Shown in pieces: positions 1 to 43,076 of a DNA stretch of 43,076 bases; within the stretch, counting starts at the first letter, position 1, and each line of letters opens with the position of its first letter. Made by a program: the position numbers and the translations under genes. Location: positions 1 through 43,076 of the forward strand of contig CACMZN010000017.1 of NCBI GenBank assembly GCA_902618175.1. The letters run 5' to 3'. Under the pieces are notes generated by a model. That model saw nothing but the letters and a program-made list of their open reading frames with translations. It did not search any database and was not told where the DNA came from. Origin of the DNA: an uncultured Verrucomicrobiota bacterium (GTDB lineage Bacteria > Verrucomicrobiota > Verrucomicrobiia > Opitutales > Seribacteraceae).

Positions 1-1
1 A

Positions 2-1189
2 GAGCAGATCGACATAGGTGGACCCTCGATGTTGCGTAGTGCTGCGAAAAATCATTTGTCGGTTTCCGTAGTTTGCGACCCGGATGACTATGGAGAAGTG
101 GAGCAAATGCTCAGTTCCGGAGAGGATCCCACGGCTTTGAGACAAAAACTTGCCCGAAAGGTTTTCTCACTTACCTCAGACTACGATTTGGCCATATCGA
201 AATATTTAGAAAAGGAAGACATGTTGGAACCTGATATGGGAGAAATTTCCGGATTTCCTTCCAATCTACTTTTATCTGCGGACAAGTCGATGGGTCTTAG
301 ATATGGTGAAAATCCCCACCAGCAAGGAGCATTGTATGGTGAATTTTTAAATTATTTCGAACAGTTGCAAGGAAAGGAATTGAGCTACAACAACATTCTG
401 GATATTTCGTCCTCCGCATATTTGATTGGTGAATTCGAAAAACCTACGGTTGCCATTCTCAAACATACCAATCCCTGCGGTGTGGGATCTGCAGATAGTC
501 TTGAAGAAGCTTGGGAATATGCATTTGCCACTGATCGTCAAGCCCCCTTTGGAGGAATTATCGTGGTAAATAATACCCTTGATTTCGTCTTGGCTGAGAA
601 AATTTCCGAAATTTTTTGTGAAGTTATCATTGCTCCGGGATTTGCAGATGATGCATTGGATTTATTCAAAAAGAAGAAGAATCTAAGATTGCTTTTGTCA
701 AAGTCTGGATTTGGACCCGAAACTCTCCAGGAAGTGAAGTCCATACCAGGAGGTTTTCTGGTTCAGGACCGAGATCAGAAGAAGATAAATCCTAGGCATT
801 TCGAAATCCCCACTGAAAGAAAACCCTCTGAAAGGGAGTGGCGATCCATGCTTTTTGGATGGCGAGTCGTTAGGCATGTGAAAAGCAACGCAATCATTTA
901 CGCGGGTGATGAGCGTACCTTGGGAATAGGTGCAGGACAAATGTCAAGGGTGGATAGTTCTCGGATTGCAGTTTGGAAAGCAGGTGAGGCAGGACTCGAC
1001 TTGAAGGGATCTGTCGTTTGTTCTGATGCCTTCTTTCCTTTTCCTGATGGATTGCTTGCAGCTGCGGATGCAGGAGCTTGTGCGGCCATACAACCAGGTG
1101 GGAGTGTGCGAGATGAAGAAGTCATCAAGGCTGCAAATGAGAGAGGAATGGCAATGGTTTTCACCAAGTCTCGCCATTTCAAGCATTAG
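2..1189 (+). CDS. purH: Bifunctional AICAR transformylase / IMP cyclohydrolase PurH, 3' part
   Basis: This enzyme carries out the last two steps of IMP synthesis in the cytoplasm: formylation of AICAR with 10-formyl-THF, then ring closure to IMP. The reading frame is open from base 2, before the first ATG at 29. The bases ahead of that ATG encode the conserved cyclohydrolase motif [16 protein letters not shown], so the gene begins outside the window. What remains is the end of the cyclohydrolase domain and the whole transformylase domain. Visible motifs are [13 protein letters not shown], the catalytic KHTNPCG (about nt 460), [35 protein letters not shown] and the terminal [11 protein letters not shown]. 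These are textbook PurH signatures. No frameshift is seen. Confidence 0.97.
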
Positions 1190-1258
1190 GCTTTTCGGAA
1201 ATCCAAAAATGTCAGGAAGTTTGTTCTACTTGGCTTGAATCACCCGGACTGCATTGAT

Positions 1259-2047
1259 ATGAATGTCATTCTGAAAAATTTGCGTTTCATTATACTGGTG
1301 ACGATATTTGTCTTATCCGGATCAGGTTGCGGCAAGGCCATGCTTTCCGATGAGCTACTTGCCCGGCAAGCAAGGAATCAATTTTCTGAATTGAAGAAAA
1401 AAGAAAAGGTCTCCACTAATGCAGATCATCAAATGTTGGTTCAAAAAATTGGCAAAAGAATTTCAGCAGTCGCCCAAGTTGACTTGCCCGGAACGGAATG
1501 GGAGTTCGTGGTTTTCGAAAAAAGCGAGGCTAATGCCTTTGCCATGCCGGGAGGAAAAGTTGGAATAAACAGCGGTCTGATTGATTTGGCGAACGGAAAT
1601 GAGGATGAAATCGCCGCAGTGATTGGTCATGAGATTGCCCACGTCGCTTTCAGGCACAGTAACAAGCGAATGACACAGGCTATGGGAATTGCGCTTGGGG
1701 CGGTAGTTCTTGATGCTGCCATGCGCGATGAAAAATCATCCGATAGAAGATTGGCAGGAGGGGCTTATGGAGTTGGTTCAGCCTTAGGTGTCGCTCTGCC
1801 CTTCAGTCGAGAGCAAGAACAAGAAGCAGATCATCGCGGTTTGTATTATTCAGCGATGGCTGGTTATGATCCAAGAGGTGCAATTTCTTTTTGGCAAAAA
1901 ATGTTAAATGAGAAAAAGACGAGAATGCCACAATTTCTTTCCACGCATCCTGATCCAGGTAAAAGGATAGATTTTCTCAAGGCTAATATGGACGAAGCGT
2001 ATTCTTTGTATTTGCAAAACAAGGAGGCAACAGGAGAAAACTTTTAA
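1259..2047 (+). CDS. M48-family zinc metalloprotease, probable lipoprotein
   Basis: This is a secreted Zn-dependent peptidase of the M48 (Oma1/LoiP/BepA-like) type, probably acting in envelope protein quality control. I chose the ATG at 1259 rather than an in-frame TTG at 1235 because it puts a hydrophobic signal segment at the N terminus. That segment ends in SGSGC, a somewhat atypical lipobox around residue 24. The zinc motif HEIAH is at about residues 124-128. The third ligand Glu lies in the downstream REQEQEADHRG segment near residue 190. The C terminus has FLSTHPDPGKRI, typical of the family. It lies 69 nt after purH and 3 nt before the M20 gene, whose ribosome binding site is inside its 3' end. 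The substrate is unknown. Confidence 0.9.
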   Translation: MNVILKNLRFIILVTIFVLSGSGCGKAMLSDELLARQARNQFSELKKKEKVSTNADHQMLVQKIGKRISAVAQVDLPGTEWEFVVFEKSEANAFAMPGGKVGINSGLIDLANGNEDEIAAVIGHEIAHVAFRHSNKRMTQAMGIALGAVVLDAAMRDEKSSDRRLAGGAYGVGSALGVALPFSREQEQEADHRGLYYSAMAGYDPRGAISFWQKMLNEKKTRMPQFLSTHPDPGKRIDFLKANMDEAYSLYLQNKEATGENF

Positions 2048-2050
2048 GTC

Positions 2051-3424
2051 ATGGCTTTTACACTCGATGATCCTCTCAATGCTCTTAAGCGATATGTTTC
2101 CCATGCAAGTGTTTCAGCAGATTCAAAATTTTCCAAGGGGGTAGCGGGTGCAAAGGATTTTGTAAGTGATTTGCTCACTGAATTGGGATTTGCCGTTGAC
2201 CTGATTGAAACTCCGATCAATCCCGTGATACTCGCAACGCGTGGAGATCCAGCCTGGCCCAAACTTGTCATCTACGGACATTACGATGTTCAACCACCAG
2301 ATCCTTACGATTTATGGGATCACGATCCGTTTGATGCAGTGGAGCTAAATGGTCGACTCTTTGGTCGAGGAGCAGCAGATAACAAAGGTCCACAAATCGT
2401 ACATATGGCAGCGTTGCATAATGTATTGAAGAAATACCCAAATTTACCCATTCACATCACTTATTTGATAGAGGGAGAAGAAGAGATAGGCAGTCCAAGC
2501 TTTCGTGGTTTTCTTGAAGAAAACAAACATAGACTGAAAGGAGACATGTTGCTGATTTCAGACACTGGCAGTCCATCACCTGATCAACTGGTCGTGACCA
2601 CCGGATTGCGCGGTCTCACCGCATTGGAAATTGAAATTAAAGGACCAAAGCAAGATTTGCATTCTGGAGTTCATGGAGGTGCGTTGCTCAATCCTTTGCA
2701 AGCGATTATGCGCATATGTTCCAGTCTGCATGATGAAAGTGGAAAAGTCGCAGTGCCGGGCTTCTACGATGACGTTTGCCACCCTCAACCATGGGAAAGG
2801 GAAGAATTGGCCAAGTTGCCAATGACACAATTACAGTATGCTGACTTTCTGGGAATTTCCGAATTTTCTCCTCCTCCCGGATATACTCCATTAGAGGGAA
2901 TTCGTTTTTGTCCGACTTTGGAATTCAACGGATTGGGAGGCGGTTATCAAGGAGAAGGATCCAAGACTGTCATTCCTTCAAATGCTTTTGCCAAAATTAC
3001 TTGCAGGCTAGTCCCTGATCAAAACTGGGAAGACATCGCTGAAAAAGTCAAGCGCGCAATCTTTTCGGTTTGTCCTTCATCGGTTGAAGCACAGGTAAAA
3101 ATAAGTGGAGGAGGTGATCCGTACGTCGTGATTCCACCAGGAAAGCCGGGCTCTTCGGATAAGGAGTCGGAACTGAGCAAAAAAGCTTTTCCATTGATCG
3201 AAAAATGCGTGCAGAATAGTTTTGGAAACCAACCGCTTTTTCTCAGGGAAGGAGGCAGCATTCCAATTGTTCGCGATTTGAAAGAAGTGGCAGGTTTGGA
3301 TGCTTTGATGTTAGGACTGTTTACAAACGAAGACAATCTGCATGCTCCTAATGAAAGTTTTCATTTGGGGATGATGCAAAAAGCAATTGAAGCTTTTGAG
3401 GAGTTTTTTCGTGAGTTGGTTTAA
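2051..3424 (+). CDS. M20-family dipeptidase / zinc metallopeptidase
   Basis: This 457-aa cytosolic-type di-zinc peptidase belongs to the M20 family (carnosinase/DapE/ArgE clan). The metal-binding and catalytic motifs are visible in order: YGHYDVQPPDP, GRGAADNKGP, EGEEEIGSPS (catalytic Glu and metal Glu), SDTGSPS, LHSGVHGG in the dimerisation domain, and REGGSIPIV near the C terminus. Length and motif set fit the dipeptidase subgroup rather than DapE or ArgE. The start follows an AGGAG-type ribosome binding site located within the end of the preceding metalloprotease gene, so the two are probably co-translated. A joint role in turning over envelope-derived or imported peptides is possible but is inference. 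Confidence 0.92.
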   Translation: MAFTLDDPLNALKRYVSHASVSADSKFSKGVAGAKDFVSDLLTELGFAVDLIETPINPVILATRGDPAWPKLVIYGHYDVQPPDPYDLWDHDPFDAVELNGRLFGRGAADNKGPQIVHMAALHNVLKKYPNLPIHITYLIEGEEEIGSPSFRGFLEENKHRLKGDMLLISDTGSPSPDQLVVTTGLRGLTALEIEIKGPKQDLHSGVHGGALLNPLQAIMRICSSLHDESGKVAVPGFYDDVCHPQPWEREELAKLPMTQLQYADFLGISEFSPPPGYTPLEGIRFCPTLEFNGLGGGYQGEGSKTVIPSNAFAKITCRLVPDQNWEDIAEKVKRAIFSVCPSSVEAQVKISGGGDPYVVIPPGKPGSSDKESELSKKAFPLIEKCVQNSFGNQPLFLREGGSIPIVRDLKEVAGLDALMLGLFTNEDNLHAPNESFHLGMMQKAIEAFEEFFRELV

Positions 3425-4038
3425 GTTCCCTTAGAAACAATAAAAGTTGCTCTTCGATCCAGACGTGCTCTCTCTCCATCAGCATTCGGAATGGCTAATT
3501 CGTCGCCTATTGAAACCGTCTCAATTCTTTCTCCATCTGCACCTAAATCAACAAGATAGCTTTTAACCGAAGTTGCTCGGCGATTTCCGAGCGATTTGTT
3601 GTACGCAGGCGTCCCTTTCCAGTCGCAATAACCTTCGACAAGAAGTCGAGCCTTTGGGTTCGATTGAATGAACTCAGCAATATCAATTAATTTCGTTCGT
3701 TCATCCTTGGTGATGTTGTATTGGTCGAAACCAAAATAAACTGGAGCGAAAGGTCGAATGACATGAAGTGGATCGGAAAAGTCATCCAGTTGTGAATCTC
3801 GATTGAGGAGCATGTCATTATCTACGAAGACTCCTTGAAGCGATTCGCCTGAAGGGGAAAGATCCAGCTCTTCGAAACCAGTGTCTCTCGTCGGGTCTGA
3901 ATAAAGGTCTTTCGTTGTATTTCCTGAGCGGATAAGTTCAGTTGAAGGTGCTTGTTTCTTGGAACATCCCAGAAAAGGGGTCAAAAAGAATAGAACGAAA
4001 GGAAATAGAAACCAAAGATGAAGGGGATGATTGTCCAT
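3421..4038 (-). CDS. OmpA/Pal-like peptidoglycan-associated lipoprotein (copy 2)
   Basis: This 205-aa predicted lipoprotein has a signal peptide ending in LTPFLGC and an OmpA C-terminal domain over about the last 110 residues. The peptidoglycan-binding region reads EGYCDWKGTPAYNKSLGNRRA. The Asp and the Arg normally contacting diaminopimelate in OmpA/Pal domains are present, but the usual GHTD/GHCD histidine is a tyrosine. It is a paralogue of the gene directly upstream. Its ATG overlaps that gene's stop as TGATG, indicating translational coupling. The 3' end overlaps the convergent M20 gene by 4 nt. The likely role is tethering the outer membrane to peptidoglycan. The acidic segment between lipobox and domain is not conserved between the two copies. 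Confidence 0.88.
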   Translation of the reverse strand: MDNHPLHLWFLFPFVLFFLTPFLGCSKKQAPSTELIRSGNTTKDLYSDPTRDTGFEELDLSPSGESLQGVFVDNDMLLNRDSQLDDFSDPLHVIRPFAPVYFGFDQYNITKDERTKLIDIAEFIQSNPKARLLVEGYCDWKGTPAYNKSLGNRRATSVKSYLVDLGADGERIETVSIGDELAIPNADGERARLDRRATFIVSKGT

Positions 4039-4634
4039 CAGGAATCCCGAAGGACGATGAATTGAGCTTTCCTCTCCAGACCTGCCGTGGTCGGATCGGC
4101 ATCAGGTGTGGCGAGTTCGTCTCCTAAGGACAAGATCTCGATTCGATCGGATTCAATTCCCAAATCGATCAAATAATTTTTAACGCTACTGGCTCTGCGG
4201 TCACCAAGAGATTTATTATACGCTGGTGTTCCTTTCCAGTCGCAATATCCCTCGACGAGGATTCTTGAACTGGGATTTTCGACAAGAAATGCCGAAACAT
4301 CTTGCAGTTTAATTCGCTCGTCGACTCCGATGCTGTACTGGTCGAAACCAAAAAAGATTGGTTCAAAAGGGCGATCTCCCAAAGATTCGACGTCATTCCA
4401 AAAAGGATCTTGTGGAAGTAGATCATCAGATTCTTCCAAGTTGGATATGGACGCGCCGATCGGGGAGAGTTCATCAGAATTCGAATCCGGATCTTCTTCT
4501 AGTCCAACGAAGGAACCTCTTTGCGTCCCCTTGATTAAGGCAGTGTCTTCAGGTGAGAGCATATTGCTCTTTGTACATCCTAAAGACAGGATCGAAAAAA
4601 CGACCATGAATGATATCCACACTTTAATTTTCAT
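4038..4634 (-). CDS. OmpA/Pal-like peptidoglycan-associated lipoprotein (copy 1)
   Basis: This 198-aa lipoprotein has a canonical lipobox (LSLGC, about residues 16-20), an acidic Ser/Asp/Glu-rich linker and an OmpA-type C-terminal domain with EGYCDWKGTPAYNKSLGDRRA. I chose the ATG at 4634 over a GTG three bases upstream because a GGGAG ribosome binding site sits 7 nt from the ATG. The C-terminal domain is nearly identical to that of the downstream paralogue, while the linkers differ. That pattern suggests tandem duplication with divergence of the spacer. The pair is probably transcribed together from the 4635-4720 region, which it shares divergently with the CbiX-like gene. Pal-type function is inferred; no tolB or ybgF is present in the window. 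Confidence 0.88.
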   Translation of the reverse strand: MKIKVWISFMVVFSILSLGCTKSNMLSPEDTALIKGTQRGSFVGLEEDPDSNSDELSPIGASISNLEESDDLLPQDPFWNDVESLGDRPFEPIFFGFDQYSIGVDERIKLQDVSAFLVENPSSRILVEGYCDWKGTPAYNKSLGDRRASSVKNYLIDLGIESDRIEILSLGDELATPDADPTTAGLERKAQFIVLRDS

Positions 4635-4720
4635 CACAAATCTCCCGCTATACTATTATAAGAAGGATTCCCATATCCAACTCTGTAATAATTATCTTGC
4701 GTGATTCTTCTATTTCGTCA

Positions 4721-5665
4721 ATGCAAAATCGCTTGCAAGAGAGAAAATATTTCTTGGTGGATAATGGTTCCCTTGACCCGGAAGCCGTTAAAAACCTGCG
4801 TTTGATCGCTGATCAACTCCAAAAAGAAACCAACTTTAACATCAGACCGATGGGCTTGATGCATTCGCACAAGATCCCTCCATCCTCTCTGGATGGAATT
4901 GCCGGAGAGTCGATCGATGCTTTTCTACGGTCTGAAGAGGCTGAGGAATTTACTACGATTTTAATTTTACCTTTTTTCTTTGGTCCAAGTCGAGCGTTCA
5001 CAGCTTGGTTACCTGAGAGATTAAAGCAATGGGCAGAGAAAGGAAACAAGGCTCGTTCCTATCGCATCTTAGATTGCCTTCATCAAAAGGGGGATGATCG
5101 AATCGCACGAGTTTTGGCCGAACATTCTATGCAAGCCATAAATGAGACGGAAATGCAAGAGCCATACCTTGCCCTGGTCGACCATGGAACTCCTGTTCGT
5201 GAAGTCAACTTTGTCCGAGAGGAGATTGGTACTCAATTACAAGCTATAATGAGTAATAAGATAAAGGGCTTTTCAACCTGTTGTATGGAACGTCGGCCAG
5301 AAAAGAAATATGATTTCAATGAACCACTTCTTGCAACCTTACTAGATGAATGTTCGAAGAAAGGCATGGAAGACATTTTGGTTGCCCAACTCTTTCTATC
5401 GCCGGGGCGGCATGCGGGAAAGAATGGAGACCTTGCTCGAATTTGTTCGATTTTTGAACAACAAAACTCAAAAGTTCGGGTGATCAGGACAGAATTGCTC
5501 GGAAAACATCCATTGATTCGTGAAATTCTCTTGGATCGACTGCACGCTGATTTCGAAGGAGCGGGAAAACTTGAACTCAGTGACAAGGGTGATGATGGTA
5601 CTTGTACCGATGTAGAACTTCTCAAAAGTCCAAAAGGTTTTCAGCTTCCACTTAGTGAAGTTTAA
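4721..5665 (+). CDS. CbiX/SirB-like protein with two chelatase-type domains
   Basis: This 314-aa cytosolic protein looks like two tandem CbiX-type domains. The N-terminal one begins FLVDNGSLDPEA near residues 11-22. The C-terminal one begins LALVDHGTPVREVN near residue 150 and contains LFLSPGRHAGKNGDLARI, the family's conserved ferro/cobaltochelatase block. In the first half the usual HG of the HGS motif is replaced by NG, while the second half keeps the His (about residue 154), so perhaps only one half is active. I prefer the ATG at 4721 to a TTG at 4697. There are no cobalamin or sirohaem genes nearby, so metal and substrate cannot be assigned. The 3' end overlaps the convergent transporter by 4 nt. 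Confidence 0.78.
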   Translation: MQNRLQERKYFLVDNGSLDPEAVKNLRLIADQLQKETNFNIRPMGLMHSHKIPPSSLDGIAGESIDAFLRSEEAEEFTTILILPFFFGPSRAFTAWLPERLKQWAEKGNKARSYRILDCLHQKGDDRIARVLAEHSMQAINETEMQEPYLALVDHGTPVREVNFVREEIGTQLQAIMSNKIKGFSTCCMERRPEKKYDFNEPLLATLLDECSKKGMEDILVAQLFLSPGRHAGKNGDLARICSIFEQQNSKVRVIRTELLGKHPLIREILLDRLHADFEGAGKLELSDKGDDGTCTDVELLKSPKGFQLPLSEV

Positions 5666-6549
5666 AAGGCAATTAGCAAGACCCCGGCAAAGAGAAGTGT
5701 TGCCCCGATACTTCTCCGCACAATCAATCTTGGTGGAGCTTTCCCTTCGGTGATTCCAATGGATTTGCCGATTAAAAAAATCAGCAGAACTGCCCATAGT
5801 CCTCTACAGGCATAAAAAACATTTGCTTCGGTAGGAAGTTTAAACATACCGATCGCAAGGGACATGAGAATTGCCTGAATGCCCATAGGCAAAGCTGATG
5901 CCCACATCCACAGATCAATCCCTTGGCGAAAAGGCAGAAGTTTCCCCTCAGTCCAGGGAATGAAGACCAAGGAATAAACTCCGACGGAGAAAAACACGAA
6001 AAACAAAAGATTGTATGGATCGGAAATGTGAGTGAAATAAGGAACCATAGAGTCAAGTAGAGCGAAAGACGCCGCCGCTCCAAATGCCAGAACAAGACTT
6101 TTCATCGTCTTGTCCATTTTCTTGGACGGCCATGAAAGCATACCGATGGCAACGGCTGACAATGCGGCAGAAAACCAAGTTTTCCATGAAATCGTATTCG
6201 GGGATAAATCATGCAAGACTAGGAAAAAAGCGACTAAAATAGTCTTTGCCCCCATGATGGGCGTGATTAGACTTGCGTCTCCAGATCGTAAAGCGAGAAA
6301 GCAAAAAAATTGGCCTAGGAAAAAGAGAAGTCCAAGACTGGATCCAATCGTGAAATCATCGATTTGGATCCCTCGATCAGCGAGCATGGGATAGGGAAGA
6401 AAGCAGAAAGACATAAAAAGGTTGGTTATGACCAAAGATCGAATGGTTCCTGTCCCCGTCTCAAGACCTTTCTTGCAAAGTACTGCGCTTAGAGCGTATA
6501 AAAAACCAGCAATTCCTGCCATTGCAAAGCACGCGGCACTCTCGTTCAA
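5662..6549 (-). CDS. EamA-type (DMT superfamily) membrane transporter
   Basis: This 295-aa very hydrophobic protein has about ten predicted transmembrane segments in two similar halves, the pattern of EamA/DrmE-type drug/metabolite exporters. The N terminus, with AGFLYALSAVLCKKGLE, is typical of the first helix of the family. The start is uncertain: the TTG at 6549 gives a full-length first helix, whereas the ATG at 6522 would shorten it to about 15 residues. Neither has a clear ribosome binding site. The gene lies tail to tail with the CbiX-like gene, and a long gene-poor region lies upstream. Substrate unknown. Confidence 0.82.
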   Translation of the reverse strand: MNESAACFAMAGIAGFLYALSAVLCKKGLETGTGTIRSLVITNLFMSFCFLPYPMLADRGIQIDDFTIGSSLGLLFFLGQFFCFLALRSGDASLITPIMGAKTILVAFFLVLHDLSPNTISWKTWFSAALSAVAIGMLSWPSKKMDKTMKSLVLAFGAAASFALLDSMVPYFTHISDPYNLLFFVFFSVGVYSLVFIPWTEGKLLPFRQGIDLWMWASALPMGIQAILMSLAIGMFKLPTEANVFYACRGLWAVLLIFLIGKSIGITEGKAPPRLIVRRSIGATLLFAGVLLIAF

Positions 6550-7100
6550 TTTAATTGTTCAGGTTCGGAATTGAACATGTGACTTTCGTCATAGCGGCTT
6601 CCAATCTAAGTACCCCTACACGCGGAAAAATTGACTTCATGTTACAAAAGTGGATAGGAAAGATGAACTTGTGCCGAAAAAGAAGCCAAATTTACCGTAG
6701 TCCATTTCACACAGGAAGCATGGCTTGTTTCTCCCTGAATAAATAAAAGCAGGAATGACTGTCCTTAGTTGATCGACAACAAAATTTTGACTGTTTGGAA
6801 TCATTTTAAATCATTTTCCAGCAATAAGTTGAGAGTTTAGTACTTTATGTTTATTGCTCAGCATGCGACGAGTGTGATATTTGTCAGTTTTGATTTTGCA
6901 AGAAAATCCTTGCCGGGATGTGAAAATCAGCAAACCTCAAGGAATCAGATAGACAGAGACAAAAAAACTGATTCCTTGATGGCTCTCAAACCTCACAAGT
7001 CAGAATTTCCAAGGTCAAAGAATCGGTGAGTTCACAAATTTTTTTTCTACAAGCAATTCATATAACTCGAAATTTTCTGAATTTTTTTTAGAATAAAAGA
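6550..7100. other. Gene-poor intergenic region
   Basis: There are 551 bases between the divergently transcribed EamA transporter and the cytochrome-LRR gene. Two short open frames here (about 60 codons each) have no ribosome binding site, no recognisable composition and no domain-like pattern, so I do not call them. The region contains a 12-bp inverted repeat (listed separately) and two T8 runs near 7040 and 7082. The second run is 13 nt before the cytochrome-LRR start. Promoters for both flanking genes must lie here, but I could not identify a convincing -35/-10 pair. Confidence 0.6.
6937..6979. repeat. 12-bp perfect inverted repeat
   Basis: TCAAGGAATCAG (6937-6948) is the exact reverse complement of CTGATTCCTTGA (6968-6979), with a 19-nt purine-rich spacer. 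It can form a 12-bp hairpin. It is not followed by a T-run on either side, so it does not look like an intrinsic terminator. It may be an operator or an RNA structure in the 5' region of the cytochrome-LRR transcript. Confidence 0.6.
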
Positions 7101-8066
7101 ATGCTTTTCAAACGCATTTCGCTGGGATTTGTTTTGCCCTACCTGACTTTGATTTCTTTTTTGAAGGGGATTATTAACTTTGAGAAAGAGGTTTTGCCTA
7201 TACTCCAAGAACGTTGTGTGGAGTGTCACAAAGCCACCCATGAACAGAATGGTCGATTAAAGCAACCCAAAGCAGGACTCCGCTTGGATGGTGCGGCATA
7301 CATCATGCATGGAAGCGACGGAGGACCGGTGGTGGTAGTGGATCATCCAAGTCGCAGTCTTCTTTACACAAGAACTACACTTACTTTGGATGATCCTGAA
7401 CTTATGCCTCCGAAAGGAGATCCCCTGACTAATGAACAAAAGGAAATCATCCGCCAATGGATCGCTCAAGGACTTGATTTTGGCCTTTGGAAAGGAGCAA
7501 CTGACGGGATTGAAAATTTGCAGGCAATTGGTATGCAAGCACAAGAGTATGTGCCCAAACATCTTCAATTCTATCAGACTCTTTCCAAGGATTTGAAATT
7601 AATCTCTTCCAAAACACTAGATTCCTTGTCCGAGAAAACGGGTCTTTTGATTCGGCCGATCGGTATTGGTATTAAGCTAGTGGAAGCAAGGAAGGTAACA
7701 AATTCAACAACAGTCGGAAGGAAAGAGCTGGAAGCGCTTAATCCACTGTACGATCATTTGGTGAAACTTGACCTCACCGGCTCCGGCCTCACAGATGAGG
7801 ACTGTTCCAGTCTGGTTCGTTTTCGAAAATTGACGCATTTAAACCTGCGTGGAACTGCAGTGGGAGATGAAGGATTGAAAGAACTGAAAAGTATTGTGAG
7901 CCTGCAGTATCTTAATCTATGCGAGACTGAAATTACGGACAATGGAATTCGGTCTCTTTTGGCTTTTGAAAATCTTAAGAATCTTCATCTGTGGAAAAGT
8001 CAAGTGTCGGAAAAAAAAAGAAATTTTCTCAGGAATCGACTTACGAATGTGCAAATTACACCCTGA
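7101..8066 (+). CDS. Planctomycete-type cytochrome c domain fused to leucine-rich repeats
   Basis: This 321-aa protein has a short hydrophobic N terminus. A PSCyt1-like haem domain follows, containing CVECH (Cys39, Cys42, His43), a GLRLDG segment, and LMPPKG near residue 112, whose Met could be the second haem ligand. The C-terminal ~110 residues contain leucine-rich repeats of the type LTHLNLRGTAVGDEGLKEL and LQYLNLCETEITDNGIRSL. Such cytochrome modules occur in large secreted proteins of Planctomycetes and Verrucomicrobia, usually with PSD1-type domains. Here those domains are absent and LRRs follow directly. It is probably periplasmic. Redox partner and target are unknown. The gene stands alone on the plus strand, and the downstream PQQ gene converges on it. 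Confidence 0.85.
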   Translation: MLFKRISLGFVLPYLTLISFLKGIINFEKEVLPILQERCVECHKATHEQNGRLKQPKAGLRLDGAAYIMHGSDGGPVVVVDHPSRSLLYTRTTLTLDDPELMPPKGDPLTNEQKEIIRQWIAQGLDFGLWKGATDGIENLQAIGMQAQEYVPKHLQFYQTLSKDLKLISSKTLDSLSEKTGLLIRPIGIGIKLVEARKVTNSTTVGRKELEALNPLYDHLVKLDLTGSGLTDEDCSSLVRFRKLTHLNLRGTAVGDEGLKELKSIVSLQYLNLCETEITDNGIRSLLAFENLKNLHLWKSQVSEKKRNFLRNRLTNVQITP

Positions 8067-8083
8067 GAAAATCAATTTAATTT

Positions 8084-9283
8084 CTAAGGACCCAACTTCC
8101 AAAGTTTCTTGTCCGACCGAATGAAGACACCCTCTCTGGTCAGAGCGGGAGTACAAAGAATGGTGTCGTCAAGTTCAATGGTTCGAATCACTTCCCCAGT
8201 TGAATCTCCCAGACGAACGATCTGACCAAGTCCGGTTTCACTAAATACGAAAAGATGCTTTTCACTCATGACTGGGGAACCGCTCAAAGGACCTTTGAGG
8301 CGCAGTCTCCACAGAATCTCTCCATTTTCCAACGAGGCGCAGGTTAGGACGTTGGCGTTGTTGATGACGTAGGTTTTGTCATCGATTATGCTTGGACTTG
8401 GCGTTCCGGGTTTTAACTTATTGTCTTTCCAAAGGGTTTCGGGTCGGATTCCATTTTGGTTAATTCTAAGCGCCGTAAGACCATTTGAAGGAACCACCAG
8501 GATGTCTTTTCCCGACCAGGCACTGGAGGGAATGGTCGAAGCGCCTTCATCAAAAGACCAAATTTGTTCCCCAGAGTTTGGCTCGATTGCAGAGATTCCA
8601 TCTTTTGATTGTAGGACAACTACTTCTCTTCCTCCCTGATTAATTACGATCGGTGAAGTCCAATTGGCTGCTCTGGGACGGTTTTTTTTCCAGACGGTCG
8701 TACCATTCCTCAGATTAAGTCCTGCCGTGAAGGAATAGGCGTCGTTTTCAACCTGTATGATGGCCATTCCTTGTGCAATGACTGGAGAGGAAGACATTCC
8801 CAGACCGTTGGCCGCATTGGGATAATCAAAAGTCAATCCACGCAACCAACGCAAATTGCCAGACAAATCTAAACAAAACACATCGTTCGAAGAGAACTGG
8901 GCCAGGATTACTTTGCCATCGCTAGCCAAAGTAGAGGCCGCCACACAAGTTTTGGAGTGGCAAATGGTCCTTCCGGTAGCTTTGTATATTCTCTCCCATT
9001 CAAGATTTCCATCATTTGAATTGAAGGCAAGGAGATGAAGATTTTCTTGATTGGATCCACTGCAAGCGGAAACGAAGACCAAATCTCCAACCACGATCGG
9101 ACTCGACAATCCTCGGCCAGGTAATTTTTCAGACCAACTCGACTTTCCCTCCAGCGAAATCTCGTAAGGTGTGCATTCATCAAAGGCTCCGTTGCCATTG
9201 TTTCCACGAAAGCCGAACCAGTCGGCGTGAGCGTCGATACAGACGAAAAAAGTCAAGAGCAGGGGCAAACAAGGAATTTTCAT
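8084..9283 (-). CDS. Secreted PQQ-like beta-propeller protein
   Basis: This 399-aa protein has a Sec signal peptide (MKIPCLPLLLTFFVCIDAHA, cleavage before DWFGFRG). The rest is built of PQQ/BamB-type blades, recognisable as repeats such as SSPIVVGDLVFVSA, LLAFNSNDGNLEWER, SGNLRWLRG and GEILWRLRLKGPLSGSPV. The WFGFRGNNGNG start of the mature part is typical of propeller proteins from Verrucomicrobia and Planctomycetes. I chose the ATG at 9283 over a TTG at 9301 because it gives a clean signal peptide. It sits 26 nt downstream of the HEAT-repeat gene and is probably in the same operon. Whether it binds a quinone cofactor or only acts as a scaffold cannot be told from sequence. Confidence 0.85.
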   Translation of the reverse strand: MKIPCLPLLLTFFVCIDAHADWFGFRGNNGNGAFDECTPYEISLEGKSSWSEKLPGRGLSSPIVVGDLVFVSACSGSNQENLHLLAFNSNDGNLEWERIYKATGRTICHSKTCVAASTLASDGKVILAQFSSNDVFCLDLSGNLRWLRGLTFDYPNAANGLGMSSSPVIAQGMAIIQVENDAYSFTAGLNLRNGTTVWKKNRPRAANWTSPIVINQGGREVVVLQSKDGISAIEPNSGEQIWSFDEGASTIPSSAWSGKDILVVPSNGLTALRINQNGIRPETLWKDNKLKPGTPSPSIIDDKTYVINNANVLTCASLENGEILWRLRLKGPLSGSPVMSEKHLFVFSETGLGQIVRLGDSTGEVIRTIELDDTILCTPALTREGVFIRSDKKLWKLGP

Positions 9284-9309
9284 TTTGTCACTATGGTTCA
9301 ATTTTTATT

Positions 9310-10419
9310 CTACTGGGCAAAGGAATGTATGGGCGCTCCCGTTGGATCCGTCACCCGAAGGCAAAATTCCCATGGTCTGGTCCAAGATTGAGTTTGTTCG
9401 TTTTGACAAACCTTGAGGAGAATTTCGTTTTTACCCTCCTGCAGTTCACCCTCGACTATAAATTGATCGATCCTTGTTTTCCCACGATGATACTCGTCAC
9501 GAGCGAAAAGAAGGTCGCCATTGACCCAGATCTTCCAAGCATTCTTGGAACCGATCCGAAAATGAGCTTTTCGGTCGAAAGCGGAATAAAAATCGGTCTT
9601 CAAGTAAGCCAGAACTTCTTTTATTTCTCCGTAATGCTCATTAATGTCGAATAAGCCGAAGGGATCGGAGGTAGAGTACTGATTCCAGCTGACCTTTCCC
9701 ATTTTACCTGTTTGCCATGCTGTAAGGTTATCTTTGGTTTCGGGAGGATACATCTTGTAAAACCCTTGCCTACCTGTATTGTCAAAGGGTCCGATCATGT
9801 TCCAATCGACGAGGAAGCCCATGATCTTGATCAGATCAACCCTTCGACCTGCTTTTTGGAGAGCTTGTTGAGCCTCCTTGATCTGACTCGCGTCTCTTCC
9901 CTTCTCAAGCACTCGCTCGAAGAGGGAAAAGGCCACCTCTTTCTCCTTTGCATCGTATGCTTTTTCGAGAATTTGATCAACTGCGATGCGGCGAAGACTG
10001 GGCTCAGGATCATCGATGAATCCCTCTATGAACAACTTTGCTTTTTTGGGTCTGTGATCCATGAGCAGTTCAAAAGCAGTTTTTCGAGAACTTCCCGAAT
10101 TTTGCTTTTCCCTAAGGAACCCTGAAATCATATCGCTTGGAAAGTCTTTGCCTTGTATTCCTTCAAGAATTTTTCCTATCGCTGCTCGAATCCAATTGTC
10201 TCCCACTGGGTTCGCCTCATTCATAGATTCTAACAAAGGCTGAATCGAGGATACGTTTAGTTTTCCTGCAAGTCGAATTGCATCTGCAGCTCTTTCATTG
10301 CCGTTACCTTCACGACCGATGGAAGTGAAAGCATCGATGACTTCCTTCTCGCTGGCGAGAAAGGGAAAGCACAAGACATGGTATGCAATGAAACTGAACA
10401 GAAAGGAATTTGATCTCAT
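9310..10419 (-). CDS. HEAT-repeat protein with C-terminal beta-sandwich-like domain, secreted
   Basis: This 369-aa protein has an N-terminal signal segment. An alpha-helical region of HEAT-like repeats follows (about residues 25-200; for example PSLRRIAVDQILEKA). After it comes a distinct C-terminal domain beginning DWNMIGPFDNTGRQGF and containing KIWVNGDLLFARDEYHRG and EGKNEILLKVCQ. That pattern resembles the jelly-roll modules appended to secreted hydrolases and Planctomycetes/Verrucomicrobia proteins. No catalytic motif is visible. It starts the minus-strand unit that continues into the PQQ-propeller gene and is divergent from the esterase gene. The two gene products are likely to act together on the cell surface or in the periplasm; the function is unknown. 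Confidence 0.72.
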   Translation of the reverse strand: MRSNSFLFSFIAYHVLCFPFLASEKEVIDAFTSIGREGNGNERAADAIRLAGKLNVSSIQPLLESMNEANPVGDNWIRAAIGKILEGIQGKDFPSDMISGFLREKQNSGSSRKTAFELLMDHRPKKAKLFIEGFIDDPEPSLRRIAVDQILEKAYDAKEKEVAFSLFERVLEKGRDASQIKEAQQALQKAGRRVDLIKIMGFLVDWNMIGPFDNTGRQGFYKMYPPETKDNLTAWQTGKMGKVSWNQYSTSDPFGLFDINEHYGEIKEVLAYLKTDFYSAFDRKAHFRIGSKNAWKIWVNGDLLFARDEYHRGKTRIDQFIVEGELQEGKNEILLKVCQNEQTQSWTRPWEFCLRVTDPTGAPIHSFAQ

Positions 10420-10520
10420 GACTAATATTTCCTTGTTCGAGTTCGATGATTACGCCAACAAAAAAAAAGCCCCATTTTTTTAGCTTTGCAAGTTAGAGTC
10501 GGATTTTAAGAGATGTTGTT

Positions 10521-11423
10521 ATGAGAATTTTTCTATCGGTGATCTTATTTTGGATGTCTTTGTCTTTTTGCTTTTGTCAAGATAACCCATTTATAATGAA
10601 CCTTTGGCCTAATGTAGCCCCCGGGGAGGAGGTTCAGGTAATCGGTCCGGAGAGCATTAAAGAAATTCATCCTGGGCAAAAGGAGGTCATGAGAATCACA
10701 AATGTTTCCCAGCCGAGCATAACGGTCTATTTGACTAAGGTAGAAAAAAATGTTGGGACAGCTATTCTCGTCTGCCCGGGAGGTGGATACAATATTTTAG
10801 CTTACGAACATGAAGGTACGGAGGTCTGCGAATGGTTGAATAAGCAGGGAATCAATTCGATTCTATTGAAGTATCGAGTTCCACGTCGAAAAGGCAGACT
10901 CAAACATGAGGCGCCTCTCGAAGATGTCCAGCGAGCAATGGGTATAATCAGAAGAAATTCCGAGAAATGGAAAATCAAGGCGGACAGGATTGGAATTCTG
11001 GGTTTTTCCGCAGGTGGGCACTTGGCATTAATGGCTTTGACGTCGCCGGCCTCTCGTTCCTATGAAAAAATTGATGCTTATGATGGTTTTGCCTGCAGAC
11101 CGAATTTTGGAATTTTAATTTATCCAGCTTATCTTGTGGATTCTGAAAACAAGAATCGACTCTTGCCGGAAGTTCAAATTAACTCGAAAACACCACCCTG
11201 TTTTTTTGCTCATGCTGGTGATGACCATGTGCCGGTTCAAGGCAGTGCGCTTGCTTACTTGGCTTTGGAGAATTCGGGTGTGATTGGAAATGAACTTCAT
11301 CTTCATGCGTTCGGAGGTCATGGGTATGGCATGCGACATTCTAAAAATACGATTTCCGAATGGCCACAGAAAGCGAAAGCTTGGATGAGTTCTATGGGAT
11401 GGTTACGAGCGCCCGAGGAATGA
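10521..11423 (+). CDS. Secreted alpha/beta-hydrolase, acetylxylan-esterase-like
   Basis: This 300-aa protein has a signal peptide (about residues 1-20) and an alpha/beta-hydrolase fold. The oxyanion motif is CPGGGYNILAYEHEG, the nucleophile elbow is GFSAGG (Ser163), the acid is Asp234 or Asp235 in AGDDHVP, and the His is in GGHGYG (His267). The pattern matches the BD-FAE/XynB-like esterases that remove acetyl or feruloyl groups from plant or algal polysaccharides. Its stop codon overlaps the start of the following oxidoreductase gene (ATGA), so the two are translationally coupled. The substrate is inferred from family only, and no glycoside hydrolase or SusCD-like gene is in the window. Confidence 0.82.
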   Translation: MRIFLSVILFWMSLSFCFCQDNPFIMNLWPNVAPGEEVQVIGPESIKEIHPGQKEVMRITNVSQPSITVYLTKVEKNVGTAILVCPGGGYNILAYEHEGTEVCEWLNKQGINSILLKYRVPRRKGRLKHEAPLEDVQRAMGIIRRNSEKWKIKADRIGILGFSAGGHLALMALTSPASRSYEKIDAYDGFACRPNFGILIYPAYLVDSENKNRLLPEVQINSKTPPCFFAHAGDDHVPVQGSALAYLALENSGVIGNELHLHAFGGHGYGMRHSKNTISEWPQKAKAWMSSMGWLRAPEE

Positions 11424-12424
11424 AGAACCGAGTAGTTCGATATCATCAGCACGGTCATCCATTGGATGTTCTGAATCTTGAGGTGATTGAAGCTCCCATC
11501 ATTGGGGATGATGAAGTTTTGATTGAAATGCAGGCATCCACCATACACCCGAGCGATTTTGGATTAATTTCGGGTACCTATGGGAAATTAAGGAAACTTC
11601 CGGCGATTGGCGGTCGCGAAGGAGTGGGCAAGGTGGTTGAAGTTGGAAAGCAAGTTGATTCTCGAGTTATGGGAAAGTTAGTCAGCATGCCTGAATCATT
11701 GGGGGTTTGGCTGGATTATTCCAAATGCAAAGTGAAAGATTTGATTTACTTGCCCGCGCTCATCCCTCTGGATCAACTTGCAGTTGCGATTTTAAACCCA
11801 TTGACTGCCTGGCGTCTCTTGAATGATTTCGAATATTTGAGAGAAAAGGATTTCATTATTCAGAATGCGGGAAACTCATCTGTAGGACTTTCAGTCATTC
11901 AATTTGCTAAGCAAATGGGCATTCGATGCATTAGCTTGGTAAGAAACGAAGACAGAATTGAGGAAATTAAGATTTTCGGGGCTGACGAGGTTTGGCTCGA
12001 CGATGATCGAGTGCCAGCTCGCGTTCGAGAATTTACTCAAGGAAGAATGTGTTCGCTTTCCCTCAATTCGATAGGTGGTAGAAGTGCCCTAAGATTGGCA
12101 AAATGTTTAAAATCGAGCGGAATCCACGTAACCTTTGGGGCGATGGACAGTAAGCCAATTCGTTTTCCCACACGCAATTTAATTTTTGACAATGTTCGCT
12201 TCGTTGGCTTTTGGCTTGATCGTTGGCAAAAAGAGCAATCCGACTCCAGCTTGCGAAACTCCATTGAAAAAGTCCTTCGTCCCCTGGCTCTGACACAGAT
12301 AAAACATCCGATTGACCGAATTTTTTCATTGGAGAATTTCTCGCAGGGTCTGATAAGGAACAGCGAATCAAGAATGGGAAAAGTGGTCTTGGAACGCGAA
12401 CAAGGTTTGCTGGACGGAGCTTAG
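11420..12424 (+). CDS. MDR-family zinc-independent oxidoreductase, MECR/enoyl-reductase-like
   Basis: This 334-aa cytosolic medium-chain dehydrogenase/reductase most resembles trans-2-enoyl-CoA/ACP reductases of the MECR/Etr1 type. Visible features are STIHPSDFGLISGTYG, LPAIGGREGVGKVVEVG, NPLTAWRLL, the nucleotide-binding QNAGNSSVGLSVIQFAKQMG, and FVGFWLDRW. No structural zinc cysteine cluster is seen. I chose the ATG at 11420 because it overlaps the esterase stop as ATGA and has CGAGGA just upstream; an earlier ATG at 11360 lies well inside the esterase gene. The 3' end overlaps the convergent amidase gene by 4 nt. A role in fatty-acid synthesis or in quinone/enal reduction is possible; coupling to an esterase is unusual. 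Confidence 0.82.
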   Translation: MKNRVVRYHQHGHPLDVLNLEVIEAPIIGDDEVLIEMQASTIHPSDFGLISGTYGKLRKLPAIGGREGVGKVVEVGKQVDSRVMGKLVSMPESLGVWLDYSKCKVKDLIYLPALIPLDQLAVAILNPLTAWRLLNDFEYLREKDFIIQNAGNSSVGLSVIQFAKQMGIRCISLVRNEDRIEEIKIFGADEVWLDDDRVPARVREFTQGRMCSLSLNSIGGRSALRLAKCLKSSGIHVTFGAMDSKPIRFPTRNLIFDNVRFVGFWLDRWQKEQSDSSLRNSIEKVLRPLALTQIKHPIDRIFSLENFSQGLIRNSESRMGKVVLEREQGLLDGA

Positions 12425-13296
12425 GAAGCAATTTTCTTCAAAATGGAAGACAATGGAAAATGCTTACCCGGACAGACGGTGTGACCCGGATGAAGAAGTT
12501 TGTGAGTGGTTACTTGATCCGCGTCAATATTACATCTTCTCATCAGGTATTTGCAAATACCTTCAAGTGATTTTAGTTGTTTTGAAGTGGGTGGACGAAG
12601 TTCAAAGTTGCCTATCAAGCAAATACCAATGCTGATTTTGTTGTCAGATTGTCTTTTCATATGTCCACCGTCGAGTTGTTTCTTCCAACGATCACTGAGA
12701 AAGACTTCTCCATCCTTGGCTTTTCGAGAACCATTCGAAATAACAAAGTGATAAGCCAGCCCATTCTTCATTCCTCTAGCTTTATGAACTCGATGCATAT
12801 TCATCGGATCATCCACTGGAGTTGCAGAGTGGTGGAAAACGATTCTCTTCCATTTTTTCTCTTTAGGGCGAACCGAATTCAAGGCTTTCAAGGTTGAGTC
12901 GGATAAGAGGGCAAAAGCGGAGGCATGCTTGGTACCCTTGATCGGCACGAGTATTTTTTGCCCCACTTTTATAAGATCAGGACGCAAAATCTTGTTTATT
13001 GAAGCAAGAGTGGACGTTTTCACTCCAAACCTTCTGGCAATGATACCCAGACTATCCCCTTGTTTGACATGATAAGTTATTTGAGACTGCCTGTTATCGG
13101 GAATTTTTAATTTCTTACCAGCAAAGAGTAGATTCGGGTTGGAAATCCCATTAAGAGCTTGCAGCACACCCACCGAGACTCCGTATTTTCCCGCAATCGC
13201 TCCCAAGGTTTCGTTTTTTCTGACTTCGTGAATTTTTTCTCCCGAAGAAAAGCAAACAAACCCAAACAGCAAAACCATTAGAATCATTTTCCTCAT
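12421..13296 (-). CDS. N-acetylmuramoyl-L-alanine amidase with two LysM domains
   Basis: This 291-aa secreted peptidoglycan hydrolase has a signal peptide. Two LysM domains follow: HEVRKNETLGAIAGKYGVSV at about 22-65, and YHVKQGDSLGIIARRFGV at about 72-116. The C-terminal domain is Amidase_2/PGRP type. Its zinc ligands are recognisable as the His of VFHHSA, the His of THKLLHPGH and the Cys of CPGKHFP. It should cleave the amide bond between MurNAc and the stem peptide in the periplasm. The start is the ATG at 13296, with TAAGG three bases upstream; a TTG at 13299 is adjacent. It is divergent from the small membrane protein at 13414. Confidence 0.93.
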   Translation of the reverse strand: MRKMILMVLLFGFVCFSSGEKIHEVRKNETLGAIAGKYGVSVGVLQALNGISNPNLLFAGKKLKIPDNRQSQITYHVKQGDSLGIIARRFGVKTSTLASINKILRPDLIKVGQKILVPIKGTKHASAFALLSDSTLKALNSVRPKEKKWKRIVFHHSATPVDDPMNMHRVHKARGMKNGLAYHFVISNGSRKAKDGEVFLSDRWKKQLDGGHMKRQSDNKISIGICLIGNFELRPPTSKQLKSLEGICKYLMRRCNIDADQVTTHKLLHPGHTVCPGKHFPLSSILKKIAS

Positions 13297-13413
13297 CAAC
13301 CTTACTTATAATCTCGAAAAACCGAAATGCTTGGCAACCCATAATTTCGCAAGCCATCAAAGTAAGGGTCGTTAGATTTTGCACTAGATGTCGAATTGCG
13401 GTAAAAGAGTTCC

Positions 13414-13818
13414 ATGAGTTTGAAGATTAGAATTTGGATGGTTTCACAAGGATTGCTACTGCTCACAGCCACTCTCATACAACTGACTTTTTACGGAGAA
13501 ATCAAAGTGGGTCCATTTTTGGGAATGGAAAAGAGGGATTACTGGGAAATCATACTCGACAAGGAACCTCAAATCCCTTCCTTTGTGCTGGAAAAAAAGC
13601 TTCCGGCGAAATTCTACGACGGCAGGCTTAGGTTGACGGAAGACCAAATACGAACGGCAAACCTTGGCGCATATAAGCAAGCTGCAAGGCAAGAGGACGG
13701 TTTGAGAATGGCTCTACTTGGTGGATGCATTGTCAATGTGCTATATTTTTTCGCCTTTCACCTACTTGTTCCTTATTTCACGAATATTTTGACCAAAGCC
13801 AAAAAAAATTCCCGATGA
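13414..13818 (+). CDS. Small two-helix membrane protein, unknown function
   Basis: This 134-aa protein is not recognised. It has one hydrophobic segment near the N terminus (GLLLLTATLIQLTFYG, about 13-28) and a second near residues 100-123 (LLGGCIVNVLYFFAFHLLVPYF). A soluble, probably extracytoplasmic loop of about 70 residues lies between them, containing charged residues. The C-terminal tail is basic. It is followed by a 100-nt gap and a putative outer-membrane barrel gene, which may share its transcript. The coding frame is convincing because of its length, ATG start and hydrophobicity pattern. Confidence 0.6.
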   Translation: MSLKIRIWMVSQGLLLLTATLIQLTFYGEIKVGPFLGMEKRDYWEIILDKEPQIPSFVLEKKLPAKFYDGRLRLTEDQIRTANLGAYKQAARQEDGLRMALLGGCIVNVLYFFAFHLLVPYFTNILTKAKKNSR

Positions 13819-13844
13819 TGAAAACTTTTTTCTTTGTGGTTGCC

Positions 13845-13908
13845 TTAAGGTGGATCCATCTTCGATAGTATTTTTTTGCCCAACACAACATCTGTTCATC
13901 CATCTTAA
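13845..13908. repeat. Imperfect inverted repeat upstream of the barrel gene
   Basis: TTAAGGTGGAT (13845-13855) and ATCCATCTTAA (13898-13908) can pair over 11 bp with a single G-U, enclosing 42 nt that include a T7 run. The right arm ends 10 nt before the start codon of the barrel protein. The structure could affect translation of that gene, or could simply be the end of the preceding transcription unit. Confidence 0.45.
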
Positions 13909-13918
13909 ATAAAATTTG

Positions 13919-14920
13919 ATGCCGCTGTTGATATTCATTTCATTATTCACAACTCTGTTCAGGGGAACACTGTTGGATGCCCAAAATTATGAATACGGTG
14001 AAGATAAACCAATTTCAGATTATTTTACCGAAATCGACGAGAAATCCTTTTTTCATCAGCAGAGAATTCACGGAATGAAAAGAGACATCAATAATTATTC
14101 CGAACGATTGCATCGGTTACAAAGTCGCTTTGATCAGATTTTTTATGGCTTGTCCGGTCAAAATGACTTCAAGACCCCCTTCGATCTTTCAGTCGAACCA
14201 ATCAAGCCCCAAATCAGATCAAAAATTTCAGAAAAACCGACCTCTCAGTACGCTGATGCGAACAAAAAACTAGAATACTCCGATCCTGCTTCAACACATT
14301 CGATTACGACAACTCTACCTGATCAAAGTCAGGTAGAGATTTCAAAGCCCGTAGAAATTTCCAAGCCACCATCCGCCTACTCAACAAATCAGACATCCGG
14401 CACTTCCCGACTCGGTAAGTATTTCATTGTAAGTCCAGGTTTTTCGATACCCTACAAAACTCACTCCCAAAACTCAGATTCGAATAAATATTCAAACAGG
14501 AGATATCGCCCAGGTTTGGTCCTCAATATTATGGGAGGATGGAAAAGTGATCGTCTGCGTTTTGGGATTGGGGGAATGTACAAGATTAACAATCATCATG
14601 ATTCATCCTTCGAGAAAGTTGGGGGGACTGTAATCCCATTCAGCAATCAAAGCCAGACTTTTGCAGGGTATTTGGATTTGGCTTACGAATTTCCCCTTTC
14701 GGGATCGATTGACGGATTTGTTGAAACAGGCATCGGCTATTATTTGTCATTAATCGAAGCTCCTAGGGATAGAAAAAATCATGGAATTTTTGCTATGATC
14801 AAAACTGGTCTGATATGGAATTTTTCCGATTTAATCGCACTTCGCAATGCATATGGCTATGCTCATGAAGAGGAAGTACCAGCCTTTTTGGCAGAATTTG
14901 GTTTGTTCTTCGATTTCTGA
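13919..14920 (+). CDS. Putative outer-membrane beta-barrel protein
   Basis: This 333-aa protein has a signal peptide (about residues 1-22, ending LLDAQNY). A polar, Ser/Pro/Gln-rich, partly helical region of roughly 140 residues follows. The C-terminal part has alternating hydrophobic/polar strands and glycines (FIVSPGFSIPYKT, LRFGIGGMYKINN, FAGYLDLAYEFPL, GFVETGIGYYLSL) and ends in phenylalanine (FGLFFDF). A terminal aromatic residue and amphipathic strands are characteristic of outer-membrane barrels. I start at the ATG at 13919, next to an in-frame TTG. DUF374 acyltransferase begins 6 nt after the stop, suggesting an envelope-biogenesis operon. The specific family is not recognised. Confidence 0.65.
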   Translation: MPLLIFISLFTTLFRGTLLDAQNYEYGEDKPISDYFTEIDEKSFFHQQRIHGMKRDINNYSERLHRLQSRFDQIFYGLSGQNDFKTPFDLSVEPIKPQIRSKISEKPTSQYADANKKLEYSDPASTHSITTTLPDQSQVEISKPVEISKPPSAYSTNQTSGTSRLGKYFIVSPGFSIPYKTHSQNSDSNKYSNRRYRPGLVLNIMGGWKSDRLRFGIGGMYKINNHHDSSFEKVGGTVIPFSNQSQTFAGYLDLAYEFPLSGSIDGFVETGIGYYLSLIEAPRDRKNHGIFAMIKTGLIWNFSDLIALRNAYGYAHEEEVPAFLAEFGLFFDF

Positions 14921-14926
14921 AGCAAG

Positions 14927-15601
14927 ATGACCAAAGAAAAGTCGGGCAATGACAAGGTCCTGCATCGACAAAGTTTTGCGACAAAACTTATATTAATCCC
15001 TTTTGGTTTTTTGTATCGGATTTGGACTTTCTCCATAAGGATGCATTATCGTACGAATGATGAAGAGAGGGAATTGCTTGAATATGACCAACCTCTCATC
15101 GTCGCATTGTGGCACAACCGGTTGTTTCTAGCCGGCGAGTGGCATCTTCGATTTCGAAGGGAAAGACTCTGCTACGGATTGATCAGCGGTAGTAAGGACG
15201 GGGCTTGGTTGGAAACCTTCTATGGATGGGCGGGTATCAAAGCAGTCCGTGGTTCGCGGAATCGAAGAGCGGTGCAAGCAGTCCGAGATTTAATAAAAAT
15301 CCTAAAGTCGGGTCACGACGTAGGGATCACTCCAGATGGTTCGAGAGGCCCCCCATACAAAGCAAAATCCGGGGTGATTGCATTGGCAAAGGTATCCAAG
15401 TATCCGATACTTCTTCTCTCTTTCAAATATAACTCATGCTTTCGAATAAATTCATGGGATCGATTTATCTTACCACTTCCATTTTCCCGAGTTGAAGTAA
15501 GTTCCCAATTGATTTTTCATAAGGATTTGCTTGCTTGCCAAGGTGTGGAAGAGGCCACTCGTCTGGTTGAAACGAAACTTAATCAGATGAGAAGTGATTG
15601 A
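14927..15601 (+). CDS. DUF374 lysophospholipid acyltransferase-like protein
   Basis: This 224-aa membrane-associated protein has a hydrophobic N-terminal segment and the DUF374 motif set: LWHNRLFLAGEW, LISGSKDGAWLE, AVRGSRNRRAVQA and VGITPDGSRGPPY. The family is related to the PlsC/LpxL acyltransferase superfamily and is thought to act in lipid A or phospholipid acylation. Its exact substrate is not established. The HN-R and PDGSRGP motifs correspond to the acyltransferase active-site blocks. It begins 6 nt after the barrel gene on the same strand, so the two are probably cotranscribed. Confidence 0.88.
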   Translation: MTKEKSGNDKVLHRQSFATKLILIPFGFLYRIWTFSIRMHYRTNDEERELLEYDQPLIVALWHNRLFLAGEWHLRFRRERLCYGLISGSKDGAWLETFYGWAGIKAVRGSRNRRAVQAVRDLIKILKSGHDVGITPDGSRGPPYKAKSGVIALAKVSKYPILLLSFKYNSCFRINSWDRFILPLPFSRVEVSSQLIFHKDLLACQGVEEATRLVETKLNQMRSD

Positions 15602-15677
15602 ATTCATTTCTTTTCAAATTTATTTTTGAATACTTCAAATTGTCCGTATCTTTTCCTTTATTCCTTCTTTACGCATC

Positions 15678-16406
15678 TTGAATAGTATTCTTCAGACACA
15701 GTTTCTCACCAAGAGATTTTCCAAAGTATTGGCTGTTGATCGACTGAGCTTTTCCTTGGAAAAAGGTACCATTACCGCTTTGCTTGGCGGCAACGGAGCC
15801 GGAAAAACTACCACTCTTTCGATGTTGCTTGGTCTTTTGCGACCCACTTCAGGAATTATTCGGTTGTTCGATAAAGATTTCATTCGAGATCGATTTTCGG
15901 TTTTGCACCGAATGAATTTCTCCTCCCCCTACGTTGATCTTCCTCAGCGTCTCACTGTAAGAGAAAACCTAATGGTCTACGCCAAAATGTATGGTGTTTC
16001 TCGCATACAGGAAAGAATTCAAGAAGTCTCCGACTCTTTCCGACTCGATTCCATGCTTGATCGACGTCTCAGAAAATTATCCTCGGGTCAGAAGACTCGG
16101 GTCTCTTTGGCAAAATCAATGATTAACAAGCCTGAGTTTCTTCTCCTTGACGAACCGACTGCAAGCTTGGATCCGGAGACCACGGAATGGATACGCAGAC
16201 TTCTGCTTCAGTACAGGAAAGATCGAGGGGCAACTATTCTTTTTGCCAGTCATGATATGCGTGAGGTGGAGCTTCTGTGTGACTTTGCCTTATTAATGAA
16301 AAAAGGTAAGCTGATTGAAAAAGGCACTCCACATGCCTTGCTCGAGAGATATGAACGAAATACTTTGGAGGAGGTTTTTCTCCAGGTAAATAAAGACGAC
16401 AGCTGA
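15678..16406 (+). CDS. ABC transporter ATP-binding protein
   Basis: This 242-aa nucleotide-binding subunit has Walker A GGNGAGKTT (37-45), signature LSSGQ (134-138), Walker B LLLDEPTA (155-162) and switch His192. The only usable start is TTG at 15678; no ATG is available before the Walker A motif. The stop overlaps the next gene's ATG as TGATG, so ATPase and permease are coupled. Together they form an ABC-2 type exporter of the CcmA/drug/polysaccharide class. Its proximity to the DUF374 gene (76 nt) may hint at envelope lipid or glycan export, but the substrate is not deducible. Confidence 0.93.
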   Translation: MNSILQTQFLTKRFSKVLAVDRLSFSLEKGTITALLGGNGAGKTTTLSMLLGLLRPTSGIIRLFDKDFIRDRFSVLHRMNFSSPYVDLPQRLTVRENLMVYAKMYGVSRIQERIQEVSDSFRLDSMLDRRLRKLSSGQKTRVSLAKSMINKPEFLLLDEPTASLDPETTEWIRRLLLQYRKDRGATILFASHDMREVELLCDFALLMKKGKLIEKGTPHALLERYERNTLEEVFLQVNKDDS

Positions 16407-17209
16407 TGGTTATTCACAGGTTTTGCCTTTCCAGAATATTTGCTCTGTTCATTCGTTATTATTTTCTGTTGAGAAGCAGTTGGCCAAGAATCATAGAAAT
16501 TGCCTACTGGCCCACCATGCAGATGGTAGTTTGGGGCTTCGTTTCGCAGCACTTTGCTCCCAGTAGTCCAGAATTGACTGCCGGCGGATTGCTGGTCTCA
16601 GTGGTTCTTGTTTGGGATACACTTTTTAGGTCACATATAAGCTACACCCTCTCTTTCTTGGAAGAAATGTGGTCGCGAAATTTGGGAAATCTATTCGTCT
16701 CTCCTCTCCGGCCTTGGGAATTGGTCATGGCTCTGGCAAGCATTAGTTTTCTCCGAACTTTGATTGGGATGATTCCGGCCGCTTTGCTTGCCGTTCCCTT
16801 TTTTGGAGTCTCGGTTTTTGAGATGGGTTTTCCATTATTGGCGTTTTTTTCCAATCTTATCATCACCGGTTGGGCGATGTCGCAGTTCGTTACCGCAATT
16901 CTGATTCGATACGGATTAGGTGCAGAAAGCTTGACTTGGGTGCTTCCCTTTTTAATAGCTCCGTTTTCATGCATTTATTATCCTTTGTCCACTTTACCCG
17001 AATGGATGCAAGAGGTTTCGGTGCTCATACCCACAACTTATGTTTTTGAGGGAATGCGTTCTTTGTTGCTGGAAGAAGTTTGGCGCCAGGATTTACTATA
17101 TGCCGCCGTCGGCTTGAACCTAGTGTATTTGACCATTGGCGTAGGAACCTTTTTGTTTTCCTTCCGCCTTGCCCGCCAGCATGGACTTCTTCTTCAGTGC
17201 GGTGAATGA
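16406..17209 (+). CDS. ABC-2 type transporter permease
   Basis: This 267-aa integral membrane protein has about six hydrophobic segments and the ABC-2 pattern, including RNLGNLFVSPLRPWELV and LPEWMQEVSVLIPTTYVFEG near the last helices. The ATG overlaps the TGA of the ATPase gene (TGATG). It forms the membrane part of the exporter encoded with the upstream ATPase. The C terminus is basic. About 70 nt follow before dapL, which probably has its own start signals. Confidence 0.9.
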   Translation: MVIHRFCLSRIFALFIRYYFLLRSSWPRIIEIAYWPTMQMVVWGFVSQHFAPSSPELTAGGLLVSVVLVWDTLFRSHISYTLSFLEEMWSRNLGNLFVSPLRPWELVMALASISFLRTLIGMIPAALLAVPFFGVSVFEMGFPLLAFFSNLIITGWAMSQFVTAILIRYGLGAESLTWVLPFLIAPFSCIYYPLSTLPEWMQEVSVLIPTTYVFEGMRSLLLEEVWRQDLLYAAVGLNLVYLTIGVGTFLFSFRLARQHGLLLQCGE

Positions 17210-17278
17210 TACGCTGCATAAGCGGTTTGCCAATTTCTCGGATTTATCCATCTTAATGTATTCAATTCGCAATCATAA

Positions 17279-18502
17279 ATGGCTAGAATAAACAAAAATT
17301 ACGATAGGTTGGCGGCAGGGTATCTTTTTCCTGAGATTGCCCGACGAACAAACCTTTACTTGGAAAAAAATCCAGGGACAGAAGTTCTTAGGTTAGGAAT
17401 TGGTGATACCACGGAACCCATCGTTTCTTCCGTTCTTGATGGCTTGCATCACGGAGTTGACCAGTTGGGTTCCGTTGATACTTATTCAGGATACGGTCCA
17501 TCCGAGGGTCTTTTGTCTCTTCGACAGGCTCTTTCTGATCTGCATGCCGAGTCTGGATTATCGATTGAACCAAGTGAATTTTTTGTCAGCGACGGAGCCA
17601 AATCGGACTCCGCCAACATCCAAGGAATTTTCTCCGAGGATTGTATTGTAGCCGTCCAAGATCCTGCTTATCCGGTTTACGTTGACAGCAACGTCATAGC
17701 AGGTCGTGCTGGGAACTCCACGGGAGAAGGATATGAAGGACTGGTTTACATGCCTTGCACCGCGGAGAATGATTTTTTTCCGGATCTACCTAGTGAAAAA
17801 GTTGATCTCATCTATCTTTGCAGTCCAAATAATCCAACCGGAGCGGTTGCCACGAAGGAGCAATTGAAGTCATTCGTTGATTACGCCAATGAGCATAAGG
17901 CTGTGATTTTCTTTGATTCCGCATACGCATCCTTTATTACTGATCCGAATCTGCCTCGTTCAATTTTCGAAATCGAAGGAGCCGATTCCTGCTCCATAGA
18001 ATTCAACAGTTTTTCTAAGACCGCTGGTTTTACCGGTGTTCGTTTGGCATGGACCATCGTGCCCAAGGCATGTAGAACTGAAGATTCCGAGCCGGGTAAA
18101 CTTCATTCGCTATGGACCAGAAGACAAAACACTTTCTTCAATGGAGCATCCAACGTGGTACAAGCTGGAGGGATCGCAGCACTCAGTCCGGAGGGTCGCA
18201 GGCAAACTGACGAGCAAGTTTCCTTCTATTTAGAGAACGCCCGGATCATTAATGATGGACTCAAATCGATGGGTATAACCACATATGGAGGTGGTAACGC
18301 TCCGTATGTTTGGTTAAAGTCTCCTGGTGGTCTGACTTCTTGGGAATTGTTCGACAAGCTCTTGAACGAATGCAAGGTTGTGGGCACGCCAGGTTCTGGG
18401 TTTGGGCCAGCGGGTGAAGGGTTTTTCCGCCTGAGTGCCTTTGGACACAGGGACAATGTCGTACGGGCAGTTGATTCAATCAAGGAAAACTTGGTAATTT
18501 GA
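17279..18502 (+). CDS. dapL: LL-diaminopimelate aminotransferase
   Basis: This 407-aa PLP-dependent fold-type I aminotransferase converts tetrahydrodipicolinate directly to LL-diaminopimelate in the short DapL pathway of lysine and peptidoglycan synthesis. Characteristic blocks are NYDRLAAGYLFPEIARR at the N terminus, RLGIGDTTEP, YSGYGPSEGLLSLR, SDGAKSDSANIQ, SPNNPTGAVATKEQL, FDSAYASFI and the PLP lysine in FNSFSKTAGFTG (Lys247). Length is normal for the family. DapL is typical of Chlamydiae, Verrucomicrobia, cyanobacteria and plants, which supports the taxonomic guess. It converges with the downstream SDR gene across a 53-nt gap with only a weak hairpin-like sequence. Confidence 0.96.
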   Translation: MARINKNYDRLAAGYLFPEIARRTNLYLEKNPGTEVLRLGIGDTTEPIVSSVLDGLHHGVDQLGSVDTYSGYGPSEGLLSLRQALSDLHAESGLSIEPSEFFVSDGAKSDSANIQGIFSEDCIVAVQDPAYPVYVDSNVIAGRAGNSTGEGYEGLVYMPCTAENDFFPDLPSEKVDLIYLCSPNNPTGAVATKEQLKSFVDYANEHKAVIFFDSAYASFITDPNLPRSIFEIEGADSCSIEFNSFSKTAGFTGVRLAWTIVPKACRTEDSEPGKLHSLWTRRQNTFFNGASNVVQAGGIAALSPEGRRQTDEQVSFYLENARIINDGLKSMGITTYGGGNAPYVWLKSPGGLTSWELFDKLLNECKVVGTPGSGFGPAGEGFFRLSAFGHRDNVVRAVDSIKENLVI

Positions 18503-18555
18503 ATCTTTTGCTGGGAAATCAAGTCAGATGCTGTTTCCTGCCCTTTACCCCATGA

Positions 18556-19299
18556 TCAAACGTAGCTTTGCAAAGTCGGTTTGATCACGAGCTCCGGAAC
18601 ATGTACACGATCCGGCAGAGTCAATAGGTTCGCCACCACCTCGGCAATGTCTTCAGGTTGAAGAATGTTCTTGCGGTGGTTCTCGCTGGGAGGATGGGTT
18701 CGTTGATCCAAAATGGGGGTATTCACTTCCCCAGGATAGATGTTGATGATTCGTATGCCGTTTTTCCTTTCCTCTTCCGCTGCAGCCAATCCCAAAGCCG
18801 ACATCCCAAACTTTGAGGCATTGTATCCGATTCCAGCCAGAGGAGTTGACCTTTTCCCAGCAACGGAGTTCAAAAGCACGACGATTCCTTTTTTTCGAGG
18901 CCTCATCCTCTCCAGTGCGGGTTTTAGACAATTGAAGCTCCCGGTCAGGTTGATGTTGATCAGTCGATCCCATTCCTTTTCGGTCAAGTCTCTCAAAGAT
19001 CGATTTGCAAAATTAACACCAGCAGCATGAATCAGTATGTCTAATTCTCCAAACTCTTGGTCAAACCATGAAAACAAATTCCTAACTGATGATCTATTCT
19101 CGACATCGGCTTCCCTTAAGTTCATACCCTGCGAGCCGCTTGCGGTACGACAGACTTCTTCGAGGGGTTTTCTTCTTCTTCCACAAATTGCAACTTGGTA
19201 TCCCTCCTTGTTCAACAGCAGGGCAATTGCACGACCGATCCCACTCCCTCCGCCAACGACTAAGACTTTTCTAAACAAAGCATCAGAGGTTGGGCACAT
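18556..19299 (-). CDS. SDR-family NAD(P)-dependent oxidoreductase
   Basis: This 247-aa classical short-chain dehydrogenase has the dinucleotide motif GGGSGIG (16-22), NAAG-equivalent HAAG (91-94), catalytic Asn117, Ser145, Tyr159 and Lys163 (YNASK), and the INIYPGEVNTPI segment. The Arg cluster GRRRKP after the second beta-strand suggests NADP preference. Substrate unknown; similar proteins are annotated as 3-ketoacyl reductases or serine/3-hydroxy acid dehydrogenases. The start ATG at 19299 is preceded by a 57-nt gap from a candidate micro-lipoprotein gene on the same strand. Confidence 0.9.
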   Translation of the reverse strand: MCPTSDALFRKVLVVGGGSGIGRAIALLLNKEGYQVAICGRRRKPLEEVCRTASGSQGMNLREADVENRSSVRNLFSWFDQEFGELDILIHAAGVNFANRSLRDLTEKEWDRLININLTGSFNCLKPALERMRPRKKGIVVLLNSVAGKRSTPLAGIGYNASKFGMSALGLAAAEEERKNGIRIINIYPGEVNTPILDQRTHPPSENHRKNILQPEDIAEVVANLLTLPDRVHVPELVIKPTLQSYV

Positions 19300-19356
19300 G
19301 AGTACAACCAGTTGCGACTCGAAACCATCCGGTCAATCTAAAAATGAAAACGAATC

Positions 19357-19434
19357 TCAGATACCTGGAATGATGGGAACTCCGCAACCAGACAAGGCAA
19401 TAAACACATAAAAAACTATAAAAAATCTTATCAT
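19357..19434 (-). CDS. Candidate 25-residue lipoprotein
   Basis: This very short frame has an ATG at 19434 and a TGA ending at 19357. It encodes a hydrophobic stretch (FFIVFYVFIALS) directly followed by the lipobox LSGC and a tiny mature tail GVPIIPGI. A complete signal peptide plus lipobox in 25 codons resembles entericidin or LptM-type micro-lipoproteins. A GGAAG sequence lies about 12 nt upstream of the ATG, an acceptable but not ideal spacing. The function cannot be deduced. It lies upstream of the SDR gene on the same strand, in an otherwise empty 375-nt region. Confidence 0.5.
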   Translation of the reverse strand: MIRFFIVFYVFIALSGCGVPIIPGI

Positions 19435-19559
19435 TCTCTTTATTAGTCTTCCAATCTTTCGTCTGGCAATCTTGAAACTTACCTTTGCAAAAGCATTTCG
19501 AAATCATTACTTTTTCAGTACAAAAAAGATTCGCTTGCATTTGGAGGGTTGAATTTCGG

Positions 19560-19691
19560 ATGGATCTTTGGTTGCCCCCTTATTTTTTTCTGACCTACAT
19601 AGTCATTCATATGTTGTTGCATGCTTCACTATTTTTGTACGAATTGAAGGCATCTGTTTTACAATTCCAGCGTTATGTACTTTCTAGCTGA
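19560..19691 (+). CDS. Possible small membrane protein overlapping the nucleoside transporter start
   Basis: This open frame of 43 codons starts at an ATG at 19560 and has one strongly hydrophobic segment (PPYFFLTYIVIHMLLHASLFLY) and a short charged/polar tail. It overlaps the first 17 bases of the transporter gene in another frame. No clear ribosome binding site is seen, although GGAGGG lies about 15 nt upstream. It may be a real small protein coupled to the transporter, or chance hydrophobicity in an AT-rich leader. Confidence 0.25.
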   Translation: MDLWLPPYFFLTYIVIHMLLHASLFLYELKASVLQFQRYVLSS

Positions 19692-21024
19692 GATTACGAG
19701 CGAAAGTGAGCCAACTTCTCTGGGTAGGGCTTTCCTTGGGATAGTGGGTCTTTTGACAATTGCTTACGCGATGAGTTCAGATCGGAATAAAATCAACTTC
19801 CGTGTAGTTATGGGCGGTCTTTTTCTGCAACTAATCATAGCTTTCGGGGTTCTTCGGATTGCGTGGGTCGAGTATTTTTTTGGACTGATTGCAAAGGGTT
19901 TTGCCAATGCCCTCGAGGTGTCGGTTCGAGCTGCAGGTTTTGTTTTTGGACCACTGGCAGACTTGAATCTCATGAATGAGGTATTTGACGAGAGGGGGTT
20001 CGTTTTTGCATTCATGGCCTTGCCTAGCATCCTCTTTTTCTCCGCCTTGTCTTCTCTACTTTATTATTTTGGTGTTCTTCAACTTATCGTAAAGGGAATG
20101 GCCTGGGTGATGAGTAAAGTAATGCGTTTGTCGGGTGCCGAAAGCCTTGCAGCTGCGGCAAACGTTTTTGTCGGACAAACGGAGGCTCCACTTTTGGTGA
20201 AACCCTATGTCCCCTTGATGACGCGTTCTGAAATCCTCGCAGTTATGGTGGGGGGAATGGCTACGATTGCAGGATCAGTGTTTGCCATCTACATGGCGAT
20301 GCTTGGGGGAGCTGACGAAAATGCCAAATTGGAATTTGGAAAATTTTTGCTGTGCGCCTCGGCTATGAATGCCCCTGCTGCCTTGATGGTTGCAAAAATA
20401 CTCTTGCCTGAATCTGAAGAGGTTAATGAGGATTTAACCATTTCCAGAGGTTCTTTAGGACGAAATCCCATTGATGCTCTAGCCAATGGAACGACAGAAG
20501 GCCTGAAATTGGCGCTTAACGTTGCAGCCATGTTGATTGCATTCTATGCCGTGATTATGCTAGCAAATGAAATTCTGGGAGCTGTCGGAGACATTCGATT
20601 TTTTGGTTCGGGAACTCTCAATGAATGGATACTCAGGGAGAGTGATCAGCGTTTCGAAAAACTAAGCCTGGAAGCGTGTTTTGGTTTTGTTTTTGCTCCA
20701 CTTGCCTGGCTTATAGGGGTGTCTTCAGGAGAAATTCTTCAAGTTGGTCAGCTTATTGGAACCAAGATTTTTGCCACCGAATTCTTTGCCTATGTTCAAC
20801 TTTCAGAAATGAAAGAACTGGGCATGTCTTCTCATTCGGTTTTTCTTTCCACTTTTGCCCTTTGCGGATTCGCCAACTTTATGTCCATTGGGATTCAAAT
20901 TGGTGGTATTGGAGCTCTTGCCCCCGAAAGAAGATCAGATTTGGCTTCATTAAGCGTCAAGGCATTGATAGGGGGTACTTTGGCAAGTTTGCTCTCAGCT
21001 ACCCTTGCAGGGGCTGTCTTTTGA
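19675..21024 (+). CDS. Concentrative nucleoside transporter (CNT/NupC family)
   Basis: This 449-aa inner-membrane transporter has many hydrophobic segments and the diagnostic CNT motifs VFVGQTEAPLLVKPY (165-178) and GGMATIAGSVFAIYM. The C-terminal region FALCGFANFMSIGIQIGGIGALAPERR also matches. CNT proteins import nucleosides with Na+ or H+. A marine bacterium would be expected to use Na+, but this is inference. A thymidine kinase and a hypoxanthine phosphoribosyltransferase elsewhere in the window are consistent with nucleoside salvage. The ATG at 19675 gives the expected N terminus. Confidence 0.93.
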   Translation: MYFLAEITSESEPTSLGRAFLGIVGLLTIAYAMSSDRNKINFRVVMGGLFLQLIIAFGVLRIAWVEYFFGLIAKGFANALEVSVRAAGFVFGPLADLNLMNEVFDERGFVFAFMALPSILFFSALSSLLYYFGVLQLIVKGMAWVMSKVMRLSGAESLAAAANVFVGQTEAPLLVKPYVPLMTRSEILAVMVGGMATIAGSVFAIYMAMLGGADENAKLEFGKFLLCASAMNAPAALMVAKILLPESEEVNEDLTISRGSLGRNPIDALANGTTEGLKLALNVAAMLIAFYAVIMLANEILGAVGDIRFFGSGTLNEWILRESDQRFEKLSLEACFGFVFAPLAWLIGVSSGEILQVGQLIGTKIFATEFFAYVQLSEMKELGMSSHSVFLSTFALCGFANFMSIGIQIGGIGALAPERRSDLASLSVKALIGGTLASLLSATLAGAVF

Positions 21025-21078
21025 AAAGAATCCAACCGTTTGACCTTTTGGCCATGATCCACAAGATTATAAATTGTT

Positions 21079-21759
21079 ATGTCTACTGATAACGATTTTG
21101 AGATTCCTAATCAGGTTCCCGTTATGACCTTGAGAGGGGTAGTCCTTTTTCCCAAGGCTATGATGCCTTTGAGGATTTTTGAGGAGAGATATCGATTGAT
21201 GCTCGATGATGTCTTGGATGGCAATCGGATGTTTGCGATTGTAGCCGAGCGCGAGGACGTGTCTCCTGAGCAAGAGGATTTGGAACTTCCTTTCGAAGTT
21301 GCTACAGTTGGGTTAATTCGCGTATCCAAAAAGCACGACGACGGTACTTCATTCGTTTTGCTGCAAGGCATCGATCGGGTTAAAATTGTTTCCATATCAA
21401 AAGAAGAACCTTACCGAGTCATTGAAGTGAAGCCGTGGAAAACCAAGGTTGATGAAGTTATATCTCCCGTCCGCGAAAGACTTACTTATGCATTGCTTAG
21501 GAATCGTGAACTCGGGGGTGAAGTTACAGATGAAATGTTGGAATTTCTCAAACCTTTGGAAGACGATGTTTCCTTTGTGGATTTGACCATCTATTCTCTT
21601 TGCAAGCATACTTTGCGCAAACAAGCGATGCTTGAAGTCCAAAGCCTCAGCAAAAGGGGTGAAATGATTTTGCAGGATATCGATCGCGAAAATAAGAGAC
21701 TCACTTTACTGAAAGAAGTACTCGGCAGTGCAGACGACGAACCTCCTGAAAGAAATTAA
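21079..21759 (+). CDS. LON substrate-binding-domain protein
   Basis: This 226-aa cytosolic protein corresponds to the N-terminal LON domain of Lon protease without the ATPase or protease parts. It starts with VPVMTLRGVVLFPKAMMPLRIFEERY, the typical beginning of the domain, and contains VATVGLIRV and FVLLQGIDRVKI. The C-terminal half is charged and helical (AMLEVQSLSKRGEMILQDI), like the helical extension of the Lon N domain. Such stand-alone proteins may act as substrate adaptors or chaperone-like factors; their role is not well established. It follows the transporter by 54 nt and is followed at 20 nt by a small membrane protein. Confidence 0.9.
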   Translation: MSTDNDFEIPNQVPVMTLRGVVLFPKAMMPLRIFEERYRLMLDDVLDGNRMFAIVAEREDVSPEQEDLELPFEVATVGLIRVSKKHDDGTSFVLLQGIDRVKIVSISKEEPYRVIEVKPWKTKVDEVISPVRERLTYALLRNRELGGEVTDEMLEFLKPLEDDVSFVDLTIYSLCKHTLRKQAMLEVQSLSKRGEMILQDIDRENKRLTLLKEVLGSADDEPPERN

Positions 21760-21779
21760 GAAAAAAGTATCCTATTGCC

Positions 21780-22028
21780 ATGAAGAATTACACTCCCGAA
21801 CAACGCGATAAACGTGTTGCTCACTTCAGACGCATTATCAAATTTCGTTCCTTGTTCGGTTGGGTTTTCGCAGTAGTTGGATTTTCTCTCCTTGGGGTTG
21901 GTGCGACGATCCAAAACCAGCACGCCATTTTAGTCATATTGAACGGAACCATGTTTTTTGGTTACGGACTCTTCATGGTCCGACAAGCAAGGAAAGCTTT
22001 TCAAAAGCTGGATCGGAGTGAGGCCTGA
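21780..22028 (+). CDS. Small two-helix membrane protein, unknown function
   Basis: This 82-aa protein has two transmembrane segments (about 25-41, VFAVVGFSLLGVGATI; and 47-65, HAILVILNGTMFFGYGLFMV) and basic termini. The N-terminal YTPEQRDKRVAHFRRI is charged and probably cytoplasmic, so both ends would face the cytoplasm. It is not recognised. It is likely cotranscribed with the LON-domain gene, 20 nt upstream. The stop is 9 nt from the convergent Cdd1-like gene. Confidence 0.6.
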   Translation: MKNYTPEQRDKRVAHFRRIIKFRSLFGWVFAVVGFSLLGVGATIQNQHAILVILNGTMFFGYGLFMVRQARKAFQKLDRSEA

Positions 22029-22037
22029 AGAGAGTAG

Positions 22038-22343
22038 CTAATCCTGCCAGAATTTTGGATGAAGTTTAGACGCATCTGGTGGGTCATTTTCCGAGAAATA
22101 CACAGCCATTCTTAAGTAAGCCAGTCGATACGCCGGTGTATTGGGTCTCAGTTTTGTGATGTCTTCAAACAGACTCTCTGCCGAACGGCCTTCCAGTTGG
22201 TAAATTTCACGTATTCCAGTATCTATGAGATCACGCACCAACTGAATATCCATTCTGGGAATGTGCATTAAAGAGGATGAGAGTGCTTCCTTGTCGATTT
22301 TTCTTTTCTTCTTATCTACACTCGAATCTGCGTCAAAAAACAT
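22038..22343 (-). CDS. Cdd1-like helix-hairpin-helix protein
   Basis: This 101-aa protein has a basic N terminus (KKKRKIDKEA). A helix-hairpin-helix-like segment follows (HIPRMDIQLVRDLIDTGIREIYQLEGRS in two halves). The C-terminal TPAYRLAYLRMAVYF followed by a proline-containing HPKFWQD tail matches the small Cdd1 ('pathogenicity locus') family pattern. Members are thought to bind nucleic acid through the HhH fold, but no activity is firmly known. It is transcribed away from the tRNA-Gly/cstA locus. The usual GIG turn of the HhH motif reads PRM here, so DNA binding may be weak. Confidence 0.62.
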   Translation of the reverse strand: MFFDADSSVDKKKRKIDKEALSSSLMHIPRMDIQLVRDLIDTGIREIYQLEGRSAESLFEDITKLRPNTPAYRLAYLRMAVYFSENDPPDASKLHPKFWQD

Positions 22344-22468
22344 GTCTGATTACATTGTATCATTGAAGGCCATTATCACGATTATCAATTTGGAGAAGTC
22401 CCCTTTGGCAAACCATAAAAAGTTTTTTCTTGCCCGGTCATCATAGGAAAGAGAGGATATATGGTCAC

Positions 22469-22542
22469 GCGGGCGTAGTACATCGGTAGTATGTGAGCTT
22501 CCCAAGCTTGAGAGGCGGGTTCGATTCCCGCCGCCCGCACCA
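22469..22542 (+). tRNA. tRNA-Gly (anticodon CCC), with encoded CCA
   Basis: A 74-nt cloverleaf is visible. The acceptor stem is GCGGGCG (22469-22475) with CGCCCGC (22532-22538). The D-arm follows. The anticodon stem is UGAGC/GCUUG, around the loop UUCCCAA with anticodon CCC. The T-arm is GCGGG-UUCGAUU-CCCGC. The discriminator A is followed by a genomically encoded CCA. It reads GGG glycine codons. An A/T-rich GATATAT lies about 10 nt upstream and may be the -10 region. The cstA start codon is only 31 nt downstream and no terminator separates them. Confidence 0.95.
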
Positions 22543-22573
22543 CTTGAATGTTACTGAGATAGAACCGCTTCCG

Positions 22574-24187
22574 ATGCTCGCCCTCATTCTCATTATGTCT
22601 TGTATACTCTGTCTCTCGGCGTATCGGTTCTATGGAGCTTTTCTTTCAACTCAATGCGGATTGGATGACGACATACCCACACCTGCAATCCAAAAGCAGG
22701 ATGGATTGGACTACGCTCCAACCCGCGCATCAGTCCTGTTTGGACATCACTTCTCCTCAATTGCCGGTGCGGGCCCAATCGTAGGACCGATTCTAGCAGC
22801 AACTTATTTTGGATGGGGTCCGACTTGGGCATGGATTTTAATAGGGGCAATTCTTGTAGGTGGAGTTCATGATTTCGGAAGCACCTTGTTATCGGTACGA
22901 AACGAAGGACGATCGATCGCCGACTCCATGTGTGGATTAATCGGAAGAAAAGTTGGCCAAATTTTCATGCTTTTTGTCATTTTTGCTTTGGTATATGTAA
23001 TTATTGTATTCCTCGATTTGACCGCGAACACATTCGTTAGGCAGCCTGAAGTGGCGACGGCATCCGGTTGGTTTGTAGTAGTGGCATTACTCTTTGGCAT
23101 TCTTTTACGCACTGAGAAATTTTCTCTAAGCTTGTTGGCGCTTTTCTTCTTTCCTCTCACCTTTGCGGGATTGGCAATTGGACATCATTTCCCGATGGTT
23201 GAATTGAGTAAGGATCTTTGGCTCATAATCGTCTTGGCCTACTGCTTCATCGCTTCTGTCTTACCGATTGGAACCCTTCTTCAACCAAGAGATTTTCTAA
23301 GCGCTGGATTTTTATACGCAATCTTGGTTCTTGGTTTGATTGGAATGCTGTTTACCAATGAGACTATCCAAATTCCTGCCTTTGAAGGCTGGGAGTCCGA
23401 GAAGCTGGGCATGCTTGTACCTTTTCTGTTTATTTCGGTTGCCTGCGGCGCTTGCAGTGGTTTTCACAGCATTGTTTCCAGCGGCACTACTTCCAAACAA
23501 ATAAGAAAAGAGACTGACGTGCGCAGGATCAGCTATGGAGGTATGCTGGTAGAGGCAATACTTGCTGTTTTCGCCATGGGTTGCGTAATGGCACTGACTC
23601 CGGTCGAAAGGGAGGTTGGGAATACTCCTGTAGGCATTTTTGCATCCGGAGCAGCAAAATTCTTCGGCACTTTGGGAATTCCTCTTAAATTGGGAACTGA
23701 ATTTGCCATGCTTGCCGTAAGTACTTTTCTACTCACGACTCTTGACACTTGCACACGCTTGACTCGTTTTCTATTGGAAGAATTATTTTCTTGGCAAGGG
23801 GGATCAAGCAGATTTTTGGGTACGATCTTTGCACTTGCTTTGCCGACTATCTTGGTTTTTCAAAAATTTCCTGATGCTCATGGATCGCTTCAACCTGCCT
23901 GGAAGGCAATCTGGCCACTTTTCGGAGCGACCAATCAATTGTTGGCAGCCTTGGCATTAATGACCTTTCTGGTTTTTCTAAAAAATTCAAAAATCAATTT
24001 TTCCTTCGTTATTTTTCCAGCCATGCTTATGACTCTAATGCCAATGTACGCTCTGATCATTATGGTAAGTCAGTATGGGCCGACCACATTACTTGGCGGA
24101 ATCTCATTGGTCATGCTTTTGCTGGGAGTTTTTCTTGTCTACAATTCTTGGAAATTTCTCCGAACGGAAGGTGCGCAAAACCCTTAG
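22574..24187 (+). CDS. cstA: Carbon-starvation CstA-family transporter
   Basis: This 537-aa inner-membrane protein is of the CstA/YjiY family, which imports peptides and/or pyruvate. Diagnostic blocks are ALILIMSCILCLSAYRFYG at the N terminus, DYAPTRASVLFGHHFSSIAG, GAGPIVGPILAA, ILVGGVHDF and ACGACSGFHSIVSSGTTSKQ, plus more than ten hydrophobic helices. I place the start at the ATG at 22574. The frame is open upstream, but that part runs through the tRNA-Gly gene and cannot be coding. The protein is shorter than E. coli CstA (about 700 aa) but in the range of many bacterial homologues. No strong ribosome binding site precedes the ATG. Confidence 0.92.
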   Translation: MLALILIMSCILCLSAYRFYGAFLSTQCGLDDDIPTPAIQKQDGLDYAPTRASVLFGHHFSSIAGAGPIVGPILAATYFGWGPTWAWILIGAILVGGVHDFGSTLLSVRNEGRSIADSMCGLIGRKVGQIFMLFVIFALVYVIIVFLDLTANTFVRQPEVATASGWFVVVALLFGILLRTEKFSLSLLALFFFPLTFAGLAIGHHFPMVELSKDLWLIIVLAYCFIASVLPIGTLLQPRDFLSAGFLYAILVLGLIGMLFTNETIQIPAFEGWESEKLGMLVPFLFISVACGACSGFHSIVSSGTTSKQIRKETDVRRISYGGMLVEAILAVFAMGCVMALTPVEREVGNTPVGIFASGAAKFFGTLGIPLKLGTEFAMLAVSTFLLTTLDTCTRLTRFLLEELFSWQGGSSRFLGTIFALALPTILVFQKFPDAHGSLQPAWKAIWPLFGATNQLLAALALMTFLVFLKNSKINFSFVIFPAMLMTLMPMYALIIMVSQYGPTTLLGGISLVMLLLGVFLVYNSWKFLRTEGAQNP

Positions 24188-24502
24188 CCAATTTGGGCGT
24201 GGAACAATTCTTGAGACATTTTCTTTCGAACAAAATATTACTTTCAAATCGAAAATCCGACTACTTGGAATGTTGGATTTCTGTAATATGTAAGATTAAT
24301 CTTGAGCATTACACCTCAGTCCAATTTGAAAAAAAGAAATTTTTGAAAATCAAGGTCCTCATTACTGGTCGAAAAAAACTCTTGGGGACCGAATTTCGAT
24401 GATGTTGTTGAAAATTTAACATATCGATCTCATTCAAATATAGATTAATGTTTCGAAAATTTGCTCGATTTGAATTTTGGCGGTGCTATGATTGGTTTTG
24501 TT
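24188..24502. other. Intergenic region between cstA and tRNA-Leu
   Basis: These 315 AT-rich bases have no credible gene. Short open frames here are continuations of other frames and have no ribosome binding site. The right end must contain the tRNA-Leu promoter (see the -10 element). No strong terminator hairpin with a T-run was found after cstA. Confidence 0.6.
24487..24492 (+). promoter_or_regulatory. Likely -10 element of tRNA-Leu
   Basis: TATGAT lies 10 nt before the first base of tRNA-Leu, a position expected for a sigma70-type -10 box with a start a few bases upstream of the mature 5' end. The hexamer 17 nt further upstream (CTCGAT) is a poor -35 match, so the call rests on the -10 only. 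Confidence 0.4.
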
Positions 24503-24586
24503 GCCCGAGTGGCGGAATCGGTAGACGCTGTGGACTTAAAATCCATTTCCAGCAATGGAGTGAGGGTTCAAGTCCCTCCTCGGGCA
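24503..24586 (+). tRNA. tRNA-Leu (anticodon UAA)
   Basis: This is a class II tRNA with a long variable arm. The acceptor stem is GCCCGAG (24503-24509) with CUCGGGC (24579-24585). The anticodon stem GUGGA/UCCAU holds the loop CUUAAAA (anticodon UAA). The variable-arm hairpin follows. The T-arm is GAGGG-UUCAAGU-CCCUC, and the discriminator is A at 24586. The next bases are CTC, so CCA is not encoded, in contrast to tRNA-Gly in this window. It reads UUA leucine codons. Confidence 0.95.
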
Positions 24587-24834
24587 CTCTTTAGTCATGC
24601 ATGGCAAAAAATAATGTACCAGATTGAGTTTGATGGGAATCAGGAGTTTTTCTCTTTGTAATCATTTTTTTCCAAAGGGACAAATTTTGTACAGGTTGGT
24701 AATTGAAAGAATGTTTCTTGTATAAAAATGACGACCATTCGACAACACGAAGAGGTGGGTAGAGTGTAACTGAAAACCCTCCGATCGACCCAGTTTTCCT
24801 ATCAGTTTCATGAAAAAAACTTTTCACAAATGAG

Positions 24835-24852
24835 TAAATTTGTACAAATTTA
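24835..24852. promoter_or_regulatory. 18-bp perfect palindrome, candidate operator
   Basis: TAAATTTGTACAAATTTA is exactly self-complementary around the central GTAC. A related half-site (AAATTTTGTACA) occurs about 150 nt upstream, near 24681. The palindrome lies 77 nt before the ATG of the short CxxCH ORF, a plausible distance for a regulator binding at its promoter. The sequence is A/T-rich, but 18 bp of perfect symmetry is more than expected by chance in a few hundred bases. Confidence 0.45.
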
Positions 24853-24928
24853 TATAGATACCCAAAGGAAAAGATATTTTTAGCCCTGCCAAGAAATCCA
24901 ACCAGAAATTAAGAATTAAGGAGATCTA

Positions 24929-25018
24929 ATGAAAAATTGGAAGAAATTGCCAAGGTTTCCGATTTTCATTGCTTTCCAAGCAAGAACAAAAGACTGTTCC
25001 ATGTGTCATTCACATTAG
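24929..25018 (+). CDS. Candidate 29-residue peptide with CxxCH motif
   Basis: This is a short frame with one of the best ribosome binding sites in the window (AAGGAGATCTA just before the ATG). The product is basic at the N terminus (MKNWKKLPR), then has a short hydrophobic stretch (FPIFIAF), and ends in DCSMCHSH, which contains CxxCH. The Cys/His cluster could bind haem or a metal, but a haem domain would normally need more residues. It might instead be a leader peptide or a remnant of a longer gene. Directly after the stop is a hairpin-capable sequence. No function is assigned. Confidence 0.4.
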   Translation: MKNWKKLPRFPIFIAFQARTKDCSMCHSH

Positions 25019-25096
25019 ACGCCTAAATTTTAAGTAAAATCAAATCATTTGCCAGGCGTACATACAAGGGAAGCATTCCCCGGATCATTTATCTGA

Positions 25097-26659
25097 TTAA
25101 TTGTTAATATCCAAGCTTATCAGATGCTCCGCCCTGCGAATCAACAGTTGGGACCCGACAGGTGTAGGTGAAGCGCATTTCAATGCATTAACCTTAAATT
25201 TTTCTCCAAGATGTAAATTTTCTGCTGAAGCATCAAAGGCCCTCAGGAAAGAACCACTTGTCTCAAAGGCCAAGATGGTGTCCTTGACCAGTACGGGAGA
25301 GGAGATGTCATGTTTTGATGGAATTTTTCTTAAAGTTTCTCCTGTGAAAAGGTCAATGCACAGACGCATGCCAGATCCAATCAAAAATACCTTGCCGTCA
25401 TAGATGATTGGACTGGAATCACAACGACGAGTATGTTTAGGAAAGCGCCATATTTCCACGATGGAATTTTTCTTCATTTGATATGCAATGATCCCCACTT
25501 CCTTAGGCTTTCCGTGTACCACCAAATAATTACCTTCTACTACAGGGGTGGAATTTCCACCACCTGATCCTGCCCAAACCGTTTTTCCCGATTGAGGATC
25601 CACGGCACAAACTTTCTTATTTGAATTACAGACCAACAACTTGGCGAATTTAGATTTCCATAGAATGGGAGAACCTGCCTTTCCCTTGACTTCGTCGTTT
25701 TCCCAGATTAATTCGCCGCTATTTGCTTCATAAGCTCTGAGGTTTCCTGCCAAGACATAGACTTTTCCGTCGTAAAAAAGTGGTGAACTTGCAACCCCGT
25801 GCTGATGAATTTCATTTTCCCAAAGTAATTCTCCAACCTCGGCATCTAAACAAAATATTCTTTTTCCCCCCACAGCAAAGACTTTTCCTTCTGCTATGCA
25901 AGGAGTGGAGGAAGAGTTTCTTCCTGTAGGAATACCTGGAAGAGAAGTCTTCCAAACCATTTCTCCATTCCTTAGGTCAAGGGCCACCACCACATCTTCG
26001 GCTACTCTTTTGGTGGGTGGTACAGCTTTCCTAACCAATTCCTTGATCCGAAAATCAAAATCCTGCTCATTTATCCAACCATCCAGTTCTTCTTGATTAG
26101 CAAATACTTTTCCCTTGATTTGAAAAAGTTTTTCGATAACTGGGACGGGAATTGCCAATTTACCTTTTCTGAATCTTGATGCCAACAAACTTCCTTGGAT
26201 CATTCTTTCAGATTGAGTGAGGTTTTCAAGCAACCAATTTTCTATCCATTCCTCGAGCTTACCTCCACGGAGTCTGGGATTGAGAGAAGCTCGATCAGAT
26301 TCTGCTTTGCGAATAATTTCTTTTGATAAATTGATTTTGCGGACGCCAAGTTGCCTCAAGACCAAATCATTTATGGTTCGTTCCTCGCTAGGTATGTCTC
26401 GATGCCAGACAATCGATAAGTAAGCATAGATCCCGTCAGAAATAATACTTCCGAAACCTCCATCACTTTGGCTCGGTAATGGGGGGCTTTGCCAAAGGAC
26501 TTCTGGGGGTTGTTTTTCCCATGCAAGGTTCAAAGTGAGTTTCCCAAGTTCTTTTCCGTTTCGATTTGGTCCTCTCCATTGAGGCCAAGAAAAAGATTCC
26601 GAAAAAAGCGTAGAAATTTCTGCGGTCAAAAGGATAACTAAATAAAGTAGGAGTCTCAT
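25097..26659 (-). CDS. Secreted PQQ-like beta-propeller protein with helical insert
   Basis: This 520-aa protein has a Sec signal peptide (MRLLLYLVILLTAEISTLFS). Mature PQQ/BamB-type blades follow, beginning PQWRGPNRNG. An insert of about 130 residues (roughly 85-225), rich in charged helices and reading like a multi-helix bundle, interrupts the first blades. After it the propeller continues with VVALDLRNGEMVWK, IFCLDAEVGELLWE, LRAYEANSGELIWE and CAVDPQSGKTVWAG. The PQWRGP opening is typical of large Verrucomicrobia/Planctomycetes propeller proteins. It is probably periplasmic. The ligand is unknown. It is a single gene, with a 316-nt region upstream. Confidence 0.84.
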   Translation of the reverse strand: MRLLLYLVILLTAEISTLFSESFSWPQWRGPNRNGKELGKLTLNLAWEKQPPEVLWQSPPLPSQSDGGFGSIISDGIYAYLSIVWHRDIPSEERTINDLVLRQLGVRKINLSKEIIRKAESDRASLNPRLRGGKLEEWIENWLLENLTQSERMIQGSLLASRFRKGKLAIPVPVIEKLFQIKGKVFANQEELDGWINEQDFDFRIKELVRKAVPPTKRVAEDVVVALDLRNGEMVWKTSLPGIPTGRNSSSTPCIAEGKVFAVGGKRIFCLDAEVGELLWENEIHQHGVASSPLFYDGKVYVLAGNLRAYEANSGELIWENDEVKGKAGSPILWKSKFAKLLVCNSNKKVCAVDPQSGKTVWAGSGGGNSTPVVEGNYLVVHGKPKEVGIIAYQMKKNSIVEIWRFPKHTRRCDSSPIIYDGKVFLIGSGMRLCIDLFTGETLRKIPSKHDISSPVLVKDTILAFETSGSFLRAFDASAENLHLGEKFKVNALKCASPTPVGSQLLIRRAEHLISLDINN

Positions 26660-26975
26660 GAGTCGATGCTCGCTCTTTGCTGATTCACATGCAAGAAAAA
26701 CGCTTGAGTCGTAATAAGATTCCGTCTCGGGCTATGTATGTCTGAGATTTTAATAGAGGATCAATCTTGATCGAATTTACTGTATTAGTTTGTGAACTGA
26801 AAGCTCGTCCAATGGAAATTTTCCAATCGTCGAATAGGGTGACTTTTGGTTAGTCCTGACCAAGTCGACATAAAACTAATAAGAAAAATTTCTGTTCTCA
26901 GACTCAATCCAAATTTTTAACATGAAATTACTCAGGAACTTGACCCCTTCAAACAAAGGGATAATTTAATGTGCT
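26660..26975. other. Divergent promoter region
   Basis: These 316 bases lie between the PQQ gene (minus) and the MORN-repeat lipoprotein (plus). They must hold two promoters, but none is clear. A short inverted repeat, GATCAATCTTGATC (26759-26772, 6-bp arms, 2-nt spacer), could be a regulator site. No gene or RNA is recognised. Confidence 0.5.
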
Positions 26976-27569
26976 GTGATCGGGTTGTGTATTATTTTAA
27001 TCTTTGTCGCTTTTGGGGGCTGTTCACTAGAATTTTCCGAAGAGTCACAAGAAGTTTCTGACCAAAGTTTGCTTGAGGTTTCTGAGCAGCAAACGGATGA
27101 ATTTCATGAAAGATCGGATGCATTAGCGGAGAAAGCAGGTATTTTGAAGAAATCATCTCCATCTGACTCGAATGAAAATAATTCGATCGTCACTTTGCAT
27201 GAGAATGGACGAAAACAAACTGAATATTACTTGGTTGATGGCTTGATGGAGGGTGTGCACAGAGAATGGTTCGCATCTGGCCAGTTGAAGAACGAAACTT
27301 TTTACAAATCCGGGCAGAAAAACGGATCTCGCAAAACATGGTATGAAAGTGGAGTGTTAAAGACCAGTGGTGCAATGCTACATGATCGCTGGGATGGAAT
27401 TTACGAGGAATGGCATGGGAATGGCCAGCCTAGCCTCATAGGTTTTTATCATGAAGGCAAACAGCATGGAAAATGGCGTTTTTATAATGAGATTGGCAAA
27501 ACCCTGCCCAGTTTGTCATTCGAAAATGGGATCGAGGTCACAAGGAAGCTATCTTTCTCCAAACCTTAG
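26976..27569 (+). CDS. MORN-repeat (YwqK-like) lipoprotein
   Basis: This 197-aa protein begins with a signal segment ending in the lipobox-like FGGC (about residues 13-16). An acidic Ser/Glu-rich linker follows. The C-terminal part consists of toxin-antitoxin YwqK/MORN-type repeats: ENGRKQTEYYLVDGLMEG, ASGQLKNETFYKSGQKNG, ESGVLKTSGAMLHDRWDG and GNGQPSLIGFYHEGKQHG. The only in-frame start is GTG at 26976; an ATG seven bases upstream is in another frame. Such repeat lipoproteins are common and mostly uncharacterised, and the 'antitoxin' name of the family is not evidence of a toxin system here. Confidence 0.78.
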   Translation: MIGLCIILIFVAFGGCSLEFSEESQEVSDQSLLEVSEQQTDEFHERSDALAEKAGILKKSSPSDSNENNSIVTLHENGRKQTEYYLVDGLMEGVHREWFASGQLKNETFYKSGQKNGSRKTWYESGVLKTSGAMLHDRWDGIYEEWHGNGQPSLIGFYHEGKQHGKWRFYNEIGKTLPSLSFENGIEVTRKLSFSKP

Positions 27570-27619
27570 AATTTGCATTCACAAATTACTTCGAGCAGAT
27601 AGTTTGCATCTTGGACGAC

Positions 27620-27645
27620 ACCCTTACGGAAGGGTTTCGGTAAGG
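27620..27645 (+). terminator. Overlapping hairpins after the MORN-repeat gene
   Basis: ACCCTT(27620-27625)/AAGGGT(27630-27635) forms a 6-bp stem with a 4-nt loop followed by only TT. An alternative CCTTAC(27622-27627)/GTAAGG(27640-27645) stem excludes the first. This may be a weak terminator of the lipoprotein gene or a leader structure ahead of the ABC-F gene. The missing T-run makes the terminator call weak. Confidence 0.3.
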
Positions 27646-27804
27646 CCTCTTCATGAGATCCGTTTTATTGCAGAAAAATGATGGTTGGAGTGCCTCCATT
27701 TATCATGCTTGAGGTAACCGACAGGGTTTCGTTTTTTCTTATCCTTTCAAATCCTGTTGGGTAATCTCGTTGCTCTTGTTCGACTGACGATGTAATGGGG
27801 AAAA

Positions 27805-29424
27805 ATGATTTTCATAAAGGATGTCAGTTTGGCCTTTGGTCAAAAGAAGCTCTTCATAGAGATTGCTGAATCGATTGGTCCCCGTGATCGAATCGCTTTG
27901 GTGGGTTCGAACGGGTCCGGTAAGTCGACTCTGCTGCGCATGCTCATGGGAGAGGTGCAACCCGATGAGGGCATCATCGAAAAACCTGACTTTGTGACAG
28001 TTGGCTACTTGCCTCAGGATGGTATCAGGGTGTCGGGAAGTTGCCTGCGTGAAGAGGCTGGAAAAGCGTTTGCGGATATTGTCGAACTCCGAAGCAAACT
28101 TGATGAAGCGGAAGAAAAATTGGGTGAAATGGAACCTGATACCGAAGAATTTTATGATCTGATTGACGTGATGGGCTCTTGGGAAGAAAAATTATCGTCC
28201 TTCGAGCCTGAAAAAATGAATGCTCGCATTGAAAAAGTAATGATGGGAATGGGATTCTCCTTACTTGATATGGATCGACCAGTCGATGAATTCTCAGGTG
28301 GTTGGCAAATGAGGATTGCTCTTGGCAAACTACTTCTTCAGATGCCGTCCTTATTGATATTAGATGAACCAACCAATCACTTGGATGTGGTTTCTCAACA
28401 TTGGCTGGAGCAATACTTGCGGAATTACCAAGGAGCCCTTCTTTTAATTTCACATGATCGGGCATTTCTCGAATCAGTGACCGAAAGAACCATTGAATTG
28501 AAGATGGGCAATCTAAGAAGTTACCATGGCAACTACTCCTTTTACATTAAGGAAAGAGCTGCACGAATCGAACGGCAAAGAAAAGCCCATGCAAACCAAA
28601 AAAAGGAAATTCAAAAGGAAAAGGAATTCATCAACCGGTTTCGTTCGAACGTCAAAAAAGCGGCCATGGTTCAGAGCAGAATCAAGGCTTTGGAGAAAAT
28701 CGAGCTCATCAGGCCTGAAGTTGAGGAAAAAAAAATGTATTTTCGCTTTCCTACTCCGCCTCCAGCAAGTCACAAAGTAGTCGAACTCTCGGAGTTGAAA
28801 AAATCATATCAGCAGGTTGAAGTCTTCAGAGGTCTGAATTTGCGAATCGAAAAAGGTGATCGCATTGCCGTGGTTGGAGTAAACGGAGCAGGGAAGTCTA
28901 CGCTGGTACGAATACTTGCAGGTGTGGAACCTTTTCAGGCAGGAAAAAGAGAGGTCGGAGTCAATACGGTGATTGGTTACTTTGCTCAGCATCAGGCTGA
29001 GGAACTGAAACCTGAGAACAATGTTTTGCAAGAAGTCGAAGAATCTTTGATTGATAATCCTAACGCAAACCCGAGAGCTGCTTTGGGCGCTTTGCTCTTT
29101 AGTGGGAATGATGCGCTAAAGAAGACTGCGGTGCTATCCGGAGGCGAGAGAAATCGTGTTGCGTTGGCAAAGTTGTTGATGAAGCCTTGTAATTTTCTAA
29201 TTATGGACGAACCGACCAATCATCTTGATATTCGCAGCAAGGAAGTATTGCAGGAGGCTCTGAATCTTTTTGAAGGAACGGCAATAATCGTGAGTCACGA
29301 TCGATCTTTTTTGGACGAGGTTGTCACCAAAGTCTTGGAGGTTTCTCCGAATCGGACTCGGATGCTAACCTGTAACGTCAGCGAATACATGCAAAGGCTG
29401 GAAGAGGAAAAATCTCAAGGTTGA
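27805..29424 (+). CDS. ABC-F family ATPase (EttA/Uup/YdiF-like)
   Basis: This 539-aa soluble protein has two ABC ATPase domains and no membrane segments. Domain 1 has Walker A GSNGSGKST (34-42), signature FSGGW and Walker B LLILDEPTNHLD. Domain 2 has Walker A GVNGAGKST near 357, LSGGERNR and FLIMDEPTNHLD. The charged interdomain linker of about 80 residues (ERQRKAHANQKKEIQKEKEF and following) is typical of ABC-F translation factors that act at the ribosomal E-site. Housekeeping function is more likely than antibiotic resistance, though the subfamily cannot be fixed here. GGGG lies 4 nt before the ATG. Confidence 0.94.
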   Translation: MIFIKDVSLAFGQKKLFIEIAESIGPRDRIALVGSNGSGKSTLLRMLMGEVQPDEGIIEKPDFVTVGYLPQDGIRVSGSCLREEAGKAFADIVELRSKLDEAEEKLGEMEPDTEEFYDLIDVMGSWEEKLSSFEPEKMNARIEKVMMGMGFSLLDMDRPVDEFSGGWQMRIALGKLLLQMPSLLILDEPTNHLDVVSQHWLEQYLRNYQGALLLISHDRAFLESVTERTIELKMGNLRSYHGNYSFYIKERAARIERQRKAHANQKKEIQKEKEFINRFRSNVKKAAMVQSRIKALEKIELIRPEVEEKKMYFRFPTPPPASHKVVELSELKKSYQQVEVFRGLNLRIEKGDRIAVVGVNGAGKSTLVRILAGVEPFQAGKREVGVNTVIGYFAQHQAEELKPENNVLQEVEESLIDNPNANPRAALGALLFSGNDALKKTAVLSGGERNRVALAKLLMKPCNFLIMDEPTNHLDIRSKEVLQEALNLFEGTAIIVSHDRSFLDEVVTKVLEVSPNRTRMLTCNVSEYMQRLEEEKSQG

Positions 29425-29457
29425 TCGTGAATAAGAGGAATTGAAGGAATTCTGCTT

Positions 29458-30057
29458 ATGGCTAAATTATATTTCCATTACTCCTCAATGAATGCCGGCA
29501 AGTCTACGGCTTTGCTTCAAGCCAATCATAATTATGGGGAGCGAGGAATGAAAACAATGCTTTTCACATCCTCCGTCGACACCAGAAAAGCTGTTGGATT
29601 GATTCGTTCCAGAATCGGTATTGAGCAAAAAGCCCATCTTTTTGATTCAGAAACCAACCTGCTTGAGATGTTCCGAAATTTAAAGCCGAGGAGTCCAATT
29701 GGATGCATTCTCATTGATGAGGCTCAGTTTCTCACCAAGCGACAAGTCGAACAAATATGTAGAGTTGTTGATGAGGAAGGTGTCCCAGTGCTTACCTATG
29801 GAATTAGAACAGATTTCTTGGGAGAAACTTTTGAGGGCAGCAGGTATTTAATGGCTTGGGCAGATGAGATAAAAGAGATCAAAACCATTTGTCATTGTGG
29901 TAAAAAGGCAACTATGAATGCTCGTGTCGATTCTTTCGGAAAGATGGAGACAGAGGGAGACCAAATTGAAATTGGCGGCAATGAAAGATATGTATCGGTT
30001 TGTCGGAATTGTTTTCGAAATGCAATCACAAATCCCATCAAGTCGTTGGAGGATTAA
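29458..30057 (+). CDS. tdk: Thymidine kinase
   Basis: This 199-aa type II thymidine kinase phosphorylates thymidine in the salvage pathway. The P-loop is SSMNAGKST (9-17), the catalytic Asp-Glu pair is in ILIDEAQFL (Asp87, Glu88), and GIRTDFLGETFEGS is the thymidine-binding lasso start. The zinc knuckle cysteines are CHCGKKA (about 144-150) and CRNC (about 182-185). It follows the ABC-F gene by 33 nt with GAAGGA as ribosome binding site. Together with the CNT transporter and Hpt it indicates nucleoside and base salvage. Confidence 0.96.
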   Translation: MAKLYFHYSSMNAGKSTALLQANHNYGERGMKTMLFTSSVDTRKAVGLIRSRIGIEQKAHLFDSETNLLEMFRNLKPRSPIGCILIDEAQFLTKRQVEQICRVVDEEGVPVLTYGIRTDFLGETFEGSRYLMAWADEIKEIKTICHCGKKATMNARVDSFGKMETEGDQIEIGGNERYVSVCRNCFRNAITNPIKSLED

Positions 30058-30064
30058 TTTCGAT

Positions 30065-30673
30065 TTAGTTTAGAAGTTTGATCGATAAAAAACCCAAAAG
30101 CACCAATAAAGAAAAAACAAGTGCCAGCAGATTGAAGTGTCGATCAATCTGCTCTCTCATTTTCTCTCCGAATTTTGAAATCAAAACCGCCACCAGAAAA
30201 AAACGAGCGGCTCGACTAACCGTCGATGCAAGCATAAAGGGAAGTAGGGCCATACCCAGAACACCACTCGCGATGGTGAAAATTTTGTAGGGAATCGGTG
30301 AAAATCCAGCCAAAAAAACCAATGGCCAACCCCATTCGTTATACCAATCGGTGATTCGTACAAACTTCTCCCTTGTAAATCCGGGAACAAATTCAAAAAA
30401 ATGATTATTTATCATGTCCCATCCGAAAGCTCCTATCAAGTAACCGACCAAACCTCCCAAAACAGAGGCTAAAGTGCAGACAAGCGCAAACTTTAGAGCC
30501 TTACGGATCGCTCCTAGGCAAAGAGGAATGAGCAAGGCATCGGGGGGGATGGGAAAAAAACTTGCTTCTGCAAAGGAGAGGATGGCGAGCCAAGTGGAAG
30601 CATTCTTTCTTTCAGCAAGAGACAAAGTCCAATTGTAAATGAGACGGAGAGGATTTTTAGGCTTTTCTTTCAA
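30065..30673 (-). CDS. YqaA-type VTT-domain membrane protein (DedA-related)
   Basis: This 202-aa inner-membrane protein has about four to five hydrophobic segments and the VTT/DedA-like family pattern: SFAEASFFPIPPDALLIP near residues 28-45, GAFGWD, and the second half AGFSPIPYKIFTIASGVLGM. It matches the YqaA subgroup. Related DedA proteins are involved in lipid scrambling or carrier recycling, but no substrate is known for YqaA. The only start giving the conserved N terminus is TTG at 30673. It lies 11 nt downstream of hpt in the same unit and ends 7 nt from the convergent tdk stop. Confidence 0.87.
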   Translation of the reverse strand: MKEKPKNPLRLIYNWTLSLAERKNASTWLAILSFAEASFFPIPPDALLIPLCLGAIRKALKFALVCTLASVLGGLVGYLIGAFGWDMINNHFFEFVPGFTREKFVRITDWYNEWGWPLVFLAGFSPIPYKIFTIASGVLGMALLPFMLASTVSRAARFFLVAVLISKFGEKMREQIDRHFNLLALVFSLLVLLGFLSIKLLN

Positions 30674-30684
30674 ATGGGTAAATT

Positions 30685-31227
30685 TTATTTATCCTCAAGA
30701 ATTGAAGATTTGAGTGTTGCTACGAAAGGAAGTTGCCTATACCTGCCGGCATAATCCAATCCATATCCGACGACAAATTCATCTGGGATCGAGAATCCTG
30801 ACCAATCAGCCTTGAAGTTGTTTTGTCTGCGTTCCGGTTTATCCAAAAAAACGCAAGTTTGAACAGATGCAGGATCTTTTGCAGAGACTTCCTCATACAC
30901 GCTTTTCATAGTATTTCCAGTATCCAAAATATCATCGACGAGCAGGACGTGCTTTTGTAAAACCTCGGACTTTAGGGAACTCAAGATGCGGGGAGCGGTT
31001 TCGGGATCAGTTGAATTTCCGTAGCTTGATACGCGTATGCAATCCAGCCTGAGAGGAATGGTTAGATTTCGAATTAGATCGGCGGCAAATACAATCGCAC
31101 CATCCAGTAAGGTGACCAAAAGAATTTCCCGATCCTTGTAATACCGATCAATTTCAACTGCCAATTCTTTGACTCGACGATCGATCTTTTGACTGCTGAG
31201 CAAAATTTTATGAAGATCATTTTTCAT
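30685..31227 (-). CDS. hpt: Hypoxanthine phosphoribosyltransferase
   Basis: This 180-aa cytosolic enzyme transfers phosphoribose from PRPP to hypoxanthine or guanine to form IMP or GMP. The PRPP-binding motif is VLLVDDILDTGNT (94-106). The flexible loop has RVSSYGNST (66-73), and the purine-specificity region DEFVVGYGLDYAGRYRQLPF near the C terminus has the conserved GYGLDY. The length is standard. Its ATG overlaps the stop of the fructosamine-kinase homologue (ATGA), so translation is coupled. Confidence 0.95.
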   Translation of the reverse strand: MKNDLHKILLSSQKIDRRVKELAVEIDRYYKDREILLVTLLDGAIVFAADLIRNLTIPLRLDCIRVSSYGNSTDPETAPRILSSLKSEVLQKHVLLVDDILDTGNTMKSVYEEVSAKDPASVQTCVFLDKPERRQNNFKADWSGFSIPDEFVVGYGLDYAGRYRQLPFVATLKSSILEDK

Positions 31228-32102
31228 GGTATCATTGCGAGTAATTGCTTGATGCTTGCTTGGGCGGAATACTCATATCCTCCACCGAACAAGTTGAAGT
31301 GGTTAAGTTCATGGTAAAGATTGTAGAGAATTTTGCGTTGGGAAAAGCCTGGATTGAGCGGAAAATTTCGATTGTATGCATGGTAGAACGAGTCCGGGAA
31401 TCCTCCAAACTTATGGGTGAAAGCAATGTCAGCCTCTCGGTCACCATAGTAACTTGCCGGATCATAAACAAAGGGTTTTCCATTTGAATCGAAGGAAACA
31501 TTGCCATTCCACAGATCCCCATGCAGGAGCGACGGGGTAGGGGAGTAATCAGAGAAAAAGTATCCAAATTCATCTAGGAGCGTATTTCCTCCCATGAAAG
31601 CTTCCCTTTTCAAAGAAGCCAGACCAAACTGATGAGCCAATCGGTGTTTACCGTAAAAATCAACCCATTTTGAAGAGCGATGATTGGGTTGTGGGGTGGA
31701 TCCAATGGAATTGTCCATGTGCCATCCAAAATATGGTTGTTCGATCATATGCAATTCAGCCAACTGTCTGCCGAGGTTTTCAAATCCATCAATTGTTGAG
31801 GTGTATTCAGTCAACCATTCAAGCACCAAAAAAGAAAGAGTTTGAGTTTTTCCAAAGATCAGAACCTCAGGCACTCTCACTGTGGAGGTGGAATGAATTT
31901 CTCTCAAAGCTTCTGCCTCTGACCGAAAAAAAGCTTCAAAGTTAAGATTGTTGGTCTTAACGAAGAATTTTCTGCCGTCCACTCCGGTCAAGGCATAGGC
32001 ATCATTTACACACCCGCCTGAAAGTTTTTTTTTGCAATCGTTTTGAAAGTTACATTTGGTAGCGAAGGAAATCGCTTCCTCTACAGACTCAAATTCGTTC
32101 AT
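31224..32102 (-). CDS. Fructosamine-3-kinase family protein
   Basis: This 292-aa protein-kinase-like enzyme phosphorylates ketosamines (fructosamines or ribulosamines), leading to their removal from glycated proteins. The kinase-type motifs are visible: GGCVNDAY (glycine-rich loop), FFVKT (Lys), EAEALREIH, LHGDLWNGN (catalytic loop with Asp196) and VYDPASYYGDREADIAFT (metal site and activation segment). The start ATG at 32102 lies 44 nt after the phosphatase gene, and the stop overlaps hpt. Bacterial homologues of this family often lie next to low-molecular-weight phosphatases, as here. Confidence 0.92.
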   Translation of the reverse strand: MNEFESVEEAISFATKCNFQNDCKKKLSGGCVNDAYALTGVDGRKFFVKTNNLNFEAFFRSEAEALREIHSTSTVRVPEVLIFGKTQTLSFLVLEWLTEYTSTIDGFENLGRQLAELHMIEQPYFGWHMDNSIGSTPQPNHRSSKWVDFYGKHRLAHQFGLASLKREAFMGGNTLLDEFGYFFSDYSPTPSLLHGDLWNGNVSFDSNGKPFVYDPASYYGDREADIAFTHKFGGFPDSFYHAYNRNFPLNPGFSQRKILYNLYHELNHFNLFGGGYEYSAQASIKQLLAMIP

Positions 32103-32146
32103 ACAATACCAATCGAGTTGTCATTCTGATGAATTGAATGAAAAAA

Positions 32147-32611
32147 TTACTTTATAGATTCGAACAATTGCAAACAGCCGTCTTCCAATAAATCCAAAAC
32201 TTTTTCAAAACCTGATGTCCCTCCGTAATACGGATCTGGAACTTCCTCCCACTCACCCGAGACGAAGTCGCAAAAAGGCCTAATCACACAGTCTATTTTT
32301 CCCTGTGGCATCAATCGTCTGATTTCCGATAGATTAAAGTGATCCATTGTCAACATGAGATCTGCATCTACGAAATCTTGATGGGTAACCATTCTCGCCC
32401 GACCACTGGTCACGATTCCCCGTTTTCTAGCAGCCTCTTGCATTCTTTTGTCTGGAGAGTTACCTTCGTGAGTGCTTATAGTCCCTACCGAATCGCAGGT
32501 AATATTCTTTTCAAGACCATTCTTTTTCACCAATTTGCGAAAAGTGGCTTCTGCAGCCGGTGATCTGCATATATTGCCCCAGCATACAAAGATGACGTGA
32601 GTATTTTTCAA
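32147..32611 (-). CDS. Low-molecular-weight protein-tyrosine phosphatase family protein
   Basis: This 154-aa enzyme has the active-site loop VCWGNICRSP near the N terminus (nucleophile Cys10, Arg16, CX5R) and the general acid Asp126 in VPDPYYGG. These match LMW-PTPs, which dephosphorylate phosphotyrosine or small sugar phosphates. The second cysteine of the loop (Cys15) is present. Only a TTG start (32611) is available. It is the first gene of a minus-strand unit with the fructosamine-kinase homologue, hpt and the YqaA-type protein. Confidence 0.92.
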   Translation of the reverse strand: MKNTHVIFVCWGNICRSPAAEATFRKLVKKNGLEKNITCDSVGTISTHEGNSPDKRMQEAARKRGIVTSGRARMVTHQDFVDADLMLTMDHFNLSEIRRLMPQGKIDCVIRPFCDFVSGEWEEVPDPYYGGTSGFEKVLDLLEDGCLQLFESIK

Positions 32612-32704
32612 GTTTGGGAACGACGCGTAGTCAGATGGTAAGGTAAGTTCACTTCTTGTAGGTATTCTTGACTTCCTTTGTCAATTCATAGTAGAAGACA
32701 GCTG

Positions 32705-33565
32705 ATGAGTAAAACCTTAACTATCCTTGGATGTGGATACCTTGGGAGTGCGCTTGCCTCACGTGCACTTGACAATGGTTGGACGGTTTCTGCTCTCACC
32801 CGAAATCCCGATTACGTCTCTGAACTCAAGTCCATTGGTCTTGAAGTCGTAGTGCAGTCCAATCTGGAAGACTCTAATTGGCATTCCGAACTCGATGCAG
32901 ATCAAGATTTTGTGGTCAACTGCGTAGGTTCATCCTCTCCAAACTTGGATGGATACGTCAAATCGTACGTCGAAGGACAAAGTTCTGTCATGAATTGGTT
33001 GAAGTCCGGTAAAGTTGGAACTTTCGTATTTACAAGCAGTTGTTCGGTCTATCCGCAGGTCAAAAGGAAGCTCGTAGATGAAACTGCCTCCTGTACCGGA
33101 GTTTCCGAGAAAGGTGGTTTGTTGTTGGCTGCTGAGCAAATAAGTTTTCCCCCTCCTCCTGCCATCGAAAGATCCTTCATACTTCGGCTTGGTGGTCTAT
33201 ACGGTCCGAACCGCCACCTTTTACTGGAGAAAGTTAAGACTTCTGCTGTAATCGAAGGAAATTCCGATCGCATTCTCAATCTCATTCATCGAGATGATGC
33301 AGTCGGAGCGATCATGGCATGTTTGCTTGCCAAAGATTCGAACATCGGACGCATTTACAACCTGACTGACGGGCACCACTATCCAAGAAGTCAAATTGTT
33401 CAATGGTTGGCGGAAAAATTTGATGTCCCACCTCCAGAGTTTGAAGAAAATGACTCCGAAACAACTCCAAATCGCAAAGTTTCGAATAATCGAATCATGG
33501 AAGAATTGGACTGGTCGCCAAAATATCCCTCATTCATCGAGGGATATGAAGAAATTCTAAGCTGA
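32705..33565 (+). CDS. NAD(P)-dependent SDR, YeeZ-like
   Basis: This 286-aa Rossmann-fold protein has GCGYLGSALA (9-18) as the dinucleotide motif, FVVNCVGSSSP, FTSSCSVYPQV, LRLGGLYGPNRH and LIHRDDAVGAI. This is the pattern of YeeZ-type extended SDRs. The usual catalytic Tyr-X3-Lys is not seen; the corresponding segment reads EKGGLLLAAEQ, as in other YeeZ-like proteins, so a classical dehydrogenase reaction is doubtful. I start at the ATG at 32705 rather than at an upstream in-frame start at 32678. It is divergent from the phosphatase operon and 25 nt from ybaB. Confidence 0.82.
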   Translation: MSKTLTILGCGYLGSALASRALDNGWTVSALTRNPDYVSELKSIGLEVVVQSNLEDSNWHSELDADQDFVVNCVGSSSPNLDGYVKSYVEGQSSVMNWLKSGKVGTFVFTSSCSVYPQVKRKLVDETASCTGVSEKGGLLLAAEQISFPPPPAIERSFILRLGGLYGPNRHLLLEKVKTSAVIEGNSDRILNLIHRDDAVGAIMACLLAKDSNIGRIYNLTDGHHYPRSQIVQWLAEKFDVPPPEFEENDSETTPNRKVSNNRIMEELDWSPKYPSFIEGYEEILS

Positions 33566-33590
33566 TTTTTAAATCCTTTAACACAACAAC

Positions 33591-33899
33591 ATGCCAGGCG
33601 TAGGAAAACTTCTCAAGCAGGCTCAGAAAATGCAGCAAAAAATGGAAGAGGCTCAATCTCTTTTGTCAAAGGAAGAGATTGAAGTTTCGGGTGGTGGAGG
33701 TGTGGTAAAAATCATCATTACCGGACAAGGTGAATTTAAGGATTTGAGCCTAGAATCCGATTTTCTCAAAGAGGACTCGGAATTCGTTTCTGAAGTAATT
33801 CTTCAGGCTATCAGAGATGCCGCCGAACAAGCCAAAAAGAAAAGCGAAGAGACGATGAGCGGACTCACTGGCGGAATGCAGATGCCAGGTCTTTTTTAA
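33591..33899 (+). CDS. ybaB: Nucleoid-associated protein YbaB/EbfC
   Basis: This 102-aa small DNA-binding protein starts MPGVGKLLKQAQKMQQKMEE, an amphipathic helix typical of YbaB. Central strands with a VVKIIITGQGEFKDLSLE block and the C-terminal helix EVILQAIRDAAEQAKKKSEE follow. The tail ends MQMPGLF. YbaB dimers bind DNA and are commonly encoded just before recR, as here (5-nt gap). Confidence 0.94.
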   Translation: MPGVGKLLKQAQKMQQKMEEAQSLLSKEEIEVSGGGGVVKIIITGQGEFKDLSLESDFLKEDSEFVSEVILQAIRDAAEQAKKKSEETMSGLTGGMQMPGLF

Positions 33900-33904
33900 G
33901 GTTC

Positions 33905-34498
33905 TTGACACCTTTCTACGACAATTTAGTTAAATCGTTAAAGTCACTGCCGGGGCTTGGATACAAATCAGCAGAGAAAATTGCTCTCCATCTTCTTGTT
34001 GAAAAGCCAAATAAACTATTGGAATTGTCCGAATGTCTTCTTCAGTCGTCTCAAAATTTGGGACCCTGCAAGATTTGTGGCAATTTGACGGAAAAAGAAG
34101 AATGCAAGCTTTGCACATCTCCCGATCGCAATGCTTCACTGCTGTGTCTGGTCGAGACTGTAATGGATTTGCATTCCATTGAGAGAGCTGGAATTTACAA
34201 TGGCAGGTACCATGTTCTCCAAGGTAAACTCTCGCCCCTAAGGGGAATTGGACCAGAGCAATTGAATTTGGAATCCTTGCGAGATCGAATGGGTGCCGGA
34301 GCATTTCATGAAGTGATCCTTGCCTTGGGAAATGATCTGGAAGGGGAGGCAACCTGTAACTACCTCAAACAAGAGATTTTTGCAGATATTTCTTTGAAAG
34401 TGACTCGAATCGGTTTCGGACTTCCCAGCGGTGCAGTTCTGACTTATGCAGACGAAACGACATTAAAAAATTCTTTGGAGGGAAGGAAGTCATTCTGA
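33905..34498 (+). CDS. recR: Recombination protein RecR
   Basis: This 197-aa recombination mediator acts with RecF and RecO in gap repair. The HhH motif SLPGLGYKSAEKIALHLL is at 14-31, the C4 zinc finger has Cys55, Cys58, Cys67 and Cys70, and the Toprim domain has LCLVETVMDL, YHVLQGKLSPLRGIGPE and TRIGFGLPSGAVLTYADE. The only start giving the conserved N terminus is TTG at 33905. The ybaB-recR order is classical. The stop is 24 nt from the stop of the convergent giant repeat protein. Confidence 0.96.
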   Translation: MTPFYDNLVKSLKSLPGLGYKSAEKIALHLLVEKPNKLLELSECLLQSSQNLGPCKICGNLTEKEECKLCTSPDRNASLLCLVETVMDLHSIERAGIYNGRYHVLQGKLSPLRGIGPEQLNLESLRDRMGAGAFHEVILALGNDLEGEATCNYLKQEIFADISLKVTRIGFGLPSGAVLTYADETTLKNSLEGRKSF

Positions 34499-34522
34499 AT
34501 TCATCAAACAAAAATCTTCGTC

Positions 34523-37500
34523 TTAATCTTTTTCAAAAGGGAGCCATACCTTTTGGTTATTTAAATAATATCGAAGAGGTCTTGATCTGAAATTGAAAAA
34601 GACCCAGTCCTGAATTTCATCGGACCAACAATAATTTTCAAAAAAGGCGGCTTCATTAGTCCACAACCATCCTAAATGGTTGCTCCAGAACCATAAGCTT
34701 TTCTCGTCCATCAGATGAGGTGCGATCCAACCGAAATGGTCATGAAAAGACCATGTAGGAGAATCTTGAAAAAAGATTCCGAACCAGGACTGATGCCAAC
34801 CATTGTTCAAATTTCTCATCACTTTGAGTGAGGAGAGTATTCTGGTAGAGTAGTATGTTGGGGGTATGTCTTGGAAATTAAACAATATCCAACTCTGAAA
34901 ATTATCTGACCAGCAATAATTTTGAGAAAAAGTTTCTTCTTCAGTCCAGAGCCATCCGTATTCCTGGGTCCAAAACCAGATCTGCTCATCCTCAGTTTGA
35001 TAGGTAAGGATCCATCCGAAATTTTCATGATGATACCAAAGAGAAGAGTCCTGATAAAATGCTCCAAACCAAGATTGGTACCAACTAGGACCGAGTATCG
35101 AGGTATTGCTGAGGTCGGAGAGCCTTCTATGCGAAAAAACTGCAGAAATCTGTCGATTTTGAATCATGCTTACTGAAGTGTTCAGGGCCCCAGGATCGTT
35201 AATGCCTGAACCAGTCCAGCCAATAAATTCGGATCCAAAATTCGGCCTCGCGGAAATCACTGGGTTGCTCCCATAGCTGTATGTTCCAGATCCTGATACC
35301 GAACCTCCACCTGAAACGCTCACCTCAAGATCATAAGTTTTCAATGAAAAATGCGCAGTCACCGTTTGGTGGCTTTTCATTTCCACAAATGAAGAGATCG
35401 AATCGGTTTCTTGTATGCTTGAACCAGACCAATTCTGAAAAAAGTATCCTTGATTTGGGATAGCTTCGATGAAAGCCATGGTTCCATGAGCAAAAATACC
35501 ATCACCGATGGCAAATCCTCCCACTGAACTTTGTACGTCAAGTTCGTATCGATTCAGCGTAAAATTTGCAGATGCATTAAGATCTTTGGTCAGGTTGATC
35601 GAAGTGGAGTATGAAGAGGGATCATCGATGTTTGATCCTGACCAACCAGTGAACGAGTAGCCTTCGAGAGGTGTTGCAATTATCTGAACTTGCGTGCCAT
35701 AGGGATAATTTCCCTGTCCCTCGACGTTCCCTCCAGGATCATTGAATAATTTAAGTTCATAGGAATTAATTGAAAAAACAGCAGAAATATTACGATCTTT
35801 ATCCATCGAAACAAATGTACTTTGCCGATAAGGTTCTTCAATTCCAGATCCAGACCAGTTTACGAATGTATAACCTTCAGAAGGAAAAGCAACGATTGGC
35901 GCTTTTTCCTCGAATCCAAAGATTCCGTCTCCATTCAATGTTCCTCCGATTGCATCATTGATTATCAGTTCGTAAGAAGATGGGGAGAACTCTGGTGTTA
36001 TCATTCTGTCGGCGACCATCTCAACATAGGTTACAGCAGAATTTGGATCTGCAGGTCCCATACCACTCCATTTTGTGAAATTATATCCTGATTTTGGTAT
36101 TGCCTCGATTCTTGCTCGGGTTCCGAAATCGTAAATTCCGCTCCCGATTGAATTCCCCTCCTTAACTTCTTCAATGGCAAGCACGTGTGAATTAATCGAG
36201 AAATGCGCTGTAAGGGTAAGATTCTCTGAGATTTTGATTTTGGTTGATGAAGTTGTTGGATTTCCCGACACATCTCCGCTCCAATAAGAAAATGAATACC
36301 CTTCAGCGGATTCCGCCGAAACTTCGACTTCCTCACCAAATTCATAAATTCCTTCTCCCATCACCACACCCGAATCCTCCGGAAATGATGAAGTTGAAAG
36401 ATTATATGATTTGGGTCTAAAAACAGCAGTTATGTTTCGATCATCAATCATTTTAACAGTGGTAGTCTCCAAGTTTGGTTCCTGAACCCCGTTTCCAATC
36501 CATTCTGTGAAGAAGAATCCATCCGCAGGAATTGCGGAAATGGTCACGACTTGTTCTTGATCATATGATCCAGATCCATAGGTGAATCCACTGGAAGGAG
36601 GCTCTGCAACTATGATGAGATTTTTGTAGTTTTCGTCATTAGTTGAAAAGATGGCTGATATGGTTTTGTTTTGGTCAACAAGTACGGTTGTGGAGGGAGA
36701 TTGTGGATCAGAAATGCCTACGCCATCCCAGTGTGAAAAAACGAACCCAGCCTTTGGGAATGCGAAAATGGGAGCCATGGATCGATGTTCATATAATCCT
36801 GTTCCCCCCGCATCGCCCTTTTGGCTTTCAAAATTGATGGTGAGCAAATGATTTTCAGGAGTGAAACTTGCAAAAATAGTTTTATCCCTGAGAATTTCAA
36901 CTTTGGTTGTGCTTGAGTTTGGGTCTTCGACTCCATCCCCGAACCACATTTCAAATTTGTAACCGTACTCTGGGTATGCTGAGACATCAACTTCAGAACC
37001 GAAGGAATACGAACCCGAACCACTGACGGAACCACCTATTCCCGCAGTGAGGTTTAGGTCATGTGTATTGGAGGAGAAGGAGGCAGTGACATTCTGATCT
37101 TTTTCGATGTTCAGATAGGTAAGTGAGGAAAAGGGATCCTCTATGTTGTCACCAAACCATTTGTCGAAGAAAGAGCCTTCGTTTGCCTTGGCTTGAATTG
37201 GTACTCGATCGGCAAAGGAATAGGTGCCGGAACCACTGGCAGAACCACCGTTTGTAGCATTTACCTGGAGCTCATATGAATTGAGTGAAAAAAGGGGCAA
37301 GACGAACCGATCCATCGTCATGCTGACGGTGGTGATCGGGCTTTCCCTGTTCATAATCCCACTACCTGTCCATCCATGAAATGAATATCCTTGATTAGGA
37401 GTAGCTGAAATGGGTGCGTTTTCCCCATATGTGTAAATGCCGGTGCCCGAAACTTTTCCACCAATCAAATTACTGGAGGAAAGAGTGTGTTTATTGAGCT

Positions 37501-38869
37501 GAAAAAAAGCAGTTACAGTAATAGGTGAAGTTACCTCAAACGACAATTCATCTGATTTGACAGATGGATCCATACTCCAACTCGAAAAACTGTAACCAAG
37601 GTTGGAACGAGCCTTGAGCGTAAGAGTCGTCCCTTGGTTGTAAATTCCAGATCCTTCTACAAGACCAGCAACTTCTGGTGAAGTTTTCGTCGTAACTTGG
37701 AAGCTTGGCCAAGAACCGGATTTATTTTGAACTCTTCCAAATTGAGGCCAGTCTGATTTGGCTGGAGTTGTATCTATTCTTATGGAATATAATTTGCCAT
37801 CCAAGGAACCAAAATAGAGGTTTCCAAAAGCATCCAAGGTCAATGGCGTATCCACTAATCCATCAATGGAATAACTCGAATCATCCGAACTCGATACCAG
37901 ATTGCCATCTTCATTCAGGCAGTACAATTTGTTTTTTCCACTACCGGTGTAAGCTACCAAGTAAATCCTACCATGCTCATCTATCACAGGTGAACTGTAG
38001 AAAACGTCACCCACAAGAATTTCCCATTGGTTAACCCCCGTCATTATATCGATCGATCTCAGGTATCCGTCTCTTGAAGCAAATAGAACTTGACCAGAGA
38101 GACCGATCACGGGACTTGCGTCCACCCGGTCACCGGTAAGATACTTCCAATTTAGTCTTGCCTGATATTCCTGGTCGCTGAGTGAATAGCAGTACCCGTT
38201 TCCGCTTCCAAACAGAAGATTTCCCGTAACGTCGATTGCAGGGGAAGACAAAATTGAGTTTTTTGCATTCCCTACTTGTTCAGTCGAGTAAATCCACTTT
38301 AATGAACCGTCGGGTTTGAGGGCGTGAAAATTTCCTCCTTCATCCCCAAAGTATACGGTACCGTCCCTTCCAAGCACCGCCGATGAAGAAATCGGATTTC
38401 CCGCAAAGTAGTCCCAAGAGAGGGATCCATCTGCGTTCAAAGCATAAAAAAACTCATCGTGCGATCCGAAATATATTTTTCCATCAGCACCTATGGAAGG
38501 CGTCGAGGTTATACTGCTGTTTGTCTTGAATTCCCAAATTTTGGTACCATCAACGGATCGCAAAGCATAAAGGTGATTGTCCCATGATCCAAAATAAAGG
38601 ACGCCATCACCGCTTATGGATGGTGAGGAATCAATCCAATCCTGAGCCAAAAAGCTCCATTTTTCGGTACCATCTGGATTCAAAGCTCTTAATTTGTTGT
38701 CATTGGAGCCAAAATAAATGATCCCTTCTTGGGAGACGGATGGAGAGGACATAATCGCACCCTCGGTTTCAATGGACCATTGCAGGTTACCAGTTGCCAC
38801 CGCATTCGTGTGCGATTGGATGAATACCATGGCGATGATGCCTATTGTTGAATAACAAGATATATTCAT
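34523..38869 (-). CDS. Giant secreted protein: PQQ-like propeller, 12 InlB-type repeats, two Trp-rich C-terminal modules
   Basis: This is a 1448-aa protein. A signal sequence (about 1-25) is followed by a PQQ/BamB-like propeller (about 28-385) with blades such as GIIYFGSNDNKLRALNPDG and GVLYFGSWDNHLYALRS. Twelve tandem repeats of about 72 residues (about 390-1250) follow. Each carries a GG-x-G-x-G-x-Y/F core, Y-x-F-x-x-W and a closing (A/T)xF, the pattern of divergent InlB B-repeats. Two tandem Trp-rich modules (about 1260-1340 and 1355-1438) share WFG, FGWI, WFW, GWLWT and YCWSD. No LPXTG or other known anchor is seen. It is probably surface-exposed or released; binding or sensing roles are guesses. 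The larger repeat gene lies 171 nt upstream on the same strand. Confidence 0.85.
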   Translation of the reverse strand: MNISCYSTIGIIAMVFIQSHTNAVATGNLQWSIETEGAIMSSPSVSQEGIIYFGSNDNKLRALNPDGTEKWSFLAQDWIDSSPSISGDGVLYFGSWDNHLYALRSVDGTKIWEFKTNSSITSTPSIGADGKIYFGSHDEFFYALNADGSLSWDYFAGNPISSSAVLGRDGTVYFGDEGGNFHALKPDGSLKWIYSTEQVGNAKNSILSSPAIDVTGNLLFGSGNGYCYSLSDQEYQARLNWKYLTGDRVDASPVIGLSGQVLFASRDGYLRSIDIMTGVNQWEILVGDVFYSSPVIDEHGRIYLVAYTGSGKNKLYCLNEDGNLVSSSDDSSYSIDGLVDTPLTLDAFGNLYFGSLDGKLYSIRIDTTPAKSDWPQFGRVQNKSGSWPSFQVTTKTSPEVAGLVEGSGIYNQGTTLTLKARSNLGYSFSSWSMDPSVKSDELSFEVTSPITVTAFFQLNKHTLSSSNLIGGKVSGTGIYTYGENAPISATPNQGYSFHGWTGSGIMNRESPITTVSMTMDRFVLPLFSLNSYELQVNATNGGSASGSGTYSFADRVPIQAKANEGSFFDKWFGDNIEDPFSSLTYLNIEKDQNVTASFSSNTHDLNLTAGIGGSVSGSGSYSFGSEVDVSAYPEYGYKFEMWFGDGVEDPNSSTTKVEILRDKTIFASFTPENHLLTINFESQKGDAGGTGLYEHRSMAPIFAFPKAGFVFSHWDGVGISDPQSPSTTVLVDQNKTISAIFSTNDENYKNLIIVAEPPSSGFTYGSGSYDQEQVVTISAIPADGFFFTEWIGNGVQEPNLETTTVKMIDDRNITAVFRPKSYNLSTSSFPEDSGVVMGEGIYEFGEEVEVSAESAEGYSFSYWSGDVSGNPTTSSTKIKISENLTLTAHFSINSHVLAIEEVKEGNSIGSGIYDFGTRARIEAIPKSGYNFTKWSGMGPADPNSAVTYVEMVADRMITPEFSPSSYELIINDAIGGTLNGDGIFGFEEKAPIVAFPSEGYTFVNWSGSGIEEPYRQSTFVSMDKDRNISAVFSINSYELKLFNDPGGNVEGQGNYPYGTQVQIIATPLEGYSFTGWSGSNIDDPSSYSTSINLTKDLNASANFTLNRYELDVQSSVGGFAIGDGIFAHGTMAFIEAIPNQGYFFQNWSGSSIQETDSISSFVEMKSHQTVTAHFSLKTYDLEVSVSGGGSVSGSGTYSYGSNPVISARPNFGSEFIGWTGSGINDPGALNTSVSMIQNRQISAVFSHRRLSDLSNTSILGPSWYQSWFGAFYQDSSLWYHHENFGWILTYQTEDEQIWFWTQEYGWLWTEEETFSQNYCWSDNFQSWILFNFQDIPPTYYSTRILSSLKVMRNLNNGWHQSWFGIFFQDSPTWSFHDHFGWIAPHLMDEKSLWFWSNHLGWLWTNEAAFFENYCWSDEIQDWVFFNFRSRPLRYYLNNQKVWLPFEKD
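34560..35095 (-). repeat. Two tandem copies of a Trp-rich module (encoded)
   Basis: The modules are about 80 residues each. Copy 1 has SWFGAFYQDSSLWYHHENFG, IWFWTQEYGWLWTEE and NYCWSDNFQSWILFNF. Copy 2 has SWFGIFFQDSPTWSFHDHFG, LWFWSNHLGWLWTNE and NYCWSDEIQDWVFFNF. The shared skeleton is WFGxF, W, H, GWI, WFW, GWLWTxE, WSD, W and NF. A single copy ends the neighbouring giant protein. I do not recognise it as a named domain. Confidence 0.7.
35120..37703 (-). repeat. Twelve divergent InlB-type repeats (encoded)
   Basis: Twelve protein repeats are encoded by about 215 nt each. The consensus core is GGxxxGxGxYxYGxxxxIxAxPxxGYxFxxWxGxGIxxPxSxxTxVxMxxDRxIxAxFxxxSY. At DNA level no two units look identical, so this is an old array rather than a recent expansion. 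The first unit is the most divergent, lacking the W-x-G-x-G core. Confidence 0.75.
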
Positions 38870-39040
38870 CCTTGACTACAATATGACGCAAATCTTTTTC
38901 TGCCGCAATTTGTTTTCGCAGTTAATGAATTCTCAAAAAGACAGATTTGGGCATCATGAGGTGAGAAATTTATTTCACTCAAGTTCCGAAGTTTCACCTG
39001 TTGAGTAAAGTTACGCCTTCTTCTGTGGACAGGGTTGATT
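38870..39040. other. Intergenic region between the two giant repeat genes
   Basis: These 171 bases contain no credible gene. An imperfect inverted sequence near 38960-38985 (GTGAGAAAT/ATTTCAC) could form a bulged hairpin on the minus-strand transcript. A separate promoter for the downstream gene is possible but not identified. Confidence 0.5.
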
Positions 39041-42000
39041 TCATGGACTAAAGGGCTCCCATCTTGAATCTTGATAATTGAAGGCCCAAGGTGATTCATA
39101 AGAATAAAAGTTTACGTACAGCCAATTTTTTTCTCTATCAGACCAATAATAAGAACCGGTGGGGTTACTCAGACTTTCTTGCGTCCATAACCATCCCCAA
39201 TTCGAATGCCAAAACCACACCCTACTTGAATCTCCGGAGACGGGATAAATCCATCCTAAATCCATATGACGACACCATCCTGAATCCAATTCCATGAATG
39301 AACCAAACCATTGAGACGAAAACCAGAGGTTTTGATGATCTTGCGTTTGAAAAACGTCTGATAGATTTTTTTTCTCAAAATGAGCGGAGATTTCTTCATC
39401 TTGAAGCATTGTGATTTCACTGAGTCTCGAGTTTGAATCGGTTATGTTTTGACCCACCCACTCAATGAATGAATACCCTTCTGAAGGGATCGCCAAGATG
39501 GTAGCTGAGGCTCCAGATGAGAAAAAACCTTCTCCATAGGCCTCGCCACCTTTCGTTGAAGATATGGACAGTCTATAGCCTTTGTTGGAAAAAAGAGCTG
39601 TAATTTCCAGATTATTCGTTAGGATCACTGTCGTTGTCGATGAAAGAGGATTTTCCACTCCTTCTCCATCCCACATATTAAAGGAATATCCTGAATTGGG
39701 AATCGCAACAATCGGAACTTGCGACCCGTATTCAAAGAATCCAGATCCGGAGGCTGTTCCACCAGTTGATGCATTGACAGAAAGATAAATCGAATTTTGT
39801 GAAAATATTGGTTTGATATTCCGATCCTGAGTCATCCTAACCACAGTCGTTGGAATGGTTGGATTAACTACTCCCGAACCCTCCCAACCGATGAAGGAAT
39901 AGCCAACCTCCGGATGAGCGGAAACTTCAGCTGTGGTACCGTATTCAAAAATACCTGCTCCAGATGCATAACCCCCGTTACTCTCTGAAATTTGCATTTT
40001 AAATGAATTGATTGCAAAGCTTGCTGTTAAGTTTCTATCTTCCGTCATAACGATATGGGTAGATGTATTTTCCGGGGCAACCGGACCCTCCCCGATCCAA
40101 CCCGAAAATGAATATCCTGGATTCGGAAAAGCAAGGATTTCCACATTGGTTGCGTACTCGTAAATCCCACTACCAGATGTGCTTCCTCCTTCGGTTGAGG
40201 AAGTTTTCAATTCATAGGAGTCAATCGAGAAATGAGCTTGAATTTCGCGGTTCTCAGTCATCTTAACAGTCGTCCTCATTGCAGTCGGATTCGATACCCC
40301 AATTCCACTCCAATTAATGAATGAATGACCGTTTTCAGGATAGGCAACCAAAGGAGCCTCCGATCCATAGGGAAAAATCCCTGAACCGGAGGCAATGCCT
40401 CCTGAGCTCGATTCAACCAGAAGAGAATGAGAATCGATCAAGAAGTGAGCAGTGACCATACGATCTTCAGTCATTCGAACCTTTGTGGATTCGGAATCAA
40501 CGTTGATGATACCATGTCCGCTCCAATTCATGAAAGAATAACCTTCGCTGGGAAAGGCTTCGATGCCGGCTTCTGTTCCATAATCGTAAGAGCCTGAACC
40601 TGTAGAAGTTCCACCATTGCCTGAAGTTACATCCAGTAGGTGTGAATTAATTTGAAAATCGGCGTAGAGATTACGATTCATAGTCATGTCAACGGTAGTA
40701 TTTGGAGATGAAGGATCCAAAACACCTGAGCCTACCCACTGAACAAACGAATATCCAGGGTCTGGGTAAGCGGATATACTGGCTTCCGTTCCAAATTCGA
40801 AAGTCCCCGTGCCTGAGAAATTTCCTCCGGTGGAAGCCTCGATGGTGAGAAAATAAGTATTCGATGAAAAAGTGGCGCTGATATTTCGATCCTCGGTCAT
40901 TTCAACGTTTGTGTATGGCATACTTGAATTTTCAAATCCGTCACCGTTCCATTGAACAAACGAAAATCCTGAGTCAGGAGTCGCGAGGACACTGGCTTTA
41001 GAACCATATTCGAATGTGCCGATTCCGGATATGGTACCACCAGGGGACTGGATTGCTTCAAGTTGATATGAGTTGATTAGAAAGACTGCAGTAATGTTTC
41101 GGTCATTGGTCATGATAACGGAGGTGATTGGTGAGTTTGGGTTTTCAATGCCGTTCCCTGTCCATCGAACAAAGGAATATCCCGAATTCGGCTGTGCCTC
41201 AATCTCAGCATATTCTCCATATTCGAAAGTTCCATTTCCCAAAATCGTACCTCCATAAGTTTGGTTCGTCACAAGAGTATGGGTGTTGGTCAAAAAAACG
41301 GCCGTTATGTTCTTGTCTTTGTCCATACTTACCGAAGTGACGTTTGAAGAAACGGATGCAACGCCTTCCCCTTCCCATCGGTCAAAGGAGAAGCCTGGGG
41401 AAGGAGTGGCGGAAATCATCACCTGAGCTCCAAGTTCATAACTTCCGGCTCCCATAGTGCTGCCTCCACGATTTGGAGAAGATACAGTTATGAGTATTTC
41501 CTTATCGGAAGATTTCTTGATGAAATGAGCTTGAATTTCCTGAGATTCCTTGATGAGAATTGTAGTAGAAGGGGAATACAGTTCATTGATTCCGTTTCCT
41601 TCCCAATGAGAAAAAGCATAACCACTCAAAGGAAATGCGTTAATCGGAGCGTAATGACCATGTGCAAAATTACCTTCGCCTGATGCAGAACCACCTTCGT
41701 CGGAAATTATGCTTAGATTGTAAGAGTACCTTGAAAAGGTTGCTGCCAACGAACGGTTTTGCTTCATTAAAACGGTAGTCGAAGATAGATCGGATTCCTC
41801 AGTACCCTCACCTGACCAACCAGAGAAGAAATATCCATCATCTGGAAAAGCATGGATAAGAGCAGTTTCACCATGAGCAAATTGTCCCCCTCCGGATACT
41901 GATCCGCCTTCTCCTGCAGATAAGTTCAAGGAATAAGAGTTTAAAGTGAAACTTGCGAATAGAGAGATGTTTTCATTCATACTTACGAGAGTGGATTCGC

Positions 42001-43075
42001 TGAGATAATCTGTGATTCCCGAACCAGACCATCCGGAAAAGGAATATCCGGACTCAGGATTTGCATTTATGGAAACGGTTGAACCATGGGGGTATTTCCC
42101 TTGACCAGAAACCGTACCACCTTCACCAGAAGATAAATTCAAGGTATATTCATTTAAAATGAAGATTGCATACACGGAACGAGCTTCGGTCATGCTGACA
42201 GTGGTTTCAGGTTTATCGAGGTCGGTGACGCCTTCTCCTGCCCATCTGGAGAAAGAATATCCAATGTCGGGCATCGCATTGACGGAAACGAGAGAGCCGT
42301 GGGAGAACTCACCATCACCGGAAACTGAGCCCCCTTCACCAGCGGATAAATTCAGGACGTATTTATTCAATGAAAAAGTAGCGGAAACAGTGCGAGCTTG
42401 GTTCATATGGACGGTGGTGAAGGGAGCGCTAGGATTACTCACTCCATTACCCAACCATCCGGAAAAAGAGTATCCATTATAAGAAGAGGCTACTATAGGA
42501 GAAAGCATTCCATGAGTGAAGTTTCCTTCGCCTGTTACCGTGCCTCCTTCCCCGGCGGACAATCGCAAAGGATAAGAGTTGGGTGAAAAGATGGCTGAAA
42601 GGGTTCGAGCCTCGGTCATTGGAACTGTGGTTGTAGAAGAATGCGGGTCGTCCGCTCCAGCTCCGAACCAGTGGGAAAATCCGTATCCAACCTCGGAAGT
42701 TGCGGAAATCGGAGCGATCATACCATGTGAAAAGTTCCCGGTTCCTGAAACCTGCCCGCCTATCCCAGCCGACAAGAGCAAAGGATAAGAGTTCAATCTG
42801 AAGGAAGCGAGAACCGATCTTTCAGCCGTCATTTCCACGACTGTTGAGGAAGCACTGGCATTGCTAACCCCTTCCCCAGACCAGCCGGTGAAAGTGTACC
42901 CCTCATCTGGGGTTGCGGTAATTGAGGCGAGGGAACCATGTACAAAACTTCCAGTCCCGGTAACCGATCCACCTTCACCGCCTGTCAGAACCAAGGCATA
43001 TTCGTTTAATGAAAAAGTTGCTGAAACCACCCTGGGTTCAGTCATGCTGATGGTGGTTGAGAGAGCATTGTCATC
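39041..43075 (-). CDS. Giant InlB-type repeat protein with Trp-rich C-terminal module, 5' end outside window
   Basis: The frame runs through the right edge. The codons before the first internal ATG (43045) read DDNALSTTIS, which continues a repeat, so the N terminus, signal peptide and any head domain are not visible. What is seen, at least 1344 residues, is one partial and 17 complete repeats of about 71 residues. A ~100-residue C-terminal part follows, with one Trp-rich module (QWFGSF, DLGWIYP, VWFWHSNWGWLWTQES, YYWSDREKNWLYVNF). The first seven repeats are of an 'HG' subtype (for example LSAGEGGSVSG, FSHG) and the later ten of a 'YG' subtype (FEYG). It is probably cotranscribed with the 1448-aa paralogue downstream. 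Secretion is inferred by analogy. Confidence 0.82.
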   Translation of the reverse strand, partial: DDNALSTTISMTEPRVVSATFSLNEYALVLTGGEGGSVTGTGSFVHGSLASITATPDEGYTFTGWSGEGVSNASASSTVVEMTAERSVLASFRLNSYPLLLSAGIGGQVSGTGNFSHGMIAPISATSEVGYGFSHWFGAGADDPHSSTTTVPMTEARTLSAIFSPNSYPLRLSAGEGGTVTGEGNFTHGMLSPIVASSYNGYSFSGWLGNGVSNPSAPFTTVHMNQARTVSATFSLNKYVLNLSAGEGGSVSGDGEFSHGSLVSVNAMPDIGYSFSRWAGEGVTDLDKPETTVSMTEARSVYAIFILNEYTLNLSSGEGGTVSGQGKYPHGSTVSINANPESGYSFSGWSGSGITDYLSESTLVSMNENISLFASFTLNSYSLNLSAGEGGSVSGGGQFAHGETALIHAFPDDGYFFSGWSGEGTEESDLSSTTVLMKQNRSLAATFSRYSYNLSIISDEGGSASGEGNFAHGHYAPINAFPLSGYAFSHWEGNGINELYSPSTTILIKESQEIQAHFIKKSSDKEILITVSSPNRGGSTMGAGSYELGAQVMISATPSPGFSFDRWEGEGVASVSSNVTSVSMDKDKNITAVFLTNTHTLVTNQTYGGTILGNGTFEYGEYAEIEAQPNSGYSFVRWTGNGIENPNSPITSVIMTNDRNITAVFLINSYQLEAIQSPGGTISGIGTFEYGSKASVLATPDSGFSFVQWNGDGFENSSMPYTNVEMTEDRNISATFSSNTYFLTIEASTGGNFSGTGTFEFGTEASISAYPDPGYSFVQWVGSGVLDPSSPNTTVDMTMNRNLYADFQINSHLLDVTSGNGGTSTGSGSYDYGTEAGIEAFPSEGYSFMNWSGHGIINVDSESTKVRMTEDRMVTAHFLIDSHSLLVESSSGGIASGSGIFPYGSEAPLVAYPENGHSFINWSGIGVSNPTAMRTTVKMTENREIQAHFSIDSYELKTSSTEGGSTSGSGIYEYATNVEILAFPNPGYSFSGWIGEGPVAPENTSTHIVMTEDRNLTASFAINSFKMQISESNGGYASGAGIFEYGTTAEVSAHPEVGYSFIGWEGSGVVNPTIPTTVVRMTQDRNIKPIFSQNSIYLSVNASTGGTASGSGFFEYGSQVPIVAIPNSGYSFNMWDGEGVENPLSSTTTVILTNNLEITALFSNKGYRLSISSTKGGEAYGEGFFSSGASATILAIPSEGYSFIEWVGQNITDSNSRLSEITMLQDEEISAHFEKKNLSDVFQTQDHQNLWFSSQWFGSFMELDSGWCRHMDLGWIYPVSGDSSRVWFWHSNWGWLWTQESLSNPTGSYYWSDREKNWLYVNFYSYESPWAFNYQDSRWEPFSP
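39060..39345 (-). other. Trp-rich C-terminal module, single copy (encoded)
   Basis: This is the same skeleton as the two modules of the adjacent gene: WFG, W-x-x-H, GWI, VWFW, WGWLWTQE, YYWSD, W and NF. It lies at the extreme C terminus (about 10 Trp in 85 residues), followed only by a short tail ending EPFSP. Sharing of the terminus but not of the repeat subtype or copy number suggests that the module has a function of its own. Confidence 0.7.
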
Positions 43076-43076
43076 A

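Follow-up and report, generated by a model that had tools for sequence, protein, structure and literature searches.

A small tryptophan-packed domain common to dozens of unrelated, apparently secreted proteins in bacteria of the order Opitutales

The window, i.e. the whole stretch of 43,076 nucleotides analysed here, is a contig (C17) from the genome of an uncultured Verrucomicrobiota bacterium of the order Opitutales; the assembly (G000) comprises 2.03 Mb and is 67% complete. Towards one end of the window lie two large genes whose products share a tryptophan-rich module (Table 1). Protein 1 consists of an N-terminal hydrophobic stretch, by eye likely a signal peptide, a PQQ/BamB-like beta-propeller (residues about 66-365), 12 InlB B-repeats (Pfam: PF18998) and two copies of the module; protein 2 is built from 17 InlB B-repeats and one copy. 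The window encodes two more PQQ/BamB-like propeller proteins, at 25097-26659 and 8084-9301, both on the minus strand; neither is matched by copy 3 as query or by the 15-copy profile described below.

Table 1. Positions of the two host proteins and the three module copies in the window.
Feature	Position	Strand	Description and basis
Trp-rich module copy 2	34526..34810	-	extreme C-terminus of protein 1; sequence comparison and profile match
Trp-rich module copy 1	34835..35092	-	in tandem with copy 2, short linker between; sequence comparison and profile match
Trp-rich module copy 3	39044..39340	-	C-terminus of protein 2; AlphaFold mean pLDDT 87.8, ten strands (39044-39343 modelled)
Protein 1	34523..38869	-	1448 aa; ORF and Pfam
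Protein 2	39041..43075	-	at least 1344 aa, 5' end cut by the contig end; ORF and Pfam

The initial annotation had reported three Trp-rich copies, two of them in tandem, and all three are indeed present and mutually related. Identity is 51% over 79 aa between copies 1 and 2 (E 2e-31), 38% over 88 aa between copies 3 and 2 (E 1e-15) and 38% over 68 aa between copies 3 and 1 (E 9e-16), all as single-comparison E-values. In a search of the source genome with a profile of 15 of its own copies (alignment A1), which was built with the three window copies included, these are recovered at E 4e-25, 1e-23 and 4e-23. The positions given at the outset were correct to within a few dozen bases; the extent needs revision, since the module measures about 92 residues instead of 80 and copy 2 reaches to 34526.

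The suggestion that this domain is undescribed holds within Pfam, NCBIfam and the sequences of the PDB, where no credible match was obtained. For the two window proteins, compared with Pfam and NCBIfam at E ≤ 10, neither database assigns a family credibly to the module region. In Pfam at E ≤ 10, a threshold at which the HMMER filters discard most matches above about 0.1, the matches of fifteen members are stray and confined to single members; a strong hit to a characterised Pfam domain, an outcome named at the outset as refuting, is not among them. For 31 members searched against NCBIfam at E ≤ 1, the one match listed is weak (0.025), links a single member to a sortase model and is not credible. 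DUF4123 (0.004) and the sortase model are rejected as the identity of the module, both being single-member matches. Among PDB sequences, the A1 profile yields one match (1.9), to a chain of a type II restriction enzyme, which we likewise dismiss as one weak chain, and the profile of 31 copies (alignment A3) yields none. A description of the module was not found in the literature searched, in which few subscription journals and preprints are covered.

The family within the source genome is large. Copy 3 as a lone query returns 16 matches at E ≤ 1, the last few of them weak and one of these (L015) probably false; the 15-copy profile returns 24 at the same threshold. Sixteen of the 24 span the model from position 2-3 to 75-91, and eight begin only at positions 16-46. 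These partial matches (L031-L038, on contigs C33, C41, C5, C14, C16 and C23) cover the later part of the module alone, from model position 16 in L031 and from positions 37-46 in the others, and they hint at a module made of separable hairpins. Two of them (L036, L037) lie near the N-terminus ahead of what looks by eye like leucine-rich-repeat sequence, and L038 is an ORF of 90 aa. Where all candidates were scored in other genomes, 52 matches were counted in G119, 27 in G134 and 29 in G158 (E ≤ 0.01), and 60 in the single-contig genome G358 (E ≤ 0.001). The consensus of 31 copies (A3) reads GgGWyeSdWFGtF...WIYHeeHGWLY.......lWFWDpeLGWLWTnesvYPylYS.....WLYf.......FYdfs...W; all 31 share W7, G9 and W69 (numbering after the first sequence).

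The distribution of the module is bound to one lineage. In a phylum-wide sample it is present in at least seven of 288 genomes (E ≤ 1e-4), five of which belong to the order of the window, its own genome counted, and two lie elsewhere. In a sample of the order, the 31-copy profile finds it in at least 80 of 273 genomes and at least 31 of 88 genera (E ≤ 1e-5); as 18-19 candidates per genome were scored in both searches, these counts are lower bounds. All 36 sampled genomes of the window's own family possess it (counted by eye). In the other 193 of the 273 genomes no match was obtained at 1e-5 among the 18-19 candidates scored in each, and this, together with the profile E-values, rules out chance richness in tryptophan. 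A scan of named genomes returned 27 stretches, 10 of which were confirmed as carrying the module; the confirmed carriers include Opitutales bacterium BM_Day8_Bin.4 and Super_Day6_Bin.11, Verrucomicrobia bacterium GSL.Bin15, TMED44 and TMED56, and uncultured Verrucomicrobia bacterium AG-891-C06 and AG-919-G08. Deeper sampling of an outlying family found the module in one of 11 genomes (E ≤ 1e-4): G023 has seven shortened matches (contigs C20 and C45; L044, L048, L052, L208-L214), three of them listed with an internal stop codon, and its 10 relatives have none at that threshold. The module of G023 was possibly acquired by transfer. One search each of viral contigs and of plasmids gave no confirmed relative and no match, respectively.

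The module was initially described as always C-terminal. This is correct for the window, provided that the tandem is taken as one unit, but not for the family. Among 80 full non-redundant modules from 143 loci, 69 have their end at most 25 residues before the stop codon, eight end farther from it, one of these being the first copy of the window tandem, and three are followed by at least 497 residues without a visible stop. The 143 loci are mostly best matches; hence we took a fuller look at two genomes. For G119, 40 of the 52 matches were fetched, giving 41 ORFs, and the count was restricted to the 36 complete ones of at least 150 aa: in 32 the module ends within 25 residues of the stop, and in the other four it starts at residues 44, 48, 91 and 150. 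For G358, 40 of the 60 matches gave 43 ORFs, three of which are cut and were dropped. In 28 of the 40 complete proteins the module lies no more than 25 residues from the stop; in 11 it starts at residues 29-47, directly behind the signal peptide, and one has a 55-residue tail after it. The pattern asked for at the outset, a C-terminal-only spread over unrelated proteins of one phylum, is found with one reservation: the hosts are many and unrelated, they belong to one lineage, and the placement is mostly, though not exclusively, C-terminal. A mostly internal position, the other outcome named as refuting, is not observed. In most hosts, then, the module sits at one or other terminus of the mature chain and is not tied to the C-terminus. 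There are mid-chain exceptions: in L172 (G119) the module begins at residue 150 of 353, and in L030, L060 and others hundreds of residues lie beyond it. Copies are nearly always single; among the ORFs with 88 non-redundant modules, the two-copy ORF of the window is the sole one. Three adjoining paralogues of G358 (L218-L220; C1:838070-844855), 525-531 aa long, all have the module directly behind the signal peptide; L218, the only one of them scanned, has no Pfam match.

For copy 3, AlphaFold2 (with 14 sequences) predicts an all-beta domain of ten strands (pTM 0.78; mean pLDDT in Table 1), and a second member, L062, is predicted with the same number and order of strands, which in both models follow the order of the sequence. 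The lower confidence for L062 (pLDDT 67.1, pTM 0.58) calls for caution on the predicted fold. In most strands, consensus and model place aromatic residues as i,i+2 pairs. By eye, a four-unit hairpin repeat is suggested inside the module; profile comparison of the units supports it weakly (P 0.003 for units 2 and 4, 0.04 for units 2 and 3, and 0.066-0.68 for the remaining four pairs).

What do the proteins that carry the module have in common? We scanned 50 hosts with Pfam, 30 from G119 and 20 from G358; they were picked by us and not at random, and the G358 set is weighted toward N-terminal copies. The enzymatic domains are diverse: purple acid phosphatase, reprolysin, subtilase (in both genomes), endonuclease I, Exo_endo_phos, cyclophilin, multicopper oxidase (two hosts), a beta-lactamase fold, nucleoside hydrolase, histidine phosphatase and metallophosphatase. 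Other domains are serpin, fasciclin, FGE-sulfatase (a sulfatase-modifying factor), TonB_C, PPDK_N, CAP, DM13 and DUF1800, and the repeats found are FG-GAP, PATR, BNR, PQQ and Ig. Twelve of the 50 have no Pfam match at E ≤ 1e-5. A recognised glycoside-hydrolase, polysaccharide-lyase or numbered CBM domain occurs in none of the 50; one generic Beta_helix and one Laminin_G_3 were seen. Two hosts (L149, L169) possess a BACON domain, which is a putative binding domain according to Pfam and which we take to be carbohydrate-associated. Sulfatase matches, fragments included, number 59 in G000, 32 in G119, three in G134 and 33 in G158, and none of these 127 matches from four genomes shares an ORF with the module when the coordinates are compared by eye; the tag therefore does not mark every exported protein. 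The 59 matches within the 2.03 Mb of G000 (on contigs C7, C10, C25 and others) amount to a very high density.

A hydrophobic, signal-peptide-like start was recognised in 31 of the 36 G119 module proteins versus 21 of 45 other ORFs from the same stretches, by a crude home-made hydrophobicity rule with free choice of start codon, whose background is accordingly that 21 in 45. A possible lipobox is present in two of the 36. One G119 protein (L170:928-1665) has an N-terminal hydrophobic stretch, the module and then a TonB_C domain, an arrangement that would suggest a periplasmic copy.

Endonuclease I offers a view of the module as an exchangeable part. This domain was found at 24 places in 16 of the 273 genomes of the order: eight have the module as tail, 12 have a different tail (judged by eye), one has another domain and three run off the locus. 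In the alternative tail, a DxDGDGxxN-like stretch precedes a domain whose last strand is FxRxRV-like, both recognised by eye. Seven genomes (G119, G158, G322, G333, G350, G398 and G405) contain both kinds, the second tail of G398 being recognised by its DPDGDG stretch only. One catalytic domain with alternative tails is the pattern that would be expected of an add-on localisation tag. The carriers of the alternative tail (L187, L189, L191, L193, L194, L199, L201-L205 and L207) include genomes of family f3 without the module, and this tail may itself be another localisation tail.

The reading that we prefer, with a probability of roughly one half, is that the module is a lineage-specific, stand-alone all-beta domain which serves as a general docking or retention tag of exported proteins. 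Family, spread, placement mostly at an end of the mature chain, mixed hosts and predicted strands come from computation, and the course of events would be as follows. An ordinary Sec signal peptide would take the hosts out of the cytoplasm, as the crude signal-peptide rule suggests; the module would then fold and, via its aromatic-rich sheet, attach to a single partner shared by all hosts in the envelope or at the cell surface, perhaps a coat polysaccharide made by the cell itself or a receptor in the outer membrane. As a result, soluble secreted enzymes and adhesins would be kept from loss to the surrounding water. In favour of this tag are the high, lineage-bound copy number, the unrelated hosts, the placement at chain ends, the excess of signal-peptide-like starts by the crude rule, the predicted ten-strand domain and the exchangeable tails. 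Several observations stand against it. The copies are nearly always single, and many wall-binding repeats are multiplied; the placement at chain ends could reflect gene-end fusion alone; and the mid-chain copies (L172, L030, L060), the TonB_C host L170, the BACON hosts L149 and L169 and the untagged sulfatases do not fit easily. Of the three roles proposed at the outset, a surface or envelope anchor fits best, while a strict C-terminal sorting signal and a substrate-binding CBM have both lost ground.

Mixed cargo and a mostly extreme C-terminal placement would also be expected if, in the manner of the T9SS C-terminal domain (CTD), the module were read by an unknown route of translocation across the outer membrane, which exports its host to the surface. 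Counted in favour of such a route are also a search for SprA_N, of the T9SS translocon, with no match in any of 10 module-bearing genomes and no positive in the control genomes either, and exosortase, which does not track the module. No gene for a machine was identified, however, and a tandem exists in protein 1. The position directly behind the signal peptide in 11 of 40 G358 proteins is the main argument against cleavage of a C-terminal signal, and it favours docking or retention instead; four of the 36 G119 proteins are also not C-terminal, three of them starting at residues 44-91. A strictly C-terminal signal is rejected on these grounds, and the translocation route as a whole we regard as unlikely. 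The aromatic pairs in most strands of the consensus recall glycan-binding sheets, which often carry i,i+2 pairs, and a carbohydrate-binding module that directs enzymes to substrate polysaccharides outside the cell (algal glycans, for example) would suit both a source genome rich in sulfatases and the two BACON hosts; yet the absence of glycoside-hydrolase, polysaccharide-lyase and numbered CBM domains from the 50 scanned hosts and of the module from all 127 sulfatase matches makes such a role quite improbable, and as the main role substrate targeting is rejected. A protein-protein docking unit, which assembles the hosts on a scaffold like dockerin, or a mere stabilising cap would agree with mostly terminal, single copies on mixed cargo, and we give this very little weight; conservation of the degree observed (W, WFG, H, GW, W) would presumably be more than a simple cap requires.

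Docking or retention at the envelope remains the preferred function, and it bears on a wider question: nothing found here accounts for how Opitutales bring giant adhesins and dozens of secreted enzymes to their place outside the cell. With 24-60 matches in each of the five fully counted genomes, this domain offers a handle on extracellular placement, and its function, if settled, would allow the localisation of many proteins without other annotation to be predicted. A small Trp-packed domain is common to one end of dozens of unrelated, apparently secreted proteins in these little-studied bacteria, most likely as a tag that holds them at the envelope. More tentatively, and with less than even odds, we envisage an undescribed protein-localisation system of Opitutales, in which a Trp-lined all-beta tag at either chain end would be served by a dedicated envelope receptor or export machine, operating, in these Gram-negative bacteria, beside exosortase and in place of a T9SS.

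Terminal docking and sorting modules are a known kind; the present family and its use at both ends were not found described in the searches made. The module resembles PEP-CTERM in being multi-copy on diverse exported proteins. PEP-CTERM is a C-terminal homology domain of this type, first met in a verrucomicrobium and defined by a Pro-Glu-Pro motif, a transmembrane helix and a basic cluster at the C-terminus (PMC1569441). The present module differs in its length of about 92 residues and its predicted all-beta fold, and alignments A1 and A3 contain no PEP motif, transmembrane helix or basic end. Exosortase occurs in 202 of 273 genomes of the order, compared with at least 80 for the module, and in 68 of the 80 module genomes (by eye); 32 listed genomes of family f3 have exosortase, and none of them is among the module matches listed. 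Because the distributions differ, we reject exosortase as the partner of the module.

The T9SS CTD of Bacteroidota is alike in being beta-rich and C-terminal and in occurring, within one lineage, on numerous unrelated proteins exported by Sec. It is cleaved after export, and NCBIfam includes models of T9SS sorting domains, for which the 31 members gave no credible match (E ≤ 1). Unlike that domain, the present module is also used directly behind the signal peptide. SLH and dockerin, too, are terminal docking modules on many unrelated exported proteins; they adopt helical or calcium-loop folds, in contrast to the all-beta prediction here, and neither is listed in Pfam for the 15 members. A further likeness is to the choline- and glucan-binding repeats (Pfam CW_binding_1 and kin), beta-hairpin units of about 20 residues with GW...WYY-like aromatics, which are terminal on varied exported enzymes. 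The present module shares the mostly terminal position, the aromatics and the varied exported enzymes, and its ten predicted strands may form similar hairpin units; no choline- or cell-wall-binding repeat model is listed for the 15 members at E ≤ 10 in Pfam, and the internal repeat signal is weak.
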